Below are positions 1-64,000 of a DNA stretch of 64,000 nucleotides, one piece after another (position 1 is the first letter of the stretch; every line of letters begins with the position of its first letter). The translations under genes and the position numbers were made by a program. The notes beneath the pieces are model-generated. The model did not search any database, was not told where the DNA came from, and saw only the letters and a list, made by a program, of their open reading frames with translations. Source of the DNA: a virus; the IMG/VR virus record IMGVR_UViG_3300047310_000412, positions 19,953 through 83,952 of that record. One strand, 5' to 3'.

Positions 1-1316
1 TCCTCTGTAGTCAACAACGTCACACCGCGCGGACGGTGACGGTCTTGATTAAGTTCTTCGAGTTTTACGGCGGCAGAGAGCATACCACGGCATTGCCGAG
101 AGAACTGTCGCTGCCAGTCACGCACTTTTGTATCCCAATCCGCGCGGAGAAGGCGTTGCCGCTCAGCACGCGTGATCCGGTTCTGCTCGGTATTACGACT
201 AAGAACCATCGCAGTAATATGTTCACGGATATAAGCAACCGTAAACTCGGCCCCTCCCATACTTGCCTCCTCGACCAGCGCCTTCGCGAGAGCCGCCTGC
301 TGGTCTCTGGCCAAGCTGAGACGCAAGCCATCACCAAGCACCATTGTACGAAACGTATCAATATGGCTGGGATTGCTCATCCATCGGGATACGCCGACAA
401 AATCAAAGGGGGCGGCGTCACCATAATCTGCGGCACGACGCTCGGCCGCTTCATCGGTAACTCCCTGCTCGTGACTGATTGCAGCCTCGCCTGCTTCCAC
501 CGCTGCCGCATGCTCGGTCTCAATAGCGGCAGCGGCTTCCTGCTCTTCTTCGGCCTGCCGTTGTTCCTCCTCGGCCTTTTGGGCGGCCTCTTCGGCAGCG
601 CGACGCTCCGCTTCCTCGGTGGCAGCGGCGGCCTCCAACCGGCGGCGCTCAGCTTCCTGACGCGCGGCCTCGGCACGCTGCTCGGCTTCCAAGCGTGCTT
701 CCTCGGCACGCTGTCGTGCTGCTTCCTCGGCTCGCAGCCGTTCCTGCGCCTTGGTTATCTCCTCACCGACGATCCGATCGTAATCGCCTGATGTTTTGAT
801 GTTGGCAAGTTGTTGACGAATGACGGCATCGCCGTAGCCGGGAATGTTCTTTAATATTTCGAGAATGAGGCGGCGTCCGACACCCTCACGGCGACCACCA
901 CGGCCATCTTGATTTTGCGTGTCAAATTCGACACGCAAAATGTCGTTATCAAATTCTTTCTGTAAAATCAATCTAATAGCGGCGGCGACGCTGCCTGCAA
1001 TGGCCGGGCTGGTGTTGCCACGCTGCGTCGCGTTCTCTTCCGCATAAATCTGGACCATCCCCTCATCGGTGATCGTGTCACTGACAAATAGCTCGGCGTA
1101 AGTATGCCCAGCTTGAAGTGCCATACGGACGCGGACATGGCCGGCACCGATTTGGAGTTCACCATTTTTGCGGCGGACAACACTACCGCCCCAAAAATCA
1201 TGGCGTTGGATGCTGGCGAGAATTTTGGGATCGTCTTCGATCGGATCGACAGTCAAATCCCGAAACGGATTTGGCTTTAGCGTGCGCAAGTCAACGCGCA
1301 TATTTTTCTTCTCCAT
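1..1316 (-). CDS. ParB-like protein (3' end beyond window)
   Basis: The frame opens at an ATG at 1316 and stays open leftward to the window edge, so at least 438 codons are present and the C-terminus is missing. Residues 1-115 resemble the ParB/Spo0J N-terminal domain: LKPNPFRDL (13-21), GAGHVRVRMA (57-66, the GxGHxRxxA box) and EENATQRGN (93-101). Residues about 185-275 are an Ala/Glu/Arg-rich coiled coil, followed by another globular part. The family binds centromere-like parS DNA with CTP, and many phage members are stand-alone regulators or nucleases. No ParA partner is visible in the window. An AGGA Shine-Dalgarno lies inside an inverted repeat just upstream. Fold assignment is fairly secure; a partition role is inference. 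Confidence 0.7.
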   Translation of the reverse strand, partial: MEKKNMRVDLRTLKPNPFRDLTVDPIEDDPKILASIQRHDFWGGSVVRRKNGELQIGAGHVRVRMALQAGHTYAELFVSDTITDEGMVQIYAEENATQRGNTSPAIAGSVAAAIRLILQKEFDNDILRVEFDTQNQDGRGGRREGVGRRLILEILKNIPGYGDAVIRQQLANIKTSGDYDRIVGEEITKAQERLRAEEAARQRAEEARLEAEQRAEAARQEAERRRLEAAAATEEAERRAAEEAAQKAEEEQRQAEEEQEAAAAIETEHAAAVEAGEAAISHEQGVTDEAAERRAADYGDAAPFDFVGVSRWMSNPSHIDTFRTMVLGDGLRLSLARDQQAALAKALVEEASMGGAEFTVAYIREHITAMVLSRNTEQNRITRAERQRLLRADWDTKVRDWQRQFSRQCRGMLSAAVKLEELNQDRHRPRGVTLLTTE

Positions 1317-1596
1317 CTTCGTCCTACAGGACGCTTAAAGATGCGACAATCCGCATGTCATCCATAAATGTCAAGGTTTGGTGACGGTCACGCTACGGCG
1401 TAGCAGCATGTTGTGCCGCTTTTGCGGCCTCGGCGGTTTTCGTCACGCCGCCGCCGTACCTTTTCAAAAATCAGCCCCCGAATGAGGCTGTACAAATCCG
1501 TTATACCCCATCCGATTAGACGTTACGCTAAATTACTGGTACTATAACACACCCCCGCCATACACGTGGGACGAACCGGAGTAAATCTGTCTACGC
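1317..1596. other. Intergenic region between divergent genes with tandem inverted repeats
   Basis: No convincing gene is seen between the ParB-like gene (minus) and the promoter at 1597 (plus). Two adjacent perfect inverted repeats stand out: GTGAC-G-GTCAC (1381-1391) and GCTAC-GGC-GTAGC (1392-1404). They could be operators or ParB-binding sites; this is a guess from position. The minus-strand promoter for the ParB-like gene must also lie here but I could not assign it. Confidence 0.4.
1320..1333 (-). promoter_or_regulatory. Inverted repeat overlapping the parB-like Shine-Dalgarno
   Basis: On the minus strand CGTCC-TGTA-GGACG forms a 5-bp stem with a 4-nt loop. The right arm contains AGGA, the only Shine-Dalgarno candidate for the ATG at 1316. 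It could mask the ribosome site or serve as an operator. Both roles are inference. Confidence 0.4.
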
Positions 1597-1625
1597 TTGA
1601 CGTATGATGAAGAGATGCCTATATG
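1597..1625 (+). promoter_or_regulatory. Phage promoter (P1)
   Basis: TTGACG (1597-1602), 17-base spacer, TATATG (1620-1625), then TAAAGG. It belongs to the repeated promoter family of the left arm and sits 22 bases upstream of the ATG at 1648. Confidence 0.75.
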
Positions 1626-1647
1626 TAAAGGCAGAAGGAGGCAAACC

Positions 1648-2352
1648 ATGCCTATGGAATTTCCACGTATCGTCGCAGCCTGGAAGCGCCGCGACCAGTC
1701 TCAGTGGGAGATTGGCGACGAGATTATCACCGTCGCCGGGAGGCCGGATACACCGGGCGTCCATAACGATACGCTGGTGCGGATCAAGGCCGAAATCGAA
1801 ACCAATGGCTTCGATTGTCCTATCGGTGCGCTGCGTGATTACCGTGGGATCGCCGCCGCCTTTGCTGCTGGCGATCGATCGCCAGCAGCAAGTTGGACGG
1901 CCCATTACATCGCGGGCAATCCCGATACGCTCGTCCGGATCACCGCAGCAGCAGGCAACCGGCCACTGACGGCGGCGCTGACGCGGCAATTGAAGAAGCA
2001 GATCGCGGAGGCCGATGCCGCAGCCATTGCAGCCGCAGCCCCAGCAACAATCCCCGCAACCACCACCGGGGCCGCGACCACCACACCGGCTCCCACGACT
2101 AGCAGTACAGCCACGACTAGCGGGGGCAGTAGTACAACCGAGCCGACGACAACGGAAACCATGGAGGCCCCCGATTTCCTGGCCCAGTTTATCAGTGACG
2201 TTGACGCTTTGACGGAGCACGTCGCGGCTAATTGGAGCGATGCCGACGAAATTGCTGCATATCGCGAGGGAATTGCCGCCACGCGAGCCAGCCTGGACCG
2301 CTTTGAAGCGGTTCTCAATCACGGCCCGCGTACCGCAGCCGCCGCCGATTAG
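1648..2352 (+). CDS. Hypothetical protein with Thr-rich linker
   Basis: This 234-residue protein begins at the ATG preceded by a strong AAGGAGG (1635-1641); earlier in-frame ATGs fall inside the promoter. Residues 1-130 are globular and mostly helical, with SQWEIGDEI at 18-26. About 137-175 is an Ala/Thr/Ser-rich low-complexity linker and 180-234 is a second helical segment. I recognise no family. It is the first gene behind a phage promoter and ends by overlapping the last four bases of the convergent ribbon-helix-helix gene. The long opposite-strand frame here is a GC-codon shadow. Confidence 0.75.
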   Translation: MPMEFPRIVAAWKRRDQSQWEIGDEIITVAGRPDTPGVHNDTLVRIKAEIETNGFDCPIGALRDYRGIAAAFAAGDRSPAASWTAHYIAGNPDTLVRITAAAGNRPLTAALTRQLKKQIAEADAAAIAAAAPATIPATTTGAATTTPAPTTSSTATTSGGSSTTEPTTTETMEAPDFLAQFISDVDALTEHVAANWSDADEIAAYREGIAATRASLDRFEAVLNHGPRTAAAAD

Positions 2353-2549
2353 GATACGGTACGGCGGTTGAGGACGGGGCGGGCGGGACGCCATTCAGCT
2401 TCAATCATCGCCTTCTCGACCAGCTTACGAATGAGCCACGTCACCGAGCGGTCCTGCCGCTCGCTTTCCCGATCGAGCCATGCCTTTTGTGCGGCGGTCA
2501 GACGAACGCCCATCGACACCACAACTTCTTCTCCACGTAGACGGTTCAT
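2349..2549 (-). CDS. Ribbon-helix-helix (CopG-like) regulator
   Basis: The 66-residue product starts MNRLRGEEVVVSMGVRL. A basic N-terminal strand (EEVVVSMGVRL) is followed by two helices, AQKAWLDRESERQ and SVTWLIRKLVEKAM, the layout of ribbon-helix-helix DNA-binding proteins. Such proteins dimerise and bind operators, or act as antitoxins. No toxin gene is adjacent. The start is uncertain: the ATG at 2549 lacks a good Shine-Dalgarno, and an internal ATG (MGVRL) is possible. It is divergent from the gene at 2771 and could regulate it; that is inference. Confidence 0.7.
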   Translation of the reverse strand: MNRLRGEEVVVSMGVRLTAAQKAWLDRESERQDRSVTWLIRKLVEKAMIEAEWRPARPVLNRRTVS

Positions 2550-2651
2550 CGTTAAAATCCATTCGTTCCGAGAACTGGACCGATACAAAAAGATAAGCAG
2601 CCGCCCGCATTACGTCAATTGCTTTTAGCCACATTTATTTTCATTTAGCCC

Positions 2652-2680
2652 TTGTGCGCACATTAGGCGCTTGCTATATG
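2652..2680 (+). promoter_or_regulatory. Phage promoter (P2)
   Basis: TTGTGC (2652-2657), 17-base spacer, TATATG (2675-2680). The -35 box is the weakest match of the family, but spacing and the -10 box fit. It lies upstream of the gene at 2771. Confidence 0.6.
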
Positions 2681-2770
2681 GCATATAGCGCCCACAAAAG
2701 CAGCGGACGCGATATTAAATCTAGGCGGCAGAACGGTGCTGATCCCCTGCCCCGGAAAGGAGGAACACCA

Positions 2771-3157
2771 ATGCCAATTCATGTTCGTAAGAACGACTAC
2801 GGTCCGATTTCGAGCTTTATGGCGAAATATCTGCCGGATTTTCCCGCCAGCCGTATCGCCGAGCTTGAGGACGATATGATCCTAGCCGTCGTCCTGCAAA
2901 CTGAACCGGTGCCGGGATCGACGGCCGACGCACGGGGCGAAGCTATTTCCCTCATGCAAGCCGCGATCGATATTCTGGAGCCGGGGCAGTCGATCAATTG
3001 GGATCGTCTGAAGGATGTGAGCGGCTTGCCCAAGCACAACCGCTCGGACAATTCGTTCATCTGGCACTGGGCGAAGGATAATCATCTGCTTGAGCACAAT
3101 CCGTCGCGCGGCGCGCATTTCGTCAAGATGATCGGTCCCTCGACCGCGACGCACTAA
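2771..3157 (+). CDS. Hypothetical protein
   Basis: This 128-residue protein starts at the ATG after AAAGGAGG; the longer in-frame opening at 2654 overlaps the promoter. It is compact and acidic to neutral, with no signal peptide or membrane segment. The C-terminal half, with WDRLKDVSGLPKHN and IWHWAKDNHLLEHNP, looks like a small helical or winged-helix fold. I recognise no family. A strong terminator follows at 3177. Confidence 0.75.
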   Translation: MPIHVRKNDYGPISSFMAKYLPDFPASRIAELEDDMILAVVLQTEPVPGSTADARGEAISLMQAAIDILEPGQSINWDRLKDVSGLPKHNRSDNSFIWHWAKDNHLLEHNPSRGAHFVKMIGPSTATH

Positions 3158-3176
3158 CTAGCCCTAGCTAGCCTAA

Positions 3177-3212
3177 GGGGGCGGGCATTTCAGCGATGTC
3201 CGCCCCTTTTTT
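3177..3212 (+). terminator. Intrinsic terminator
   Basis: GGGGGCGGGCAT pairs with ATGTCCGCCCC across a 7-base loop and is followed by six T. It ends the 2771 unit, 19 bases after the stop codon. Confidence 0.85.
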
Positions 3213-3233
3213 CTCCCTCAAAGGAGCTTTACC

Positions 3234-4091
3234 GTGCCGGATCAATTACCACCATTTCTCGAAGACGATGCCCAGCGATTGCGTGTGACATGGCGCAAAT
3301 CGGTCAATTTCTTTAACACATTCGCCACGCAATGGCTCGAATTAAAGCAGCGGTTTGATACCGGCGAATTTGACCATCGCCGCCAGGAACTGCGCTTTTC
3401 GAAATGCTCCCTGCCCATGTTTGACATCTGGGCGCAGGAATTTGGCTTCGACAGCTCCTTTATCGCCAGCATCTTAAAGGCCCATGAACTGGCGCTGGCC
3501 GATGATCAGCGTCGCATCGTGCGTGCAAAACTGGACGAGCAAAAGCTCCAGCGTATTCAAGCCGCCACGGCCGCAGTCGAGGCGCAGGCTCGATTGCGGC
3601 AAAAAAAGGCACAGGAGACAGAGGCCAAGCAACGAGCCAAAAGCAATAAGACGATCGAGAAGACCGTCGCCGCCAACAGAGAGAAACAGGCCAAAAAGCG
3701 CGAGACCGCTCGCCAAAAGCTGATCCGGCGCGGCCCAGTCCATCCGGAACTACGCGAACTGATCAAGGCCAGCGGCTATCTGCGACAGCGCAAGCCGGTC
3801 GATGAAATCTCGCTGGGCAATTGCTACTGCATGATCCGGATGTTGTTTGAGGATCGACCGGATATCGTCTTGGCCGAGGGCAAGATGCCGAACAACGATA
3901 TGTTTAGCTGGGGAACGGCCCGCGAGCTTTACATCGAAGAAAGCCCCGATCCGCTGATCAAGAACGACAAGCGCAGCGTCGAGCGGCTGATCAAGAAATA
4001 TATCGCCCAACTGGCACCGGGGACAAAGCCGATGCTGCGATCACGCGAGGAGCGGGCCTTGCTGGGCATCAGCCAAGCCGCCGCCCAATAA
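3234..4091 (+). CDS. Hypothetical protein with basic coiled coil
   Basis: The 285-residue product uses a GTG start 7 bases after AAGGAG. Residues 1-95 are globular, 95-165 form a strongly charged Lys/Arg/Gln/Ala coiled coil, and 185-285 form a second domain with SLGNCYCMIRMLFEDRPDI. The arrangement could suit a DNA-binding or scaffold protein, but I recognise no family. It is followed 17 bases later by a 30-residue mini-gene. Confidence 0.8.
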   Translation: MPDQLPPFLEDDAQRLRVTWRKSVNFFNTFATQWLELKQRFDTGEFDHRRQELRFSKCSLPMFDIWAQEFGFDSSFIASILKAHELALADDQRRIVRAKLDEQKLQRIQAATAAVEAQARLRQKKAQETEAKQRAKSNKTIEKTVAANREKQAKKRETARQKLIRRGPVHPELRELIKASGYLRQRKPVDEISLGNCYCMIRMLFEDRPDIVLAEGKMPNNDMFSWGTARELYIEESPDPLIKNDKRSVERLIKKYIAQLAPGTKPMLRSREERALLGISQAAAQ

Positions 4092-4108
4092 CTGAAAGAG
4101 AAGAAGTC

Positions 4109-4201
4109 ATGAATGTCATTGAACGCATTGCCGTCTGGCACAAGAAACTGTGCGAGGAACCCGACTACAGCCAATATCTGACTGCCTTGGACGCAACATA
4201 A
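4109..4201 (+). CDS. Mini-protein
   Basis: A 30-residue frame (MNVIERIAVWHKKL at its start) follows an AGAGAAGAAG ribosome site, 17 bases after the preceding stop. Position and spacing support translation; composition (amphipathic helix then DYSQYLTALDAT) is ordinary. Function unknown. Confidence 0.5.
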   Translation: MNVIERIAVWHKKLCEEPDYSQYLTALDAT

Positions 4202-4434
4202 TAGAGGATACGTTCACTCATATGGAAAGCATACTGGAGCCAAAGCCAAAACGCGAAAAAACCTGGGTATCCGATAGACCGGTCAACGGCGAGGCATCCC
4301 CTGTCGAAACGACACCGAATAACCCGCCTTCAGCGCCATCTCGGCGTCGCTGAACACCAACGGCCATGCGCCCGGCGGATAATCAAACCAGCGGCGGCGC
4401 AGCCAATTGTCGAGCGCCGGGGAGAGCCGGAAGA
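4202..4434. other. Gap with two weak overlapping frames
   Basis: The plus strand has a 43-codon frame at 4222-4353 with its AGAGGA site rather far upstream. The minus strand has an open frame at 4283-4438 with coding-like composition (LDNWLRRRWFDYPPGAW) but no ATG, GTG or TTG start; it overlaps the end of the collagen-like gene. The minus-strand frame looks more protein-like and may be a remnant or a frameshifted extension of that gene. Neither can be called firmly. Confidence 0.3.
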
Positions 4435-5412
4435 TCAGCGCACCCGCCGAGCCGACACATAGCCCTTCACCGTCGCCGTCCCCGTCCCAATCTGCGCCAC
4501 CAGATACAGATCGACCGGATCAGTCGAGTTCGAACGGCACTGCCCGGTGATCAGCACCTGTCGCTGACCGGCGGCGAGCGGCGAGAAGATCAACTGCATG
4601 ACACCCGTCCCGAGGATCAGTTCCTCGTCGGTGGGCAGGCTAGCCGGCGTGACGCTGATCCCGCAGCCGAGTTGGCTGGGCTGGATCACCGCCAGCGGAA
4701 CGGGAACATCGACAAAGAACACCCCAGCCGCCACGGCAAAATCACAACAGCCCCAGATTTCCCAACATCCCGGCGGCAGCGTTATGGTGCAGACCAGCGC
4801 TGTCACATTGGCGGTGATCGGCACACCGTCGATATTATCGACGGTGATATATTCGCCGACATCGCCGGGTTGCGCATCGGTGCCGTCCGTTATGCCGACA
4901 AAGGTATTGGGGACAAAGATGTAGTCATCGCTGCCGAGAACCGCGCGGTTGCCGGGGTCGGTGCTGACGACGATCGGCCCGTCCTGGCCCGTCGCCCCGG
5001 TCGCCCCGGTATCGCCTTTATCCCCTTTATCGCCCGTAGCCCCTGTCGGACCCGGTGGACCCGCCGGCCCGGTTTCGCCCTGCGCCCCCGGCGGACCGGG
5101 CGGTCCTTCGACAACCGGTGTGTAGGCTTGCTCAAAGGCAAGTTTCGGTTCCCAGAGTTCGGTCTGGTCCGGATCGGAATAGGCAACAAAATAGTCGCCT
5201 ATTTCCGGTTCGCCCTGCTGCGAGAAGAAGAGCGGATCGACATCGATGGTCTGCGGCACGCCCGCGTTATCGACGGTAACTTGCGGTGGATCGAGGCTGT
5301 AGCCGGTGATGACCGCCCCTTCTACCAGACGGTATGTCTGGTAAAAGATCGGCAAGCCCAGATCGGGCCTGGGGTTCTGCTCGGGCAGCGGGGGAAGATC
5401 GTCAAGGCTCAT
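4435..5412 (-). CDS. Collagen-like fibre protein
   Basis: The 325-residue product starts [14 protein letters not shown]; an in-frame upstream Met lacks a ribosome site. Residues about 1-100 form an N-terminal domain, perhaps for attachment. About 105-145 are Gly-X-Y collagen repeats ([19 protein letters not shown] and [16 protein letters not shown]). The rest is a beta-rich C-terminal domain of about 180 residues. Collagen-like stalks are typical of phage fibres and trimerise. It lies far from the tail operon, on the opposite strand to its neighbours, so it may be an accessory or decoration fibre. No S74 chaperone domain is present. Confidence 0.75.
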
Positions 5413-5515
5413 GGTGTCCTCCCTCAAAAGGGCTGGCCGCGCCAAGGATGTGGACCAGGGGAGGCGTCACAACCAAGGAGACGGGGGTCAGCAGCGCGGC
5501 CAGCAGGGGGACGAG
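5402..5515 (-). other. Hydrophobic frame after an amber stop
   Basis: After the TAG that ends the 151-residue gene at 5516, the same frame stays open for 37 codons and encodes a hydrophobic stretch (LLAALLTPVSLVVTPPLV). It lacks an early ATG; TTG and GTG occur later. It overlaps the start of the collagen-like gene. It could be a tiny membrane protein, a readthrough extension or chance. Confidence 0.25.
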
Positions 5516-5971
5516 CTATGCTGCCACAATCTCAGCCTTTGGCACAAGACGGTAGAGCAGATTGGACGCCCAATAACCCGGAAAGGAATGGTCCATCGCC
5601 AGCCCGACATGGTGGATGCCGTCAAGCAGCGCGGCGGGATCGTCGTGCGGCCGTTGACGGCGGTCCAGATCACGGGCGATCGCCTTTATGCAGATCAGGA
5701 CCAGCCCATAGACTTGTGTCTCGGTCAGACCGGTCGTCTGGTCGCCCAGCCAGTCAAAGAGGTCATTGGTGCGGGCCGATATCCCCAGCTTGCGCAGTTG
5801 CGCCAGAGGCGGCCGGATACGGCAAATTTCCTGTATGGCATCAGCGACATATTGCTGGGGTCGTGTCAAATTTCGCCCGTCGTCCTTGTCGGCTACGAGC
5901 AGGGCATCGAGTTGTCGGCGATCGACGGCATCCAGTTGCTGGATGACGGCGAGGATTTCTTCTGGTGTCAT
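5516..5971 (-). CDS. Hypothetical protein
   Basis: This 151-residue, mostly helical protein starts MTPEEILAVIQQLDAVDRRQ. It contains RRQLDALLVADKD and a C-terminal half with LVLICIKAIARDLDRRQRP. No signal peptide is seen. I recognise no family. It reads toward the collagen-like gene, about 100 bases away, and may be co-transcribed with it. The ribosome site is weak. Confidence 0.65.
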   Translation of the reverse strand: MTPEEILAVIQQLDAVDRRQLDALLVADKDDGRNLTRPQQYVADAIQEICRIRPPLAQLRKLGISARTNDLFDWLGDQTTGLTETQVYGLVLICIKAIARDLDRRQRPHDDPAALLDGIHHVGLAMDHSFPGYWASNLLYRLVPKAEIVAA

Positions 5972-6025
5972 AGCCGGATGATAGCCCTATTTTGTTGCAA
6001 TTCAAAGGATATCCCGATGAACTAT

Positions 6026-6232
6026 CTATGTACCCTGTCGGTTCCAAGCCTCATAAGCTGCCACAGCCGCAGCAGCCTGCTTTAGCACCCAGAAGCGGAC
6101 TGCTTGGCTGGCTCCATCCCATGTATGAGGATCATGCCTGTCTACGCCGTATTTACTCTCTTCGGCTAATCCCCAGTGGGTCATATAGATGGCGCGGGCT
6201 ACTGCTTCGACACGTGTGTCACCAGTTTTCAT
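6026..6232 (-). CDS. Small hypothetical protein
   Basis: The 68-residue protein starts MKTGDTRVEAVARAIYM after a clear AGAGGTGA ribosome site. It is a single helical domain with WDGASQAVRFWVLKQAAAAV. This pattern (a short Arg/Glu helix, a Trp-Asp segment and an Ala-rich helix) is common in small phage proteins of unknown role. The in-frame upstream extension to 6493 crosses strong hairpins and is probably not translated. Confidence 0.7.
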   Translation of the reverse strand: MKTGDTRVEAVARAIYMTHWGLAEESKYGVDRHDPHTWDGASQAVRFWVLKQAAAAVAAYEAWNRQGT

Positions 6233-6582
6233 TTCATCACCTCTAAGCAGGATGCTGTCCAACCCCAATTTGACGGTGGGTTCGGTCCGGGCAGACCACG
6301 CCCGTCCGAAAACGGGCGTGGTTAACTTTGACGGTTGGGACGCCATGGTTGACGATGGCTTAGCCCGCCTATCAATCTGATAGGCTCCGCAGGTCAGCGG
6401 TCTCGGATTACTGGGCCGCACGTCTCTGACTGTTTCGCACCGCAAGCCGTCAGCCATCCAAAGCTCGCGGAAGCTGCGTAGGCGTAATCCCACGCATCAC
6501 ATTCGGTCTGCTGGTAGCTACGATCATCGCCTCATCCACCGGCTGAGCTTCCTCAGCCGCGATCTAGGCTCCCGTGCCAGTG
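6233..6582. other. Hairpin-rich intergenic region
   Basis: No firm gene is seen in these 350 bases. There are three perfect hairpins: CCACGCCCGT / ACGGGCGTGG with a 6-nt loop (6296-6321), GCCTATCA-ATC-TGATAGGC (6367-6385), and CGGCTGAG-CTTC-CTCAGCCG (6540-6559). The first is flanked by near-copies of TTTGACGGTGGG (about 6269 and 6326). A 25-28 codon minus-strand frame near 6455-6535 is too weak to call. Confidence 0.55.
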
Positions 6583-6756
6583 CTACCTATAGTCCTTGTT
6601 GCTTCGACCGCGACCGGGCTTGCTGCCAATGCCGCGATCCTGTTTGATGCTTCTGAATGTCGAAGGCTTTTTGGCAAGCGACTGAACTCGGTCCTTCCAG
6701 ACATCTTCTCGCTGCTCTTTGATGAGCTTCTGAAGTTCTTTCCGGCGGTTCGTCAC
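6583..6756 (-). CDS. Small basic protein
   Basis: A GTG at 6756 opens a 57-residue minus-strand frame. The product is highly charged (NRRKELQKLIKEQREDVW, then VQSLAKKPSTFRSI and GIGSKPGRGRSN) and ends in a basic Gly/Arg tail, suggesting nucleic-acid or protein binding. The composition is clearly protein-like, unlike the overlapping frames. GGGGG lies upstream as a possible ribosome site. The start is uncertain; a TTG two codons upstream is possible. No family recognised. Confidence 0.5.
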   Translation of the reverse strand: MTNRRKELQKLIKEQREDVWKDRVQSLAKKPSTFRSIKQDRGIGSKPGRGRSNKDYR

Positions 6757-6804
6757 AGCCAAGCCCCCGACAAAACTGCTGCCGATATCGGGTGTTGCAG
6801 GAGG

Positions 6805-6900
6805 GGCTGAGTTGCGGTATTAACCCGCATGGCAGTCCCGTCTGCCGCACGCTGATGGGGACGGCAATCCCGCACAGCATCTCGGTTCTAAACCGAAAGG
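6805..6900 (+). other. Possible structured plus-strand RNA upstream of an orphan terminator
   Basis: The segment holds a near-direct repeat (GGCAGTCCCG and GGCAATCCCG). It also has a potential pseudoknot in which GTCCC pairs with GGGAC and TGCC with GGCA in crossing order, and a small CGGTT-CTA-AACCG hairpin (6883-6895). It ends at the strong terminator at 6901 although no plus-strand gene lies upstream. That fits a non-coding RNA, but no promoter was identified. Confidence 0.35.
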
Positions 6901-6930
6901 GACGCCCTCCGCAAGGGGGGCGTCTTTTTT
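6901..6930 (+). terminator. Intrinsic terminator without an upstream plus-strand gene
   Basis: GACGCCCTCC pairs with GGGGGGCGTC around a GCAA tetraloop (10 pairs, one G-U) and is followed by six T. It lies 41 bases before the gene at 6972 and has no annotated plus-strand gene upstream for 2.5 kb. Confidence 0.85.
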
Positions 6931-6971
6931 GTGCCTGGGGTATAATCTGAAGCCCATCACAGGGGGCCGTC

Positions 6972-7181
6972 ATGCGTGTCCTATGCACGATCGAAGAAAC
7001 CGAATTAGAGAACGACGAAGGCCGCACGGTGGACGGTGTCGAGGCGACGTGCAGCCGGTGCGAGCACACCACCGAGAGTTATGGCACCGATACCCCATCC
7101 CGGCGGCGCTGCCTTGTGCTGCTGCGCGAGGAATGCCCCATGGGGGAGCACAATTTCTACGTCGATGAGGAAGACGACTGA
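6972..7181 (+). CDS. Small Cys-containing conserved phage-type protein
   Basis: This 69-residue protein contains VEATCSRCEHTTESYGT and RRCLVLLREECP followed by NFYVDEEDD. A CxxC and two more cysteines suggest a small zinc-ribbon. Proteins of this layout (GVxATCSRCxHTTESxG ... LLREECP) recur in phages and host genomes, but I know no function. Its stop overlaps the next start (TGATG), so the two are probably translationally coupled. Confidence 0.75.
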   Translation: MRVLCTIEETELENDEGRTVDGVEATCSRCEHTTESYGTDTPSRRRCLVLLREECPMGEHNFYVDEEDD

Positions 7182-7504
7182 TGAACGAAGACTGGTTTGT
7201 CCGAGTTCAGGAGTTCGTTTGCCATGGCTGCGGCCGGTTCATGATCGCCTTTGGTGCGCTCGACATGGCGCATCCGATCTGCGGCGCGTGCATGACGCAG
7301 CCGGGCTGGACCATGTGGCCCGATCTGGTCCGCGCCTTTGATCCCGAGAACGATCGCGATCCGGCGGCGATCACCATGACCGTCAGCGAACTCGAATGCC
7401 GGGCCGAATTGGCTACCGCGCTCTTCGACTGGCTCGGCCAGAATGTCAAGATTGTCGAGGACTACCGGCCCCCCGAGGCGCTGGAGCAAAAATGGCTTCA
7501 CTGA
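7181..7504 (+). CDS. Zinc-ribbon protein
   Basis: The 107-residue protein has FVCHGCGRF and ICGACMTQPGW, a CxxC...CxxC pair about 20 residues apart that could hold zinc. The C-terminal half (SELECRAELATALFDWLG) is helical. It follows the preceding gene with a one-base overlap. No family recognised; a regulatory or nucleic-acid-binding role is a guess. Confidence 0.7.
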   Translation: MNEDWFVRVQEFVCHGCGRFMIAFGALDMAHPICGACMTQPGWTMWPDLVRAFDPENDRDPAAITMTVSELECRAELATALFDWLGQNVKIVEDYRPPEALEQKWLH

Positions 7505-7605
7505 GTTGGATGAGTAGGATTGCCCCGCTAAAGCCCTAAGCCGGGTATACTAATAAGCACAAGGGGCTGGCCGAAAAAAAGATGCGATCGGAGTAAAGTT
7601 TCCGC

Positions 7606-7634
7606 TTGACTCCTGGCTTGCTATCCCCTATATG
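7606..7634 (+). promoter_or_regulatory. Phage promoter (P3), amidoligase
   Basis: TTGACT (7606-7611), 17-base spacer, TATATG (7629-7634). It is directly followed by the shared leader hairpin and then the amidoligase gene. Confidence 0.8.
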
Positions 7635-7646
7635 TACAGTGCGACG

Positions 7647-7659
7647 GGAAATTGTTTCC
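7647..7659 (+). promoter_or_regulatory. Shared leader hairpin, copy 1
   Basis: GGAAA-TTG-TTTCC lies just after the expected transcription start. Compared with the other three copies only the loop differs (TTG for TCG), while both arms are kept. The Shine-Dalgarno GGGAG follows about 10 bases later. Confidence 0.65.
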
Positions 7660-7681
7660 GTTGCCAACAAGGGAGCCAGTC

Positions 7682-9010
7682 ATGGCTATGAATTGGCCAC
7701 GGTGGATCAAGCGGGAATGGGCGCGGTGCGCCCTGGAGGCCGAGCTTTCGGGCGCGACCCTGCGGATCACGCCGTCCCCGCTTCGGGACCCGCTCTATAG
7801 CGACATCGACGCGGTATGGGCTTTCTACGTGTCGCGGGCGCGGGACGCCGGCCGGCAGGTGGAAATTGAACTGAACCCCTCCGACAGCGCTGCCTACAAC
7901 ATGGCGCGGGTCGTCTGGCTGGCTGGCGAATTGGCCAGCGACAGTCCGGTGATCAGCGGCTGGCGGTTGTCTTCGACACGGCGGCGGGCCTTCGACCGGT
8001 ACAATTTCACATTGGTTCCGCTGGGGCGGACCGTGGGCTTGTCGGTGCGGGTGTCGCGGGCGGTTCACGGCGACGCGGCCTGGAACATCGTCCGGTCGAA
8101 ATGGCTGGAGGCCCAGGTCGGGCATCTGGTGCTGAGCGGCGCATCGAGCGCGGCAGCGGCTCCTCGGACGCCAGCGGAAGCAGCGGTGACCGGGACAGTC
8201 GGACCGGCGGTGGTGCTGGATTGGACCAATCTCACCTACGGGATCGAGATTGAATGCATCCGGCCCAGCAACGTGTCGATGGCCGAGTTCGCCCGGCAAC
8301 TGACCGAGGCCGGTGTGCCGACCAACGCCGAGCACTACAACCATCACGTCCGGAACTACTGGAAGATCGTGACCGATGGTTCACTGAGCGACCGGAACGG
8401 CGTGGGCATGGAATTGGTCAGCCCCATCCTGCGGGGCACGGCCGATTTCGAGATGGTGCGGAAGGCCGCTGCGGTCCTCCACGGCGACGGGCCACGGGCG
8501 CTCTGCCGGATCAACAAGACGTGCGGTCTCCACGTTCACGTTGGTCTGCCTCGGCGGGAACACACACTGCCGATCAACGTGCTGCGGCTCTACCATCACT
8601 ACGAGAACGTGATTGACGGCTTGATGCCGCCGTCACGGCGGGGCACGGCCAACAGCTACTGCCGGCCGACCACGTTCACGCCTCGGATGGCGGGCGCGAC
8701 CACGCTCGAAACGCTGCGGTCGAGCTACGGCTACGACAGATACCGGAAGGTAAATCTGGAGTCGATCTGGCGGCACGGCACGGTCGAGTTCCGGCAGCAT
8801 GCCGGGACGATCGAGGCCGACAAAATCATCTCTTGGGCCACATTGGTTCTCAAGATGATGGCAATCGCCAACAGCGCACCGCCGCTGCCTGAGGGGCCAG
8901 CCACGCTGGAAGGCCTCCTGGCCCTGACCGGCGCTGACGAGGCCGCGACATCCTTCTGGATGCAGCGGCAGAGCCAGATGGCTCCAGCCAGCATGGCGGC
9001 AGCAGCCTAG
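7682..9010 (+). CDS. Amidoligase family enzyme
   Basis: The 442-residue protein starts MAMNWPRW after GGGAG. The C-terminal half carries hallmarks of the putative amidoligase family (glutamine-synthetase-like fold, ATP-dependent COOH-NH2 ligases): GIEIE (about 187-191), VTDGSL and GMELVSPIL (about 230-250), CGLHVHVG (about 280-287) and GTVEFRQHAGT (about 364-374). The N-terminal 170 residues are a separate, variable domain. Family members are thought to form amide or isopeptide bonds on peptides, wall precursors or small metabolites. A gamma-glutamylcyclotransferase-like gene at 11622 shares its promoter and leader type, suggesting a common pathway. Substrate unknown. Confidence 0.85.
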   Translation: MAMNWPRWIKREWARCALEAELSGATLRITPSPLRDPLYSDIDAVWAFYVSRARDAGRQVEIELNPSDSAAYNMARVVWLAGELASDSPVISGWRLSSTRRRAFDRYNFTLVPLGRTVGLSVRVSRAVHGDAAWNIVRSKWLEAQVGHLVLSGASSAAAAPRTPAEAAVTGTVGPAVVLDWTNLTYGIEIECIRPSNVSMAEFARQLTEAGVPTNAEHYNHHVRNYWKIVTDGSLSDRNGVGMELVSPILRGTADFEMVRKAAAVLHGDGPRALCRINKTCGLHVHVGLPRREHTLPINVLRLYHHYENVIDGLMPPSRRGTANSYCRPTTFTPRMAGATTLETLRSSYGYDRYRKVNLESIWRHGTVEFRQHAGTIEADKIISWATLVLKMMAIANSAPPLPEGPATLEGLLALTGADEAATSFWMQRQSQMAPASMAAAA

Positions 9011-9022
9011 ACCACCACCACC

Positions 9023-9051
9023 GGGCGACGGGATGTCCCGTCGCCCCTTTT
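9023..9051 (+). terminator. Intrinsic terminator
   Basis: GGGCGACGGGA pairs with TCCCGTCGCCC (11 pairs) and is followed by CTTTT. It ends the amidoligase transcript. Confidence 0.8.
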
Positions 9052-9068
9052 GCAAGCGGAGCAGTACC

Positions 9069-9326
9069 ATGATCCACACCAATGACGGCCAGACACTGCG
9101 TGCGACCGAGCCTGAGGCGATCGTCGCGGAGCTAAACGATCTGAGCTTTTCGCCCGAGAAGACACCGGGAAAGTTCATGACCGAGAGCGCGGGGCGCATC
9201 CTCGCCTTCTCGGGGCAGAAAGTCCGCACCGACAGCGCCGAGAACTACGTCAGCGATCTGTTCGATTACGGCTTTCTCAGCACCGAGGAAGAGCCGGAAC
9301 GGCATCATCGCCGCCAGCGCCGCTAG
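9069..9326 (+). CDS. Hypothetical protein
   Basis: This 85-residue acidic protein (MIHTNDGQTLRATEPEAIV) has a very basic C-terminal tail, RHHRRQRR. It contains ESAGRILAFSGQKV and NYVSDLFDYGFL. The ATG follows GGAGCAGTACC. It starts 18 bases after the preceding terminator with no obvious new promoter, so it may rely on readthrough. No family recognised. Confidence 0.65.
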   Translation: MIHTNDGQTLRATEPEAIVAELNDLSFSPEKTPGKFMTESAGRILAFSGQKVRTDSAENYVSDLFDYGFLSTEEEPERHHRRQRR

Positions 9327-9466
9327 GAAGCTCGTGGAGCGCAGGAAGGGCTTGGCTGGTGTCATACCACCGGACCGGGCCTTTCCGCGCATCCTGGGCC
9401 AGCCTAGAGGCCCGGCCGGCGGCGATCGGGGCCGAGGTATATCAATCTGCACAACGGAGAGGAGCA

Positions 9467-10477
9467 ATGCTAGAAACCAACGGCTATAACCTCAGTAGCC
9501 AACAACGCGCCGTCATCGATTACATGCGTAGCGTCTACCAGATCGATGACATCAAAGTGCGGGCGGGAGGCAAGCATCTGCACGTCGAATATGTCTACGC
9601 GGGGCGCAGGCACAAAGATACGTTCCCGCGAGGCAGAGGCCTCGATCCCAACTGGGTCGATACCAGAAAGCACGATCTGCGCAAGGAGCTTGGCTCACCA
9701 CCGGCCGATCCGCCGCAACCAACCAAGAGGAAACTCGATGATATGACACAGGAAGTCCAAGCAAGGGCCGATCTGCTAGGCAGCACCGCTGCCGGTGCGG
9801 TGATCCATCCCAAGGCAAAGGCGACGATCGCCACCGGTAAGACCGCAACCGCGCCGCCCCCGGTGCCGCACCAGCATTACGGCTGCACCATCGGGACACT
9901 CAAGAACTCGACCAACATCGCGTTTTATCTGGGCCTTGAACTATACGCGGCGATGGAACTGCAATTTGGCAAGGGACGGCGCTACGTCTTCTCGTACCAC
10001 CATCCCAATACGTGGACCGCCCGCCCGAGCCGTGACGCGGGCCAGATAATCGATCCGGCCAATCACCGGCTGCGCTGTGCCGGTGCCGAGGCGATCAAGC
10101 GTCTGGGCATGTTCGCCTCAACCAAGGCCGAGGCGATCATCCACCACAACCGCGTCGAGTTCCGGATGATGCTGCCGGTCTCTACGACGTTTGAAGCGGA
10201 ACCGGCAATTGCCATGCCGGCCACGGCAATTGCCACGCCGCCGCGTGCAGAAGTTGGTGCCCCCGTCGCCCCGATCGCCATCGTGATGAGCGAACCGAGG
10301 CCGATCAGGGCAGCGCCACCGCCGCCGCCGGCCGATCCGCGCGAGCGGCTGCGGCATGTGCTGCGGCTGATCCGGCAGATCGAGGAGGAGGGCGTCTACC
10401 GGCTGATCCCCAACGACAGCATAGGCAACAGCAACGGCTGGCGCTGGCGGGCAACCGATATCGGGCTGGAGGATTAA
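9467..10477 (+). CDS. Hypothetical protein with Ala/Pro linker
   Basis: This 336-residue protein starts MLETNGYNLSSQQRAV after AGAGGAGC. Residues 1-75 form one domain (SSQQRAVIDYMRSVYQIDD). Residues 130-235 form a second, with IGTLKNSTNIAFYLGLELY. A Pro/Ala-rich linker near 240-290 precedes a C-terminal helix (RLRHVLRLIRQIEEEGVYRL). It looks modular and soluble. I recognise no family. Confidence 0.75.
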   Translation: MLETNGYNLSSQQRAVIDYMRSVYQIDDIKVRAGGKHLHVEYVYAGRRHKDTFPRGRGLDPNWVDTRKHDLRKELGSPPADPPQPTKRKLDDMTQEVQARADLLGSTAAGAVIHPKAKATIATGKTATAPPPVPHQHYGCTIGTLKNSTNIAFYLGLELYAAMELQFGKGRRYVFSYHHPNTWTARPSRDAGQIIDPANHRLRCAGAEAIKRLGMFASTKAEAIIHHNRVEFRMMLPVSTTFEAEPAIAMPATAIATPPRAEVGAPVAPIAIVMSEPRPIRAAPPPPPADPRERLRHVLRLIRQIEEEGVYRLIPNDSIGNSNGWRWRATDIGLED

Positions 10478-10478
10478 A

Positions 10479-10655
10479 ATGAGCGTCATCATCGAGACCT
10501 GCCCAAAATGTGGCGCGCAGGGTTTTGCCTTCATCTGTTCAGAACCGGGATGTCCGGTTAACGGAGGGGCTGCTTATGGGCCAGAGCCGCCACCGGATGA
10601 ACCAGCCGAGCCGTGCATCATCCCGCCCGGTGAGCCGCTTCGTTTCCGCGAATAA
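10479..10655 (+). CDS. Small zinc-ribbon protein
   Basis: A 58-residue frame opens one base after the preceding stop. It has TCPKCGAQ and FICSEPGCPVNG, a CxxC...CxxxxC pair suited to one zinc ion, then a Pro/Glu-rich tail. The gene fits exactly between its neighbours. Function unknown. Confidence 0.65.
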   Translation: MSVIIETCPKCGAQGFAFICSEPGCPVNGGAAYGPEPPPDEPAEPCIIPPGEPLRFRE

Positions 10656-10667
10656 CCCACTGGTAAA

Positions 10668-10690
10668 GATTTCCCCCTACGGGGGAAATC
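10668..10690 (+). other. Perfect 10-bp hairpin
   Basis: GATTTCCCCC-TAC-GGGGGAAATC forms a 10-bp stem without mismatches, 13 bases after a stop and 20 before the next start. No T-tract follows, so it is not a standard terminator. Its GGGGAAATC arm resembles the left arm of the shared leader hairpins. Confidence 0.6.
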
Positions 10691-10709
10691 CGAGCCGGGG
10701 AAGAACCCA

Positions 10710-10964
10710 ATGCCGATCGTCTGGGCGCAAGCCCCATCCTCCTACACCGACAGCACGTCGGGTTACGGCGACATCCTCCGCTACGTCAGCCGCTACGGCC
10801 GCCTCGACACCTACGACCTCCTTCTGTCGAACTTCGAAAACGTCAATTACACCACCGATCCCGAGCGGCGCGAAGGCTGGCTCGACCGGCACGCTGCCGC
10901 TACCAAGCGACGGCAGAAAAAGCGAGTATTTTTCCGCCGCCATCCCTTGACACATAGGCCATAA
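10710..10964 (+). CDS. Small hypothetical protein
   Basis: The 84-residue protein starts MPIVWAQAPSSYTDSTS after GGGGAAGAA. It has a Tyr-rich N-terminal half (YGDILRYVSRYGRLDTYDL) and a very basic tail (KRRQKKRVFFRRHPLTHRP). The next promoter is embedded in its last codons. Function unknown. Confidence 0.65.
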   Translation: MPIVWAQAPSSYTDSTSGYGDILRYVSRYGRLDTYDLLLSNFENVNYTTDPERREGWLDRHAAATKRRQKKRVFFRRHPLTHRP

Positions 10965-10975
10965 CTCCCTATATA
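10947..10975 (+). promoter_or_regulatory. Phage promoter (P4)
   Basis: TTGACA (10947-10952), 17-base spacer, TATATA (10970-10975), then AAGCGAAGGGAGA. Its leader is almost identical to that of the promoter at 21639. The -35 box lies inside the end of the previous gene. Confidence 0.8.
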
Positions 10976-10996
10976 TAAAGCGAAGGGAGATTGGTC

Positions 10997-11104
10997 ATGA
11001 TGATCGCTGGTGCAATGCTTCTGATCGCTGCGGCCCTCTATTTCATGTCCTGCCTGGAGGCCGGTGAGCCTCACCAATATCAAGCTATCCAAGCGGAGTA
11101 TTGA
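10997..11104 (+). CDS. Small single-pass membrane protein
   Basis: A 35-residue frame begins with a hydrophobic helix (MMIAGAMLLIAAALYFMSC) and ends in a polar tail. AAGGGAGA precedes the start. It is the first gene behind promoter P4. Role unknown. Confidence 0.6.
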   Translation: MMIAGAMLLIAAALYFMSCLEAGEPHQYQAIQAEY

Positions 11105-11106
11105 TC

Positions 11107-11343
11107 ATGAGCAAGAAAGCTATCGCTCTCGAAATTCTCGCGGCGGGCGGCTATTTCCGGAAGGCTCTGGAAAGCAGCTACTACGGTGGCGAGAAGTTCG
11201 CAACGCGGCTCTACCGGCCCGGCCGGATTGCCGTCAAGGGGATTGGCATCAAGACGCTTTGGGCGCTTGAGGCCGAGGGCTTGCTGAAAAAGCGGTCCTG
11301 CCCGAAAAGCTCCACGTGGGGCGAGGAATGGGAGCTAGCGTAA
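11107..11343 (+). CDS. Small helical protein, possible winged helix
   Basis: This 78-residue protein starts MSKKAIALEILAAGGYF and ends with a pattern of the winged-helix type (IGIKTLWALEAEGLLKKRS, then a basic wing and Trp-rich tail). The ATG is two bases after the preceding stop, and the last base of its stop codon is the A of the next ATG. DNA binding is plausible but unproven. Confidence 0.65.
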   Translation: MSKKAIALEILAAGGYFRKALESSYYGGEKFATRLYRPGRIAVKGIGIKTLWALEAEGLLKKRSCPKSSTWGEEWELA

Positions 11344-11558
11344 TGGCTTGGAACCAAAGCTCTGCCTTCCCATCCGAGCGGCTGCGGAAGCGGGACGCCC
11401 GGTGGGATGAACGGGGACTGGCCTACTGGCAGCAGAAGCTGACCGAGACCGAGGCCAAGTTCATGGCTGCGCGGGCGTCTGCATCCCAGGCAAGACGGGC
11501 AATGCAACGGTTTGAAGAGGCGAAATACGCCGTCTGGACGCTTGAACAATCACGGTAA
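11343..11558 (+). CDS. Small coiled-coil protein
   Basis: A 71-residue protein with a long charged helix (LAYWQQKLTETEAKFMAAR and ASQARRAMQRFEEAKYAV). Its start overlaps the preceding stop (TAATG). The promoter for the cyclotransferase gene begins within its last codons. Function unknown. Confidence 0.65.
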   Translation: MAWNQSSAFPSERLRKRDARWDERGLAYWQQKLTETEAKFMAARASASQARRAMQRFEEAKYAVWTLEQSR

Positions 11559-11570
11559 AGGCGTTATATG
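11542..11570 (+). promoter_or_regulatory. Phage promoter (P5), cyclotransferase
   Basis: TTGAAC (11542-11547), 17-base spacer, TATATG (11565-11570), then TAAAGCGGAC. The -35 box lies inside the preceding gene. Confidence 0.75.
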
Positions 11571-11583
11571 TAAAGCGGACGCG

Positions 11584-11596
11584 GGAAATCGTTTCC
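11584..11596 (+). promoter_or_regulatory. Shared leader hairpin, copy 2
   Basis: GGAAA-TCG-TTTCC lies just downstream of promoter P5. TCCC (11599-11602) can then pair with the GGGA of the Shine-Dalgarno about 10 bases further on. Confidence 0.65.
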
Positions 11597-11621
11597 GGTC
11601 CCAAAAGCGGGAGATAAAACC

Positions 11622-12548
11622 GTGGCAGCACCAACCAAATTATATTGGGCTTATGGCTCAAATCTCAACATGCAGCAGATGATCCGGCGGTGTCCGGCGG
11701 CGGTGCCGCTTGAGGCGCTGGTCGTGCAAAATCTCATCCTGCGGTTCCGGGGCGTCGCTGATGTCGCGTATCGGACGGGAGCCTATTGCGAAGGCGCGCT
11801 CTGGGCGATCACGCAGGAATGCGAGAAGGAACTCGATATCTATGAGGGCGTCGGCAACGGCAATTACGGTCTGTATCGGAAATGTTACTTCGACTACACC
11901 GATCCCGACAGCGGGATGGCGCACAAGGTTCTCTATTACAAGATGAACCGGCACGGCATCATGCCGCCGAGCGAGGGCTATCTCGACTGCATTGTCGAGG
12001 GCTACGCCGATTTCGGCATCGATACCGGCCGGCTGCTGCGGGCGCTGGAACATTCCTGGCGGAAGAAGGATTTGAGCGGCTTTATGTCCCAGCGGTGGCA
12101 TAAGGCGGGCAAGCCCAAGATGGCGCGGCCCGAGCGGATCGCCACGATCTACGGTGAAGCCGACGAAGCCGACGAGGAGGACAACGGCAACATCGCCGCG
12201 CTCCGGACCGAACTCGCGCCCGAGGAACTGCCCGATTTGCCGCCGCCGGCCAAGCAGAAGATCAAGCGGCAACCGGTGAAGCTCAACGGCCGGGAAATCG
12301 GCGTGATCAAGCGGCGGGTCTCGGATGAGCCGCTGCCGGATGTCTGCTTGCGGATCGATCCGGACAATGGCAACCACTGTCGGGCGGTCACGCTCAGCGA
12401 GAAGGCCGAGGATTACTTCGCCGACAACATCAAGGCGGCGAAGCTCGCCAGCGAGTGGCTCTTCCGGTTCTCGACGCACGTGGTCGCCGGCCTCCTGCAA
12501 AAGAAGGGGCTGACCGTCGCCATCCTTGAAAAGCTGAAAAAGTCATGA
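11622..12548 (+). CDS. Gamma-glutamylcyclotransferase-like (AIG2-type) protein
   Basis: The 308-residue protein uses a GTG start after GGGAGA. Residues 8-150 match the gamma-glutamylcyclotransferase fold: WAYGSNLN near the N-terminus, then GALWAI, a LDIYEGVGNGNYGLYRK segment and a trailing helix. These enzymes cleave gamma-glutamyl amides with release of 5-oxoproline. Residues about 170-308 are an extra domain with an acidic stretch (GEADEADEEDNG) not present in minimal family members. Its promoter and leader match those of the amidoligase, so one enzyme may make and the other cleave a gamma-glutamyl-type bond. The exact reaction is unknown. Confidence 0.8.
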   Translation: MAAPTKLYWAYGSNLNMQQMIRRCPAAVPLEALVVQNLILRFRGVADVAYRTGAYCEGALWAITQECEKELDIYEGVGNGNYGLYRKCYFDYTDPDSGMAHKVLYYKMNRHGIMPPSEGYLDCIVEGYADFGIDTGRLLRALEHSWRKKDLSGFMSQRWHKAGKPKMARPERIATIYGEADEADEEDNGNIAALRTELAPEELPDLPPPAKQKIKRQPVKLNGREIGVIKRRVSDEPLPDVCLRIDPDNGNHCRAVTLSEKAEDYFADNIKAAKLASEWLFRFSTHVVAGLLQKKGLTVAILEKLKKS

Positions 12549-12862
12549 GATGCCAGACGTGCCAGGGCGACGGTAAACGCCTTAACCCGGGATTGATGGT
12601 CACCGTTTACGACGACGATCGTATCGATGTCCACAATCCCTGCTTTCTGCCGGTGATGGTCGAATGCCCCGAATGCCGGGGCAGCGGCGAAGCCAATGGC
12701 GTGGTGCCGTCACAGCGGATGAAGCTGACGATCGAGGATGTCGATGGCATGATCAGCGAAATCTGGCAGTACCAGCCGCTACTCAACGCCAAGCGCCGCG
12801 CCTTGCTCAACCGGCTCTACCGTGTGCGCCATAATCTCGAAATCATGCGGGGGGCGACATGA
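12545..12862 (+). CDS. DnaJ-type zinc-finger protein
   Basis: This 105-residue protein carries CQTCQGDG (near residue 3) and CPECRGSG (near residue 38), two CxxCxGxG motifs as in DnaJ zinc domains. A helical C-terminal part follows (ALLNRLYRVRHNLEIM). No J-domain is present, so it is not a full co-chaperone. It overlaps its neighbours by 4 bases on both sides (ATGA). Function unknown. Confidence 0.75.
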   Translation: MRCQTCQGDGKRLNPGLMVTVYDDDRIDVHNPCFLPVMVECPECRGSGEANGVVPSQRMKLTIEDVDGMISEIWQYQPLLNAKRRALLNRLYRVRHNLEIMRGAT

Positions 12863-13176
12863 CCGATAGCATCGAGGACCAGCACCGCATTGCCCGCGAG
12901 CTATGGAACCGACAGCAGTCGCGCGCCGCCACCGGCAACCGCAGCGGTGAACCCGAATTGCTGGCCGAGGCGCGCGAGGCGCTGGGCTACACCACGCAAG
13001 GGCTGGCCAATTTCCTGGCTTATCGCGGGGACCACTGGCTGCGCCGCTGCGAGAAGGACGAAGCCGACATCCCGACGCTCTTGTGGCTGGTGCTCTTCTA
13101 CATGCTGCGCGAAGCCGACAAGCGTGAGTTAATGGATCGCGTTCACAACATCATTATTCAACGGAGGCCCGGTTGA
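12859..13176 (+). CDS. HTH (XRE-like) protein
   Basis: The 105-residue product contains LLAEAREALGYTTQGLANFL then WLRRCEKDEADIPTL, resembling the helix-turn-helix and following helix of Cro/C1-type proteins. It starts inside the preceding stop (ATGA). Small phage HTH proteins usually regulate transcription; the target is unknown. Its last codons overlap a small membrane-protein gene. Confidence 0.65.
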   Translation: MTDSIEDQHRIARELWNRQQSRAATGNRSGEPELLAEAREALGYTTQGLANFLAYRGDHWLRRCEKDEADIPTLLWLVLFYMLREADKRELMDRVHNIIIQRRPG

Positions 13177-13331
13177 TTGTCGAAATAGTCGTCGCGGCGT
13201 GGATCGGGATTAACGTACTCGGTCTCGCCGCTGGTCTGATCGTCTACTTTCAGCGGAGGCGGACTGATGGCAATCCTCTGGAGACAACTCTTCGACGCAA
13301 TCAACATCCGCTGGATCGATCGCGGGCATAA
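13173..13331 (+). CDS. Small single-pass membrane protein
   Basis: A 52-residue frame begins with TTG overlapping the preceding stop (TTGA), after GGAGG. Residues 2-26 are a hydrophobic helix (IVEIVVAAWIGINVLGLAAG), followed by QRRRTDG and a basic tail. Its 3' third overlaps the primase gene by 65 bases, so the last residues may be constrained by that reading frame. Role unknown. Confidence 0.5.
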   Translation: MIVEIVVAAWIGINVLGLAAGLIVYFQRRRTDGNPLETTLRRNQHPLDRSRA

Positions 13332-14208
13332 TATCGGCAAAGACCACGTCAATATCCGCTGCCCGTGGTGCGGTCCCAGCGATCCCTCATATCATCTCGG
13401 GATCAATGAAGCGGACGGGGCCTACTACTGTCTGCGCTCGCATCCCCCGCATCACGGGCGATCACCGTACCGGCTCCTGGGCGAAGGCCTCAAGATCGAG
13501 CCGTACCGGATCGATGCGCTGCTGCGCAGCTATTCCGACGACAGTCCGCCGGTCCGCACCGTCCCCTACCACGACACCACCGAGTGGGACCGCTTCAAGA
13601 GCGTCACCGAGTATCCGATCGCGGTGAATTATCTGGTAGAGCGCGGTATCGATCCACCGCGACTGATCGCCCAGCGCTACGACTTGCGCTACGGCGGCAA
13701 TACCGGCCGGCATGCTTGGCGGATATTGCTGCCACTGCATCTGAGCGGTGCGCTGATCGGCTGGACCGGGCGGGCGATCCGCGATCAGACGCCGCGCTAT
13801 CAAGCCAATGATCCCACCGGTTCAGCCTCGCTCTACATCCCGGCCTTCCCGACCGAAGCGACGCGCGTGATCGTCATTGTCGAAGGGCCGTTCGACGCCA
13901 TCGCGATCACCGACGCCTTTTACTCGACGCACGAAATCATCGCGATTGCAATTGAAGGCCTCGCCGTCAATACGCGCCGTCGCCTTCATCTTGCTGATAT
14001 TATTGGCCTCGTAAAGAACCCGCGTCTATTGCTGACGCTCGATGCTGACCAAGATCGGAATACCGTGGAAAACTTCAAGGAACTGCTTGTATTAGGCACC
14101 AGTATTCCTCATCCTGAGAGTTTCCCGCTGCCCCCCGGCTTTAAGGATGCCGGGGAGATGTCACGTGGCGAAATCCGAGCTTGGTTTAAGCAACTGCCAA
14201 ATCAGTGA
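13267..14208 (+). CDS. DNA primase (CHC2 zinc and TOPRIM domains)
   Basis: The 313-residue protein starts after GGAGGCGGACTG. An N-terminal zinc site is suggested by NIRCPWCGPSDPSYHLGIN (C32, C35) and YYCLRSHPPHHG. The central part (WRILLPLHLSGALIGWTGR) matches the primase core, and VIVIVEGPFDAIAI (about 202-215) is the TOPRIM glutamate motif; LLTLDADQD is the TOPRIM DxD region. It probably makes RNA primers for phage replication. It is shorter than DnaG and has no helicase domain. Confidence 0.8.
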   Translation: MAILWRQLFDAINIRWIDRGHNIGKDHVNIRCPWCGPSDPSYHLGINEADGAYYCLRSHPPHHGRSPYRLLGEGLKIEPYRIDALLRSYSDDSPPVRTVPYHDTTEWDRFKSVTEYPIAVNYLVERGIDPPRLIAQRYDLRYGGNTGRHAWRILLPLHLSGALIGWTGRAIRDQTPRYQANDPTGSASLYIPAFPTEATRVIVIVEGPFDAIAITDAFYSTHEIIAIAIEGLAVNTRRRLHLADIIGLVKNPRLLLTLDADQDRNTVENFKELLVLGTSIPHPESFPLPPGFKDAGEMSRGEIRAWFKQLPNQ

Positions 14209-14215
14209 GGGGACG

Positions 14216-14743
14216 ATGGCGGTAAACGGTTTTACACCGGAATGGCAAGGCGTCTTCGAAAACTGGACCAAGGCGTATTTTAAGGTCCACCACTGGAAAA
14301 TCCGCTGCGAGATGGATTTCAAGGATGCCGTGCAGGAGGGGGCGCGGATTTTCTCTTGGTGCCTGCGCAAGACCACGGCGCAGGGGGGCCGGATCGACAA
14401 TGAGAAATGGTTCATGCGCTACTACCAGCGTGCGGTGTCCACGTGGTTGATCGACAAGGCGGCAAAGGCTACCGCCCAACGTGATACTCTCCTGGCTCTG
14501 GTCCAACAGCAGCCAGTTAGCACTACCGATCAAAACGGGCCGCTTTTCACCGCACTCAAACACGATACGTCCAGCGAATTACAGCACGTGCTGCGCGTCA
14601 TCACCGGAACACCGAGCGAGTTCTTCCTTGGCATGTTGTTAAGCTCCGGTCCGGACAATGTCTGGTCGCGGCGGATATGTCGGCTGTGCGGCATTCCGGT
14701 CAACGAGAATATCATCGGCGAACTGCGCAAGCTACTAGAGTAG
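14216..14743 (+). CDS. Possible sigma-factor-like protein
   Basis: This 175-residue protein begins at an ATG after GAGGGGAC. Residues about 35-85 (EMDFKDAVQEGARIFSWCL and NEKWFMRYYQRAVSTWLID) resemble region 2 of sigma-70-type factors, where a DxxQEG segment and an aromatic-rich helix recur. A region-4-like HTH is not obvious, and C-terminal cysteines (RRICRLCGIPVN) are unusual. It could help recognise the repeated TATATG promoters. The assignment is tentative; it may be another helical regulator. Confidence 0.4.
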   Translation: MAVNGFTPEWQGVFENWTKAYFKVHHWKIRCEMDFKDAVQEGARIFSWCLRKTTAQGGRIDNEKWFMRYYQRAVSTWLIDKAAKATAQRDTLLALVQQQPVSTTDQNGPLFTALKHDTSSELQHVLRVITGTPSEFFLGMLLSSGPDNVWSRRICRLCGIPVNENIIGELRKLLE

Positions 14744-14750
14744 ATCGACC

Positions 14751-14779
14751 TTGCCAGTCGATACTCCAATAATTATATT
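14751..14779 (+). promoter_or_regulatory. Phage promoter (P6)
   Basis: TTGCCA (14751-14756), 17-base spacer, TATATT (14774-14779). It drives the gene at 14804 and is a more divergent member of the family. Confidence 0.6.
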
Positions 14780-14803
14780 AATCCCCCAATGGAAGGAGCA
14801 ATC

Positions 14804-15376
14804 ATGCCGGAAACGACAGATACTACCGCCGAGACCGAGGCTGAACACACGATCAACAGCGAAATGCTCGCCGCGATCAAACAGTTCAAGCCGAGCTTCC
14901 GGGCGCAAGGCGTAAACGAGGAAGACGAAAAGTACATCACGCGCTTCCTGCAAGCCGTCGCCGACGTGCCGGATGAACTCTATAATGCGCTCTCGCCCGA
15001 GGCCCTGGATTATTTCGCCGAGGCCGCGAAAATCTCCAATGCCCAAGGCACACCGTCACCGCCAGAAGGCTTTGTCTCGAATTACAAGCCAAAGCCCGCC
15101 AAGGAGGCCAAGAAGAAGCTGATCACGCGCGAAAGGCCGCAGAAGCCGGTCAAGACCGTGGGACCGACAATGGGGACGCTGATCCGCCGGGCAATCATCG
15201 ACAACCGCAATATCTCCGTTCAAGACCTGGAGACCATGCTAGCGGCGAACGGCTTTACCGACATCAAGCGCTCGACCGTCTTCTCGTTCCAGCGCGGCTC
15301 GCTGGACACGCTGAAGGTAGCCGAGGCGATGGGCCGCTTTACGTGGCCAGCGGGGCAAGCTGCTGCTGCGGATTAA
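14804..15376 (+). CDS. Hypothetical protein with basic linker
   Basis: The 190-residue product starts MPETTDTTAETEAEH; the upstream in-frame ATG overlaps the ribosome site GGAAGGAG. Residues 1-85 are acidic and helical. About 88-125 are Lys/Pro-rich (YKPKPAKEAKKKLITRERP). The C-terminal domain (MGTLIRRAIIDNRNISVQD ... STVFSFQRGSLDTLKVAEA) looks like a small HTH. It may bind DNA. It ends at a double hairpin and terminator. Confidence 0.7.
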   Translation: MPETTDTTAETEAEHTINSEMLAAIKQFKPSFRAQGVNEEDEKYITRFLQAVADVPDELYNALSPEALDYFAEAAKISNAQGTPSPPEGFVSNYKPKPAKEAKKKLITRERPQKPVKTVGPTMGTLIRRAIIDNRNISVQDLETMLAANGFTDIKRSTVFSFQRGSLDTLKVAEAMGRFTWPAGQAAAAD

Positions 15377-15380
15377 GGAG

Positions 15381-15434
15381 ACTAAACCTAACCGGTTTAG
15401 TTACCGAGGCCCCCGTAAAAAGCGGGGGCCTTTT
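15381..15434 (+). terminator. Tandem hairpins with intrinsic terminator
   Basis: First, ACTAAACC-TAACC-GGTTTAGT forms an 8-bp stem (15381-15401). Then GGCCCCCG and CGGGGGCC pair around TAAAAAG and are followed by TTTT (15408-15434). The second is the terminator; the first may assist or be a protein site. Confidence 0.8.
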
Positions 15435-15457
15435 CGTTGGGGTATAAGAGAGGCAGC

Positions 15458-16417
15458 ATGGCACAGGATCGGGAAAAAAGCATGGATGACGCAGCCCCGC
15501 AAATGGTCACGCAAGAGCGCGCCGGGCCGATCGACAAATCGGTGCTGCTCTTCTCGGGAGGTATGGACAGCCTCTGCTACGCCCGTCTGCTCAAGCCGGA
15601 TTTGCTGCTCTACATCCCGACCGGCGCGCGCTACGAGGATACCGAAAGCTGGTGGGTCAGCCAGTTGCTGTTCCAGCACATGCTGCCAGACGCGTGTGAG
15701 TTCCTAACACTGGGCGGGGTGCTCGATCTGGGGCGCTACGAGCGCGACGATCTGATCGTCCCCAACCGCAACGCCCATCTCTTGATGCTGGCCTCGCATT
15801 ACGGCGATCGGCTCTATCTCTCATCGGTCGAAGGCGACCGCTCAACCGACAAGGACGAGCAGTTCTACGCGCTGATGACCGTGCTGCTCGACCACATGTG
15901 GCAAAAGCAGCACTGGACCGATCGCCGCTGCTTCAAGATCGAAGCCCCGTTCAAGGAGTTCACCAAGCGGCAACTCGTCGCCATGTACTTAGAGAACGGC
16001 GGCGATCCGGATGGCTTCCGCGTCAGCTATTCCTGCTATCGCGGCGAGCGCAAGCACTGCGGCACGTGCAAGCCGTGCTTCCGCAAGCGCGTCGCGCTCG
16101 AACTCAACAACATCATGCTCAAGGATTACTGGGAGAAGGATTTCTGGCACTGCCGCTGGTACACCGATCTGCTGCCGATGATCCAGACTGGCCAGTATCG
16201 CGGGACCGAGGACGCAGATGTCATGGCATTTGCCAACCGTATCCGATGTCCGAGCCATCCGACAGCGAGCTTGTTGCCCGGCAATATTCGATCCTCCGCG
16301 AACTCGATGAGCACAAGCAAAGCAAGGCCGCACTCGAAACCGAAATGCAGCAGATCGCAACCGAGCTACAACGCCGGCTCGATGCCGAGCGCGAAGCCTA
16401 CTGGGTCGAAATCATGA
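15458..16417 (+). CDS. QueC-like PP-loop ATPase
   Basis: The 319-codon frame starts after AGAGGC. LLFSGGMDSLCYARLL holds the SGGxDS ATP-binding loop, and SYSCYRGERKHC followed by GTCKPCFRKR gives the C-x7-C-x2-C-x2-C zinc site of QueC (7-cyano-7-deazaguanine synthase). QueC converts carboxy-deazaguanine to preQ0, the base used for queuosine and for 7-deazaguanine DNA in some phages. No queD, queE, folE or DpdA-like gene is visible here, so it may use host precursor or belong to another QueC-like group, such as those of defence systems. The last 57 codons overlap the next gene out of frame and look non-native. Confidence 0.75.
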   Translation: MAQDREKSMDDAAPQMVTQERAGPIDKSVLLFSGGMDSLCYARLLKPDLLLYIPTGARYEDTESWWVSQLLFQHMLPDACEFLTLGGVLDLGRYERDDLIVPNRNAHLLMLASHYGDRLYLSSVEGDRSTDKDEQFYALMTVLLDHMWQKQHWTDRRCFKIEAPFKEFTKRQLVAMYLENGGDPDGFRVSYSCYRGERKHCGTCKPCFRKRVALELNNIMLKDYWEKDFWHCRWYTDLLPMIQTGQYRGTEDADVMAFANRIRCPSHPTASLLPGNIRSSANSMSTSKARPHSKPKCSRSQPSYNAGSMPSAKPTGSKS

Positions 16418-17001
16418 CCAGCAACGAAGCCGCCGATCGCTTTGTCCGAAAATATAATGGCGGAAAATTCGTCCCCTGGACCCGGCAAGCAAATTACAAA
16501 AAAGGAGTATATGGCCATATCATCTATTGGCCGCCTGACACCCCCAATTGGGTTTGTCACGACGAGCGTCAGCCAATGATAATGCGCGCCTGCTGTGGTG
16601 CGATTATCAACCAAACCGGCTCACGGCATTTTCACGATGTCTTGGTTCGCTATCTACGGCGTCGCCGCTATAACGAAACTGATCCCCACGAGATAAGACA
16701 ATTTATTAAAGTTTTGCTGGACAGGCTCGTCAATAACTGGGCGGTCAAGCGAGGACATGCGTGGTTCTCGCAAGCACGGTCGCATCATTTGCACCGGATT
16801 GCACTCGAACTCGCTGATCCGGATTATGCATTTTACCGAGGAACACGCCGCTGGCGTGACGACACCAAAACGGTCGTTGTCGAAAAGATCGTTGAAAAAC
16901 AGGTCTTTGTTGTACAGCGGCGTAAGCTCAGCCAGCGTAGCGATCGGATCATCGCCGACGCCGTCCGAGGACTTGGGTTAATCAAGGAGCAGAAGAAATG
17001 A
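16246..17001 (+). CDS. Hypothetical protein
   Basis: This 251-residue protein starts MSEPSDSELVARQYSIL inside the QueC-like frame. It has an N-terminal coiled coil (ILRELDEHKQSKAALETEM), a central region with VPWTRQANYKKGVYGHIIYW, and a C-terminal basic helix (RRKLSQRSDRIIADAVRGL). The codon content and lower GC suggest it is the real frame here. No family recognised. Its stop overlaps the next start (ATGA). Confidence 0.65.
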   Translation: MSEPSDSELVARQYSILRELDEHKQSKAALETEMQQIATELQRRLDAEREAYWVEIMTSNEAADRFVRKYNGGKFVPWTRQANYKKGVYGHIIYWPPDTPNWVCHDERQPMIMRACCGAIINQTGSRHFHDVLVRYLRRRRYNETDPHEIRQFIKVLLDRLVNNWAVKRGHAWFSQARSHHLHRIALELADPDYAFYRGTRRWRDDTKTVVVEKIVEKQVFVVQRRKLSQRSDRIIADAVRGLGLIKEQKK

Positions 17002-17495
17002 GCAGGATCGAACTGACGCTGGCCCTTACCGAACTAATCCAGAGCTTGCCGCGTCGTACTCGGCGCGTGCGTGAAGAACGCTGGCGCAATCTCGTTACCA
17101 GCAATCCGCTATTGGCTGAAGCCGCCGCCGACTTTTTCTTCTCGCTCTATTATCGGAATGTTCTCGCGACACTGTCAGCAGGCCCGGAAACCGAGCGGCA
17201 GCGCCGCTCACGGGCCGCTGTTTTGGTGCAGATCGAAGCCGATTGGGCGGCAGAAGTCGCTGCTACTCAAGCGGAAATCGTCAATAATCTGCTGGAATTT
17301 TTAACGCCGCTGGGCAAGCCGTTAGGCGATTGCACGGGAGCGGAATGCCTCCACATGGAAGGATTTTTTGGCCGTGTCGGCAGATCGATCCCTGCCAATG
17401 GCCGTGTGCGCGAATACCTCAACAACAACGAATTGCGCGACATGATACGACAGCAAATGCCGAGCAACCAAAACGAGCAGAGAACCAACGTTTGA
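16998..17495 (+). CDS. Hypothetical helical protein
   Basis: The 165-residue product begins MSRIELTLALTELIQSL. It is almost all helix, with RTRRVREERWRNLV, LLAEAAADFFFSLYYRNVL and a polar Asn/Gln-rich end. There is no signal peptide or recognised family. It overlaps the previous stop by four bases. Confidence 0.7.
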   Translation: MSRIELTLALTELIQSLPRRTRRVREERWRNLVTSNPLLAEAAADFFFSLYYRNVLATLSAGPETERQRRSRAAVLVQIEADWAAEVAATQAEIVNNLLEFLTPLGKPLGDCTGAECLHMEGFFGRVGRSIPANGRVREYLNNNELRDMIRQQMPSNQNEQRTNV

Positions 17496-17505
17496 GGAGG
17501 AAGTC

Positions 17506-17865
17506 ATGTTTTGGAAGAAGTTTCGCGAGGAACAGGAACGCCGCCGCCGCGAAGAGCAGGATCGCCGTCGTCGCGAGGAGCAATACCGCCAGGATGCAGC
17601 CGCTCGCCGCAGTCAGGAGGATACGGCCTTGATGACCAATGCCGTGACGATTGCCACGCTGGCAGCGCAACAGGATACACCGACGCAGTCCGCCAAGCCG
17701 ACGCCGGATACGCATACGCCAACCGGCACCACGCACCACCACACCGCGACGCACCATGCCGATACCACCACGCATCACGCCGATAGCGGCGTCACGCACC
17801 ACCACGTCGATACGACGCCTTCAATGCCCGACAGCGGGAGCGGCGGCAGTTTCACCGGTTGCTAA
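17506..17865 (+). CDS. His/Thr-rich low-complexity protein
   Basis: The 119-residue product follows GAGGAGG. Residues 1-40 are an Arg/Glu/Gln coiled coil (REEQERRRREEQDRRRREEQ). After a short Ala-rich helix, residues 60-105 are a repeated His/Thr/Asp stretch (THHHTATHHADTTTHHADS). It ends GGSFTGC. The His array could bind metal ions. It has no signal peptide. Function unknown. Confidence 0.65.
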   Translation: MFWKKFREEQERRRREEQDRRRREEQYRQDAAARRSQEDTALMTNAVTIATLAAQQDTPTQSAKPTPDTHTPTGTTHHHTATHHADTTTHHADSGVTHHHVDTTPSMPDSGSGGSFTGC

Positions 17866-17878
17866 AGAGGCTACGCGA

Positions 17879-18046
17879 TTGAACCCGAACCAGCGCGCCG
17901 CCTTTATCCTGACCGTGCTGGGCTTCCTACCGGTCGCCGTCCACGGTCCTGGCGTGGTCCATCACAGCATGGCGCATTACATACTGCTGGCGAGCTTCCT
18001 CATCGGCATGCTCGCCTTTGGCTGGATGATCAGCATCTGGAAATAA
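17879..18046 (+). CDS. Small two-helix membrane protein
   Basis: A TTG start at 17879, after AAGAGG, opens a 55-residue frame with two hydrophobic helices: AAFILTVLGFLPVAV and ILLASFLIGMLAFGWMISI, separated by a His-containing loop. The size and topology would suit a holin or another membrane effector, but no lysis gene is adjacent to support that. Confidence 0.55.
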   Translation: MNPNQRAAFILTVLGFLPVAVHGPGVVHHSMAHYILLASFLIGMLAFGWMISIWK

Positions 18047-18131
18047 ACCCGGACCGCCGGCCTGCTACCGCGCCCGGTCTGTGAGCTTAATTAGGCAGGC
18101 ACTCCCTCACAGCATTGGCGCATGCCGGTGA

Positions 18132-18362
18132 TCCGCGTCGCTCGATGTCCCTGGTCCCATCGCAGGGCACCTCACAAACGCAAACGGCCGACAAACTAGC
18201 GGTCTCAGCGCTGAAGCCGCAGCACTCATCGAGAGCAAGGGTGACCGGTTCTGGCCATGGGTCGCAGCCGCTCCGGTAGGCGATCCCTCGATTGCGCCAA
18301 TCACTAGACTATACCCTGCCAAAATAAATACTCCAAAAGCCGATTACGGCCTTGCAATATGA
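18132..18362 (+). pseudogene. Open frame without a start codon (possible gene remnant)
   Basis: The 441-base gap 18047-18487 holds a 77-codon open frame whose composition is protein-like (SAEAAALIESKGDRFWPWV, then GDPSIAPITRLYP). It contains no ATG, GTG or TTG and is closed upstream by a TGA. It could be a decayed gene or the tail of a frameshifted one. It runs into the promoter at 18352. The rest of the gap shows nothing else I can name. Confidence 0.3.
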
Positions 18363-18380
18363 GGTAGTATTCCCCATATG
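18352..18380 (+). promoter_or_regulatory. Phage promoter (P7)
   Basis: TTGCAA (18352-18357), 17-base spacer, CATATG (18375-18380), then TATAGTGCGG. It is about 107 bases upstream of the gene at 18488, giving an unusually long leader. Confidence 0.65.
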
Positions 18381-18487
18381 TATAGTGCGGCGGATGGCCG
18401 TGTGGGAGAAAGGGAAAAGAGGAAAGCCGGAAGATCGCGGAGGCCGCCTGGAGGCTGGCCTCCGATCCTGTAACCGAGGAGAGGATA

Positions 18488-18796
18488 ATGGCAAAATATC
18501 GCATTTACTACATGCGCCCCGAATGGTTCCGCAACGGCATCTGCAACCAGAAGCCAGTGATCGCCGAACTCGAGAAGACGCACGTCTTTCTGTGCGAGAC
18601 CGAGGCCCGCGATCTGGACCACGTCTTTTACAACATGCAAGGCGAGATTTGGTCGCCCAACGGCGAAGCCCGCGAACTGATCCAGAGCAAGGGCTTGCGG
18701 CACACCAGCATGTCGGTAGGCGACGTAATCGAACTCGACGGAAGCTACTGGCTGGTATCGAGTTCCGGATTTGAGGACTTGACATATGCAGCTTAA
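18488..18796 (+). CDS. Conserved small phage-type protein
   Basis: The 102-residue protein starts MAKYRIYYMRPEWFRNGI after GAGGAGA. It has the regular pattern KTHVFLCETEARDLDHVFY, QGEIWSPNGEARELI and MSVGDVIELDGSYWLVSS. Proteins with this layout recur in alphaproteobacterial plasmids and phages, but I know no function. Promoter P8 lies within its last codons. Confidence 0.75.
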   Translation: MAKYRIYYMRPEWFRNGICNQKPVIAELEKTHVFLCETEARDLDHVFYNMQGEIWSPNGEARELIQSKGLRHTSMSVGDVIELDGSYWLVSSSGFEDLTYAA

Positions 18797-18807
18797 AGCC
18801 CTATATG
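18779..18807 (+). promoter_or_regulatory. Phage promoter (P8)
   Basis: TTGACA (18779-18784), 17-base spacer, TATATG (18802-18807), inside and just after the end of the preceding gene. Confidence 0.8.
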
Positions 18808-18829
18808 TAATGAAGAAAGGAGACCGACC

Positions 18830-19297
18830 ATGACGTTGTTCATCGATCTAGATGGCGTCTTGGCCGATATGGACTCGGCCTACGAGGCCCTCACTGGAAT
18901 ACGGCTCGACAAGCTGATCGACAATGTGGACTGGGCAGCGGTCGCCGCTGAACCCGACTTCTACGCCAATCTGTCGCCCATGCCGGATATGGAAGCCCTT
19001 TGGGCCTACGCTTCGACGTGGCCCGACGTGGTGGTACTGACCGGTGTGCCAAAGGCCGTGCCTGCCTCGACAGCGGATAAGCGGGCGTGGGTCACCAAGC
19101 ATCTCGGGGCGCACGTGCGGATGATCGCCTGTGCCTCCAAGGACAAGAGCCGGTACGCCAAGGCTGGCGACATCTTGGTGGATGATTGGACGCGGTATCG
19201 GTCGCACTGGCTGAAGATTGGCGGCATCTGGATCACACACACTAGCGCTGCTTCCTCGATCGCCGCACTAAAGGAGCTAGCATGGGCAACGCTCTAA
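18830..19297 (+). CDS. HAD-type 5'(3')-deoxyribonucleotidase
   Basis: The 155-residue protein starts after AAAGGAGA. It has the HAD nucleophile motif DLDGVLADM (6-14; D6 and D8), VVVLTGVP (motif II), a KDKSRYA region (motif III lysine) and ILVDDW (motif IV acidic pair). This set matches 5'(3')-deoxyribonucleotidases, which dephosphorylate deoxynucleoside monophosphates and adjust nucleotide pools in infected cells. Length suits the family. Its end overlaps the next gene by 16 bases. Confidence 0.8.
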   Translation: MTLFIDLDGVLADMDSAYEALTGIRLDKLIDNVDWAAVAAEPDFYANLSPMPDMEALWAYASTWPDVVVLTGVPKAVPASTADKRAWVTKHLGAHVRMIACASKDKSRYAKAGDILVDDWTRYRSHWLKIGGIWITHTSAASSIAALKELAWATL

Positions 19298-19497
19298 GCT
19301 ACCACCCGAACAGCCAGAAGCTGATCCAGGTTAAACGGAACGGCGTGCATCTGTGCTGGATCGATCGGTCCTATGTGCGGCCGGCCACGGGCTTGAACCG
19401 GCCACGGTCCGTTAAATGGGAAACGCTGGTCAACGGCGTCACCATGCGGGCGCGGAGCCTCAGCGCCTTAAAGGCGAAACTGGGAGATTTGCCATGA
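19282..19497 (+). CDS. Small basic protein
   Basis: A 71-residue protein (MGNALSYHPNSQKLIQV) with many Arg and Lys and no recognised domain. An AAGGAGC ribosome site lies within the preceding gene. It overlaps the preceding gene by 16 bases and the next by 4, so it is probably part of one operon with the nucleotidase. Confidence 0.65.
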   Translation: MGNALSYHPNSQKLIQVKRNGVHLCWIDRSYVRPATGLNRPRSVKWETLVNGVTMRARSLSALKAKLGDLP

Positions 19498-19646
19498 AAA
19501 AGCTGCTGTGCCAGTGGTTCCTGCTGTGCCGCAACGTCGCTACCACGACGCTGATGCATCCGGTGCTGGGCCGCGTGAAAGTCTGCGAGCGCTGCGCCAA
19601 GAAGACGGCGCGGCTCGAAGCAGCGGCAGAACGGCGGGCGGCATGA
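19494..19646 (+). CDS. Small Cys-rich protein
   Basis: A 50-residue frame (MKKLLCQWFLLCRNVAT) overlaps both neighbours by four bases. Four cysteines (C6, C12 and a CERC pair) may bind metal. The Ala/Arg tail is helical. Function unknown. Confidence 0.6.
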   Translation: MKKLLCQWFLLCRNVATTTLMHPVLGRVKVCERCAKKTARLEAAAERRAA

Positions 19647-19843
19647 CCGATCGCGCCGACTACCGCGAAAGCTACATCGTCATCTGCCGCGACGACGGCA
19701 CCGAGGATTGTCCCGGTGCCTACGTCCTGGCAACGCGGCGCGTCTTTGCCGATCTGGCCACGGCCGAACACTACGCCAGCGGCGTCGCCGCTGGCCGCAC
19801 GCCGATCGTGGTCGCCGGTCGCTGGCACCAACTGAGGTTCTGA
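19643..19843 (+). CDS. Small hypothetical protein
   Basis: The 66-residue protein (MTDRADYRESYIVICRDDG) ends ARTPIVVAGRWHQLRF-like in beta-rich style and overlaps the preceding stop (ATGA). It closes the 18830-19843 operon; a long hairpin begins at the next base. Function unknown. Confidence 0.6.
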   Translation: MTDRADYRESYIVICRDDGTEDCPGAYVLATRRVFADLATAEHYASGVAAGRTPIVVAGRWHQLRF

Positions 19844-19883
19844 CTGTAAGATTTCCTGACGAGACTGTCAGATAATCTTACAG
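19844..19883 (+). other. Long nested perfect hairpin
   Basis: CTGTAAGATT and AATCTTACAG form a 10-bp outer stem. Inside, CTGAC-GAGACT-GTCAG forms a 5-bp inner stem, with 2-base bulges on both sides. It begins directly after a stop codon. There is no long T-tract (CAGTTTACAG follows), so it may be a weak terminator, an RNA stability element or a protein site. Confidence 0.65.
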
Positions 19884-19951
19884 TTTACAGGGAGATATCA
19901 GCGGGAAGCGTTGAAATCCCTAGATTATTGGCTTGGCCCGCTGCATGCATA

Positions 19952-19995
19952 CCTCTCTCGATGTCTGGACATCCAGGCATCTCATGCATGAGAGG
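19952..19995 (+). promoter_or_regulatory. Leader fold that can hide the Shine-Dalgarno of the PEP-CTERM gene
   Basis: CCTCTC (19952-19957) is complementary to GAGAGG (19990-19995), which is the Shine-Dalgarno of the gene at 20001. Between them GATG-T-CTGG and CCAG-G-CATC form an inner stem. A palindrome CTCATGCATGAG (19981-19992) overlaps the site. This could control translation or bind a protein. No TATATG-type promoter is seen in this gap. Confidence 0.4.
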
Positions 19996-20000
19996 AAACC

Positions 20001-20750
20001 ATGATTAAGTATCTAACGCTTGCCGGGGCCTTGCTAGCCTCGACCGCGTTGACCCTACCGGCCAACGCGACATTGCAAATCTCTGCCGACATCAACGGCA
20101 CGAGCTTTACCTGCGCCGACCAAGCCGCTTGCGACACCAACAACGCTGTCGGGCAGTTGCAGATCGCCAATCAGACGATTGCCGGTGTGCAGTTCCTCGG
20201 CTCGGCACAGACGCAGGTGATCGGCCCGTCGAACTCGCTGAACACGTCGTCGTTTCAGGTGATCAACAACAACACGGGCACGGTCTCGATCCAGCTTGCC
20301 GTGAGCGGGACCAGTTTCCTTGGTCCGGTGACGGCGTTCACCGCGAGCGGTGCCGGGACGTTCCAATCCGGTATCGGCTCCAGCGTCACCGAGACATTCT
20401 TTGGTGATGCAACGAACACGCAAGGCGCGGACACCCCGACCGATCTGCCGGGTTCCTTGCTCGCGACCTTGACGCACGCCGCCGTGGTCGATCCTGACTC
20501 GTTCTCGCAGAACTTCTCAGGTGTGTTCGACAGCACCGGTCCCTACTCCCTGTCGGAGGGGACGACCGGTACGCTGATCGCTGGTGCGTCGCTGGTTGGG
20601 CGCACGCAGTCCATCGTTACCACGCAAGCCGTGCCGGAACCGGCGTCGTTGGCAATCTTCGGCTCCGCGCTGCTCGGTATGGGCGTCGTGGGCCGTCTGC
20701 GCCGTCGCAAGAATGGCAAGACCGATCTAAGCGGCACGTCCGCCGCTTAG
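20001..20750 (+). CDS. Secreted protein with PEP-CTERM sorting signal (1)
   Basis: The 249-residue protein starts with a signal peptide (YLTLAGALLASTALTLPANA, cleavage likely after ANA). Residues 25-205 are beta-rich, Ser/Thr/Asn-rich and acidic. The C-terminus has the exosortase signal: VPEPASLAIFGSALLGMG, a hydrophobic helix, then RLRRRK and a short tail. In bacteria such proteins are anchored or released at the cell surface by exosortase, often with exopolysaccharide. No exosortase is in the window, so the host would have to supply it. Very unusual in a phage. It looks like a paralogue or co-acquired partner of the next gene. Confidence 0.85.
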   Translation: MIKYLTLAGALLASTALTLPANATLQISADINGTSFTCADQAACDTNNAVGQLQIANQTIAGVQFLGSAQTQVIGPSNSLNTSSFQVINNNTGTVSIQLAVSGTSFLGPVTAFTASGAGTFQSGIGSSVTETFFGDATNTQGADTPTDLPGSLLATLTHAAVVDPDSFSQNFSGVFDSTGPYSLSEGTTGTLIAGASLVGRTQSIVTTQAVPEPASLAIFGSALLGMGVVGRLRRRKNGKTDLSGTSAA

Positions 20751-20757
20751 TACAACC

Positions 20758-20787
20758 GGGGGCGGGGGCAATCTCCCGTCCCCTTTT
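20758..20787 (+). terminator. Probable intrinsic terminator
   Basis: GGGGGCGGG pairs with CCCGTCCCC around an 8-base loop, followed by TTTT. It lies between the two PEP-CTERM genes. Confidence 0.65.
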
Positions 20788-20809
20788 ATGGGGACAAGGA
20801 AAAGGGAAC

Positions 20810-21568
20810 ATGAAGAAATTTACGTTACTGATGGCAGGCGCTGCGGCGGGGGCCTTACTAGCCTTTGCCCCTGCGACTGCCGACGCGGCGGTACTGCTTT
20901 CACTCAGTGACGCGCTCGGCAACTGCGGCGGGGCCTGTCAAGGCCTCACCTATACGCTGGAAGAGGAAATTCCAAATCCTCTCCAGCCGCTGACCGCTGA
21001 ATTTGCCCTGCTGATCACCGGGGAAAATTCAGGCACCGACACGATCGGCGGACGCACTGGCATCAACGCCATTTCGTTCAACACGGTGTCGAATAACAAC
21101 CCGGCTTCGGGCGCGTTCGTGGGGACGCTCATCAACGGCGTCACCACGCTCGGCACGGCTGGGTTCCTCTTCAAGCCGGGCGGGCTGTCGTCATCGGGCT
21201 GCGATGGGAACGGTGGTTTCTACTGCTTCGACAACACCGCCATCCCGCCGATCCCGGCGTCGCCGCTGATCACCGGGCCGGTTGTCCTCGCGTTTGAGGC
21301 AACGCTGGACGCCGGTAGTTCATGGACCGACTACACCACGGCACTGAAGATCGATTGGGTTGGTCCAAATCAGAACAACTACAGTCTGGTGTCGAAGGAT
21401 ATCCCGGTCAACAGCAACGACTGCCCGGACTGCGTGATCAATCCGACCGGTGTCCCAGTTCCGGAACCCGGCTCGCTCGCTATCTTTGGCGCGGCGCTGC
21501 TCGGCTTCGGTGCGGTCGGCTGGTATCGCCGCCGCAAGGACAGCGGCATCGACGGCGCTGCTGCATAA
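20810..21568 (+). CDS. Secreted protein with PEP-CTERM sorting signal (2)
   Basis: The 252-residue protein starts after GGGAAC with a signal peptide (LLMAGAAAGALLAFAPATA, cleavage near ADA). Its mature part is beta-rich with two Cys pairs (NCGGACQG, CPDC) that could form disulfides outside the cell. The C-terminus is VPEPGSLAIFGAALLGFG, a hydrophobic helix and YRRRK. The body differs from its neighbour while the sorting signal is near-identical. As both are exported, a surface role such as receptor masking, biofilm change or exclusion of other phages is possible. That is inference. Confidence 0.85.
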   Translation: MKKFTLLMAGAAAGALLAFAPATADAAVLLSLSDALGNCGGACQGLTYTLEEEIPNPLQPLTAEFALLITGENSGTDTIGGRTGINAISFNTVSNNNPASGAFVGTLINGVTTLGTAGFLFKPGGLSSSGCDGNGGFYCFDNTAIPPIPASPLITGPVVLAFEATLDAGSSWTDYTTALKIDWVGPNQNNYSLVSKDIPVNSNDCPDCVINPTGVPVPEPGSLAIFGAALLGFGAVGWYRRRKDSGIDGAAA

Positions 21569-21590
21569 AGCACCTTCTGCGAACTCCAAA

Positions 21591-21617
21591 GAGCGGCCTC
21601 GGGCCGCTCTTTTTTTT
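21591..21617 (+). terminator. Intrinsic terminator
   Basis: GAGCGGCC-TCG-GGCCGCTC (8 perfect pairs) followed by eight T. It ends the PEP-CTERM unit just before promoter P9. Confidence 0.9.
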
Positions 21618-21638
21618 AACTCTTTTGCCGACACCGAC

Positions 21639-21667
21639 TTGACATATAGCGGTATCTCCCCTATATA
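21639..21667 (+). promoter_or_regulatory. Phage promoter (P9)
   Basis: TTGACA (21639-21644), 17-base spacer, TATATA (21662-21667), then AAGCGAAGGGAGA, nearly the same leader as promoter P4. Confidence 0.85.
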
Positions 21668-21688
21668 TAAAGCGAAGGGAGACCGGTG

Positions 21689-21886
21689 ATGTTTTTAGAA
21701 CCCTCTGAGATGAATGTCGAAATGGCCATGGAATGGGTAATGGCTGGTCTCGGCAAGCTCTACAGCAACGAGCGGGCCGCGAAATTCGCGGAGAAGTTCG
21801 AAGCCTGGGCCTACAAGGCCGAGGCCGAGAAGGCAGGCTGGAAATTCCCCGCCGCCCCCAGCGCCGCCCCTTGGGCGCTGGCCTGA
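21689..21886 (+). CDS. Small helical protein
   Basis: The 65-residue protein starts MFLEPSEMNVEMAMEWV after AAGGGAGA and has a long amphipathic helix (ERAAKFAEKFEAWAYKAEAE) and a Pro/Ala tail. It is the first gene behind P9. Function unknown. Confidence 0.65.
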   Translation: MFLEPSEMNVEMAMEWVMAGLGKLYSNERAAKFAEKFEAWAYKAEAEKAGWKFPAAPSAAPWALA

Positions 21887-21904
21887 CCGAGAGGAGAGAC
21901 TGCC

Positions 21905-22096
21905 ATGAAGCTCAATTACAAAAAGATCACCGCCGCCGCCGTCAAGGCCATGAAGGGCCTAGCAAGCCCTGGCTGGTGCGTGAAATGCGGCAAGGAACAC
22001 AAGGGCATCGAGCCTGACGCGCGGAAATATCCCTGCGCGAAATGCGGTTCCGCCAGCGTCTACGGCGCTGAGGAACTGGTTTTGATGCTGTCCTAG
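21905..22096 (+). CDS. Small zinc-ribbon protein
   Basis: The 63-residue protein follows GAGGAGA. It has WCVKCGKEHKG and YPCAKCGSASVYG, two CxxCG knuckles about 20 residues apart, the classic zinc-ribbon. The N-terminal part is basic. Probably a nucleic-acid or protein-binding regulator. Confidence 0.7.
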   Translation: MKLNYKKITAAAVKAMKGLASPGWCVKCGKEHKGIEPDARKYPCAKCGSASVYGAEELVLMLS

Positions 22097-22117
22097 CCGA
22101 TCACAGAGGAGATTGCC

Positions 22118-22276
22118 ATGACCAAATTTATCGAGTTGGTAACAGCGTACTCCCGGCTAACCGCTGCTGAGTTGGAGTCCTATCTCGAATTACGGCATCT
22201 ATTGGAAACCGAGCAGGTTCGGGCAATACTCTTTATTAAGTCGCGGAACATCAGCGTGGAGAGGAAGACACCATGA
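22118..22276 (+). CDS. Mini-protein
   Basis: A 52-residue frame starts MTKFIELVTAYSRLTAAEL after AGAGGAGA and overlaps the next start (ATGA). It is mostly helical with Leu/Glu periodicity (ELESYLELRHLLETEQVR). Function unknown. Confidence 0.6.
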   Translation: MTKFIELVTAYSRLTAAELESYLELRHLLETEQVRAILFIKSRNISVERKTP

Positions 22277-22662
22277 CCAAATATCTCGAAGCTACCGATC
22301 CCGGTGCGTTCACCGATCGGGCACGGAAGAGCGCCCAGCCGGGCTACGGCTACACCGCACGGTGTCCGCTGTGCCGGGGCTACGGTGGCTGGAACCTAAA
22401 GCTAAACGCCTATCGGCTCCCGGCCGGTCAGCGGAACACCAAGGCCAATCGGGCGGCGTACTGCCATTTCTCCTGCTGCTGCTCGCAGTGCAACGGCTGG
22501 GGCTGGGTCCATCCATCAAACGTCGCGTGCGTCCATGAATGGCAGGAAGTCTCCGCTGCCAAGGCGGCAGAACTGGGCGTCCCGCATTTCGGCAACTGCT
22601 ACCACGTCTACGTCTGCACCAAGGGCTGCGGGCGGACGCGGGCGACCGACAGTAGCGGTTAG
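22273..22662 (+). CDS. Multi-zinc-knuckle (DnaJ-type) protein
   Basis: This 129-residue protein has RCPLCRGYGGW (CxxCxGxG) near residue 30, CCCSQCNGWGWV near 68 and later CVHEW, CYHVYVC and GCG. Multiple CxxC pairs point to two or more zinc sites. The CxxCxGxG type matches that of the gene at 12545. Function unknown. A terminator follows. Confidence 0.7.
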   Translation: MTKYLEATDPGAFTDRARKSAQPGYGYTARCPLCRGYGGWNLKLNAYRLPAGQRNTKANRAAYCHFSCCCSQCNGWGWVHPSNVACVHEWQEVSAAKAAELGVPHFGNCYHVYVCTKGCGRTRATDSSG

Positions 22663-22718
22663 GAGCGCGAAAAGAAGCGCGCGAAACGCGCGGCCCGCGC
22701 AAACCGCGCGAACCCAAA

Positions 22719-22743
22719 GAGAGGCTGAGGCCTCTCTTTTTTT
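22719..22743 (+). terminator. Intrinsic terminator
   Basis: GAGAGGC and GCCTCTC pair around TGAG and are followed by seven T. It is preceded by a GCGCG-rich stretch (22672-22712) that could form further stems. Confidence 0.85.
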
Positions 22744-22765
22744 GCCCGAAGAGTTATTTCCCCTG

Positions 22766-22794
22766 TTGACATCTGGCGCGATATCCCCCATATG
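22766..22794 (+). promoter_or_regulatory. Phage promoter (P10)
   Basis: TTGACA (22766-22771), 17-base spacer, CATATG (22789-22794), then TAACGTGG. It is followed by the shared leader hairpin. Confidence 0.8.
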
Positions 22795-22808
22795 TAACGT
22801 GGAACACG

Positions 22809-22821
22809 GGAAATCGTTTCC
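22809..22821 (+). promoter_or_regulatory. Shared leader hairpin, copy 3
   Basis: GGAAA-TCG-TTTCC, then GGTTCCAACAAGGGAG with the Shine-Dalgarno GGGAG. The downstream part matches copy 1 closely. Confidence 0.65.
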
Positions 22822-22844
22822 GGTTCCAACAAGGGAGAACCCCG

Positions 22845-23618
22845 ATGTTCGCATCTGCAAAAACGGTGACGCTTGTCACCAAATCCCCAGCGAAAGGCAA
22901 GCCGTCCAAGCCCGTCGATCTGATCGAGGGCTGGGAAGAGCTATGCGCGCTCGACGCGGTATCCAAGGCGCTCGCCGGTCTGGTCACGATCAAGAAACAG
23001 GCGATCGAGGAGGGGCCGGTCACCGAGTTATTGGTGTCACGGGGCCTTGCGACCGGGCGGAAGCCCGAGAGCTTGTCGCCGGTCGAGGGCGAGGGCAAAG
23101 GCTCGGCCTACATCGCTAAGCGGTCCACGCGGTCCGCGCTGAGCGAGGAGGAGCTAGAGCTTCTCACCGAGACTGTCGGTGAGGAGGCGCTCGGCAGCTA
23201 CACCGAGACTGTCGAGGCTCTGCCAGCGCTGCTGGCGGTCAATCCGGCCTATGCCAACGACGAGGCGTTGCTCCGGAAGATCGACAAGGCGCTCAGCGGC
23301 ATCAAGGGCATCCCCGAGGATTTCATCGTCCAGCAGGAGGCGGTCTCCAAGACGGTGGTCAGCGACGAGGCGACCAACGCCATGTTCAAGCTGACGCCCG
23401 AAAAGCTCGACGCGGTGTTCTCGATCCTCGCCGGGATCAGCATGCGGCCGGTCTATGGTGCCGGTCTCGAAAAGGCTTGGGAGGCCATCCGGCCGCTCAT
23501 CCCCGAGGCCGAGGCGATGCCCGAGAAGCCCAAGAGCCGGAAGGTAGCACCGCCCACGCCAGTCGCGCGGTCGAGCGCCGAATTGAAGGAGCAGTTCCGG
23601 AAATCGGCCACGAAATAG
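22845..23618 (+). CDS. Hypothetical protein
   Basis: The 257-residue protein starts MFASAKTVTLVTKSPAK after GGGAGAA. Residues 25-65 and 95-225 are helical (EELELLTETVGEEALGSYTE). The C-terminal 35 residues are Lys/Pro-rich. It is soluble and I recognise no family. Its leader type links it to the amidoligase, cyclotransferase and DUF6011 genes. Confidence 0.75.
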   Translation: MFASAKTVTLVTKSPAKGKPSKPVDLIEGWEELCALDAVSKALAGLVTIKKQAIEEGPVTELLVSRGLATGRKPESLSPVEGEGKGSAYIAKRSTRSALSEEELELLTETVGEEALGSYTETVEALPALLAVNPAYANDEALLRKIDKALSGIKGIPEDFIVQQEAVSKTVVSDEATNAMFKLTPEKLDAVFSILAGISMRPVYGAGLEKAWEAIRPLIPEAEAMPEKPKSRKVAPPTPVARSSAELKEQFRKSATK

Positions 23619-23627
23619 GAGGAACCG

Positions 23628-23942
23628 ATGACAACGACCAATCTGAAAATCCGATTTAACGAACTGATCCTGGCCGATTACATCTACATGCTCGATCGCT
23701 ACCGGCTCAATTCGGCGGGCACCAGAAGGCTGCTGGGCAACCATGCTTCGCCACTGGAAATGGTCAAGGCCCTGCTGCGAACCCGGCACGTGCAGATCGG
23801 CTTCTACGACTGCTATCGCCTGGGCGAGGGCGAGCGGACATTCGAGCGGCGGGCGCTCCAGCCGGAATTTAGCGAACTGTTCACCAATGTCGAATTGAGC
23901 GAGGCCCAGCGTCGCGTCAACGCCATGGCGGCAATGGCCTGA
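23628..23942 (+). CDS. Hypothetical protein
   Basis: The 104-residue protein starts MTTTNLKIRFNELILAD after AGGAGGAA, 9 bases after the preceding stop, so the two genes share a transcript. It is helical with an Arg-rich middle. No family recognised. Confidence 0.65.
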   Translation: MTTTNLKIRFNELILADYIYMLDRYRLNSAGTRRLLGNHASPLEMVKALLRTRHVQIGFYDCYRLGEGERTFERRALQPEFSELFTNVELSEAQRRVNAMAAMA

Positions 23943-24101
23943 GGAGCTACCAGTATCCCAGGCGTTCGCGCCGGGACGCGGCAAGTCGGCGGAGTGCCGC
24001 GCTCAGTAACCCCCGACAGCGGGCGGCGGTGTCATCGGCCGCGCGGCTCAGCACCACGGTCAGCGAGGGGTCCTCCTCCCCTGTGGCTGGCAAGAAGGGA
24101 A

Positions 24102-24133
24102 GGGAGCGGCAGTCCAGTGCCGCTCCCTTTTTT
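24102..24133 (+). terminator. Intrinsic terminator
   Basis: GGGAGCGGCA and TGCCGCTCCC (10 perfect pairs) around a 6-base loop, followed by six T. The 159 bases before it (23943-24101) hold no gene I can see. Confidence 0.9.
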
Positions 24134-24145
24134 GCGCCGTCATAC

Positions 24146-24174
24146 TTGACATATTCGCAGATATGCCCTATATG
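24146..24174 (+). promoter_or_regulatory. Phage promoter (P11), ligase
   Basis: TTGACA (24146-24151), 17-base spacer, TATATG (24169-24174), then TAAAGCAAGGAG. It starts 12 bases after a terminator. Confidence 0.85.
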
Positions 24175-24193
24175 TAAAGCAAGGAGAAACGCG

Positions 24194-24829
24194 ATGAAAT
24201 ACGAGAGTTTCCGGTATCTCTGGCCTCCCCGGCCCGAAACCAAGATCGCCCCCACCGATTTGGGCGTGATCGAGAGCATGGGCTGGTGGGGACAGGCCAA
24301 GATGAACGGCACGTGCTGCACCATCTACGTGGACGGCTCTGGAGCCTCTGTAGCGATGGGAAGGCACGGCCCCGAGCATAAGCTCGACTGGCAACCCGGC
24401 AAGCCGTGGCAAGCCTTCGCGGCGTCGCTACCGGGCAAGGGCTACTACGTCTTTGTCGGCGAACTGCTGCATTCGAAAGGCGTCGGCGTCAAGGACACGA
24501 TCGTCCTCTTCGATCTGCTGGTCGAGGATGGCGACTATCTCGTCGGCAAGAGCTTGCGGGAGCGGTTTGCGCGGCTGGAGCGGCTGCTCAAGGCCTACAA
24601 CAGCGAGCCGCAGATCGCGATGACGCACCGGGAATATAACCAAGGCGTCTGGTTGGTCGAGAACCACGGGCGGGCCTTCCGGCTGTGGTTCGATGCCGAG
24701 GCCCCCGCCATGGTTGAGGGGCTGGTGTTCAAAAACCCGAACGCCCCGCTGCGGCTGTGCGCACGGGCGAAAGACAATTCCGGTTGGCAAGTTAAATGCC
24801 GGAAACCAAAGGCGAATGTGAGCTTCTGA
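24194..24829 (+). CDS. ATP-dependent nucleic-acid ligase-like nucleotidyltransferase
   Basis: The 211-residue protein starts after AAGGAG. QAKMNG (K36-M-N-G39) is the adenylation motif I (usually KxDG), FVGELLHSKG is motif III-like, MVEGLVFKNP is motif IV and WQVKCRK is motif V. The set defines the covalent nucleotidyltransferase family of DNA/RNA ligases. At this length only the catalytic domain is present, with no clear OB domain. It probably seals nicks in phage DNA or RNA. The Asn in place of Asp in motif I is a known but less common variant. Confidence 0.75.
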   Translation: MKYESFRYLWPPRPETKIAPTDLGVIESMGWWGQAKMNGTCCTIYVDGSGASVAMGRHGPEHKLDWQPGKPWQAFAASLPGKGYYVFVGELLHSKGVGVKDTIVLFDLLVEDGDYLVGKSLRERFARLERLLKAYNSEPQIAMTHREYNQGVWLVENHGRAFRLWFDAEAPAMVEGLVFKNPNAPLRLCARAKDNSGWQVKCRKPKANVSF

Positions 24830-24832
24830 GAC

Positions 24833-24861
24833 TTGACATATCGACCAATCCTCCCTATATG
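24833..24861 (+). promoter_or_regulatory. Phage promoter (P12)
   Basis: TTGACA (24833-24838), 17-base spacer, TATATG (24856-24861), 3 bases after the ligase stop codon. Confidence 0.85.
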
Positions 24862-24886
24862 TACTGTGTAAGGGATGGAGAGTTCG

Positions 24887-25051
24887 ATGTTCTTCCCGTT
24901 TTTCGTTTCCATGTTTTCCAGCTACGTCGCCAGCGTCCACGTGACCGTGTTCCACGCGGTCGAGTTGGCTGCTTTCGCGGCCCCGATGGTCATGACGTTC
25001 AAGACCATGATGAAGCCCGGCATCAACTATCCCATGCCAAAGCCCGCCTAG
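24887..25051 (+). CDS. Small hydrophobic protein
   Basis: A 54-residue frame (MFFPFFVSMFSSYVASV, then ELAAFAAPMVMTF) follows GGATGGAGA and lies directly behind P12. Its first 40 residues are hydrophobic or aromatic, so it is probably membrane-associated. It starts a run of tiny membrane proteins. Function unknown. Confidence 0.6.
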   Translation: MFFPFFVSMFSSYVASVHVTVFHAVELAAFAAPMVMTFKTMMKPGINYPMPKPA

Positions 25052-25062
25052 AGGATCGTCCG

Positions 25063-25323
25063 ATGAAACTGACCAAGACCGAGAAAAAGATACTGGACCA
25101 CATGAACCGGCGGTACGGGCACTACGGAGCCACGGTTGCCAGCGGCACCGGTCCCGATGGCGGCAGGATCGTCAACGAGGGGCTGCGGGAGTTCAACGCG
25201 TGCAAGCGGCTCGTCGCGCGGGGGCTTGCCGAGCTTCGGGGGCCAACGCGGTTCTTCACCGTCATCCGGGCGGGCTACGGCGTGCATTGCACCGAGATTT
25301 CGATCCAGTTGCCGAGCGCTTGA
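25063..25323 (+). CDS. Possible winged-helix protein
   Basis: The 86-residue protein starts MKLTKTEKKILDHMNRR after GAGGATCG. TEKKILDHM, NACKRLVARGLAEL and RFFTVIRAG match the helix, recognition helix and wing of small winged-helix regulators. DNA binding is likely but not shown. It is flanked by small membrane-protein genes. Confidence 0.6.
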   Translation: MKLTKTEKKILDHMNRRYGHYGATVASGTGPDGGRIVNEGLREFNACKRLVARGLAELRGPTRFFTVIRAGYGVHCTEISIQLPSA

Positions 25324-25324
25324 G

Positions 25325-25444
25325 ATGGTTGTCTTCCTCCTCGCTTGCATTGTCGTGCTGCTGCTGCCGCGCGGGTTCTTCATCAACCTATTTGCCATTG
25401 CCGGGATTATCTATCTGCTGTTGCACTGGGGCGTCATCCACTAG
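25325..25444 (+). CDS. Tiny single-pass membrane protein
   Basis: A 39-residue frame one base after the preceding stop. Nearly all of it is hydrophobic (VVFLLACIVVLLLP and FAIAGIIYLLLHWGV). It has no strong ribosome site and may be coupled to the upstream gene. Confidence 0.5.
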   Translation: MVVFLLACIVVLLLPRGFFINLFAIAGIIYLLLHWGVIH

Positions 25445-25453
25445 GGGATTGCC

Positions 25454-25612
25454 ATGGCTCTCATCCATCCCGCCGCGCTCAACATGGCGTTCACCACCAT
25501 CACCGAGGAGAAGCCGCAGCGCTGCCGCTGCTGGCTGGTCCTCGCGATCGTCCTCGCCGTCGTCCCGTATTTTATGCTGATGCGGACACTCGCTCATATG
25601 TATCGACCGTAG
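25454..25612 (+). CDS. Small single-pass membrane protein
   Basis: The 52-residue frame has a polar N-terminus with RCRCW, then a transmembrane helix (LVLAIVLAVVPYFMLM). It lies 9 bases after the preceding stop. The Cys pair before the helix may be modified or bind metal. Function unknown. Confidence 0.55.
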   Translation: MALIHPAALNMAFTTITEEKPQRCRCWLVLAIVLAVVPYFMLMRTLAHMYRP

Positions 25613-25621
25613 GAGACATCG

Positions 25622-25846
25622 ATGACACGCCGCTTTGCTCACTCGGCCCAACAACGCATGTACGATGCGATGCTGATCCACGGCAGCGCTGACCGAGTTA
25701 CCCCCGGCGGCGGCACCGCTGCCGCGTTCTATCGCGGTTACCACGGCATCCTCACACAAGCGAACACTTATGGCCGTACCACGCTCGCCTACGCGGCATG
25801 GGCGGCTGGTGTCGATCGCCGCCGCGCGGAGCAGCCGAATGTTTGA
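25622..25846 (+). CDS. Small hypothetical protein
   Basis: The 74-residue protein (MTRRFAHSAQQRMYDAM) follows GTAGGAGA. It has a Gly/Thr-rich turn (TPGGGTAAAFYRGYHG) and an Ala-rich C-terminal helix. It overlaps the next gene by 8 bases. Function unknown. Confidence 0.6.
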   Translation: MTRRFAHSAQQRMYDAMLIHGSADRVTPGGGTAAAFYRGYHGILTQANTYGRTTLAYAAWAAGVDRRRAEQPNV

Positions 25847-26189
25847 TCTGAAACGCCCCTGCGTTAACTGCCCGTTTCGGATCGGGCAAGGCAGTCGGTT
25901 CCAGATGATGCCAGAGCGGCTTACCGAGATTTTTACGCGGGCACCGGCATTCCAATGTCATAAAACTCTGCTGTACGACGACGACGGGCAACCGATGGTC
26001 AACGGACCAAAGACCCAGCAATGCGTTGGGCTGATGGCGATCCTCCACCGCGAGGATCGCGCCAACCAGATCATGCAAGTGGCCGAGCGGTTTGGTGAAC
26101 TCGATCCGGCCAGCCTCGATCCCGAGAACGAAGCCTACGCCTCGATCACCGAGGCCATGGCAGCACATGATGGAAAGGAACCGACATAA
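25839..26189 (+). CDS. DUF6283-like zinc protein
   Basis: The 116-residue protein starts MFDLKRPCVNCPFRIG. The CVNCPFR motif, AFQCHKTLL and TQQCVGLM match the DUF6283 pattern of phage and actinobacterial proteins (CxxCPxR ... CHxT ... CxG), with four cysteines and a histidine likely binding zinc. Biochemical role is unknown. It overlaps the preceding gene by 8 bases and the next by one. Confidence 0.75.
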   Translation: MFDLKRPCVNCPFRIGQGSRFQMMPERLTEIFTRAPAFQCHKTLLYDDDGQPMVNGPKTQQCVGLMAILHREDRANQIMQVAERFGELDPASLDPENEAYASITEAMAAHDGKEPT

Positions 26190-26404
26190 TGGCCGCGTCC
26201 GATCGCACCGTGCAGGAAGTAGCAAAAGTTATCCTGCGTCATATCAGTTCTCAGGCCGCGCGAGGGATCGTCGCCGATCTGCGCACCGTCGAGGGCAACC
26301 AGAGCTTCCGCGAGACCATCGCCAAGCTCGCTGACGAACTCGACGCGCAGAACAGCGGTCTCGACCGCGCCTACATGCATCCCTGGACCAAGCCGTTGGA
26401 TTGA
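26189..26404 (+). CDS. Small hypothetical protein
   Basis: The 71-residue helical protein (MAASDRTVQEVAKVILR) starts within the preceding stop (TAATG). No family recognised. It ends close to the start of the long gene at 26410. Confidence 0.6.
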   Translation: MAASDRTVQEVAKVILRHISSQAARGIVADLRTVEGNQSFRETIAKLADELDAQNSGLDRAYMHPWTKPLD

Positions 26405-26409
26405 AAGCG

Positions 26410-27675
26410 ATGAAGACCGCCAAGCCTAAGCCCGATCTGGCCTTTCTCGATAAGGTCCACGACTGGACGTTCCGCAAGCACGCTGTCAACGGTAAGCCGC
26501 TGTCGCGTGAAGTCCAGCACGTGCAAGCCCGGTTGCGCAGCAAGCTGCGCAACGCGCAACGCTTTATCGTGGATGACGCGGCGATCGAGCTTACCGCCGG
26601 CCTATCGCGCGAGTTCGACCGGCTTGAGACATGGTCCTTCCTCGCCCGCTTGCCCTACGACACCATGTGGCTGCAATTCGATCTGCACCACAAGATCGAG
26701 AGCCTGCGCAAGCTCGATGACCGGATGATCCCGGTCGATCCCGATATCGTGTCGCCGGTTGTCGGCTATCTCTTGTTCCGCGACAGCGATGGACCGTCGC
26801 CAGTTTGGATCGCCCACGAGTTCTACCAGTCCCCCAGCACGGGCGAGCCGTATGTCGGCATGCTCGCCTACGTCTTCGATCCCGAGGGCGACACCATGTG
26901 GCCGGTGCGCGGATCGAGGTACTGGCGCACGCCGACACTATCGCTACGCAAGGGCTTCCCGCGCATGCCGGTGGAAATCACCGGCCCACGCCACGATGAC
27001 AAGCCGATCACCATCAAGGCAGATGCCGCCCCCGAAATCGCGCTTTGCGGCATCTTCCAACCGTCTGAGGAAATCGAAGTCAAGGAAGCCGGTGACATCA
27101 CCGCCTTGACCGAGGCTGTTACCGCGCCTCCCTGGTTTGTCAACCGGGGAGCGGTGATTGTCGATCCCTGGTGGGACCACTATTACGCTGATCGCTGGAA
27201 GGACGATCCCGATCGCGTCCATCGTCTGTTGATGCACGAAATCAACGAATGCCGGGGCGTGATGAAGTTCATCATCGCACTGCTCGCGGCGATCAACGGT
27301 TTGCCACGCGATGTCCGCCCGATCCTGACCAAGCCCGGCAAGCGGCCGGTCGGGATGAACATGCTGCCCTATCTGGGGCACAGCCATCTGAAGATCGAAC
27401 TTCCCCGCGACAACCGCGTCGTCTGGGCACGGCAGACAATGGATCACACGGCCCACGCGCGCGGCCGGCGAGAGCATTATGTACTCGGTCATTGGCGCGT
27501 AGTCGAACGCGGCAAGCGCGTCAAGTTCATCTGCCGCCACATGCCGACGATGGTCGAGCATGGGCTGGGCATGTGCGAGAACTGCGAGATGCTGATCCGC
27601 TGGATCAAAGTTCACAAGCGAGGCGATCCCGAGCTAGGCATGGTCGAGCATGATTTATATGAAGTTACCGCGTAA
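26410..27675 (+). CDS. Hypothetical protein, paralogue of the 30529 gene
   Basis: The 421-residue protein has an N-terminal domain (RFIVDDAAIELTAGLSREF, LPYDTMWLQFDLHHKIE), an acidic middle and a C-terminal basic domain with HYVLGHWRVVERGKRVKFI, which resembles a short zinc or nucleic-acid-binding tail with CENCEM nearby. The N-terminal pattern also occurs in the protein at 30529, so the two are related. Such proteins recur in alphaproteobacterial phages; function unknown. A TTG three codons earlier is an alternative start. Confidence 0.7.
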   Translation: MKTAKPKPDLAFLDKVHDWTFRKHAVNGKPLSREVQHVQARLRSKLRNAQRFIVDDAAIELTAGLSREFDRLETWSFLARLPYDTMWLQFDLHHKIESLRKLDDRMIPVDPDIVSPVVGYLLFRDSDGPSPVWIAHEFYQSPSTGEPYVGMLAYVFDPEGDTMWPVRGSRYWRTPTLSLRKGFPRMPVEITGPRHDDKPITIKADAAPEIALCGIFQPSEEIEVKEAGDITALTEAVTAPPWFVNRGAVIVDPWWDHYYADRWKDDPDRVHRLLMHEINECRGVMKFIIALLAAINGLPRDVRPILTKPGKRPVGMNMLPYLGHSHLKIELPRDNRVVWARQTMDHTAHARGRREHYVLGHWRVVERGKRVKFICRHMPTMVEHGLGMCENCEMLIRWIKVHKRGDPELGMVEHDLYEVTA

Positions 27676-27682
27676 TTCCCAC

Positions 27683-27711
27683 TTGAAACATGAGGCAGAA
27701 TGCCATATATA
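27683..27711 (+). promoter_or_regulatory. Phage promoter (P13)
   Basis: TTGAAA (27683-27688), 17-base spacer, TATATA (27706-27711), then AAGCGGACACGG. It is followed by the shared leader hairpin. Confidence 0.8.
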
Positions 27712-27724
27712 TAAAGCGGACACG

Positions 27725-27737
27725 GGAAATCGTTTCC
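27725..27737 (+). promoter_or_regulatory. Shared leader hairpin, copy 4
   Basis: GGAAA-TCG-TTTCC, then TCCC-AAGC-GGGA, a second 4-bp stem whose right arm overlaps the probable ribosome site. It closely matches copy 2. Confidence 0.65.
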
Positions 27738-27759
27738 GGTCCCAAGCGGGATAAAAGCG

Positions 27760-28227
27760 ATGAGCGGACATTTGATGACGGTGCCAGCGACAATCCGGCA
27801 GTTCACGCTCGCCGGGCTTGCGACGCTGACCCTCAAATCCACGCGGACCGGCGCTCACTACACTTTCAAAGTGAAGCAAGCGCCGGCCGATGAGGCAACT
27901 GGTGAGGAGAAAGCCTTGTGGTTTGTCTCGGTGCTGGCCGACAGCGATCGGTACATGTACGTGGGCTGCATCGCTGGCGCTGCCGAGAATTTCAAGCTGA
28001 CCGGCGGCAGCAAATTCACCGAGGCCGCCGGTTGCACCAAGGCATGGCGGTATTTCTGGGCGGGCATCCAGACCGGCGTCGTCAAGCCGGAACTCGAGAT
28101 AAGACACGAAGGAAGATGCGGCCGGTGCGGCCGGGAACTGACCACACCCGAGAGCGTGGATACCGGGTTCGGTCCGGAATGCGCGGATCGGTTGGGAATA
28201 CCCTGGATGACGCGGGAGGATGCATGA
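27760..28227 (+). CDS. DUF6011-like zinc protein
   Basis: The 155-residue protein starts MSGHLMTVPATIRQFTL. Residues 1-105 form a beta-rich domain (YTFKVKQAP, ALWFVSVLADSDRYMYVG). The C-terminus has CGRCGRELTTPES and GFGPECADRLG, the DUF6011 pattern, with three cysteines that probably bind zinc. Such modules are widespread in phage and plasmid proteins; function unknown. It overlaps the next gene by 4 bases. Confidence 0.75.
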   Translation: MSGHLMTVPATIRQFTLAGLATLTLKSTRTGAHYTFKVKQAPADEATGEEKALWFVSVLADSDRYMYVGCIAGAAENFKLTGGSKFTEAAGCTKAWRYFWAGIQTGVVKPELEIRHEGRCGRCGRELTTPESVDTGFGPECADRLGIPWMTREDA

Positions 28228-28499
28228 CAGTGGAACACACACCAGAACAACAGGACATCATTCGACGCATCGGCGACGTGAACAAGCGGATCGATGAAGT
28301 AGCTGCGGAACATCGCGCTCTACAAGCCGCAGAGGCGCGCAAGCTATCCGACGCCGCACACGCCTTGAACGATGTCGGACAAGCCTTAGTCGATATAACG
28401 CGCGCCTTGACCGATGCCATAAATCGATCCGAGGAAATGCACCGCCTGTGTCGGCAACACGGCGATCTGTTTCGTGAATACCTCGACACTCTGCTGTAG
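28224..28499 (+). CDS. Small coiled-coil protein
   Basis: The 91-residue protein starts MTVEHTPEQQDIIRRIG and is a long amphipathic helix with heptad-like Leu/Ala/Ile spacing (DAAHALNDVGQALVDITRAL). It overlaps the preceding stop by four bases. Function unknown. Confidence 0.65.
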   Translation: MTVEHTPEQQDIIRRIGDVNKRIDEVAAEHRALQAAEARKLSDAAHALNDVGQALVDITRALTDAINRSEEMHRLCRQHGDLFREYLDTLL

Positions 28500-28508
28500 G
28501 ACAATGTC

Positions 28509-29027
28509 ATGACCACATTAACCCTGGACCAGCTAGTCGATAGCGGCGTCGCCCACGCACGCCATATCCTCTTGAAAAAGCGCGCGAAGCAGCTAGAGGC
28601 GTTCTACACGCTGATCACCGAGGATAACGAGATGATCCTGCTGCCCTGCACGTTTCAGAACGATTTCGAGAAGGACGTGACGGTCGCGACAGTCAAGGCT
28701 ACGGCGCTGTTGACCCACGCGGTTATGGCACTTTATGTCAACGAAGGCTGGATGGTGAAACTGCCGCCGCCTCTCAGCCCGTGGCATGCCAAGCGGCAGA
28801 TGGAGAATTTGCCGAAACCGTCTGAAAGTCCCGATCGGATCGAGATTGTCCAGGCGCTGGCGACCGATGGTACTACTGTCAAATCGCGGTGCTTACAGAT
28901 GGTTCGCGACAAACCGGGTGGTAAACTAATCGCACTCGTCCCGATGGCACAACCCGACGAAGGCACCAAATATCAAGGCAGGATGATCGACGGGCTGCTC
29001 CCGCCGAGAAAGGAAGCGACATCATGA
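28509..29027 (+). CDS. Hypothetical protein
   Basis: The 172-residue protein (MTTLTLDQLVDSGVAHA) has mixed alpha/beta character, with DVTVATVKATALLTHAV and GGKLIALVPMAQ. It has no Cys cluster, signal or membrane segment. It overlaps the next gene by four bases. No family recognised. Confidence 0.7.
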   Translation: MTTLTLDQLVDSGVAHARHILLKKRAKQLEAFYTLITEDNEMILLPCTFQNDFEKDVTVATVKATALLTHAVMALYVNEGWMVKLPPPLSPWHAKRQMENLPKPSESPDRIEIVQALATDGTTVKSRCLQMVRDKPGGKLIALVPMAQPDEGTKYQGRMIDGLLPPRKEATS

Positions 29028-29632
29028 ACAAAGATTTGTCCCGGCTGAGCATGGCCGAGGAACTGTGGCTCTGGCGCATCCGCCAGCCCAGCATGCCGCG
29101 ACCGGGAAGTACCTTCCGGCGTAACGACATGACGCGCGGCGAGGCCGCGAAGTTTCTCGGCATGTCGCTGGAGCGCTACAAGAGCCTGGAAGCCGGCAAA
29201 CGCATCAACATGGCGATCGAGGAACTGCCGTCGCTGGCGTTCCTGCGCATGCCGCGTCCCGAGATGTCACTGCGCGAGCAGTTGATCCTGGCACGGCAAC
29301 GATCGGGTCTTTTCATCCGTCAGCTAGCCCTCGAATACGGCATGTCGCACACGCGATTGCTGACGCATGAGGACATGGGAGCGCGGCGGCTGATTGACTT
29401 CTGGTCAGCAAAGGGCTTCCACGGCTGGAACATGCCGGAAGAAGCCATTGTGCGGCCAGTGGAACCACCGGTTCGAACACCGCCACCCCCGCCGAGCCTG
29501 CCGATCCGTCGCGGCGTCCTCATGACGGAACCGGAACCGGCGGTTCGACCGCGACCGATGCTAATCCGGCGCGGGGCTGTAGTGCCGCCGCCGCCCCCCA
29601 CGCGGCCGGTGCTGCTGCGCCGCAGCGCCTAA
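29024..29632 (+). CDS. HTH protein with Pro-rich RRG tail
   Basis: The 202-residue protein has an HTH-like segment (MTRGEAAKFLGMSLERYKSL, about 36-55) and another XRE-like segment (LILARQRSGLFIRQLALEYG, about 90-110). The last 60 residues are Pro-rich with three copies of an (L)IRRG/LLRRS motif (LPIRRGVLM, MLIRRGAVV, VLLRRSA). It probably binds DNA through the N-terminal part. The tail may bind proteins or nucleic acids. Confidence 0.6.
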   Translation: MNKDLSRLSMAEELWLWRIRQPSMPRPGSTFRRNDMTRGEAAKFLGMSLERYKSLEAGKRINMAIEELPSLAFLRMPRPEMSLREQLILARQRSGLFIRQLALEYGMSHTRLLTHEDMGARRLIDFWSAKGFHGWNMPEEAIVRPVEPPVRTPPPPPSLPIRRGVLMTEPEPAVRPRPMLIRRGAVVPPPPPTRPVLLRRSA

Positions 29633-29830
29633 GGGTATAGAGGATACGGCAGACCAAATCCCTTACTGGCGAGTTCCTGTCGTGCTGTTTCCCTGTCTCC
29701 CCCGCCGACGACAAGCTGGGCTGGGGGAGGCAAAACCCTTCACCAGTGGTGAACAGCACAACGCGTGCAGCCGTGCGGCCCCAAAGGACAGGATGCAGGG
29801 GCCACTTGGAATGGTTCAAAGGAGCGCTCA
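29633..29830 (+). other. Intergenic gap with hairpins
   Basis: No gene is seen in these 198 bases. CTCCCCC and GGGGGAG can pair across about 20 bases (near 29698-29731), and TTCACC-AGT-GGTGAA forms a perfect 6-bp hairpin nearby (about 29740). No TATATG-type promoter was found. Confidence 0.4.
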
Positions 29831-30370
29831 ATGGGCACAAAAGCAGAGCCATCAGTCTATGATTGCTGGGCAAAGGCCGAGGATGACGAGGAGATGTTCA
29901 TCCTCCTGGGCCGTGACCGGCACGCGGCAGCGCTGGTGCGGCTATGGGCCGAGATGCGCGAGCGCGAAGGCGAAGACCCGATGGTGGTCGAGGAGGCACG
30001 CGAATGCGCCGATCGGCTGGAAGAGCAAGCGCGGGCGCTGGGCAAGCCGGTGATGAACCTAGAGAGCCTCGTCATGTTCGCCACCACGCTGCGCCAGGAG
30101 AAGGAAGAGGCAGCGGCGACAGCGGCCGTGCCGGCCGCTCCCACCGGCACCTATGCGCTGGCGGAACAGGAGATTGTCATGGTGGGACATGGCGGTGCGG
30201 CGAAACTCGTCCGCATTTTCCCCCCTGACGCCGAAAACGACGCAGTACGCGGCAAGGCCAATGTCCTCTTCCCGCGTTCGAACGGCCCGGTGACGGTCGA
30301 TCTCATCCAACTACGCCGGGCGATGCCCGAGGAAGTCGAAGCGTATCGACTGGCCGGCGGACGCCTCTAA
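29831..30370 (+). CDS. Hypothetical protein
   Basis: The 179-residue protein starts MGTKAEPSVYDCWAKAE after AAGGAG. Residues 15-75 are acidic helices (REGEDPMVVEEARECADRL). The C-terminal part is beta-rich (TGTYALAEQEIVMVGHGG). No family recognised. The same frame continues past its TAA stop into an AP2-type domain remnant. Confidence 0.7.
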   Translation: MGTKAEPSVYDCWAKAEDDEEMFILLGRDRHAAALVRLWAEMREREGEDPMVVEEARECADRLEEQARALGKPVMNLESLVMFATTLRQEKEEAAATAAVPAAPTGTYALAEQEIVMVGHGGAAKLVRIFPPDAENDAVRGKANVLFPRSNGPVTVDLIQLRRAMPEEVEAYRLAGGRL

Positions 30371-30529
30371 TGCTGTCGCGGGGAAGGTCGCTGGTTAGCA
30401 CAGATAAACCGCTGCTATGTCGGCCTCTTCGACACTGCCGAGGAAGCTGCACGGGCCTATGACCAAGCGGTAATCGCAGTCCACGGCGAATTTGCTTACT
30501 TGAACTTTGGGAGGCCAAAATCTTTTTAA
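30371..30529 (+). pseudogene. AP2-domain remnant of a homing-type HNH endonuclease
   Basis: The frame directly after the TAA at 30368-30370 encodes [31 protein letters not shown] and [15 protein letters not shown] before TAA. This is the AP2/ERF-like DNA-binding domain found at the C-terminus of many phage HNH homing endonucleases. No start codon and no HNH part are present, so it is a truncated fragment. Its stop overlaps the ATG of the next gene (TAATG). Confidence 0.75.
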
Positions 30530-31527
30530 TGGATACCATAGCCAACGCGGCGATGATGGTCAGGACCGCGCGTCTGCCGAATGATCCGCTGCTCAAAATC
30601 TTCCCCGCGATCGATCAGAAGCTGCGCGGCACGCCGCGCTTCCTGCTCGATGAGAACGCGATCCACACCGCTGTCGAATTAACTCTCGGACGCCCCAAAG
30701 TGCTCTTGGAGGCGATGCGACATCTGCGCATCCCCTACCGGCGGCTTTGGGTCGAATGGCCGGAAAGCGGCCGGGCGAAGCTGCGCGAGGAATTTGGCGA
30801 CCAAGGCTATATCGGCCCGGACCGGCCGCTCCCCGAGCGGCTGGGCTTCCTGCTCGAATGCGACGAGAGCGGGCGTAAGGGTCAGGTCACCTGGATTTGG
30901 ACATCACCCGAACACGAGGAGCTAGGCGGCAGCTTCCCCAATGTCGGCGCAATCTCGCCTTATTTCGATCTGGACAGTCAGACCGCGCAGCCCTCGATCC
31001 GGATCGAGGGCTTCCTGCGCGGCAATCTCTGCCGTCTGTGGAAAGATAACCCAATACAGACCGAGGCGCTTTTCGACATCTGGCGCACCGCCGAGCACCG
31101 CCCCAGCGACTGGGGCTACGAATACATCACGACGATCGCCGGCCAGGGAGCCAGTGTCGAGCACGCGATTGCCAATATGTGGGCGGACGTATACGGCGAG
31201 TACATCATCATCTGGGCGGTCATGCTGCTGCTCACGTCGAGCCGCAAGACGGTGGACTACCGGCCGGTGGACCGGTCGCGGATTAACAAGCTGCGCCAAA
31301 AGCGCAAGCAGTTCCCGCTCTTCGACCACACCGAAGTTATCATGCATCTCGGCCAGCACAGCCTCCAGGGGCAGCGTCGCCAGCCACTGAACTTCAAGCG
31401 TAAGCCTCCGCGCATCCACGTAGTGTCGAGCTTCCTCAACCGTCGCGGCGACAAGCACTGGGTCGTCGCGCCATTCATGCGCGGATCGGGCGATACGATC
31501 CACCGACAAATCAAAGTTCGAGCTTGA
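30529..31527 (+). CDS. Hypothetical protein, paralogue of the 26410 gene
   Basis: The 332-residue protein starts MDTIANAAMMVRTARLP within the stop of the AP2 fragment. RFLLDENAIHTAVELT, LRIPYRRLWVEWPE and a late FDHTEVIMHLGQ ... PRIHVVSSFLNRRGDKHWV segment parallel the layout of the 26410 protein. The C-terminal RGDKHWVVAPFMRG end is typical of a conserved phage family of unknown role. Promoter P14 starts within its last codons. Confidence 0.7.
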   Translation: MDTIANAAMMVRTARLPNDPLLKIFPAIDQKLRGTPRFLLDENAIHTAVELTLGRPKVLLEAMRHLRIPYRRLWVEWPESGRAKLREEFGDQGYIGPDRPLPERLGFLLECDESGRKGQVTWIWTSPEHEELGGSFPNVGAISPYFDLDSQTAQPSIRIEGFLRGNLCRLWKDNPIQTEALFDIWRTAEHRPSDWGYEYITTIAGQGASVEHAIANMWADVYGEYIIIWAVMLLLTSSRKTVDYRPVDRSRINKLRQKRKQFPLFDHTEVIMHLGQHSLQGQRRQPLNFKRKPPRIHVVSSFLNRRGDKHWVVAPFMRGSGDTIHRQIKVRA

Positions 31528-31552
31528 ACTTTGGGGCAGTATCCTCTATATG
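31524..31552 (+). promoter_or_regulatory. Phage promoter (P14)
   Basis: TTGAAC (31524-31529), 17-base spacer, TATATG (31547-31552), then GCACGGCACG. The -35 box overlaps the stop of the preceding gene. Confidence 0.75.
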
Positions 31553-31586
31553 GCACGGCACGATCAAACGGGGAAAGGAAACAACC

Positions 31587-31793
31587 GTGTCACTCGTTGA
31601 TGTTGCTCGCCGGATAAGAACACCAAACCTACTGATGGACATAAAACTTGTCGCTGACAAGCTGGACATCATGCTTGAAGATGACGCTGACGACCTCCGC
31701 AACCATATCTCGCAAGCAGACCAATCAAAAATACGTGCAGCCCTGGCTGAACTGTCGGCCCGGATCGACGCGGTAACAGCCCAAATGCCATGA
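31587..31793 (+). CDS. Small helical protein
   Basis: The 68-residue protein uses a GTG start after GGAAAGGAA (an earlier in-frame start would overlap the promoter). It is helical with acidic stretches (KLVADKLDIMLEDDADDL). Function unknown. Confidence 0.6.
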   Translation: MSLVDVARRIRTPNLLMDIKLVADKLDIMLEDDADDLRNHISQADQSKIRAALAELSARIDAVTAQMP

Positions 31794-31804
31794 GGGGGGG
31801 CAAA

Positions 31805-32098
31805 ATGGCAGAACTCAGTGGTAGCGAAATCCGTCTCAGCAGCGGCGTGGTAGCCATCATGGCTGAAGGCGGAACGGTAACCGTGGTCGAGGCATCGGCA
31901 GAGGCCGAGACCAAATTCTATTTCAGGATGACGGTTACCCATAAGAACGATATCGGCAAGGCTCGCCCCTTGGGGATCAAGCCAACCCAGGCATGCTCTG
32001 CCGATTACGACATCCTCATCGCTTTTCTAAAGCAGCTTGAAAATTGCGACTACGTCATGACCAATCTTGAGCGCGTTTCCGGCAGCATGCCGGCGTAA
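31805..32098 (+). CDS. Small hypothetical protein
   Basis: The 97-residue protein starts MAELSGSEIRLSSGVVA after GAGGGGGGC; an ATG at 31790 overlapping the preceding stop is the alternative. It is beta-rich in the first half (AIMAEGGTVTVVEASAEAET). It is the last plus-strand gene before the convergence. No family recognised. Confidence 0.6.
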   Translation: MAELSGSEIRLSSGVVAIMAEGGTVTVVEASAEAETKFYFRMTVTHKNDIGKARPLGIKPTQACSADYDILIAFLKQLENCDYVMTNLERVSGSMPA

Positions 32099-32226
32099 AG
32101 GCATAGCCGAGGCCGTGCTAGTGCGGCGCGAGGCTAGGGGGCCGATCGGGGGAGGGGAACCATAGGACATGCGCGATGTCCTCCCCGTCGAAACCGGTCG
32201 GCTCCCGGCGCTTTCAATCCAAAAAT

Positions 32227-32275
32227 GCAAAAGCGGACAAGCGGACAGATTTTGGCCGCTTTTGCAGCTTTTTTT
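32227..32275 (+). terminator. Intrinsic terminator of the plus-strand arm
   Basis: GCAAAAGCGG (32227-32236) and CCGCTTTTGC (32256-32265) form 10 perfect pairs, then AGC and seven T. It ends the rightward transcription. Confidence 0.85.
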
Positions 32276-32500
32276 GCGGCCATTTCGGCATATTATCCAT
32301 AATTCTCAATGCTCTAACATAATTGGCCGGCGGCAACTAATTGTGGCCCCGTTTAACGTAATTATGGCCAACTGAGCAATTTCAAGCGGTTACGGCTCGC
32401 CGAAGTCGCGATGCTTGCATCGTTACCGGCGATGACAAACCGTGACACATCGCGACACATGAGGCCGCCGGCCAAAAAGCCTCTAGGAAGCCCGTAGACG
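32276..32500. other. AT-rich intergenic region with repeated motifs at the strand switch
   Basis: No gene is seen. Between about 32290 and 32375 the sequence is AT-rich against a GC-rich background. It holds three related motifs, AATTGGCC, AATTGTGGCC and AATTATGGCC, plus a further CATAATT. A pair of GACACAT repeats follows (about 32443-32461). It could be an operator array, a replication origin or a termination region. That is inference from composition and position only. Confidence 0.45.
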
Positions 32501-32501
32501 C

Positions 32502-32544
32502 AAAAAGGGGGCCGCAAGCTGGTAATCACCAGCCGGCCCCCTTT
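32502..32544 (-). terminator. Terminator of the late (minus-strand) operon
   Basis: GGGGGCC (32507-32513) pairs with GGCCCCC (32535-32541) and GCTGGT with ACCAGC inside, around AATC. Read on the minus strand it is followed by five T; on the plus strand by three. It lies 35 bases past the last late gene. Confidence 0.85.
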
Positions 32545-32578
32545 CGCTTACCAGCAGCCTGCCTGCGCGGGCGCTGGC

Positions 32579-32887
32579 CTATTTCGGCGGTGCCGGATCG
32601 GGCGGGACGACAGCCGCGCCCGAATGATGCGGCGTCACGTGGCGGTGATAGGACGCCGGATGCTTCGAATAGGAATGATACGAGTGATAGTAGTGGTGGT
32701 GGATCACGTAGTAGTGGTGCCAGCGCCCATGATGATGCTCGCGATACGGCGGCGGGTTCGGGACGGGCGTGTCCTCGATTACCGTTGGCGCGGGCGGGAT
32801 GGCCGCAATGGGTACAGGTGCGGGAGGCGGCGGTTCCGCACAGGCCGCCAATGCGGCGCAGGCAGCAAGCAAGAGAACGCGGCGCAT
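32579..32887 (-). CDS. His/Tyr/Pro-rich lipoprotein
   Basis: The 102-residue protein starts with a lipoprotein signal: MRRVLLLAACAALAAC, lipobox LAAC with Cys16. The mature part is Pro-rich (PPPPAPVPIAAIPPAP) and then has a His/Tyr-rich array (HHHGRWHHYYVIHHHYYHSY). It should be anchored in the host outer membrane. Pro-rich lipoproteins can be outer-membrane spanins, but no inner spanin lies next to it. The His array may bind metal. It is the last gene of the late operon. Confidence 0.75.
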   Translation of the reverse strand: MRRVLLLAACAALAACAEPPPPAPVPIAAIPPAPTVIEDTPVPNPPPYREHHHGRWHHYYVIHHHYYHSYHSYSKHPASYHRHVTPHHSGAAVVPPDPAPPK

Positions 32888-32897
32888 GGCGGCCTCC

Positions 32898-33503
32898 TTA
32901 GGCAGGACGGGAGTTCAGCACGGGTCTTGTCGGTGCCGCCGACGCCGCTGCGGGTTCCTGGCCCGGTGGTGTCATCGGAGGAGGATGCGGCGCGTATTCC
33001 GGAACCGGCGGATACAGTTCCATCGGCGGCACGTCGCTATCCGGCAGCACATGACTTGGCGGCAACGGCGGCGGTACGAAAGGCGGCATGGTAGGCATCG
33101 GCGGCCGGGCCGGCGGCATGGTAATCGGCGGCGGTGTGTATGTCGGGATCGGTGTACCCATTTCCGCTGACGCCCGCGCTGACGGCGGCGGCAGCGGCGG
33201 ATGGGCCGATCCGGTGTAGGTGTAGCCCCAAGCCTCGAGTTCAGCGATCAGCAAAGCCTGCTGGCCTTCGAGCGCGGTAATGATATTGGCAAGCGCGGTA
33301 GGATCGCTGATCGCCGGATACAATTCGACGCGGGTCGCTACCGGCAATGTCCCTTCGGACTGATCGGCGGGCGGCACCGGGGGCGCACTGACACCGATCG
33401 CAAAGACCGTCGAACCGGCTTTGAGCGACGCAATCGCCCGCTCGATATCAGCAAGCTGTCGCTGCGTGTCGGCTGCATCGGGTATCTCATTGATATCGGG
33501 CAT
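32898..33503 (-). CDS. Fibre-associated protein of the MTDY-type family
   Basis: The 201-residue protein starts MPDINEIPDAADTQRQL, then IERAIASLKAG, TVFAIGVSAPPVPP and later ALEGQQALLIAELEAWG. The order (short acidic start, helix, hydrophobic beta turn, Pro stretch, second helix) repeats in the proteins at 39758 and 40036. The C-terminal 90 residues are Pro/Met-rich (PPITMPPARPPMPTMPPF). Its start overlaps the stop of the S74 fibre gene, so it may be a fibre chaperone or attachment protein; that is inference. Confidence 0.65.
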   Translation of the reverse strand: MPDINEIPDAADTQRQLADIERAIASLKAGSTVFAIGVSAPPVPPADQSEGTLPVATRVELYPAISDPTALANIITALEGQQALLIAELEAWGYTYTGSAHPPLPPPSARASAEMGTPIPTYTPPPITMPPARPPMPTMPPFVPPPLPPSHVLPDSDVPPMELYPPVPEYAPHPPPMTPPGQEPAAASAAPTRPVLNSRPA

Positions 33504-35671
33504 TATGCTCTCCCTTCTAGGGCTTCAACTTTTGCCGCCAGTTCTCTCACCGCATTGACCAAGGCATACAGCACGGGCGTTGCCTCGATCCCCTTAAATC
33601 CTTCGGGCGCACCTTCATGCGTGCGAATAAGTTCCGGCATCAGTTCCTCGACTTCATCCGCAACCAGCCCGATCTGAGTTTTTCCATCATCGACGGTTGG
33701 CGACACACCGTTGTACTGAAAGCGGCGCGGCTTCAGCTTGCGGATCACGTCAAGACCGGGTCGGTAGTCCTCGATATTTTTCTTGAGCCGCCGTTCCGAA
33801 TAATTGACCCACATTTGGCCGTTCTGCTTATAGCCTTCACCGGCATTGGCGATTTGGAATAAACCGGGAGCGGTAAAACTAACGTCGAATAGACTGCCGG
33901 TGCCTACCGCACCAGTCATCCACGACACGAAATACCCGCCGGCCATATAAAAACCTTCTAGCCCCTGCCCTATCCGCGTGGCCATGGGTCTCGGAGTGTA
34001 AGATTGCTTACCGACATAGTAGATAATTCCATCCAGCAGGCTCATTTCGGCATTCGGTCCGCCGATCCAGGTATAGCCGGCCACAGAGCAAGCACCGGAA
34101 ATGTAAGCATTGGCTCCCACTGTGATATAACCAGTGTAGGTCGAGCCGCCAATCCAGCAGCCACCGTTGTCTTGAATGTAGTTGGTGATGACCGCGCTGT
34201 TAGTGACCACATTGCCATTGCAACTGAGCGTGCCTGCCGCATAAATACTTCCTGCACTGTTTATATAATTATCGGCCTGGATAGCCCCACCCGTGCGGAA
34301 ATTACCGCCAAAATACAGCCAGCCATTACCAAGATCATAGATACCGGGCTGACCACCGATCAAAAGCTGTCCGCTTACACGAATATTGCTACTGGCCTGA
34401 ACTTCACCCGCTGACCAGATATTGCCGCTGGAAACACTGAGGCCGTTGTAAATATTGGCACTGCCGTAAACGGTCAGCCCGCCGCTAACCGACATGTTGC
34501 TTTGGGCGCTGACTGGACCAAAGAAAAAGGCACCGCCGTTCATATCGATTTCAAAACGGATCGCACCGCCGGTCTCGTCGGCAATGGAAAAGAGACCGCT
34601 GTTCAGACAGCCGACAGACCAGTCGCGCGTGCCGCCGCTGACATAACGCGTGCGGGCATAAAAGCCGTGATCGGCGTAAACTTGCCATGGGTCATTGCCG
34701 CCGGGGATATAGGCCCGGCCGCCGCCATTGAGATAGCCAATGGCATTGGAGATAAACTGCCCGAGCACATTGAAGTTGTTGTGAGCGTAAATCCAGCCTG
34801 CCGTGTAGATATGCGTGTCGGTGACCGTACCCCCACCAAGCTGCAAGATATTGCCTGAAGCGGAAAGCCCCAGCACGGCCCGCGCTTGACCGCCATTGTC
34901 ACGGCAGTAGAAGAAGTTATTATTGCCGGTGACGACATTGCCGCTGGACCACACCGAGTTGCCGCCGACATCGGCAAAGACCGTCGCATTGCCGCCGATA
35001 TGAACCGCGTTGTCGGAAAGGAAGCCGACGATCGGCCGCGCACTGCCGCCTGTGTCCCGCCCCGAATAATAGATATTATTGCCGATCAGCGGTGTGCCGT
35101 TGAAGATCACATAGGGTGCGGTGCCGTCGTTGATGTAGACGTTGTTGTCGCTGCCCTTGAGGATGAGACCGCGCGCCGTGCCTCCCGTGTCCTTACCGTA
35201 ATACCACGTGCTGTTGGACAGCACCGTCGAGATGCCCGGCTGGAAATAGATGGTGCCCACCATCGTACCGCCCGCGAGAGGTAGGTACGCGCCCAAGTTC
35301 GGGCCGGCGGGGATCAGCGCCTCGACAAAGGCCGAAAGCGCGTTCTGAAATTCGGTGATCCAGTTGATCTGGCTCCCATCATCGGGGATGTAGATATTGC
35401 TCTGGTTGCTGATCCACTGGCAGAGGCTCGACGCGACAAACGTCCCCTGCCGCAAAGCACGGTTGTTAAAGCCCGAAACCGCCAGTCCCGGCAGATTGCC
35501 GGTGCCTAAGAGCGGGTCGGTAAAGTAAGCCGGCAAGGCTTCCAGATTGGCTCCTACCCCCAATGCGACCGATTTGAAGTCGGTGCCGGGACCGGCCAGC
35601 GGATTGACGCCGGGACCGGCTAGCCGATTTACGTCGTGACCATTGCCCGCGCCGTTCGAGATATCAGCCAT
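33503..35671 (-). CDS. Tail fibre with S74 chaperone domain (1)
   Basis: The 722-residue protein starts MADISNGAGNGHDVNRL. Residues 1-130 are an N-terminal attachment-type domain (NWITEFQNALSAFVEALIP). The middle is a long array of short Gly/Asn/Tyr-rich beta segments typical of phage fibres (GNIYNDGTAP-like turns). The C-terminal 100 residues match the intramolecular chaperone peptidase S74 domain: SERRLKKNIEDYRPG with the Ser-x4-Lys catalytic dyad, FQYNGVSP and IGLVADEVEELMPEL. The domain should cut itself off after trimer folding. It is probably a receptor-binding fibre. Confidence 0.85.
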   Translation of the reverse strand: MADISNGAGNGHDVNRLAGPGVNPLAGPGTDFKSVALGVGANLEALPAYFTDPLLGTGNLPGLAVSGFNNRALRQGTFVASSLCQWISNQSNIYIPDDGSQINWITEFQNALSAFVEALIPAGPNLGAYLPLAGGTMVGTIYFQPGISTVLSNSTWYYGKDTGGTARGLILKGSDNNVYINDGTAPYVIFNGTPLIGNNIYYSGRDTGGSARPIVGFLSDNAVHIGGNATVFADVGGNSVWSSGNVVTGNNNFFYCRDNGGQARAVLGLSASGNILQLGGGTVTDTHIYTAGWIYAHNNFNVLGQFISNAIGYLNGGGRAYIPGGNDPWQVYADHGFYARTRYVSGGTRDWSVGCLNSGLFSIADETGGAIRFEIDMNGGAFFFGPVSAQSNMSVSGGLTVYGSANIYNGLSVSSGNIWSAGEVQASSNIRVSGQLLIGGQPGIYDLGNGWLYFGGNFRTGGAIQADNYINSAGSIYAAGTLSCNGNVVTNSAVITNYIQDNGGCWIGGSTYTGYITVGANAYISGACSVAGYTWIGGPNAEMSLLDGIIYYVGKQSYTPRPMATRIGQGLEGFYMAGGYFVSWMTGAVGTGSLFDVSFTAPGLFQIANAGEGYKQNGQMWVNYSERRLKKNIEDYRPGLDVIRKLKPRRFQYNGVSPTVDDGKTQIGLVADEVEELMPELIRTHEGAPEGFKGIEATPVLYALVNAVRELAAKVEALEGRA

Positions 35672-35680
35672 CGGTATCCC

Positions 35681-37183
35681 CTATTTCCTATCCCAGACGG
35701 TGTCGCCGTCATCCCAGGTGGTCTCGTCGCCGCCATCATCGCGTGCCAGTCCGGTGCCCCCGTCCCAGACCGTGCCGACACCAGGGATGTAGCCTTCACC
35801 AGGGGCCAGCATGACGCCCCAATACCCAGCATCCCAACCTTGCACCGACGTGGACGCGGCATCCCAGGCAAAGAAGGGCTTGCCCGGTGTCGGTTGCAGC
35901 ACATAAGCGCGCAGCGCGATACCCTCGGGGCGCAAATCCATCTGACCGGTCGTGAACAGCGACAACAGCACGATATCCGGTGCGCTCTCCGACAACAGAC
36001 CGTAGAGCATGGTCATGTTGCCGTAGTCTTGAATGACAACCTTGAGGCCGGTGTACTGGAAGAGCGTGTCCCACGCCTCATAGGCTTTGGGGATCGAGCC
36101 GTCCCAGTGATTGGCGATAATGGTCGAATAGAGCAGAAGCCGGTAGTGATAATCGTCCAGCCGCTGGAGCGCGTTGTCGGCGTCCATCGGCCCTTTCCAA
36201 TTGGCTTGGTTCCAGCCTAAGCCTTCCTCGTCCCAGCTAAAATAGACGGCGGGAAGTTCGATCCAGCGGCTCTTGCCAATCCATTCCCCGGTGAAATCCT
36301 CCTGCTGACCGACACTGTAATCGAGGTCAAAAAGGCCCGGAATACCGGCGACAAGTTGCTGATCCCCGATCATCGCGCCAATGCTTTCCGCCACGGTTGC
36401 CATATAGCGGGGGCGCTGGTTGTGCTCGCTGGTGATCAGATTGAGATAATCGATCGTGTTAAAAGTCGGGAACGGCAGCGGATAAGGCGGCAGCGGCACC
36501 GCAACTTCAGCAATTGCAAATGCCGCTCGCGCCCGCGCCGTGATCCTGCCGACGAGAATGTTTTGCCACGGTCCCGCGAAGCCAAATATCTGGGCGCGGC
36601 CCGCGATCCGTCCCGCCAGCGGCGCGACATAATAGGGACCAGTAAGAAGCCGCGTCTGGCTTCGGCTGGTGATCCTCCCCGAGAGGCTCAACGGCTCGGG
36701 CGAGATATGGGCGATACGCAGCCGTATCCGGCCTGACGCAATAATCCGGCCGGTCAGGAAAGTGGCGGGTATCGTGACAAGGATCGCATCCAGCATCCAC
36801 GCTGATGACTTAGCGGTGATGCCGCCGCTCAAAATGGCGGTAAAGCTCGGTGGTCGAAGCTCGGTATAAGCGCGCGCGGTGACGCGCCCGTAAAGCATCC
36901 GCAGGATATTCGGCGGCGTATTAAAGATCAGCGGCAGCGCGCCGCCCGAACTGCGTGCGGTGACGCGGGCGATGAGATAAGGCGGGAACCGGCCGTGTAT
37001 CTGCCCGCGTGCAGTGATCCGCCCGCTGAGATAAGGCGGCAGCACGCCAATGAATTGACTGATCGCGGTAATGCGGCCGGCCAGGACCGGCACATTAATA
37101 CTTAGGACACGCCCGGCACTTCTCGCGGTGATAGTCCCCGCAAGATTAACTTCTGCTAGCCCAGAGACAATCTCGTCAGCCAT
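35681..37183 (-). CDS. DUF2612 baseplate protein with N-terminal repeat array
   Basis: The 500-residue protein has about ten short repeats in residues 10-235, each around a GRITAR-like core (SGRITARG, YGRVTARA, SGRITSRS, VGRITARA and so on). Residues 245-465 match DUF2612 (YLNLITSEHNQRPRYMATV, NHWDGSIPKAYEAWDTLFQ, VVIQDYGNMTM), a baseplate component that follows gpJ in many phages. The C-terminal 40 residues have WDGG and WDDG motifs. The repeat array is not part of the usual DUF2612 protein and may be an acquired fibre-like stalk. Confidence 0.8.
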   Translation of the reverse strand: MADEIVSGLAEVNLAGTITARSAGRVLSINVPVLAGRITAISQFIGVLPPYLSGRITARGQIHGRFPPYLIARVTARSSGGALPLIFNTPPNILRMLYGRVTARAYTELRPPSFTAILSGGITAKSSAWMLDAILVTIPATFLTGRIIASGRIRLRIAHISPEPLSLSGRITSRSQTRLLTGPYYVAPLAGRIAGRAQIFGFAGPWQNILVGRITARARAAFAIAEVAVPLPPYPLPFPTFNTIDYLNLITSEHNQRPRYMATVAESIGAMIGDQQLVAGIPGLFDLDYSVGQQEDFTGEWIGKSRWIELPAVYFSWDEEGLGWNQANWKGPMDADNALQRLDDYHYRLLLYSTIIANHWDGSIPKAYEAWDTLFQYTGLKVVIQDYGNMTMLYGLLSESAPDIVLLSLFTTGQMDLRPEGIALRAYVLQPTPGKPFFAWDAASTSVQGWDAGYWGVMLAPGEGYIPGVGTVWDGGTGLARDDGGDETTWDDGDTVWDRK

Positions 37184-37843
37184 CTACGCAAGCGTGATCG
37201 ACAGTGAATTGGCAGGGAATGTCGCTTGCACATTGGCGATGATGCTTTGCGTGGCGACCTTGCGGACACTGCCATCGCCGCTGGTGATACTGTTGACCGC
37301 CAGCCCGCCTTGGGTCGTGGTGAAGGTGTCGGTCAGACTGTTGGCGACAAGCAGCGCCCCGGTCAGACCGCCTTGATTGTAAGTCGGTGCAACGCCGCCA
37401 TACTCGAGCGAGAACATCACCGTGTCGCCGTTGAGGAAATTATGCCGGGGCGATGTAATAACGGCCGGCGCGGCAGCGCTGACCGTGCAGGGTAACCACG
37501 CAAAGGCCCCGAAATAATCCCATGCCATGAGATTACCCGCCGTCGCCGCGTCGTAGATACCAAAAGCGAGGACCGTGCCCCAGCCTGCCGTCGAGACCGG
37601 AAAGACGATCGGGTTCGCGTTCTGGATAAGGCTCGGGGCCTGCGAACTGGGGGCTGACCAGTCGGTCGGTGCCGTGGCCACGCGTGAATAGGCTCCCCCG
37701 GCAACTTCGGTAAAGCCGGTCCCGTCATCCGCCCCTGCGGCGGTAAAAAGCGCCACATAGGCCGTGCGCAGCGCGAAGATCGCGGTCTTGCCGGTAATGT
37801 GACCAAGCACTCCTTGTGAAGTGTACGTCGTTAGCCCAGACAT
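37184..37843 (-). CDS. Baseplate or tail-tip associated protein
   Basis: The 219-residue protein starts MSGLTTYTSQGVLGHIT. YVALFTAAGADDGTGFTEV and AGGAYSRVA resemble a domain shared by several tail-fibre and decoration proteins. The C-terminal half is beta-rich. It lies directly between the gpJ-like and DUF2612 genes with no intervening bases on one side. Exact role unknown. Confidence 0.65.
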   Translation of the reverse strand: MSGLTTYTSQGVLGHITGKTAIFALRTAYVALFTAAGADDGTGFTEVAGGAYSRVATAPTDWSAPSSQAPSLIQNANPIVFPVSTAGWGTVLAFGIYDAATAGNLMAWDYFGAFAWLPCTVSAAAPAVITSPRHNFLNGDTVMFSLEYGGVAPTYNQGGLTGALLVANSLTDTFTTTQGGLAVNSITSGDGSVRKVATQSIIANVQATFPANSLSITLA

Positions 37844-37856
37844 GGTCTTGCTCCCC

Positions 37857-39035
37857 TTATGAGACAGTGACGGTGATCAAGTCGGCTTCACACATTGCCG
37901 CCTCGATAAACGAGATAGAAACATCGGCACTGGAAGGCGGCGCACCATCGCGCGATTGCTGGACCAGTGTAACATCGTAGGTCAGCCCGTCCGGTTCCGG
38001 TAACTGCGTCGCCGCGATCAATTTGGAGATGTAGCTGTCGTAGCCGATCGGCAGCGTCACCAAATAATTGATAACCTGATTGACGATTTCTGTCTCGATC
38101 GCCTGGGTGAAACCAGCAAGTGCCTTCAGATAAATGTTCACCCTGACCGGCACCATGATCAATTGGAAGAAATTGATCCTGGCCGGGATACCACGTATGT
38201 CATAGATGATGATCGACGTGGTGCCAAAAGTCGGACTGCCCGGCGTCTTGCGCAGCGCGATGGCGTTGGCGATAGCCTGGGCGTCGCCGCCCTGCACCAC
38301 CACTGCCATCGAATAAGCCGGGATGCCGTTTACATCGGGCGCGTTGGTCGGGTTCTCGTAGACCATCACGCGCTGCACACCATAGAGATTTTCGATCGCG
38401 CCCTGGATGCCAAGCACCACCGTCTGCGAAGGATTAGCTGTCGATTGCGTCTGGCGGCGGCGCAACTGCGCATCGCTCTCGACCGGTGCGCCGACAAACG
38501 CCGCAGATACGTCGTTATTCACCGTCTGCCAGCCAGGGACCGGTGTCAAAATCTGCGTGATCGTACCGACATTAGCTACCACCGCGCCCAGCGTCGTACA
38601 GGTCGCTGTGACCGTGATTTCGCCCTCGGGAGGGATGATGATCCCGTCAGGCAACAGCCACTGCGTGCTGAGATTAAGATCGTCGCCGACAAGGCTACCG
38701 CCAATATTCGTCCCAGCCTGCCCGACACAGCGGACGGCAACCGTGCTAAAGGACGCCACCAAGCGGCGGATGCCGTTGATCTTAACCACCGAACTGAGGC
38801 CGCCGCCAACAGCATAAGAGGGGCTATAGGAGAGATAGGTCGCGGCGACCGTCAGATTGGTGTCGTTGATCGCCTTGGCGATCACCGATAACCACTGCCC
38901 GTCCTGAGTATCCGGGTCAAGATCGACATCACTTCCATAGATCGCTTTGTACTGATCCTGCAAATAGACCAGAACATCAGTAAAGAGCGGGACAGTGACA
39001 CCGTTGCCATCGATCACGGTAATCGGAAAAGCCAT
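37857..39035 (-). CDS. Baseplate J-like protein
   Basis: The 392-residue protein starts MAFPITVIDGNGVTVPL. DTQDGQWLSVIAKAIND, VYENPTNAPDVNGIPAYS and INFFQLIMVPVRVNIYLKAL match the gpJ/Mu gp47 baseplate wedge family, including the polytopic barrel-like core. The length suits the family. It forms the baseplate wedge with the protein from 39042 and is one of the most conserved baseplate genes. Confidence 0.85.
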   Translation of the reverse strand: MAFPITVIDGNGVTVPLFTDVLVYLQDQYKAIYGSDVDLDPDTQDGQWLSVIAKAINDTNLTVAATYLSYSPSYAVGGGLSSVVKINGIRRLVASFSTVAVRCVGQAGTNIGGSLVGDDLNLSTQWLLPDGIIIPPEGEITVTATCTTLGAVVANVGTITQILTPVPGWQTVNNDVSAAFVGAPVESDAQLRRRQTQSTANPSQTVVLGIQGAIENLYGVQRVMVYENPTNAPDVNGIPAYSMAVVVQGGDAQAIANAIALRKTPGSPTFGTTSIIIYDIRGIPARINFFQLIMVPVRVNIYLKALAGFTQAIETEIVNQVINYLVTLPIGYDSYISKLIAATQLPEPDGLTYDVTLVQQSRDGAPPSSADVSISFIEAAMCEADLITVTVS

Positions 39036-39041
39036 CGCTTT

Positions 39042-39536
39042 TTACCTCGCTGGCAAGCGCCGCAACAGCGGGGGAACAGGCCAGCCTTGGGGCATGCGCG
39101 GGGCCGGGGCAACAGCCACATTGATCGCCGGCTGTGCCGTTTCAGTCTGCTGGTTGATAGCCAGTTCGAACTGACGGCCATAGATCGTGTCGATCGTCGC
39201 GCCAACCGCAAACGCCCGCGTGTCCGGATCGACCGCGCTGTAGTAATTATTCAGCGTGAACACGCCGTCAGTCGTGACAATGCGTTCGCGGATCGCGGCG
39301 TCCCGCGACAATTGCGTGTGGACACCTAAAATCCGGCCCTGCCGTACCACCAGATCATTGAGCGGGAAACCGCCCCATGGAGTTCCAGCGGTGGTGTCGA
39401 GAAACCATTCACCCGTGAACAGCAAGAGGCGCGTCATAACCGATTGCCCGACGCCTTCCGGCTGGTCATGCCAGAAATCGCCCGCACTGTGGCCGAACTG
39501 CATGTCCCGATTGGCGTCGAGCTTTCGGTAGCGCAT
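39042..39536 (-). CDS. Baseplate wedge protein (gpW/gp25-like)
   Basis: The 164-residue protein starts MRYRKLDANRDMQFGHS; its ATG overlaps the preceding stop (TAATG). RLLLFTGEWFLDTTAGTPWG and IRERIVTTDGVFTLNNY match the GPW/gp25 baseplate family. Residues 130-164 form a Pro/Arg-rich tail. It normally interacts with gpJ, encoded next. A longer in-frame opening to 39683 overlaps the previous gene and is rejected. Confidence 0.75.
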   Translation of the reverse strand: MRYRKLDANRDMQFGHSAGDFWHDQPEGVGQSVMTRLLLFTGEWFLDTTAGTPWGGFPLNDLVVRQGRILGVHTQLSRDAAIRERIVTTDGVFTLNNYYSAVDPDTRAFAVGATIDTIYGRQFELAINQQTETAQPAINVAVAPAPRMPQGWPVPPLLRRLPAR

Positions 39537-39736
39537 TAGTTGGGCATCGACGGCGGGGGCATGCCGATCTGGTCCACGCCATTCTGCGGCATTTGCTGCT
39601 GCAACTGGTTGCTGATCGACTGGATCAGCGGCGCGGCCAGTTCGTAAGGGGCCTTGACCAAGGCCGCCATCACACCATTCCACTGCTGAGCTTCGAGGCT
39701 GATGTTAAGCTGTGTCGTCGGTGAAATCGGGTCCAT
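39536..39736 (-). CDS. Small hypothetical protein
   Basis: The 66-residue protein starts MDPISPTTQLNISLEAQ. NGVMAALVKAPYELAAPLIQ is helical, and QQQMPQNGVDQIGMPPPSM is a Gln/Pro-rich tail. It is coupled to the wedge gene by a one-base overlap. Role unknown. Confidence 0.65.
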   Translation of the reverse strand: MDPISPTTQLNISLEAQQWNGVMAALVKAPYELAAPLIQSISNQLQQQMPQNGVDQIGMPPPSMPN

Positions 39737-39757
39737 CGCTCTTCCTCCTCCTGGGGT

Positions 39758-40039
39758 TTACTTCCTGACATCCAAAGCCGTTAACTCTTGGTCGATCGCC
39801 TCGTTGCGTGCATAGAGCGCGGCCAGTGCCTGCACTACCAGATCGGGCGGATTGGGCGGCGGCAACGGGATCGAAACTGCCACTTGCAGCGTCGGCGGTG
39901 GATCATCCGTTGGCGTCGGCGGATTGATCACTAGCATACTGAGCGTGCCGCCTCTATTCAGATAATCGATTGCCATCTGAACCTGTTGCTGCTCCAGATA
40001 AAGCGCGTGGACTTGCGGGATATTGCTGTAATCGGTCAT
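39758..40039 (-). CDS. Fibre-associated protein of the MTDY-type family (short)
   Basis: The 93-residue protein starts [17 protein letters not shown], continues AIDYLNRGGTLSMLVIN and a Pro-rich stretch, and ends AIDQELTALDVRK. It closely parallels the N-terminal half of the 40036 protein and the 32898 protein. It overlaps the preceding gene by 4 bases (ATGA). Function unknown; its position beside fibre genes suggests a fibre accessory role. Confidence 0.65.
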   Translation of the reverse strand: MTDYSNIPQVHALYLEQQQVQMAIDYLNRGGTLSMLVINPPTPTDDPPPTLQVAVSIPLPPPNPPDLVVQALAALYARNEAIDQELTALDVRK

Positions 40040-40650
40040 GCGTGCCCCCGGCTAGCTGGTGGTGCGGTAACAACGACACTATTCGACGGCGGTGCTGTAG
40101 TTGTACCGATCGCATTGCTCGCCGTCACCGTGCAGCCGATAGTCTGCCCGACATCGGCAAAGCTGATCGGATAAAGTGATGCGTTGGTTCCTATCAGCGT
40201 GCCGTCATCCTTCGCCCACTGATAGGCGTAGGTAGCTGGCGATTGCTGCATGTTGTTCCAATTCCCCATGGTGCAGGTCAGATTATTGCCGGCCTGCTCG
40301 ACATAAGGGACATCGACATTCTCAGGCGGATCGGTGATCGGCGGCGGCGGCGGACCGACATCGTAAGTGGCAAGTTCATCGACAATATTCTGCTGCCGCG
40401 TCGTCAGCCAATCGTTGAGCGCATTGATCATCTCATCCGACAACGGCTCGGTGACCTGGATATTGACCGACATCATCATCGTCGTCGGAAGAGGAGGAGG
40501 CATCCCATCGAGCGCAGGCGGCGGGACCGGCGGCGCAATCGTGAAATTCGACATGGTGCCGCCGGCAGCGAGCATGTCGAGCGCCTGTTGCGTTCGCTCG
40601 CTCTCACCGTGCAGCGTCGTGACAGTCGGGATGTCGGCGTAATCGGTCAT
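40036..40650 (-). CDS. Fibre-associated protein with Ig-like domain
   Basis: The 204-residue protein starts [17 protein letters not shown] and shares its N-terminal layout with the 39758 and 32898 proteins. Residues 120-195 ([46 protein letters not shown]) form an Ig-like domain with the Cys/Trp/Cys pattern. Such domains bind surface sugars weakly on many phages. The start overlaps the preceding fibre stop by four bases. Confidence 0.7.
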
Positions 40651-42974
40651 GCGCGGGCCTCCTTCAAACTGGCTACTTCAGCAGCCAGTTCTTTTACCGC
40701 ATTGATGAGCGCGGCGGTAATTTGCGCGTAATCGATGGCCAAGCGCGGCTCATCGCCTAAATTGGTCTCGATCAACTTTACAGCTTGCGGCAGGACCGTC
40801 TGAACTTCCTGGGCGATCAAGCCAAGCTCCTCGCGATCCGGTGTCGCGCGGCGGCGAAAGGTCTTAGGGACCAGACCAAGAATACAAACGAGACCGATAT
40901 CGCTGGCGGCAATGTTGATTTTTAACCGCTCATCCGAATAGGCATTAAAGGCCGATGCCGTCATCGCGCCGTTGCCGGCGTAGAACACCGAGTCACCCGC
41001 CCCGCTACCAGACCAAAAGGCATTGATGACGCCCCCGGAGTAGCAAAGATACCGCCCGCCATTGCACTGGTAGTCTCCAGCGGCTCCAACAGTACCGTGG
41101 GACTGAAGTGATCCCGCAATGCAGGCATTGGGGCAGTTCAGTTGGTTGCCGGAATTGATGTTTCCCGCGTTCCAGATATCGCCGCGTGAATAGAGACCGG
41201 CAGCATGTACAACTTGGTCGAAGTAAGCGTAGCCGCTGTTGTTGTAGAGGCGATTGCCACCAAAATAGAGACTGCCGTTGGTCTGAAGATCACCATCGGT
41301 GTGGAACGAATTTGTTGTCCACCACCAGCCGCTATTGTTGTGAACCTGCAATCCTGCGAGATAGAAATAGTTATTACAAGTAATATTGTTGGCTTGGAAA
41401 TCACTATCAGTATGGATCGGGTTCGGCGTCCACCACCAGCCGCCGTTGTTCCACCATTGGCATCCTCCAATAAAGAAGCTGCCACTCGAATAGACATTGC
41501 CGCCAGTGAAAGACCCAGGACAGGAGCAGTTCCCGCCACCATCCGCAAAGAAGATACGTGCGCCGCCGTAGTTGCGCATCTCGACGCCGATGTTGGCGCT
41601 CCCCGGCTTGAGGATCAGATAATTGCCGTCACCGTAGACCAGCGGCCCGCCAGAGCCATTGACCGGTTGCCCGCCGGAACTGTTGAGCCAAAGATACTGG
41701 CCCGCACAATAGTAGTTTCCGGCACAGTTGAAGTTATTACGCGAGTATATGTCGTAGACATTGACCGATCCGCCGACATAGAACGAGCTATCGCACTGTA
41801 CCGGCCCCGGAAATTCGATATTCCCCCAAACGCCTGCCGACGCTCGGTAGTAGCCGATCTGTGCCCAGTTTGCCGAGGTCTCGGGCTTGAAGGTAAGAAA
41901 GGAATTTCTATCGCTCTTGTAGACCGTGAGGCTGTCGCCCCCATCAGCCCCCTGGACCGCGATAGCGTTAGACTGAACCGGCCCGTTTGACTCCAGGCGA
42001 ACCGGGCCGCCACGATAATGCGTGCTGCGGTTGGTCTCACTGAAGTACAATTCGTTGTTGGTGTAGAAAGTGCAGATAGTCTGCGCCGCCCCGGTAGTAT
42101 CCTTGGCTTGCAAATACGTGCCGTTGTTCATCACGACGTAGCCGTTGGGGTACACCGAAAGCAGATCGCTCGTGCCGGTGTTCCACAGACGGGCAATATT
42201 GCTCGTGGCGTACCAACCCCAAGAGGAAGTTCCGGTACGATCGGCAAACAAGAGAATGGCGTTGCTGCCTGCGGAAGAGATACTGTTGCCAGCGCTGATA
42301 TTGCCGGGCAGTGTCAGATTGCCGGTCCCGCTCAGTGTCATCATTATCGCGGTGCCGGCAAACCACTGAAACTGCGCGGTGCTGCCGGGGACCGAAAACC
42401 ACAGTGTGCCGCTTGCCATACCAAGGGCATAGTCAACGGCGGCACCACCAAGGCCATCCCACAACGTGAATTTAGTCCCCGGAGAGCGCGTGGTGAAGGT
42501 CGGATTACCCAGACCGACATTGTTGAAGTGAATTAAATTCGACGTGCCGTTATTGGCTGAAATTAGTCCCGGCGCGGTCGTCCAGTCAGTCGCGACAAAA
42601 TGGCCGGCCCCGTCGCTGTACTGGATTTGCCCAGCGGTGCCCACCGATGTCGATGTTCCCTGCGGGCCGATCGGCCCCTGCGAGCCGACTGGCCCCTGTA
42701 TCCCCTGCGGCCCCTGTGGGCCGGTCGGTCCCGGCACTGTCGAGGTGGGGCCTACTGGACCCTGCACGCCGGTATTTCCGGTCGAACCCTTTGGCCCGAC
42801 TGGACCCTGGATACCCTGTGGCCCCTGTGGCCCCTGTGGGCCGGGCGGCCCTTGATAGGCGCTCTGGGTGGAATAGGCCTCCCATTTCTGGCCATCCCAT
42901 TTCCACGTGTCACCAGCGGTCGCGTCGCTGAACATCTGGCCGTTGGTTGGATTGGCTGGGAAGTCAAGAGACAT
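40647..42974 (-). CDS. Collagen-like tail fibre with S74 chaperone domain (2)
   Basis: The 775-residue protein starts [17 protein letters not shown], an N-terminal module with [12 protein letters not shown]. Residues about 45-125 are Gly-X-Y repeats ([19 protein letters not shown]). The shaft has short Asn/Gly-rich beta segments, including two copies of a NNSGWWWT-type unit. The C-terminus, [15 protein letters not shown] with a Ser-x4-Lys dyad and [16 protein letters not shown], is the S74 chaperone. It is probably a receptor-binding fibre. It overlaps the preceding giant gene's stop by about 11 bases. Confidence 0.85.
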
Positions 42975-45900
42975 ATCTTGCCTCCAAGGCCTCGACGCGC
43001 GCCGTCAGCGCACTATTGCTGGCGGCAAGCTCCTGGCAGGCTTTCCAGAGGACCGCCACAAGCTCGGTCTTATCGACCGCCTCATGCTCGCCGTCGCGGT
43101 GGTAGCCGCCCCAATCCTCGCCGATGACCGTCGCCACCTCGTCGGCGACAAAGCCATAATGCACTCGGTTGTCGGGGACTTTGTCTTGACGCCAGCGAAA
43201 TTGAACGGCGCGTAGCGCGCTGATCTTCTCCAAGGCCGGCGACAGTTCCGCGATGTCGGTTTTCAAATTACGGCTAGACGAACCCGGATAGCCAAGCGAA
43301 TAGACATTGCCCCAGGCTTGGCCGTTCATACCGCAATTGGCGCTGTTGCCGGTAACAGGAGCGAAGTTTAGGTTGGTAAACTGGAACATATTACCGGCGG
43401 CGCTATGCCAGAGATAAGCCCAATCACTGCTGGCGTACCAGCCAAAGTTGTTGGGTGCGTTGCGGTTGTCGAACGAAAGCATCGCCGAACTACCAACGGT
43501 ATGATATGACTGCGCCTGGGACCCGCCGTTGATAGTTTCGACGCCGTTGACCGTGACCGCCGCTAGGCTTGATGCTCCGTTGACAGTAAGCCCACCACCT
43601 ATGGAGCAAGCACCATCTGCGTGCAGACCGGCGTAAGAATACAAACCATTGCCACCGGCAAGAACACCAGCAGCTACGTAAAACCAGCCGTTGTTGTAAA
43701 TATCCATACCGTTAAGATTGAAATGGCCTTGAACAGTTAATTGTCCACCTACGATAACTTGGTTTCCAGTGTTATTACCGTTGAGCCAAATAGTGGTGTT
43801 ACTTTCAATGTGGGCGTTGCCATCATCGAATATCTGGAGATAATTGCCGCCGTTGTTACATTGGATGATGTTGCTGGCACTGCTATTGGTCATCGTGAGG
43901 CCGGTATTGCAGTACACCCCGTGACCAAATGTTATGTTACCGTTGGAGAGAGTTACAGTGAGGGGGCGAAGCCCGTTCCAATTACCCCAAGCATCGTTTA
44001 CAGCGGTCAGCAGCAGATACATATTCGCCGTGTCGGTGTACCACATCGAGCCGTAGCTGGTGTTGTCGTTGTTAGGGCACATGCGGTAAGACGGGCCGCC
44101 GCCGAGTTTGAAAAACGACACATAGGAAGCAAAACCGGTGGGGCCAAGCACCGACAGCAGTGTAGATGTACTCGCGCCAGTTAACTGCCGCCAATGAAAT
44201 GAGTTGAAGCCAGTGGCTCCAGTATAGCAATTCCATTGAACCACTTCACCACCACTTTGGGTGAAGTTCCACGACAAGGCGCAGGCAGTCCCGCCTGGGG
44301 CTGCTGGATAAGCGCCTGTATTAGCCCCAAAATAGAAATAACCACTCGTTGACAAAGTAGAACTAACCATCACCGGGCCGGTCACCGTCCCGCCGGTCAA
44401 TGCTAAGTCGAGCGAAGCGTGGCCGGTCAATGCCCCAACAAAGGTGGGCGCTGTGACTGTCCCACTGTGGGCAGCATTCCCGTTGGCATTAAATGTGTGT
44501 ATTTGAGAGCCGCTGGTACTCTGGACAGCGAACGCACCATTACCCGTGCCAAGATGCGCGATCGTGTTATTTTGGTCGCTGTAAAAGAAACAGCCGCCAG
44601 CGGCGTTGACGTTGCCGGTTGCGTTGCTAAAGTAAAGGTAAGTGCCGCCTGCCGTAATCTGACCACCGACTGTCAGGTTACCCGCATCAGTCAATTGAAA
44701 AGGAACGGCAGTGTACGCATTGTTAACAATCTCAAGGTTGCCATTGAGAACCCTGATAGTTTTACTCGGGGTCGTCGCCCCGTTTCCGGTCATCTTAAAA
44801 TTGACGCCGTTGCCGTCATTTACCGCTGATAAATTTAACGAAGTCGTACTGCTGGTGGTTGGATCAGTGATCGCCAGCGCGCCGGTAAGCTGAAGCCCCA
44901 TCCCAGAAAACCGCGCGACTTCGGTCAGCGCACCCAAAATAGCAGGCCGGATTGATAAATAGCCCTGACGTGAAGCATCGGTCGTAGTCGAGAAACCGCC
45001 AGCCAAATGCACCGCTGACCGAATTTGCACGTCCGACATGACCGAGAGGTCAAAGACAGCCTCGTTAGCAACATTTACCGCCGTCGAATTTTCCAGCCGG
45101 ATACGGCAAGTGGCTGAATTACTGGTGACCAAGAATGGAAACCCGCTCGCCGTTGTGCTGATCGCCAAATTGCCGCTCAGCGTCCCGCCGGTCAGCGGTA
45201 GGTAGACGCCGGAACCGCCGGTATAGCCTTGCGCCTTGACCCAGGCTGTCGTCGCGATGCTGATGCCGTTATCGGCGGTCGGCGGTGTCGGTGCCTGCGG
45301 ATTGCCAGTGAAGAGCGGACTGGCAAGCGGTGCATAGTTCTGGTTGCTCGCGGCCGTCACCAAGCCCTTGGCATTGATGGTGAGGCCTTGGAACGTCCCG
45401 ACATTGGCGTTGACCGTCGCGAATGTCAGCGGGATCGCCGTGGTGCCGGTCCCGGTCGCGTCGCCCGAGATGGTGATGGTCTGGTTGCCGGTGATGTATG
45501 TCGAGTTACTCGCCCCGATGACTTGGCCCTTGGCGTTCACCGAGATGTTGTTGAACGTCCCGACATTGGCGTTGACCACCGGCAGCGTGGTGACGATCGC
45601 CGTTGTGCCGCTGCCCGCGATATCACCAGTTATGGTGATCGTCTTATTGGGTGCGGCGGTGATCGCGGCTGTGACAAAAGCCGTCGTCGCGAGGCTTGTA
45701 TTGCTGGTCCCGGCGGTCTGAGTTATGCCGATCGCGCCTGTGGGTAGCGACGGCACGCCGGTAAAGACCGGTGAAGCCAACGGCGCATAAGGCGACAACA
45801 GCGCGATAAACCCAGCACCACTGACCGTGCCGGATGCCGTCAGCGTGGTAAACGCCCCGGTATTTGGTGTCACCGCACCAACTGTGCCTTGGTGTGGCCC

Positions 45901-47334
45901 TTGAAAACTCGTCCCGATCAGCGCGCCCGAGAGCGTCCCACCCGTGAGAGGCAGATATGGCGTGGCGACATCGATCGTCGGCGGCGTCGTGCCGGTATTG
46001 AGGAAGAGGCCCGGTCCGGTCTGATAGACGCCCTGCGGCCCCGTGGCTCCGGTGTCACCCTGCGGGCCTTGCGGCCCCATCGACCCCTGCGGCCCCTGCG
46101 CGCCGATATTGCCCTGGACGCCCTGCGGCCCCTGCGGCCCTGTTGGGCCGGCGACGCCCTGTGGCCCATTTGGCCCCTGCGGACCAATCGCCCCCGGCGG
46201 CCCTGGCACCGTGGAGTCCGCACCGGCTGGGCCGGCGGGGCCTCGCGGACCGGTCGAACCGGGCGCACCGGGCGCACCGGCCGGCCCGATCAGCGATATC
46301 CCTGGCGTAGGCCATGCGCCCAGCGTCTTGGGGCCGTAGATAACGTGAGCGAGATTATCGATATAGAAATCGCCATTCTCGCCAATGGCCACTGTAGGCC
46401 CGCCAGAGCCGTTCCAGATGGTATTGCCATCGGGTGGTCCCGGCGGCCCCGGTGCGCCCGGCGGCCCAGTCTGGTTGGTCGCGGCAACCCATTGCGCGCT
46501 GTTCCCATCGTCGTACCAGACGTAGAGTTGGCCGCCGATGCTATCCCACCAGAAATTACCGACAACGGGAGCGGCCGGGGGATTAGGGCCGGGGGAACCA
46601 CCGCCACCGCCACCGCCTCCCCCGCCGCCGCTACCGATCGGCACGCCGTTGACAAAGAACCCCTGTGACGCATCGACCTTGCCCGTCGCCTTGGTCATCG
46701 GCGTGTCGAGCGTGATCTGCCCGCTGGCCTTCTGGTGGGAGTTCTCTACATCGGTATTAAAGCCCTTGCCATTGATTGCGGTCGGGTTATTCGGCGCGGT
46801 CATCGTCATCGAACCGCCGCCGGTCGGATTGAAGCTAAAGTTGGTCTTGCCGTCCGTCGTCCGCATCTGCATCGATGTCGTATCGACACTGGGCAGCGCT
46901 TGAGGCACCGAGCGGAAGCCGGGGATAAAGAACCCGTCCGACAGATCATGCATCCGGCTGGCGAACTGGCTCTGGATGCCGCCCTGCGTAAACCAGTTGT
47001 CGATCGACCGGCTGGCAAAGACCGCCAGTCCCTCATCCCCCTTGGCGACCGGGATGGTGATCGCCATGCCGCCACCGCCCAGATGCAGTGTCGGCATGGT
47101 AATCTTGGGGATCGCATTCCACTGGATTTCGCCGTCTTTCAGCGTTGCCAGCTTGATCGCGACGTTGCCGTCTACTGTATTGGTCTTGGGATCGTGGCTC
47201 TCGGCAACAACCGGATGGGCTGTATGCGTGCGGGCTAGCCACGCTTCAAAAAGCTGACGCAGCGCCTCATGCGGATCGTGGAAGCGCTCCGTCGCGTCGA
47301 ATAGCTGATTTTGGTCTTCACTGTCCGCCATCAC
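42964..47334 (-). CDS. Spike-fibre fusion: Gp138-like spike, collagen stalk, fibre, S74 chaperone
   Basis: The 1456-residue protein is unusually large. Residues 1-190 resemble a Gp138/gpV membrane-puncturing spike ([53 protein letters not shown]). A poly-Gly stretch near 230-245 and Gly-X-Y collagen repeats near 340-440 follow. The shaft has fibre-type repeats ([32 protein letters not shown]). The C-terminus is an S74 chaperone ([17 protein letters not shown], Ser-x4-Lys dyad, [16 protein letters not shown]). The plug and Dit-like genes precede it, as expected for a spike. A normal spike is about 200 residues, so this is a fusion of piercing tip and fibre. Confidence 0.8.
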
Positions 47335-47339
47335 GCCTC

Positions 47340-47669
47340 CTATGGCATGACCAGATAGACGTGCCCGTCCGCCCCGAGATTATCAAAGTTCGGCACCGTG
47401 TCGGGCGAGATACCGGGGCCGATCGTCATCACCGTGATCGCGGTGTGTGCGCCCAACGGCAGATAGATAAACTGCTCCAGCACGTCGCAGCCGGTGACCA
47501 GCGCTAGCCCCATGAGGAGCGGCACGCCGGCCGTGTCAGAAATATCGAGCATCCAGGCCTGGATGCTCGGGTTCCATTTGAACTGCAAGGCATAGGCGAC
47601 ACCGTCCCACGTCACGTTCTCGGAGAACGGTTGCCCTGCGAGGGTGGGGATTTCGGCGATCGTTGCCAT
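47340..47669 (-). CDS. Baseplate plug protein (Pam3 gp18-like)
   Basis: The 109-residue protein starts MATIAEIPTLAGQPFSE. Its beta-rich pattern (GVAYALQFKWNPSIQAWML, GVPLLMGLALVTGCDVLEQ, GADGHVYLVM) matches the small baseplate plug family named after cyanophage Pam3 gp18. It sits between the Dit-like and spike genes, its usual place. It should close the tail tube before injection. Confidence 0.75.
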   Translation of the reverse strand: MATIAEIPTLAGQPFSENVTWDGVAYALQFKWNPSIQAWMLDISDTAGVPLLMGLALVTGCDVLEQFIYLPLGAHTAITVMTIGPGISPDTVPNFDNLGADGHVYLVMP

Positions 47670-48598
47670 CAGAATGCCGAGGAGCCTTGGGGGCCGCCGA
47701 GGATGATCCCCTTGCTGTCGAGATTACCCTTACCGCCGTCTTCCATAGCACCGGAGTCATCTCTGTCAGCTTGTCGCTGCACCGCATCCCCGGCAGTTGA
47801 ATTGGCCGTGTTATCGCCGCTGACAGTGTTATCGCCGGTCGGCAATGGCGTCGTCGGTTTATCCCCCTGAGGCTTATCGGGCGTGGTCCCACCGTCCTTA
47901 TGAGCATTCGGATCATCGGACGCGGTTTTTGACACCGATGTCGTTGAAGTTTTGACAATGATCACTTGCCGGCAACCGATCTGCGCCATTAGCGCAAATT
48001 CGCTATGCTGATCGGTCGTCACGATCAGCCGCTCGATCAGCATGTTGGGATACGTCCGCTTGCCGGTGACCAGATCGAACGGCAGGAACGATGCCTGAAG
48101 TGCCAGCAGCAGTCCGTATATTCCGGTCTCGGCCGACAGATCATAGGCCCAAGCGGTTGACCAGCCCGCATTGATATTGACCGATATCGGGCGTTTGAAC
48201 GCGTGATCCGATATCGGAGCGCCCTGTTCAATGGGGTGATCGGTTATCTGTACTTCATCTGTATGCTGCACTTCGATGGTAACCTGAGCCATAATGCCGC
48301 CGATCGATCGGCGACGCGGCAAGATCAGCGCCGGCATAAAGCCACCGGCTGATATCGAGAGACCGACACCACCAATGCCGATGCGACCACTAAGACCAAA
48401 GCCACCGGGGCCGAGGCCGCCGCTGATGCCGATATTGGCACCACCGATGCCGACACCGCCGCTGATGCCAATGCCACCTGGGCCGACACGCACACCGACA
48501 CCACCGCCGCCGCCAAAGTTGACACCGCCGCTGATACCAAAGTTGACACCGCCGCTGATACCAAAGCCGGGGCCGCCGCCTGGAGGAACTGCTGCCAT
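47669..48598 (-). CDS. Dit-like baseplate protein with glycine-rich N-terminus
   Basis: The 309-residue protein has an unusual first 85 residues made of Gly-rich repeats (GISGGVNFGISGGVNFG). From about 100 onward, VTIEVQHTDEVQITDHP, GAPISDHAFKRPISVNI and TYPNMLIERLIVTTDQHS match the Dit-like domain of contractile-tail phages, which links tube and baseplate hub. The C-terminal 80 residues are Asp/Thr/Asn-rich. The MAQVTIEV methionine may be a second start that would produce the standard length. Confidence 0.75.
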   Translation of the reverse strand: MAAVPPGGGPGFGISGGVNFGISGGVNFGGGGGVGVRVGPGGIGISGGVGIGGANIGISGGLGPGGFGLSGRIGIGGVGLSISAGGFMPALILPRRRSIGGIMAQVTIEVQHTDEVQITDHPIEQGAPISDHAFKRPISVNINAGWSTAWAYDLSAETGIYGLLLALQASFLPFDLVTGKRTYPNMLIERLIVTTDQHSEFALMAQIGCRQVIIVKTSTTSVSKTASDDPNAHKDGGTTPDKPQGDKPTTPLPTGDNTVSGDNTANSTAGDAVQRQADRDDSGAMEDGGKGNLDSKGIILGGPQGSSAF

Positions 48599-48612
48599 CT
48601 TTTAGGCCCTTA

Positions 48613-49971
48613 TCATTTCGCGGTAACTGCCCTTGACGCAGCACGCCTGAATACTGAACCGGATGTCGTTTGATCGACCTTGCCGTTGGCGTCAGTGGCA
48701 AGACAGATCATGTCGCAGTACCAGGGATGGCCGCGCGTATCGCCGGTAATTTCCAACATCATGACTTTGTAGAGACCAGTCTTTGACACAATTTCCGGAA
48801 TTGAAGCCCCTGCCGCAATCCCAGCGGGGCCGCTCGCGCCCTTGGCGTTTCTGAACCCTGCGCCTTCAGCACCAGTCATTTGCGTGTCTTGTGTACCGGG
48901 AATATAGGGAATGCCCGAAATGAGTTCGGCATCGAGCTTTATCTTGCCGCCGATTTGTATCTTGGGATTGAGCAGGCAGCGACACTGAAGGCCCTGCGGT
49001 GTCAATTCGGGGATGCCAACCAGCCCGGTCTTCGGACTGAGGACGACAGCATCACCGGGCCGATATCCAGCCTGCTCAACGATAAAGAGCTTGCCGTTGT
49101 CGGCGTAAACATTCCCACCGTACTTCTGCATTATCTCGCGGAGATACTGCATGGTCGGACCGGCCAGCGTCAGCGGGCGTTGCAGCTTTTCGGTCCCGAT
49201 CTTGTCGCTGACATATCCCGCCGGAAGTTTGGTGTCCTTCACCAGATGCTGAACGACATCGCTTTCCTTGGTGCCGATTTCAAAGCGCTTGAAGGTAAAA
49301 GCCCCCGCCGTACTATCTTCGTCACCGGCAAGGATTTCGAGATAAGTATCGGTCGGGCTTTCACGTGCGCGCCGGTATTGCACGACGGTCCCGTCAAAGA
49401 TGATGCCAAAATCGCCGTACCAGTAGCCCGCGCTAAGCTGGACACGGGTAAACAGATTGATCTTCTGCATCGTTGCCGGGGAGAGATTGTAGACTTTAGC
49501 ATCGAGCAAATTGGGCGACGAGTTCGTCGCCTTGTTGACGTTAAACTCGACACGCAGCGCACCAAGCTCGATCCCCCCGCTGGCACTACCGGAACTACCG
49601 GAACTACCGGAACTACCGGAACTACCGGAACTCGAACTTCCGCTGCTGCCGCTGCTGTCCCGTGCTGCCGCGCGTGAGAAAGGGACCACCGAGGCTCCAC
49701 CGATCCCGATCGTGCCGGGGCCAGCGTTGGCCTGTGTGCTGGGCGTGGTGGTGCTTTTGGCGGCGGATGTTGTGGGCGTTGTGCCGGCGGGTTTATAGAC
49801 AACCAGACTGATCCGCCGCATCCACTGCGAATTATTGGGATTTTTGGTGTCGCCTTTGGCACTGCCCTCTTTGAAGCCGCCCGAATAGGGGCCGCTCGAC
49901 GGCTGTATCTGGTTGGCGAGGCTGTGCCACGCCTCCGCTTCGGCTGTGGGTGTGAGCCAGTCAGGCATCAT
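48613..49971 (-). CDS. Baseplate hub protein (gpD/gp27-like)
   Basis: The 452-residue protein starts MMPDWLTPTAEAEAWHS; its first ATG overlaps the stop of the second tape-measure gene. Residues 60-150 are Thr/Ser/Gly-rich, with a short GSSGSSGSS run. Residues 155-400 (LEILAGDEDSTAGAFTF, RFEIGTKESDVVQHLV, REIMQKYGGNVYADNGKLF) match the phage hub fold of the gpD/gp27 type. The hub sits at the end of the tail tube and carries the spike. The low-complexity insertion is unusual. Confidence 0.75.
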   Translation of the reverse strand: MMPDWLTPTAEAEAWHSLANQIQPSSGPYSGGFKEGSAKGDTKNPNNSQWMRRISLVVYKPAGTTPTTSAAKSTTTPSTQANAGPGTIGIGGASVVPFSRAAARDSSGSSGSSSSGSSGSSGSSGSSGSASGGIELGALRVEFNVNKATNSSPNLLDAKVYNLSPATMQKINLFTRVQLSAGYWYGDFGIIFDGTVVQYRRARESPTDTYLEILAGDEDSTAGAFTFKRFEIGTKESDVVQHLVKDTKLPAGYVSDKIGTEKLQRPLTLAGPTMQYLREIMQKYGGNVYADNGKLFIVEQAGYRPGDAVVLSPKTGLVGIPELTPQGLQCRCLLNPKIQIGGKIKLDAELISGIPYIPGTQDTQMTGAEGAGFRNAKGASGPAGIAAGASIPEIVSKTGLYKVMMLEITGDTRGHPWYCDMICLATDANGKVDQTTSGSVFRRAASRAVTAK

Positions 49972-52835
49972 GCCACCGGGGTCCGGCCGGCCCACCGCAT
50001 AGTCAGGGGCCAATCACGATCATAGATTGCTGTCTTCTGTTTGCTTGTCGGCGTCCTGCCTTCATTGCCGGCGACGTGGACATGCGTGTCATTCTTCACC
50101 ACGACATGCTGCTGCGATTTGTTGCCCCAGATGCGACTGGCAGCATCAGCCCCCCACGTCGCTGACGACACCTGTTGCCCTGCCCGCTTAATTTGCTCGA
50201 TCGTCTTGTGGTAATCATCGGGATGGACGACGCCGCCACGACGCTGCGTCCCCTCCAGTTCGCCGGTAAAGCCGTAGTGAAATTCTTTGGCCATTGTACC
50301 GAGTTGCGCGTTGATCTTCGCTGCATCCTTGACACCGGCACCAACGCCCACAAGGACGACGTTCGCTCCAACATCGTGCAGTTCCTGCACCGTCTTTTTG
50401 ACGGCCTCCATCTGAGATGGATCAAAGCCCGCATTGGGATTGCTGCCGCTAGCCAGCGCGATCGACTTACCGGCGTAATCTTTTATGTGCGCGTGGATGC
50501 GCTCATAAATCTGCTTTGGCGTGGTGCCGCCAACCGCATCGGCAAATTTGCCTGCACCCCCATGTAAGCCCAATACTGTATCGACACCATCCGCAATCGA
50601 GTCTCCGATCGCCACCATGAGCGAACCAAAACCGGTGCCCGTGCTGGGCGCGGCGGCAGCACCGGGAGCGGGAGCGGTGGGCGGTACATCCGGCGTAATC
50701 CCGGCATTGGCCCGCTGATAGGTCTGTTCCACTTCCGACATCGGTTGCGATTGCGAACCGTGCCAAGTGCCGCGAATGCTTGCTCTGGCAGCACCAACAT
50801 CGGTGCTTTTACCGTAGGCCCCGTGGGTTATTTCATTCGCACGCTTCATAAAATAGCGCGTCTGCGCCGCAACATCCTTTGTCGGTTCTTTCACTCCGTT
50901 TTCTTTTGCCCACTTCAAATAGCCCGGTAGCTCGCCGCCAGCGAAGAATTGGTACGGCCCAAAGCTCGCCTCTCCTTTGATGCCCGATGGTGCCCATGAT
51001 TGGGTCCAGCCACCCTCGCCCAAGCCAACCGCTAGCGTGGCTTTGATGGCGGCTTCGGTCCAACCGGCCTTACGCATCTCGTTGACGGCGACTGCGGCAA
51101 AGTTCCCCTTGTCGTTGATCGCACCGCTCGGCCCGGTCAACGTAGTGTCGGGACCGCTGCTGCCGCCTGGACCGCCTGGACCGCCTGGGCCGCCTGGAGC
51201 ATTCCTGGGCGGCCTGCCACTGCCGGGACCGATCCCGGCGTCATGTAGCGCATCCTTAAACGAGTCCTTCCACCGGTCTACGGTATCGTCACCAAGTTCC
51301 AATTGCGGTTTGTAGGACGTGTCACCGGCAAACCATGAGACAAACTGATCGAGCAGCCGGCGCGACGTATCAAATAATCCGCCGCTGCCACCCGAGAAGA
51401 AGGATTGCAGCCCTTGGCTGATAGCGGTGGGCAGCACCATCTCGCCCGCGTGGGCATTGATCGGCACGATACCGCCGTGCTGGAAGCCCAGCCGCTTCAT
51501 ACGGGCATTATAGGCGCGCTCGTAGCGCTCGTAGGCGGCAGAACCCGGTTGCCCATTCTGGAGGCGCTGGAGCGGCTGTATCCGGCTTCCCGGCCCGACC
51601 TTACCGTAGTCCTCCTTGAGCTTCTGCCATATCCCCCCTAGCCAGTTCAGGGGATCGCCAACCGTATGCTTCCTGGGCGGTCCCAACGGCTGCGGCGTGG
51701 GTTGCCCAGACGGCGCTATGGGCGGGAGCTTTTCTTCTCCCTCCTTGGCCCCGGTGAACCCCCGGTTGATCCACTTCCGGAAGTCGTCGAATTTCTCCTT
51801 GCGCACTTTCTGCTGCTCTGGCGTCAGGAATTTGTCAGGGAGAAAGAGCACCGCAGCGGAGAGCGCCGTCAGCGGGCCGAGCACCCCTAAGACAGAAGCC
51901 CGCCATTGGCCAAAGAAGCCCAGCATTGCCAGGGCTTTGCTACCCACCCAGATGAGCAGAAATGCTTCAACAATAGGTCCGAGATGATCCAGCGATTTCT
52001 CGATCGTGGGCATCATCGTCATCAAGCGCTCGAACATCGCAGTGAATTGTTTTTGCGTCTCGGGATTGATCAGCCATTGCTGAAATGCGTCTGCTATCTT
52101 GACAATGGTCCCGAGAAGAGAATTGCCTTTATCATCCTTTTTGGTAAGAAGTTCGAGAAAGGCAATGTTCAGCGTCTTGCCAAGCAGTTCTAATTCTCGA
52201 TTGGCCTTGGCAGAGGCGGCAGCGGCCTCTTCCGGCGTAGTCTTCAGCTTCTTCCAAGACTCATCGATTTCATTGGCAAATTTAAGGGATGCAGCCTTCT
52301 GAAGTTCAAGCTGACGAATTTGTTCTTTTGTCTGATCGTTTGTAGCAGTCGATAATTCGTACAGGAATTTCTGTACGGACTCCGATTGCCAATCACCGCC
52401 TGCTGCATTGACGATCGCTTCGAGCTTGTCCCGTGCCTTCTCCATAAACACGGTGACATTACCGCCGAAATCACCAACAAGATTGGCGGCATTCGACATT
52501 CGACCGGGTATGGTCTGAAATTCCATACCCAAGCTATTGATCGTTCCCTGCGCTTGCGCGGCGCTCATCCCAGCGCCGATAAAGAGATTACCCAGCCGAT
52601 CAATCGCAGAGGCCGTCGTGCCGCTGGATTTCGCGAGATAATCGAGAGGCGCGTAAGCGTTGGTGGTCCGCCGCACCATCTCCTCGATGCCGACGATCGC
52701 GGCCAGAGCCGCAATCCGGACACCATTCAGCCCCTGGACGCCCTGCTGGATGCCCTGCTGGAATTTCCGCGACGAGACTTCATCAACGGCATAAGTCAGC
52801 CGGATGACAAAGCTCTGGAGGACGCTCTCAGCCAT
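49968..52835 (-). CDS. Tape-measure protein 2 with lysozyme-type and SGNH-hydrolase domains
   Basis: The 955-residue protein starts MAESVLQSFVIRLTYAV. Residues 1-110 (GLNGVRIAALAAIVGIEEM, VRRTTNAYAPLDYL) and GIVPINAHAGEMVLPTAIS near 455 are shared with the next gene's product. About 585-700 is a tail-lysozyme-like domain (AVGLGEGGWTQSW, ASFGPYQFFAGG). About 735-895 is an SGNH/GDSL-type domain (VAIGDSIADG, later VHPDDYH), suggesting an esterase acting on surface polymers. It sets tail length and may help cross the wall. It is one of two tandem paralogues. Confidence 0.8.
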   Translation of the reverse strand: MAESVLQSFVIRLTYAVDEVSSRKFQQGIQQGVQGLNGVRIAALAAIVGIEEMVRRTTNAYAPLDYLAKSSGTTASAIDRLGNLFIGAGMSAAQAQGTINSLGMEFQTIPGRMSNAANLVGDFGGNVTVFMEKARDKLEAIVNAAGGDWQSESVQKFLYELSTATNDQTKEQIRQLELQKAASLKFANEIDESWKKLKTTPEEAAAASAKANRELELLGKTLNIAFLELLTKKDDKGNSLLGTIVKIADAFQQWLINPETQKQFTAMFERLMTMMPTIEKSLDHLGPIVEAFLLIWVGSKALAMLGFFGQWRASVLGVLGPLTALSAAVLFLPDKFLTPEQQKVRKEKFDDFRKWINRGFTGAKEGEEKLPPIAPSGQPTPQPLGPPRKHTVGDPLNWLGGIWQKLKEDYGKVGPGSRIQPLQRLQNGQPGSAAYERYERAYNARMKRLGFQHGGIVPINAHAGEMVLPTAISQGLQSFFSGGSGGLFDTSRRLLDQFVSWFAGDTSYKPQLELGDDTVDRWKDSFKDALHDAGIGPGSGRPPRNAPGGPGGPGGPGGSSGPDTTLTGPSGAINDKGNFAAVAVNEMRKAGWTEAAIKATLAVGLGEGGWTQSWAPSGIKGEASFGPYQFFAGGELPGYLKWAKENGVKEPTKDVAAQTRYFMKRANEITHGAYGKSTDVGAARASIRGTWHGSQSQPMSEVEQTYQRANAGITPDVPPTAPAPGAAAAPSTGTGFGSLMVAIGDSIADGVDTVLGLHGGAGKFADAVGGTTPKQIYERIHAHIKDYAGKSIALASGSNPNAGFDPSQMEAVKKTVQELHDVGANVVLVGVGAGVKDAAKINAQLGTMAKEFHYGFTGELEGTQRRGGVVHPDDYHKTIEQIKRAGQQVSSATWGADAASRIWGNKSQQHVVVKNDTHVHVAGNEGRTPTSKQKTAIYDRDWPLTMRWAGRTPVA

Positions 52836-55390
52836 TAGGCAACCTTCCGCGTCAAATCACTGACAAAGCGTGAATTAGCCGAGTTCTGCGCCGTCTGCAC
52901 CGCCGTAGCAGTGGCAGTGGGGCTATCGTTACCGTGGACGTAAATATGCTGCTCGTGTCGCGCATCGACGCGGACAGTGCGCGTGGAGTGTGCGCCCAAC
53001 GGCGTTGAGACGTGCATAGTAGCCGCGTGAGTGACGGCGCGTGCGGCAGCGACGCGGAAACCGTCTGCGTGCGTCTTGGCTGTGGCGGCAATCTTGGCAA
53101 CAGTGGTAGCGAGCGTCCTGCCGGCATCCGATTGCTTACCGCCTTGGGCGGCTTTTTCCTTCTCGCTGTATTCATGCCATTTTTTAAGTTCGCTAGGAGA
53201 GAGAACTCCTGGCGGATAAGACTTTCCGCCCTCAACCAATTCCTTATCGCGATCGGGGACGCCGTGCGATGGGTCAGGCACAAACGCGTCAGCAACAGCT
53301 TTGACGCTCTCAGCAGCCGCTTTGGTAACGGTTGCAGTAACCTTGGCAACGGCAGGCTTGACAACTTCGGCTGACGGTGCAGCCGGTGCCGGCTTTGCTT
53401 CCGCTGCGGCCTTGCGACGGCGAATGGCCTCGCGCGCCAGTTCAGCATCGCGCACTTCAAAATGCCCGGTGTCCTTGCGGTTGTGAAATAGGTCGCCTGG
53501 GTAAAGCCCCCAGGATTTCGCAAGCTCGTTTTCCTCTACCACCGGCAGCGTTTTTCCGCCTCCGCGTATCCCGTAACCGATCTGGTTGACATCGATCGCA
53601 CGACCCAAGGGATGGTAGCTGGCATTGCCGGGACGCTCTCCGACACCACCATGCGCCGGTCCTATGACACCGCCGCGCTTCTCGTATTCATCGATGAAGC
53701 CCTTGAAGTTTTCGGCAAATTCGGAAGCAACTTCAAATTTGGCACCTGACGTGGAAGTAACGACCGTCGTGTTCTTGTGTGACGCTGGTGTTCCGGCGGG
53801 AGCCATCGGGTCCATGTGACCTGGACTACCGGCCGGGCCGCCGGTACTAGGCCCGCTAGGGCCGCTAGGCCGGTCACCGCTACTACCGGCATCGTCACCA
53901 CCGCGCGCGATATTAACGTCCCTTAATACTTCCAGCATCGCGTCTTGCATGTGGTCCAGGGTATCTTCGCCCAGTTCCGCTTGCGGCTTATAAGAATTGT
54001 CACCGGTAAACCACGCGACAAAGCTGTCGAGCATCCGACGCGATGTACTGAATAAGCCGCCCGAACCGCCCGAGAAGAAGCCTTGCAATCCGCTGCTGAT
54101 AGCAGTGGGGAGGACCATCTCGCCGGCATGCGCGTTGATCGGCACAATGCCGCCTTTTGCAAAGCCAAGCTCGCCGCTATCGGGCGGCTTGACCAACGCA
54201 TTGGGGTCCAGCCCCATCTTCCAGAAGCCGTGCTTTTGATAGAGCCGCCATAGCTCCCAAACCGACGCCCCGAGACCAACGATGCCAGCACCAAGCGTGA
54301 GGCCGCCTATCACCGCGCCACCACCGCCTGCTGCGCCCCCTGCCGCCCCGCCCGCTGCCCCGCCTGCCGCAGCACCGCCTGCCGCCCCGCCTGCCGCAGC
54401 ACCGCCCGCTGCCCCGCCTGCCGCAGCACCAGCACACAGTCCACTGAAGACGCTGGCCAAGCCTCTGAAGAACATTAAGATACCAAGAGCCTTATCGGTG
54501 GCCCAGAGAGTAATCATTCCTATCATAATCTTGTCGATATGAGTTATCGACCATTCGATAGCCGGCAGCAGCACCATGATCTTGTCGAAAATCCCGGTGA
54601 ACTGCTTCTGCGTATCGTCATCAATCAGCCACGTCCGTAATTTATCCGCTATCTCAGTAATATAATCGAGAAGGGACTTGCCATTAACTTCCTTTGTCAG
54701 CAATTCGGTAAAAGCGATCTGTAACGTCTTGCCGACAAGTTCGAACGCTAGACTAGCTTTGCGGGCCTCTGCCGCTGCCTTTGCTACATCGACACCGGTG
54801 TCCTTATAAATCTTGTCAACTTTTTGGGCGAAATCGCTGGCTTCCTGCCAATTGAGATGCAATTGGCGGATTTGCTCCGTCGCCTTGGCACCAACTACCT
54901 CGGTAAGATTATTGACATAGGCCAGCACGTTATAGTTTTGCGTGTCGCCATGAGCCGCCGCTAAAACAGCGGTGTACTTCTCAGTGGCCTTCACCATAAA
55001 ATCGTTGACGCCGTCGAACTTCTGGTTGATCGCGGCTTCTGCCGCTTTCTGCTTGGTGGGGACCGTTACAAATTCCGTCCCCAATTCATTGACGGTCGCC
55101 TTTGCTGCCTCGGCGCTCATCCCAGCGCCGACAAAGAGGCTGGATAAATGCTCGATCGCGGCGGCCGACGTACCGGAAGAGCGACTGAGAATATCGAGGC
55201 TGGCGTAGACGTTTGTCGTGCGCCTGACCATTTCCTCGATGCCGACAACCGCCGCCAGCGCGGCGATGCGGATCGTGTTTAGCCCCTCAATACTCTGCTT
55301 GATCCCCGCGCCGAACCGCTTGATCGCTACATCATCGACCGCATAGTTGAGCTTGATGATGAAGCTCTGGAGGACGTTTGCATCAGCCAC
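52835..55390 (-). CDS. Tape-measure protein 1 with M15-type peptidase domain
   Basis: The 851-residue protein uses a GTG start overlapping the preceding stop. Residues 1-110 (NTIRIAALAAVVGIEEMVR, VGAGMSAEAAKATVNELG) are clearly homologous to tape-measure protein 2. A run of AAAGGAAGGA-type repeats lies near 320-355. GIVPINAHAGEMVLPTAIS is shared. About 555-650 resemble a D-Ala-D-Ala carboxypeptidase-type M15 metallopeptidase (SYHPLGRAIDVNQ, HxxxxxxxD, and TGHFE). The C-terminus is rich in Ala/Lys. It determines tail length and probably opens peptidoglycan. Confidence 0.8.
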   Translation of the reverse strand: MADANVLQSFIIKLNYAVDDVAIKRFGAGIKQSIEGLNTIRIAALAAVVGIEEMVRRTTNVYASLDILSRSSGTSAAAIEHLSSLFVGAGMSAEAAKATVNELGTEFVTVPTKQKAAEAAINQKFDGVNDFMVKATEKYTAVLAAAHGDTQNYNVLAYVNNLTEVVGAKATEQIRQLHLNWQEASDFAQKVDKIYKDTGVDVAKAAAEARKASLAFELVGKTLQIAFTELLTKEVNGKSLLDYITEIADKLRTWLIDDDTQKQFTGIFDKIMVLLPAIEWSITHIDKIMIGMITLWATDKALGILMFFRGLASVFSGLCAGAAAGGAAGGAAAGGAAGGAAAGGAAGGAAGGAAGGGGAVIGGLTLGAGIVGLGASVWELWRLYQKHGFWKMGLDPNALVKPPDSGELGFAKGGIVPINAHAGEMVLPTAISSGLQGFFSGGSGGLFSTSRRMLDSFVAWFTGDNSYKPQAELGEDTLDHMQDAMLEVLRDVNIARGGDDAGSSGDRPSGPSGPSTGGPAGSPGHMDPMAPAGTPASHKNTTVVTSTSGAKFEVASEFAENFKGFIDEYEKRGGVIGPAHGGVGERPGNASYHPLGRAIDVNQIGYGIRGGGKTLPVVEENELAKSWGLYPGDLFHNRKDTGHFEVRDAELAREAIRRRKAAAEAKPAPAAPSAEVVKPAVAKVTATVTKAAAESVKAVADAFVPDPSHGVPDRDKELVEGGKSYPPGVLSPSELKKWHEYSEKEKAAQGGKQSDAGRTLATTVAKIAATAKTHADGFRVAAARAVTHAATMHVSTPLGAHSTRTVRVDARHEQHIYVHGNDSPTATATAVQTAQNSANSRFVSDLTRKVA

Positions 55391-55562
55391 GGTATGCGTC
55401 CTCCTGCGCCTCGTGGACGCGGGCTTGGTTCTCGTCGCGGATTTCCATAGCCTCGTTCATGCGTGCGACATCCAAGAGACCAAGTGTCCCGTCGATCAAA
55501 CTCTCGTAGTGACACATGCCTTCTAGGACCGGGCGCATCACCCAGTCCTCTTCCTCGTTCAT
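55383..55562 (-). CDS. Small tail-assembly protein (DUF6889-like)
   Basis: A 59-residue minus-strand frame lies between the chaperone and tape-measure genes. Its ATG overlaps the chaperone stop (ATGA) and its stop overlaps the tape-measure GTG. The product, MNEEEDWVMRPVLEGMC, then YESLIDGTLGLLDVARMNEA, matches the short DUF6889 pattern seen directly upstream of tape-measure genes. It probably replaces the frameshift product of other tail-assembly chaperone pairs. Confidence 0.75.
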   Translation of the reverse strand: MNEEEDWVMRPVLEGMCHYESLIDGTLGLLDVARMNEAMEIRDENQARVHEAQEDAYRG

Positions 55563-55996
55563 TGCAACGAAGGTAATGCTTCCTGTGAAGCCTCTCCCCC
55601 CAAACCGTTTGTTTGGGGTGCGGGAAAAAAAGCGCCGAGATTGTCCTGTATCGTCGCAAAGGCAAGCTGAAGCATCGCCTGCAAATCCATGTCCTCGAAC
55701 ATAAAATCGCCTTGCGGCGTCATCACCGGCACCCAGTTGCGGCCGTTAAACGTCGCGCATGTCCCGAGGCACGTCTTGATGATCCATTCGCTGTCCTCGA
55801 CCGACATATCGGAAATCGCCTGTGCCACCGGGCCAAGCGAGTTCCAGAACGTAGCGTCACCGCTGGGCGAGAAGGTAGACGTTGTCTCGCCCAGCCCGCT
55901 GAACAGGGGCAAGAGCTTGCGCACCAGATGAAACTGCTTAAACGCGTCCAGTTTTCCCGTGCGATATTTTCGCACGCCGATATCAAGCTCTTGCAT
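55559..55996 (-). CDS. Tail assembly chaperone
   Basis: The 145-residue protein starts MQELDIGVRKYRTGKLD. KLDAFKQFHLVRKLLPLFSG and MSVEDSEWIIKTCLGTC match the tail-assembly chaperone pattern of contractile phages. It lies between the tube gene and the tape-measure gene, where these chaperones occur, and coats the tape-measure protein during tail assembly. The stop overlaps the next start by 4 bases. Confidence 0.7.
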   Translation of the reverse strand: MQELDIGVRKYRTGKLDAFKQFHLVRKLLPLFSGLGETTSTFSPSGDATFWNSLGPVAQAISDMSVEDSEWIIKTCLGTCATFNGRNWVPVMTPQGDFMFEDMDLQAMLQLAFATIQDNLGAFFPAPQTNGLGGEASQEALPSLQ

Positions 55997-56023
55997 TGCT
56001 CAGCCCCCGGCTAGATCAGATGG

Positions 56024-56491
56024 TTAAGCGACGACGGCGACGTTGACCTGTAATCCCTGGCCCAGATCAAAATCGACAATGCCGGCGTGGAACACCCAGG
56101 ACATCTCGGCGGCGTCCTTGCTGTAGGTAACATCGGCGAACTTGCCGAACGCCACCTGTTGCGCGGTGATCACGTCGTTGCGCTGGAGATCGCGGATCGA
56201 GATGACGTTCTGCCCGTGGACACCGGAGAACTCGGTGTCGCCCTTATACATCATCGACAGCACGCGGTTCATCGGGCTGGTCTTCAAGAGGCGAATGGTG
56301 ATGTTCGCCCCCTTGCCTGCGTGCAGATTGTGCATGACACAACCATCCGCGCCGATCACCATCGTTGACTTGTCCTCGACCATAGTGATCGTCAGACCGC
56401 CTTCGGTCGCGCACGATCCGGCACCGACATTGGCGATCCCATTGGGACCGGTGATGCTCGCCATGATGTCTTGAAACGAGTACGTAGCCAT
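56024..56491 (-). CDS. Tail tube protein (DUF3277)
   Basis: The 155-residue protein starts MATYSFQDIMASITGPN after AAAGGAGTGGG. MVEDKSTMVIGADGCVMHN, KTSPMNRVLSMMYKGDTEF and NVISIRDLQRNDVITAQQ match the DUF3277 tube family of KPP10-type myoviruses. It forms the inner tube of the contractile tail. The gene follows the sheath as usual. Confidence 0.85.
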   Translation of the reverse strand: MATYSFQDIMASITGPNGIANVGAGSCATEGGLTITMVEDKSTMVIGADGCVMHNLHAGKGANITIRLLKTSPMNRVLSMMYKGDTEFSGVHGQNVISIRDLQRNDVITAQQVAFGKFADVTYSKDAAEMSWVFHAGIVDFDLGQGLQVNVAVVA

Positions 56492-56514
56492 TTTAACCCA
56501 CTCCTTTCAACGGA

Positions 56515-57999
56515 TTAGCGGTTAACATTGATCAAAACATTGGCGAAGTGAATGGCACCGGCCAGCTTCACCGCGATCTGGATCAGCGGAGCGATACGCG
56601 CTTCGCGATCGGACTGGGCCTGGGTCTCGACCAGATTGGCAAACGTGTACCAGCCGCGTGCCAGAAGATCGCCCTGGATCAATTCACCAAAACCCGGTGC
56701 GTTCCAGATACCCGGCGCGATCAAGCCGTTGTTGACGCCTTGGGCAAGCCCGCCATCGGCGGCATTGACCAGTGTGTGGACACCGGGATTGGTCTGCGGG
56801 ACTTTAGGCTGCGTGTAGAGCGTGTTCCAGACATCGTTCTGCACGCGGTTGCTGAGCCAGTCGAGACCGTGCATTTCATCAAAGTATGCACGCCCGGACA
56901 TCACGCCTTCTTGGTTGATCGACGTGCCGTTGTTGTAGATGACGTAGACGTTGCAGCGCTTCGACGCGATGGTCGATGCTTGCGCCCCGGTGAGCAATTC
57001 GGGGACGACCCCAGGCTCGACTTTGAACTTCATGGTGATCGTGGTGTTTATGCCTTCGAAGTTCGTAGTGAGCGCGCGACCAAAGAAACTGCAAATCGCG
57101 AAGGCGTTGTTGATCGAATACTGGATCACCGTCCGCGTGTAGTCGGCCAGCATCAACTGGCTGGCCAAATCGAGCGACGACGACGGATCGAGGATCGTCG
57201 CTTCGGCTGTGGTGATGCCATAGAGATGCTTATCGGTCGCCGCCTCCAGATAGCCCGAGCAGGCTATGTGCTGGGCGTCGGTCAGCGGGACGGAGGCAGC
57301 AAATGTCGCCGCGTACCAGCCGCGCCCATCGACGCGCGCCAGCGCTGCCACGGGCGTTTCGGGCGCGAGACCGGTGGACGAGCGCTCGGCCAGCGCCATC
57401 GTCATGTGCAGCTTCGCCGAAAGATCGGTGCCGCTGGTCGGCGCGGTGAGGAACGAGACCGCCGATTGCGGGCCGGTGGTGCCGCTGCCCAACAGAAACT
57501 GCTGCCCGTTCCACTGGAACGTCGCATTGGGAGCCAGAAGCTGAAGCGCCGTCTGGATGATACTCGCCACCGCATTGAGATTGGTCGCACCGGCAAAGCT
57601 GAGACCGGCGACATGCGTCGGTGTCGCTGCCCCGTCGAGCGTGACGCTAAAGCCGCCGGCCGTCACCGCGATCCAGGGAGCCATCAACTGCTCCAAGAGA
57701 GGCAACGGACCACCGGTCAGTTGCCCCTTGGTCGCGGTCCTGGCCCACGTGCCGATATAGAGGATCGCTGGTGTCGGAACCTGCGAGAAATACAAATCCG
57801 CCGCATAGTATTCGGGTGCGGTGGTGCCGTAGTCGCCAGCCACGTCATCGATCCGGTTGTACTCGCGGATCGCTTCGCCGCTGTCGATAAATGGCGTGTC
57901 GCCCATGACCAAGAGCGTGTCGAACCGCGTAGCCACGGCGGCCTGCGGGGAAAAGTTGACCTGTACGTCAACGACGCGTGAAACCGATAAGCCTTGCAT
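56515..57999 (-). CDS. Tail sheath protein (DUF3383)
   Basis: The 494-residue protein starts MQGLSVSRVVDVQVNFS. SPQAAVATRFDTLLVMGDT, YNRIDDVAGDYGTTAPEYY and QVPTPAILYIGTWART match the DUF3383 sheath family. It forms the contractile outer sheath; its presence with DUF3277 defines the myovirus type. Length fits the family. Confidence 0.85.
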   Translation of the reverse strand: MQGLSVSRVVDVQVNFSPQAAVATRFDTLLVMGDTPFIDSGEAIREYNRIDDVAGDYGTTAPEYYAADLYFSQVPTPAILYIGTWARTATKGQLTGGPLPLLEQLMAPWIAVTAGGFSVTLDGAATPTHVAGLSFAGATNLNAVASIIQTALQLLAPNATFQWNGQQFLLGSGTTGPQSAVSFLTAPTSGTDLSAKLHMTMALAERSSTGLAPETPVAALARVDGRGWYAATFAASVPLTDAQHIACSGYLEAATDKHLYGITTAEATILDPSSSLDLASQLMLADYTRTVIQYSINNAFAICSFFGRALTTNFEGINTTITMKFKVEPGVVPELLTGAQASTIASKRCNVYVIYNNGTSINQEGVMSGRAYFDEMHGLDWLSNRVQNDVWNTLYTQPKVPQTNPGVHTLVNAADGGLAQGVNNGLIAPGIWNAPGFGELIQGDLLARGWYTFANLVETQAQSDREARIAPLIQIAVKLAGAIHFANVLINVNR

Positions 58000-58008
58000 G
58001 GCTCTCTC

Positions 58009-58224
58009 CTATGCGTTAACCGGATCGTGGGTAAGCGTCGTCGGCGGCTGCGCAGCCTGTAACGCAGCAACATCAGCCTGCAACTGGGCGACCAGTGTCT
58101 CAAGCGAAGTAGCCCGATCTTGCAGCGCAGTGATTTCCTGGCGCGCAATCTCGAAGTTATCCCGCACGTTGGACGTGTAGGCCTTGCCTTCATGCGGGAT
58201 AGAGCTATCGATCTGCGATGCCAT
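58009..58224 (-). CDS. Small coiled-coil protein
   Basis: The 71-residue protein starts MASQIDSSIPHEGKAYT; its ATG overlaps the preceding stop (TGATG). FEIARQEITALQDRATSLET and LVAQLQADVAALQAAQPP form a clear coiled coil. It lies between the neck protein and the sheath; perhaps a small structural or chaperone protein. Confidence 0.65.
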   Translation of the reverse strand: MASQIDSSIPHEGKAYTSNVRDNFEIARQEITALQDRATSLETLVAQLQADVAALQAAQPPTTLTHDPVNA

Positions 58225-58850
58225 CAAACCCCCTCACGGTCGGTATCCCATTCGACATCGACCGTCTGCGTAGTGCCCGGCGGATTGGCGAGGATCACGC
58301 CCTTCGCACGGACCAGATCGCGGATCAGATAAATCCGGCGGACTTCGCGGTTTACGATGATTTCCAGATCGTAGCGGTCGCGCCACTGCTGGCGAAAGAG
58401 ATCGGGGACGTGGTCGATCGTCTGCGCCTCGACCAGCCCTACCGCATTCAGCTTCCAGAACTGGCGGTTCTGCTCGACATAGAGACCATCGCGCAGCATC
58501 GAGCAGTTGTCGCCGGCATTCGGCCCATAGCAGGATACGCGATAAGTCACCTGTTCCTGCCGGCGCACGCGGTCATAGCCCGCAAGACCGCCGGTTGCGT
58601 CGCCGTAGTGCTGGCTGGATGGTTCGAAGCTCGCCGTGACGCGGGTTATCCCGCAAGCCGCCCAATCAACCGAGACATCGGGCGTGGGCGGCGGATTGGG
58701 TTGCCATCGCGGGCGTACCAGATTGCCCGGCAAGCCAATAATCCCGGCAACGTGGGCCTGGAGGAAATTCTCCCAACTGACCTGTAGCAGTGTCTCGGTA
58801 GGCGAAGGACCGAGATAGCCGGGATATCTACTGTCGGCGGCAAAGGGCAT
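58224..58850 (-). CDS. Neck / tail-terminator-like protein
   Basis: The 208-residue protein starts MPFAADSRYPGYLGPSP. GIIGLPGNLVRPRWQPNPPP and DVSVDWAACGITRVTASF match the neck-terminator family found between head-completion and sheath genes in KPP10-type phages. It would cap the tail at the head-proximal end. Its stop overlaps the next start by a base. Confidence 0.6.
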   Translation of the reverse strand: MPFAADSRYPGYLGPSPTETLLQVSWENFLQAHVAGIIGLPGNLVRPRWQPNPPPTPDVSVDWAACGITRVTASFEPSSQHYGDATGGLAGYDRVRRQEQVTYRVSCYGPNAGDNCSMLRDGLYVEQNRQFWKLNAVGLVEAQTIDHVPDLFRQQWRDRYDLEIIVNREVRRIYLIRDLVRAKGVILANPPGTTQTVDVEWDTDREGV

Positions 58851-59309
58851 CTAATGCACCGTGCCGCCGCTATACGGTGTCGGAACCGGCCCCGCCGGAT
58901 CATCGCCGCCCTTTTGCGGCGGCGGCGGATCGATCGCGTTGATCGAGACCGCGACGACGTGGATAAAGCCCCGCCCATAACCCGCGTAATCGTCCAGCGC
59001 GCGCACGACAAAGACCGAGCCGTGCCAGTAGATATGATCGGGATGCGTGACGACGTTGCCCAGTTCGTCGGTCGATGTCCCCTGGAAGCGGAATGGCGAA
59101 TAGACATCGATCGCCTTGTTGAAATATTCCTCTTCCGGCAGTCGCTGTAAGTCGTTGGGGCCGGCCGCCGTCACCACCGCGCGCGTGGTGATCGATTTCT
59201 CCGTCACCGTGTTCCGGCCGTTATTGTCCATGACGACGGTGCGACGAACGACAACGATATTGTCCCAAAAGCTGGGATCGAAGGCATCGTTAACGTCGAG
59301 TAAAGGCAT
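58851..59309 (-). CDS. Probable head-tail joining protein
   Basis: The 152-residue protein starts MPLLDVNDAFDPSFWDN. It is beta-rich (IVVVRRTVVMDNNGRNTVTE, GSVFVVRALDDYAGYGRGF). Its place between the gp10-like and neck-terminator genes is where head-completion or stopper proteins lie. Role inferred from synteny. Confidence 0.55.
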   Translation of the reverse strand: MPLLDVNDAFDPSFWDNIVVVRRTVVMDNNGRNTVTEKSITTRAVVTAAGPNDLQRLPEEEYFNKAIDVYSPFRFQGTSTDELGNVVTHPDHIYWHGSVFVVRALDDYAGYGRGFIHVVAVSINAIDPPPPQKGGDDPAGPVPTPYSGGTVH

Positions 59310-59318
59310 AATACGCCT

Positions 59319-59930
59319 CTATTTCTTCACCACATATGAAATCGAGTTCAGCATCTGTGCGGTGTCAACCAAGGGAGTGGTATCCGACGCCACGCGCGCC
59401 TTCCTTGACGGTGTGCGGGCGCGTCGCAAAGCGATCGTGACTGGGCTGAGCGGCGGCTGGAGGCCGGCAACGATGCGGTTCTTCACCGCCGAGACCGCTG
59501 TCGTCCCGGCCGCGTGCAGCGCCCTGTCCATCCGCCCCGGCTCGCCGCTAAGCGCGGCCTCGCCCGCCTGCTGCATATAGCGCAGCCACGCGGCCTTACT
59601 TAGCTCGACGCCCGGTCCGAGCCACGGGCGCGCGGGGATATTGTTAAGGCCGCTGCCGTGTTCGTGGATATAGCCCAACGTCGCATTGGAATGGATACCG
59701 CCTTCAGCAGTGTCCTCTCGCCGCTCCGGTTCCGCCGTCGTCGCGTCATCGACAAGGCGCGGGCTATCCCTGTCGCTGGGAATGCCGATCAATACTTCGA
59801 TGCTGCTCAAAGCATCGAGCGCGGCTTGCAATTCGCGTGTGTGATCCTCGGTCATCTGGATCACACCGCCGGGCGTCAGCGGGATTTGCGGACCGCCCGA
59901 TGGCCGGATTGGCGGGGCAGAGCGAGCCAT
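59319..59930 (-). CDS. Tail completion / virion morphogenesis protein (HK97 gp10-like)
   Basis: The 203-residue protein has EVLIGIPSDRD, LGYIHEHGSGLNNIPARP and WLGPGVELSKAAWLRYMQ, the fold and the IPARPfLGPG motif of HK97-gp10/Mu-gpG-like tail completion proteins. The N-terminal 50 residues are an extra Pro-rich part. It joins tail to head. Confidence 0.65.
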   Translation of the reverse strand: MARSAPPIRPSGGPQIPLTPGGVIQMTEDHTRELQAALDALSSIEVLIGIPSDRDSPRLVDDATTAEPERREDTAEGGIHSNATLGYIHEHGSGLNNIPARPWLGPGVELSKAAWLRYMQQAGEAALSGEPGRMDRALHAAGTTAVSAVKNRIVAGLQPPLSPVTIALRRARTPSRKARVASDTTPLVDTAQMLNSISYVVKK

Positions 59931-60257
59931 TTAGTGAAGCGTGCCCGCTGACGGTGTCGGTTGGCCGTGGCCACGCATCGGGCGCTTGGGCTGAGCCATG
60001 GCGTGATCGATGCCACTCATCGGCAGATCAGCAGCCAAGACGGCGGCCAATTGCTTTGCCACGTCGTCATGCATCGCGGCCATTTTCGCGTCACCGGATT
60101 GCGCCGGTTGCGGCTGGCGCGATCGGCTCCTCGGCGTGTCGGGATCATGCGGCGGCTCCTCGGCCGCGCGCGCGGCGGCTTCCTCTTGGTGATGGTCGCG
60201 CATCGACACGTGATAATCGATATTCTTCTGGATATTCTTCCGCATCGTTGGTGTCAT
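59931..60257 (-). CDS. Small hypothetical protein
   Basis: The 108-residue protein starts MTPTMRKNIQKNIDYHV after AAAGGGAGG. It is basic and rich in His, Glu, Ala and Pro (HHQEEAAARAAEEPPHDPD), with no clear fold. It lies between the DUF4054 connector and the gp10-like gene and is probably a minor structural or assembly protein. Earlier in-frame starts overlap the connector gene. Confidence 0.6.
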   Translation of the reverse strand: MTPTMRKNIQKNIDYHVSMRDHHQEEAAARAAEEPPHDPDTPRSRSRQPQPAQSGDAKMAAMHDDVAKQLAAVLAADLPMSGIDHAMAQPKRPMRGHGQPTPSAGTLH

Positions 60258-60270
60258 CGTGTGCCTCCCT

Positions 60271-61053
60271 TTAACCCGGTACGCCAACCAGATGGATCGG
60301 TGCCGAACCGGCCAATCTGAGGTAGTAGAGATACTGGTTGCCCCACGGTGTCTGGCCCCACCAACCGGCGTTGGCCTCCTGGCCAATCGACGTGTCGTAA
60401 CTCAGCGACACACCGCCTACCGATTTCGACGCCGGTACACCGACACCAACCAAGGATGAATAGCCGTAGTGGCCGCCCGGTCCTGTCCCGGTGCCGGGCG
60501 GTCCCGCCCGCTGTACCATCATGTCGGCAACAGCGAGATTGTGCGCTACGAAGAGATTTAGACCAAGCGTAAAAAACTGGCCCCAGCGCTGTTGGTTAAT
60601 AGCATAGCTCGCGTTGGGAGGTGAGCACGCGATGTCGATCCAATACTGGATTTCCGCATCGGTGAACCTCGCCGTGTCGGCAAAGGCCGGATAATCGATA
60701 CGGAACTGCCCTACCGTCATGTAGACATCGTTGGCCTGGGTGGACGTACAGAGGAGCGTTGCGGCATCCGACAGTATCCGACTGTCGGATAACGTGACTT
60801 CAGCCTTGATGTCATAGATCACACCGTCGATCATCTGACCCAGGAGCGCCGATGTCTTATTCGAAGAGAAGGTCGGCGCGGCGAGGATGCGATTGGTCGG
60901 GGTGGGATCATTGACGCCCGAAGACGCATCGACCGTCACCATCCATTGCACAGCGGCGATCGTGCCCCCCATCGGCCCGATCTGCGCGGTGAAGTCAAAG
61001 ACGAAATAGTCCGATGCCGGATCGGGCTTGATCGGTCCAAACGCGTCCGCCAT
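60271..61053 (-). CDS. Head-tail connector with DUF4054 domain
   Basis: The 260-residue protein has two parts. Residues 1-110 form a beta-rich domain (DPTPTNRILAAPTFSSN, ALLGQMIDGVIYDIKAEV). Residues 116-250 match DUF4054 (FRIDYPAFADTARFTDAE, IQYWIDIA, LGLNLFVAHNLAVAD), the connector family that binds the portal. The N-terminal part is not in the usual DUF4054 protein, so it is probably a fusion. It stands directly downstream of the repeat protein. Confidence 0.7.
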   Translation of the reverse strand: MADAFGPIKPDPASDYFVFDFTAQIGPMGGTIAAVQWMVTVDASSGVNDPTPTNRILAAPTFSSNKTSALLGQMIDGVIYDIKAEVTLSDSRILSDAATLLCTSTQANDVYMTVGQFRIDYPAFADTARFTDAEIQYWIDIACSPPNASYAINQQRWGQFFTLGLNLFVAHNLAVADMMVQRAGPPGTGTGPGGHYGYSSLVGVGVPASKSVGGVSLSYDTSIGQEANAGWWGQTPWGNQYLYYLRLAGSAPIHLVGVPG

Positions 61054-64000
61054 TTAGGCAACCCTCCTCAGCGGGGGCACGGTAATCAAACGCCCTCCGT
61101 TCCCTGTCGTGACCGTGCGAACGGACGGCGACGCCGCTGTGCCGTGGAGCCGGTCATCCCCCGTTGCAACGACAAGGCGATCGGATGGCGGCGGCGTCTC
61201 CAGACGATCGGGCGGCACGTCCGGTATAGTCCCCGGCACCCCCGGTATCCAGACATTGCCGATGCCCCCAGTGGCGACGAGCGTCTGATCGTCTTGCGCC
61301 CGGTCGAGGCCGCCGACAATCCGCAGCACACCAATCGCCTGAAGCGTCTGGTTAGCCTGGGATAGCGCCAGAGCGCCCGTAACCGGCCCCAGGAGAGCCG
61401 TGGCCGCCAGTGTCTGGTTGTCCTGGCTGACGGTGAGCCGCCCCGAAACAACCACCGTAGCGGTCGCTAGAAGCGTCTGTGGAGCCTGGGCAAGACTGGC
61501 CGTGCCGTAGACAACCGGGATGATGACGCCGCTCGCCACAAGCGTCTGATCGGCCTGCGTCCGGTTGAGGCTTCCCGCGAGCGCAACAGTTCCGCTCGCA
61601 GCGACGGTCTGATTGGCCTGAACTTGATTTAGAGTGCCAACAAAGCCGGTGACGGTCCCGGCCGACGCCAGCGTCTGGCTGGCTTGCGTCAGATTGAGAT
61701 TGCCGATGACCCCAGTAAGGATCGTGCCGGTCGCGACAAGCGTCTGTGGAGCTTGATTTAGACTGAGCGCCCCCGTGACGCCCACAGTTCCAACAGCGAC
61801 AGCCGTCTGCGCGGCCTGAGATACCGCCAGAGTGCCAGATACGCGGACCGTACCCGTGGCAGCAACCGCCTGCGCGGCTTGGGCGGCAGCGAGCGACCCG
61901 CTTGCTGTCGCACCGCCGCTCGCAGCGATCGTCTGATTGGCCTGTTGAACACCAAGCGTGCCACTTACAACCGCCCCACCAGACGCCGCGATCGTCTGCG
62001 GCGCTTGGTTAACACCGAGCGTCCCCGAAACGCGCACCGTGCCCGTCGCGGCAATAGTATCGGGCGTTTCGGTAACAGCGAGGATGCCGAGAACGGCAGG
62101 AAGGCTAAGCGGTTGCCAAATAACATCGGCTGAATAGTTGGTATCCGCTACCAGACCGGCCGGATATCCGGCCCCCATGTCGCCGTATCTTCCAATGATC
62201 CACGTTGCGTGGGCGGCATTGGTGACGTTTGGCGCAGAGCCTCCATAACTAAAAATATCGGAAACGTCATAAGAAATTACATAGTTGGAACCTGCCGCAA
62301 CCGGGATCGGAGACGGGAATGCGACCTGCACCCAGCCCGTTCCGGTTTCCGCAACCGATGCGTTCGACGTGGCGACCAGTGTCCCGGCGGCAGTCTCATA
62401 CAGAAACATCGGTCTGGAAGTGATCGTCGATGCAGCGGGTCGATGAAATTGAGCCTTTGTGATCTGCCCCGCGACGACGAAATGAACTTCATTACCGACC
62501 CGATAAGGACCGGGATACGTCAAATCTATGAGGGGCGATGCCTGAACGCTTTCTTCAGGACCATAACCGACACTGCCCGTTGCCGTCAGCGTCTGCGGAG
62601 CCTGGGCGAGGTTGAGGGTGCCGGTAAGGCCGCTGCTGATAACCGCGCCCGTTGCGACGAGCGTCTGGTTTGCCTGGGTAATCCCCAGCGTGCCGCTTAC
62701 AAGGCCCGTGCCGGTCGCCACCAGCGTGTGGTTTGCTTGAGTTCTCGCGAGCGTGCCGGAAACGGTCACACCACCAGTCGCGACAATCGTCTGATTAGCC
62801 TGGGTGGCTGTGAGCGTGCCGCGTACCTGAACGGTGCCTGCGGCGGTGACCGTGTCAGGGCTTTCGGTGACCGATAGTGTGCCGGTAATGGCGACGAGGG
62901 GGGCCGTGCCTGTCGCCGACAGCGTGTCGGCAGTCTCAGTGACCGCTAGAGTGCCAGTTATACCAGTACCAGCGATCTGATACGCCGGTTGCACCGCACC
63001 GGGATGCGTATAGTTGGTAACACCGGTTGTCTGCCCCGCCCTGTGCTGCGGGAAGGCTGGGGGCCAAGCAACAGCTACCAACCCGCTGATCGCTGGCTGC
63101 ACCGCACCCGGTGCGTCAAAGTTTGTTACACCTAAACTTTGCCCTGCGCCGTGTTGCGGGAAGGCTGGGGGCCACGGGGCGACCGCTATCGGAGCCGCAG
63201 GCCCAGTCCCTGTCGCCGCCAGCGTATCTGGTACTTCGCTGCGCGCCAGCGTACCGCCGACGATCGGCCCGCCAGACGCTGCCAACGTATCGGGAGCCTC
63301 AGTCTTTACCAGCGTGCCGACATAGGGAGTTCTGCCGGTCGAGACGATCGTGTCAGAAATCTCAGTAACAGCAACCGTGCCGGTCACGGCGGCAACAAAA
63401 TCAGCGGTGGTGATCGAAGCGGTGCCGATGCGGAAGAAAACGTTGTCGTTGTTACTCGATCCGGCAGTGGTTTCCTGCCACTCTACCTGAAAAAACAGAT
63501 ATGCGTTGTTGAGGACTATCTGTCCTGGCGAGGCGGTAATCGAACTATTTGTGTCGGCGGTAGTTGAGAGCGTGACGGTCGCGCCCGCCGTATTGGCGAT
63601 AAGCTGAGTGGCAACGGCTCCGGTAAGGTTAGTTGACCGGTACATCTTCATGTTGACGTGGCCGATACAACCTGCCGTCCCGGCCCGCATGTTGAAATTG
63701 AAGGTCCAGGCCGTGGCAGCGAAGGTGCCGGTTAACGGCCCAACGACAAAACAATCACCAGCCGTACCGCCACCAGTTCCCGTTCCCACAGTGGGACCGC
63801 TTGTCGAAGCGTTGTAACTGGCGGAAAGAGCGGGATCGGTGCTAGTCGCCGTCGCGCCAAGATGGCCGCGATAATACGGTGTGGTGATCGCAGTTTTGGC
63901 TGGTGCCCAACCAAAGGCCGAATTAGCTGCGGTCGGCGCTGAACCGTTAAGCTGAGTGTTGCCCCAGAAGTATGGGGTAACCGCTGGCGTTCCGAGGAGG
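61054..64000 (-). CDS. Giant repeat-rich structural protein (5' end beyond window)
   Basis: The frame stays open from 61054 to the window edge, so at least 982 residues are encoded and the N-terminus is missing; the GTG at 63789 is not a necessary start. About 22 repeats of about 21 residues share the core GTLxxTQANQTLVATG. Two copies of a WPPAFPQHGAGQSLGVTN-type unit occur near residue 250 of the visible part. A DUF4082-like sugar-binding-type domain (near FVVAGQITKAQFHRP and GWVQVAFPSPIPVAAGSN) interrupts the array. The C-terminus is Arg/Pro-rich. It may be a surface decoration or fibre protein of the virion. Confidence 0.7.
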   Translation of the reverse strand, partial: LLGTPAVTPYFWGNTQLNGSAPTAANSAFGWAPAKTAITTPYYRGHLGATATSTDPALSASYNASTSGPTVGTGTGGGTAGDCFVVGPLTGTFAATAWTFNFNMRAGTAGCIGHVNMKMYRSTNLTGAVATQLIANTAGATVTLSTTADTNSSITASPGQIVLNNAYLFFQVEWQETTAGSSNNDNVFFRIGTASITTADFVAAVTGTVAVTEISDTIVSTGRTPYVGTLVKTEAPDTLAASGGPIVGGTLARSEVPDTLAATGTGPAAPIAVAPWPPAFPQHGAGQSLGVTNFDAPGAVQPAISGLVAVAWPPAFPQHRAGQTTGVTNYTHPGAVQPAYQIAGTGITGTLAVTETADTLSATGTAPLVAITGTLSVTESPDTVTAAGTVQVRGTLTATQANQTIVATGGVTVSGTLARTQANHTLVATGTGLVSGTLGITQANQTLVATGAVISSGLTGTLNLAQAPQTLTATGSVGYGPEESVQASPLIDLTYPGPYRVGNEVHFVVAGQITKAQFHRPAASTITSRPMFLYETAAGTLVATSNASVAETGTGWVQVAFPSPIPVAAGSNYVISYDVSDIFSYGGSAPNVTNAAHATWIIGRYGDMGAGYPAGLVADTNYSADVIWQPLSLPAVLGILAVTETPDTIAATGTVRVSGTLGVNQAPQTIAASGGAVVSGTLGVQQANQTIAASGGATASGSLAAAQAAQAVAATGTVRVSGTLAVSQAAQTAVAVGTVGVTGALSLNQAPQTLVATGTILTGVIGNLNLTQASQTLASAGTVTGFVGTLNQVQANQTVAASGTVALAGSLNRTQADQTLVASGVIIPVVYGTASLAQAPQTLLATATVVVSGRLTVSQDNQTLAATALLGPVTGALALSQANQTLQAIGVLRIVGGLDRAQDDQTLVATGGIGNVWIPGVPGTIPDVPPDRLETPPPSDRLVVATGDDRLHGTAASPSVRTVTTGNGGRLITVPPLRRVA

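Follow-up and report, generated by a model that had tools for sequence, protein, structure and literature searches.

Two paralogous tape-measure proteins with different wall-enzyme heads behind a single chaperone in a phage contractile-tail module

Tape-measure proteins (TMPs) are commonly treated as homo-oligomers, encoded by a single gene for each tail. A viral record of 83,952 bp raises the question of how one contractile tail might use two of them. In the window analysed here (64,000 nucleotides, bases 19,953-83,952 of the record), the tail module runs on the minus strand from the sheath through the tube and a frameshifted chaperone to two consecutive TMP genes, TMP-A and TMP-B, followed by the hub. 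Together, the two genes occupy the exact slot of the single tape-measure gene in contractile-tail modules, with TMP-A lying directly after the chaperone and TMP-B following as the second gene before the hub. TMP-A (52835..55390, minus strand; 851 aa, GTG start) begins 168 nt past the chaperone, a gap of the same length as in the relatives L046-L049. The ATG of TMP-B (49968..52835, minus strand; 955 aa) overlaps the TMP-A stop codon (TAATG), which suggests that the two proteins are made by coupled translation, and the hub gene comes directly next. The original prediction gave the coordinates of the pair (49968-55390; frames 49968-52835 and 52835-55390) and its shared segments correctly.

The remaining tail genes, all on the minus strand, are present in one copy each. 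They comprise the sheath (56515..57999; phrog_205, E=5e-112, with matches annotated as DUF3383), the tail tube protein (56024..56491; phrog_280, virion structural, E=1e-31, and placed after the sheath), the sole tail assembly chaperone (TAC; 55559..55996; phrog_1688, E=2e-28) and its -1 frameshift extension TAC-T (55383..55631), which starts from a slippery TTTTTTT at 55631-55625. A slippery T-run (TTTTTTT, or TTTTTTC in two cases) and a homologous extension are found at the same place in 14 relatives. The baseplate hub (48613..50013; phrog_196, E=5e-63) is given here as a mechanically delimited reading frame, and its true start probably lies downstream of the TMP-B stop. No second sheath, tube, chaperone or hub was found in the 83,952-bp record, and we therefore rejected the idea that the two TMPs serve two separate tails. 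With one copy each of chaperone, tube, sheath and hub, there is one tail machine for TMP-A and TMP-B to share. Elsewhere on the minus strand, the hub contains an SSG repeat (49550-49650), the baseplate protein after it starts with a glycine-rich repeat (GISGGVNFG..., 48300-48598), and a 911-aa protein upstream of the neck genes contains a DUF4082 domain (61054-63789). The largely unassigned plus-strand genes include one of the Amidoligase_2 family (7652-9010, E=5e-31). Outside the window, the same record encodes a single 977-aa polypeptide that joins a uracil-DNA glycosylase-superfamily domain at its N-terminus to a Family A DNA polymerase (L094, 11440-14373, minus strand).

Coming from a single metagenomic record, the pair could in principle be an assembly artefact or a chimera, and an assembly error at the duplication had been named as an outcome that would overturn the original prediction. 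However, two other IMG/VR contigs span the TMP-A/TMP-B junction, one over 12,791 bp at 100% identity (L002, IMGVR_UViG_3300036401_000029) and the other over 8,990 bp at 99.99% with one mismatch (L003, IMGVR_UViG_3300049440_000152), so that the junction is no artefact of assembly. In addition, the two genes are only about 69-78% alike in DNA, where they can be aligned at all. The probability that we assign to an artefact is thus negligible.

BLASTP, TMP-family matches and domain searches bear out that the two proteins are paralogous TMPs with different wall enzymes. Their residues 1-305 are 48% identical (E=2e-82), with 63% identity across the first 110 residues, and the GIVPINAHAGEMVLP block, which holds GGIVPINAHAGEMVLP, reaches 64%. 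The first ~110 residues match the tape-measure family phrog_12506 in both cases (TMP-B, E=4e-6; TMP-A, E=3e-5). The common block as a whole covers residues 1-308 of each protein (54467..55390 in TMP-A and 51912..52835 in TMP-B). Further downstream, the motif GGIVPINAHAGEMVLP, near-invariant in the family (alignment A2), lies at residues 413-428 of TMP-A (54107..54154) and 454-469 of TMP-B (51429..51476). The ruler from N-terminus to motif measures 421 residues in TMP-A and 462 in TMP-B, 41 residues apart and within the family range of 369-584. Hydrophobic segments typical of TMPs (Kyte-Doolittle, 19-residue window, peaks >1.5) are located near residues 301-359 of TMP-A and 285-314 of TMP-B. 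Between those of TMP-A there is a long Gly/Ala repeat (AAAGGAAGG..., 54290-54430, minus strand), which TMP-B lacks, having a different linker there.

The 308 codons common to both genes give a pS of 0.69 and a pN of 0.36, and the frames of 851 and 955 codons are intact despite synonymous sites near saturation; both are under purifying constraint. The end branches of TMP-A and TMP-B (0.40 and 0.57, respectively, against a median of 0.4) make that of TMP-B 1.4 times longer. Given open frames near synonymous saturation and ordinary branch lengths, neither copy looks to be decaying.

The two proteins also differ at their C-terminal ends. In myophage Pa193, the TMP is a trimer that docks to hub and tail tip by its C-termini (PMC11042391). 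The last 45 aa of TMP-A (52838..52972) represent the canonical docking tail of the family, scoring 20-24 bits against the tail HMM, a value reached by none of 2000 shuffled sequences. The corresponding tail of TMP-B (49971..50105) has diverged yet is still recognisable with a clade HMM (9.3 bits, 0/2000 shuffles), whereas the broad HMM does not recognise it (1.8 bits, equalled in 115/2000 shuffles). A frameshifted or truncated TMP-B C-terminus was considered and rejected, because the tail aligns in frame with those of relatives. With a docking tail that is clearly weaker than that of TMP-A (9.3 versus 24 bits), TMP-B may not dock in the normal manner.

Upstream of these tails, each protein carries a different set of putative wall-enzyme heads. 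In TMP-A, residues ~545-665 (53396..53758) match Pfam Peptidase_M15_4 (E=0.0027) and the profile of 2vo9, a phage L-Ala-D-Glu peptidase (E=0.002). The zinc-ligand motifs SYHPLGRAIDV and DTGHFEV align with SNHNYGVAVDL and KDYPHFEL of 2vo9, reproducing the SxHxxGxAxD pattern and the terminal His. TMP-B contains a lysozyme-like head at residues 583-697 (50745..51089; Phage_lysozyme2, E=5e-4), whose score of 20.6 bits is below the gathering score of 28.2, passed by the relative L046 at 41.4, and an SGNH esterase-like domain at residues ~738-892 (50160..50624). The Pfam matches in TMP-A and TMP-B fall short of the curated cut-offs, which the same domains exceed in the relatives L046 and L032. Structure prediction, proposed as a check on the original assignment, yielded a confident model of the SGNH domain (pLDDT mostly 64-87) with the corresponding fold, whose best Foldseek matches are structures of the peptidoglycan O-acetyltransferase OatA (6vjp/6wn9, E=6e-4, TMt 0.61-0.67), followed by the thioesterase TesA and other SGNH folds. 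Neither the M15 nor the lysozyme fold could be confirmed: the model of the M15 head was of low confidence (mean pLDDT 48) and gave no significant Foldseek match to M15 structures, and that of the lysozyme-like head was likewise of low confidence. The sub-cut-off Pfam matches, the 2vo9 profile and the SGNH fold support the assignment of an M15-like head to TMP-A and of lysozyme-like and SGNH-like heads to TMP-B. Of the blocks expected in SGNH hydrolases (GDS serine, Asn and DxxH), the domain has GDS, GSN and VHP; in TMP-B, L014, L046 and L048 alike, Gly stands in place of the Asp usually found three residues before the His.

To place the pair among its relatives, viral contigs were scanned with sheath and TMP profiles, yielding 34 distinct relatives whose loci are complete from chaperone through TMP to hub/baseplate. 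In all 34 there is exactly one TMP gene, which mostly abuts or overlaps the gene that follows; the window alone has two. The survey for further two-TMP phages that had been suggested at the outset thus marks the pair as unusual (0/34). The isolates Magia, vB_BaM-IFTN9, SEN34 and BgManors32, which have homologous sheaths, also contain one TMP each (4/4). The contigs of L004 and L005, the closest relatives by sheath, stop before or inside the first TMP and are silent on whether these two phages also have the pair. Comparison of TMP-A and TMP-B with the records of a phage collection gave no sequence match, cultured or prophage, and a scan of GTDB with one motif pattern found no TMP relative. Among the 31 TMPs scanned for domains (TMP-A and TMP-B included), the heads vary between Phage_lysozyme2, M15_4, Glucosaminidase, Transglycosylas, Phage_lysozyme and VanY. 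The survey shows that C-terminal enzyme heads are exchanged within the group. The M15 head of TMP-A otherwise occurs in L032, L064 and L082. The combination of lysozyme and SGNH domains is probably ancestral, because the single TMPs of L046 and L048 have the same pair. The SGNH domain closest to that of TMP-B (68% identical) is found in L014, a member of a more distant clade; outside this domain the proteins are only remote relatives (L014/L045), which points to domain exchange between TMPs.

How the pair arose can be narrowed down in part. In a tree built from the N-terminal block and the motif block, TMP-A and TMP-B are sisters with a support of 100/100, adjoined by L046, L047 and L048; a capture of the two genes from two different sampled lineages was rejected on these grounds. 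However, sheaths that are 91-96% identical often go along with TMP N-termini that are only 50-62% identical (L032/L034/L050/L058, L009/L014 and L033/L040), the same level as between TMP-A and TMP-B. This pattern suggests that the TMP genes of the group turn over, by fast divergence or by swapping, far faster than the adjacent sheath. Tandem duplication is therefore inseparable from the capture of an allele from a sister phage. Thus, of the duplication originally proposed, the paralogy stands (E=2e-82, sisters 100/100), but a duplication event is not established against the capture of a sister phage's second TMP allele, for which an unsampled sister phage is a possible donor. The pair may accordingly be the outcome of a tandem duplication or of additive capture, and the enzyme head of TMP-A would have been exchanged after or during this event, with TMP-B keeping the head of the nearest single-TMP relatives. 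The same turnover could be taken to mean that we are looking at a recent recombination intermediate, in which a captured allele has yet to resolve and confers no present benefit. Given that the identical junction in three assemblies suggests a stable arrangement, and that overlap and spacing are tidy, we regard this as very improbable.

The other readings concern the way in which the two proteins are used. That both are working TMPs, translated in tandem from one operon and served by one TAC/TAC-T pair and one hub in one kind of contractile tail, has in our estimate an even chance of being correct. The narrower proposal that they form a heteromeric tape measure, with one contractile tail built on a bundle of two paralogues that is handled by one chaperone and loads three wall enzymes, is our favoured explanation, although we hold it tentatively, at somewhat less than even. 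A single chaperone, tube, sheath and hub would suit hetero-assembly best. Less probable, albeit a serious competitor, is the possibility that only one copy, probably TMP-A, is the structural tape and that TMP-B has no role in setting length, being either a relic or a carrier of enzymes that is packaged now and then. It is TMP-A that adjoins the chaperone and has the canonical docking tail, the tail of TMP-B has diverged and its branch is longer, and every relative manages with a single TMP. On the other hand, TMP-B keeps an open frame of 955 codons, an N-terminal block and motif under constraint, the lysozyme and SGNH head of the family and the slot directly before the hub. It is also conceivable, but unlikely, that each tail contains either TMP-A or TMP-B, resulting in two types of particles that differ in their enzymes and slightly in length. 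Each protein indeed has the appearance of a complete TMP with ends of its own, and both rulers fall inside the family range; yet the common chaperone and the coupled translation favour mixing, and neither protein has a chaperone or hub of its own. Tape measures translate into about 0.15 nm of tail length per residue. The 41-residue difference would thus amount to only ~6 nm, which makes two tail lengths, as considered in the original prediction, less likely.

The mixed tape measure that we favour would work as follows. TMP-A and TMP-B would be made together from one operon and be folded, or kept soluble, by the single TAC/TAC-T pair. In both, the N-terminal block of TMPs has been kept along with the GEMVLP motif, a hydrophobic segment and a C-terminal tail, and both should therefore be able to act as ruler subunits. 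They would be loaded as a mixed bundle into the same tail and docked to the single hub, with the TMP-A end providing the canonical dock. Such a bundle must tolerate a mismatch, because the rulers are 41 residues apart and the Gly/Ala stretch of TMP-A faces a different linker in TMP-B. Upon contraction and injection, the lysozyme-like and SGNH (peptidoglycan O-acetyl esterase-like) heads of TMP-B and the M15 peptidase head of TMP-A would be delivered, so that the glycan, the O-acetyl groups on it and the stem peptide would all come under attack and co-loading would add a third wall activity. We infer from the gene pair that both proteins are present in the virion, mixed in one tail, with enzymatically active heads. 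If both do occupy the same tail, a ruler can be a heteromer of two kinds of subunits, and its enzyme payload can grow without lengthening a single protein. The pair may thus show that two different rulers can serve in the assembly of a single tail. With two diverged yet intact TMPs occurring naturally behind the same chaperone, the stoichiometry of TMPs and their mixing become open to experimental tests.

In the open-access full texts, we found no description of a phage with a paralogous TMP pair, and a report in a subscription journal or one that went unnoticed is possible. By contrast, wall enzymes within TMPs are well known, for instance from TM4, phiCbK and Pa193 (PMC3556154, PMC11042391). 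The Pbunavirus TMP gp41 of Pa193 is a myophage TMP that carries a putative transglycosylase domain and docks through its C-terminus, as a trimer, to hub and tail tip (PMC11042391), but it is single and homomeric, whereas the window has two TMPs. Burkholderia phage Magia, Salmonella phage SEN34, BgManors32 and vB_BaM-IFTN9 share a homologous sheath and the order sheath-tube-TAC-TMP with the window; they differ in having one TMP of about 560-730 codons and a hub two genes further downstream. The uncultivated IMG/VR phages L046, L047 and L048, the nearest tree neighbours of the pair, have the same chaperone-TMP-hub order but one TMP gene instead of two, which in L046 and L048 carries the lysozyme-like and SGNH head seen in TMP-B. 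Similarly, the single TMP of L032 and L064 belongs to the same family and has the M15_4 head of TMP-A, in L032 together with a Glucosaminidase domain. These phages keep their wall enzymes within one polypeptide and do without a second TMP, whereas the phage described here splits its heads over two.
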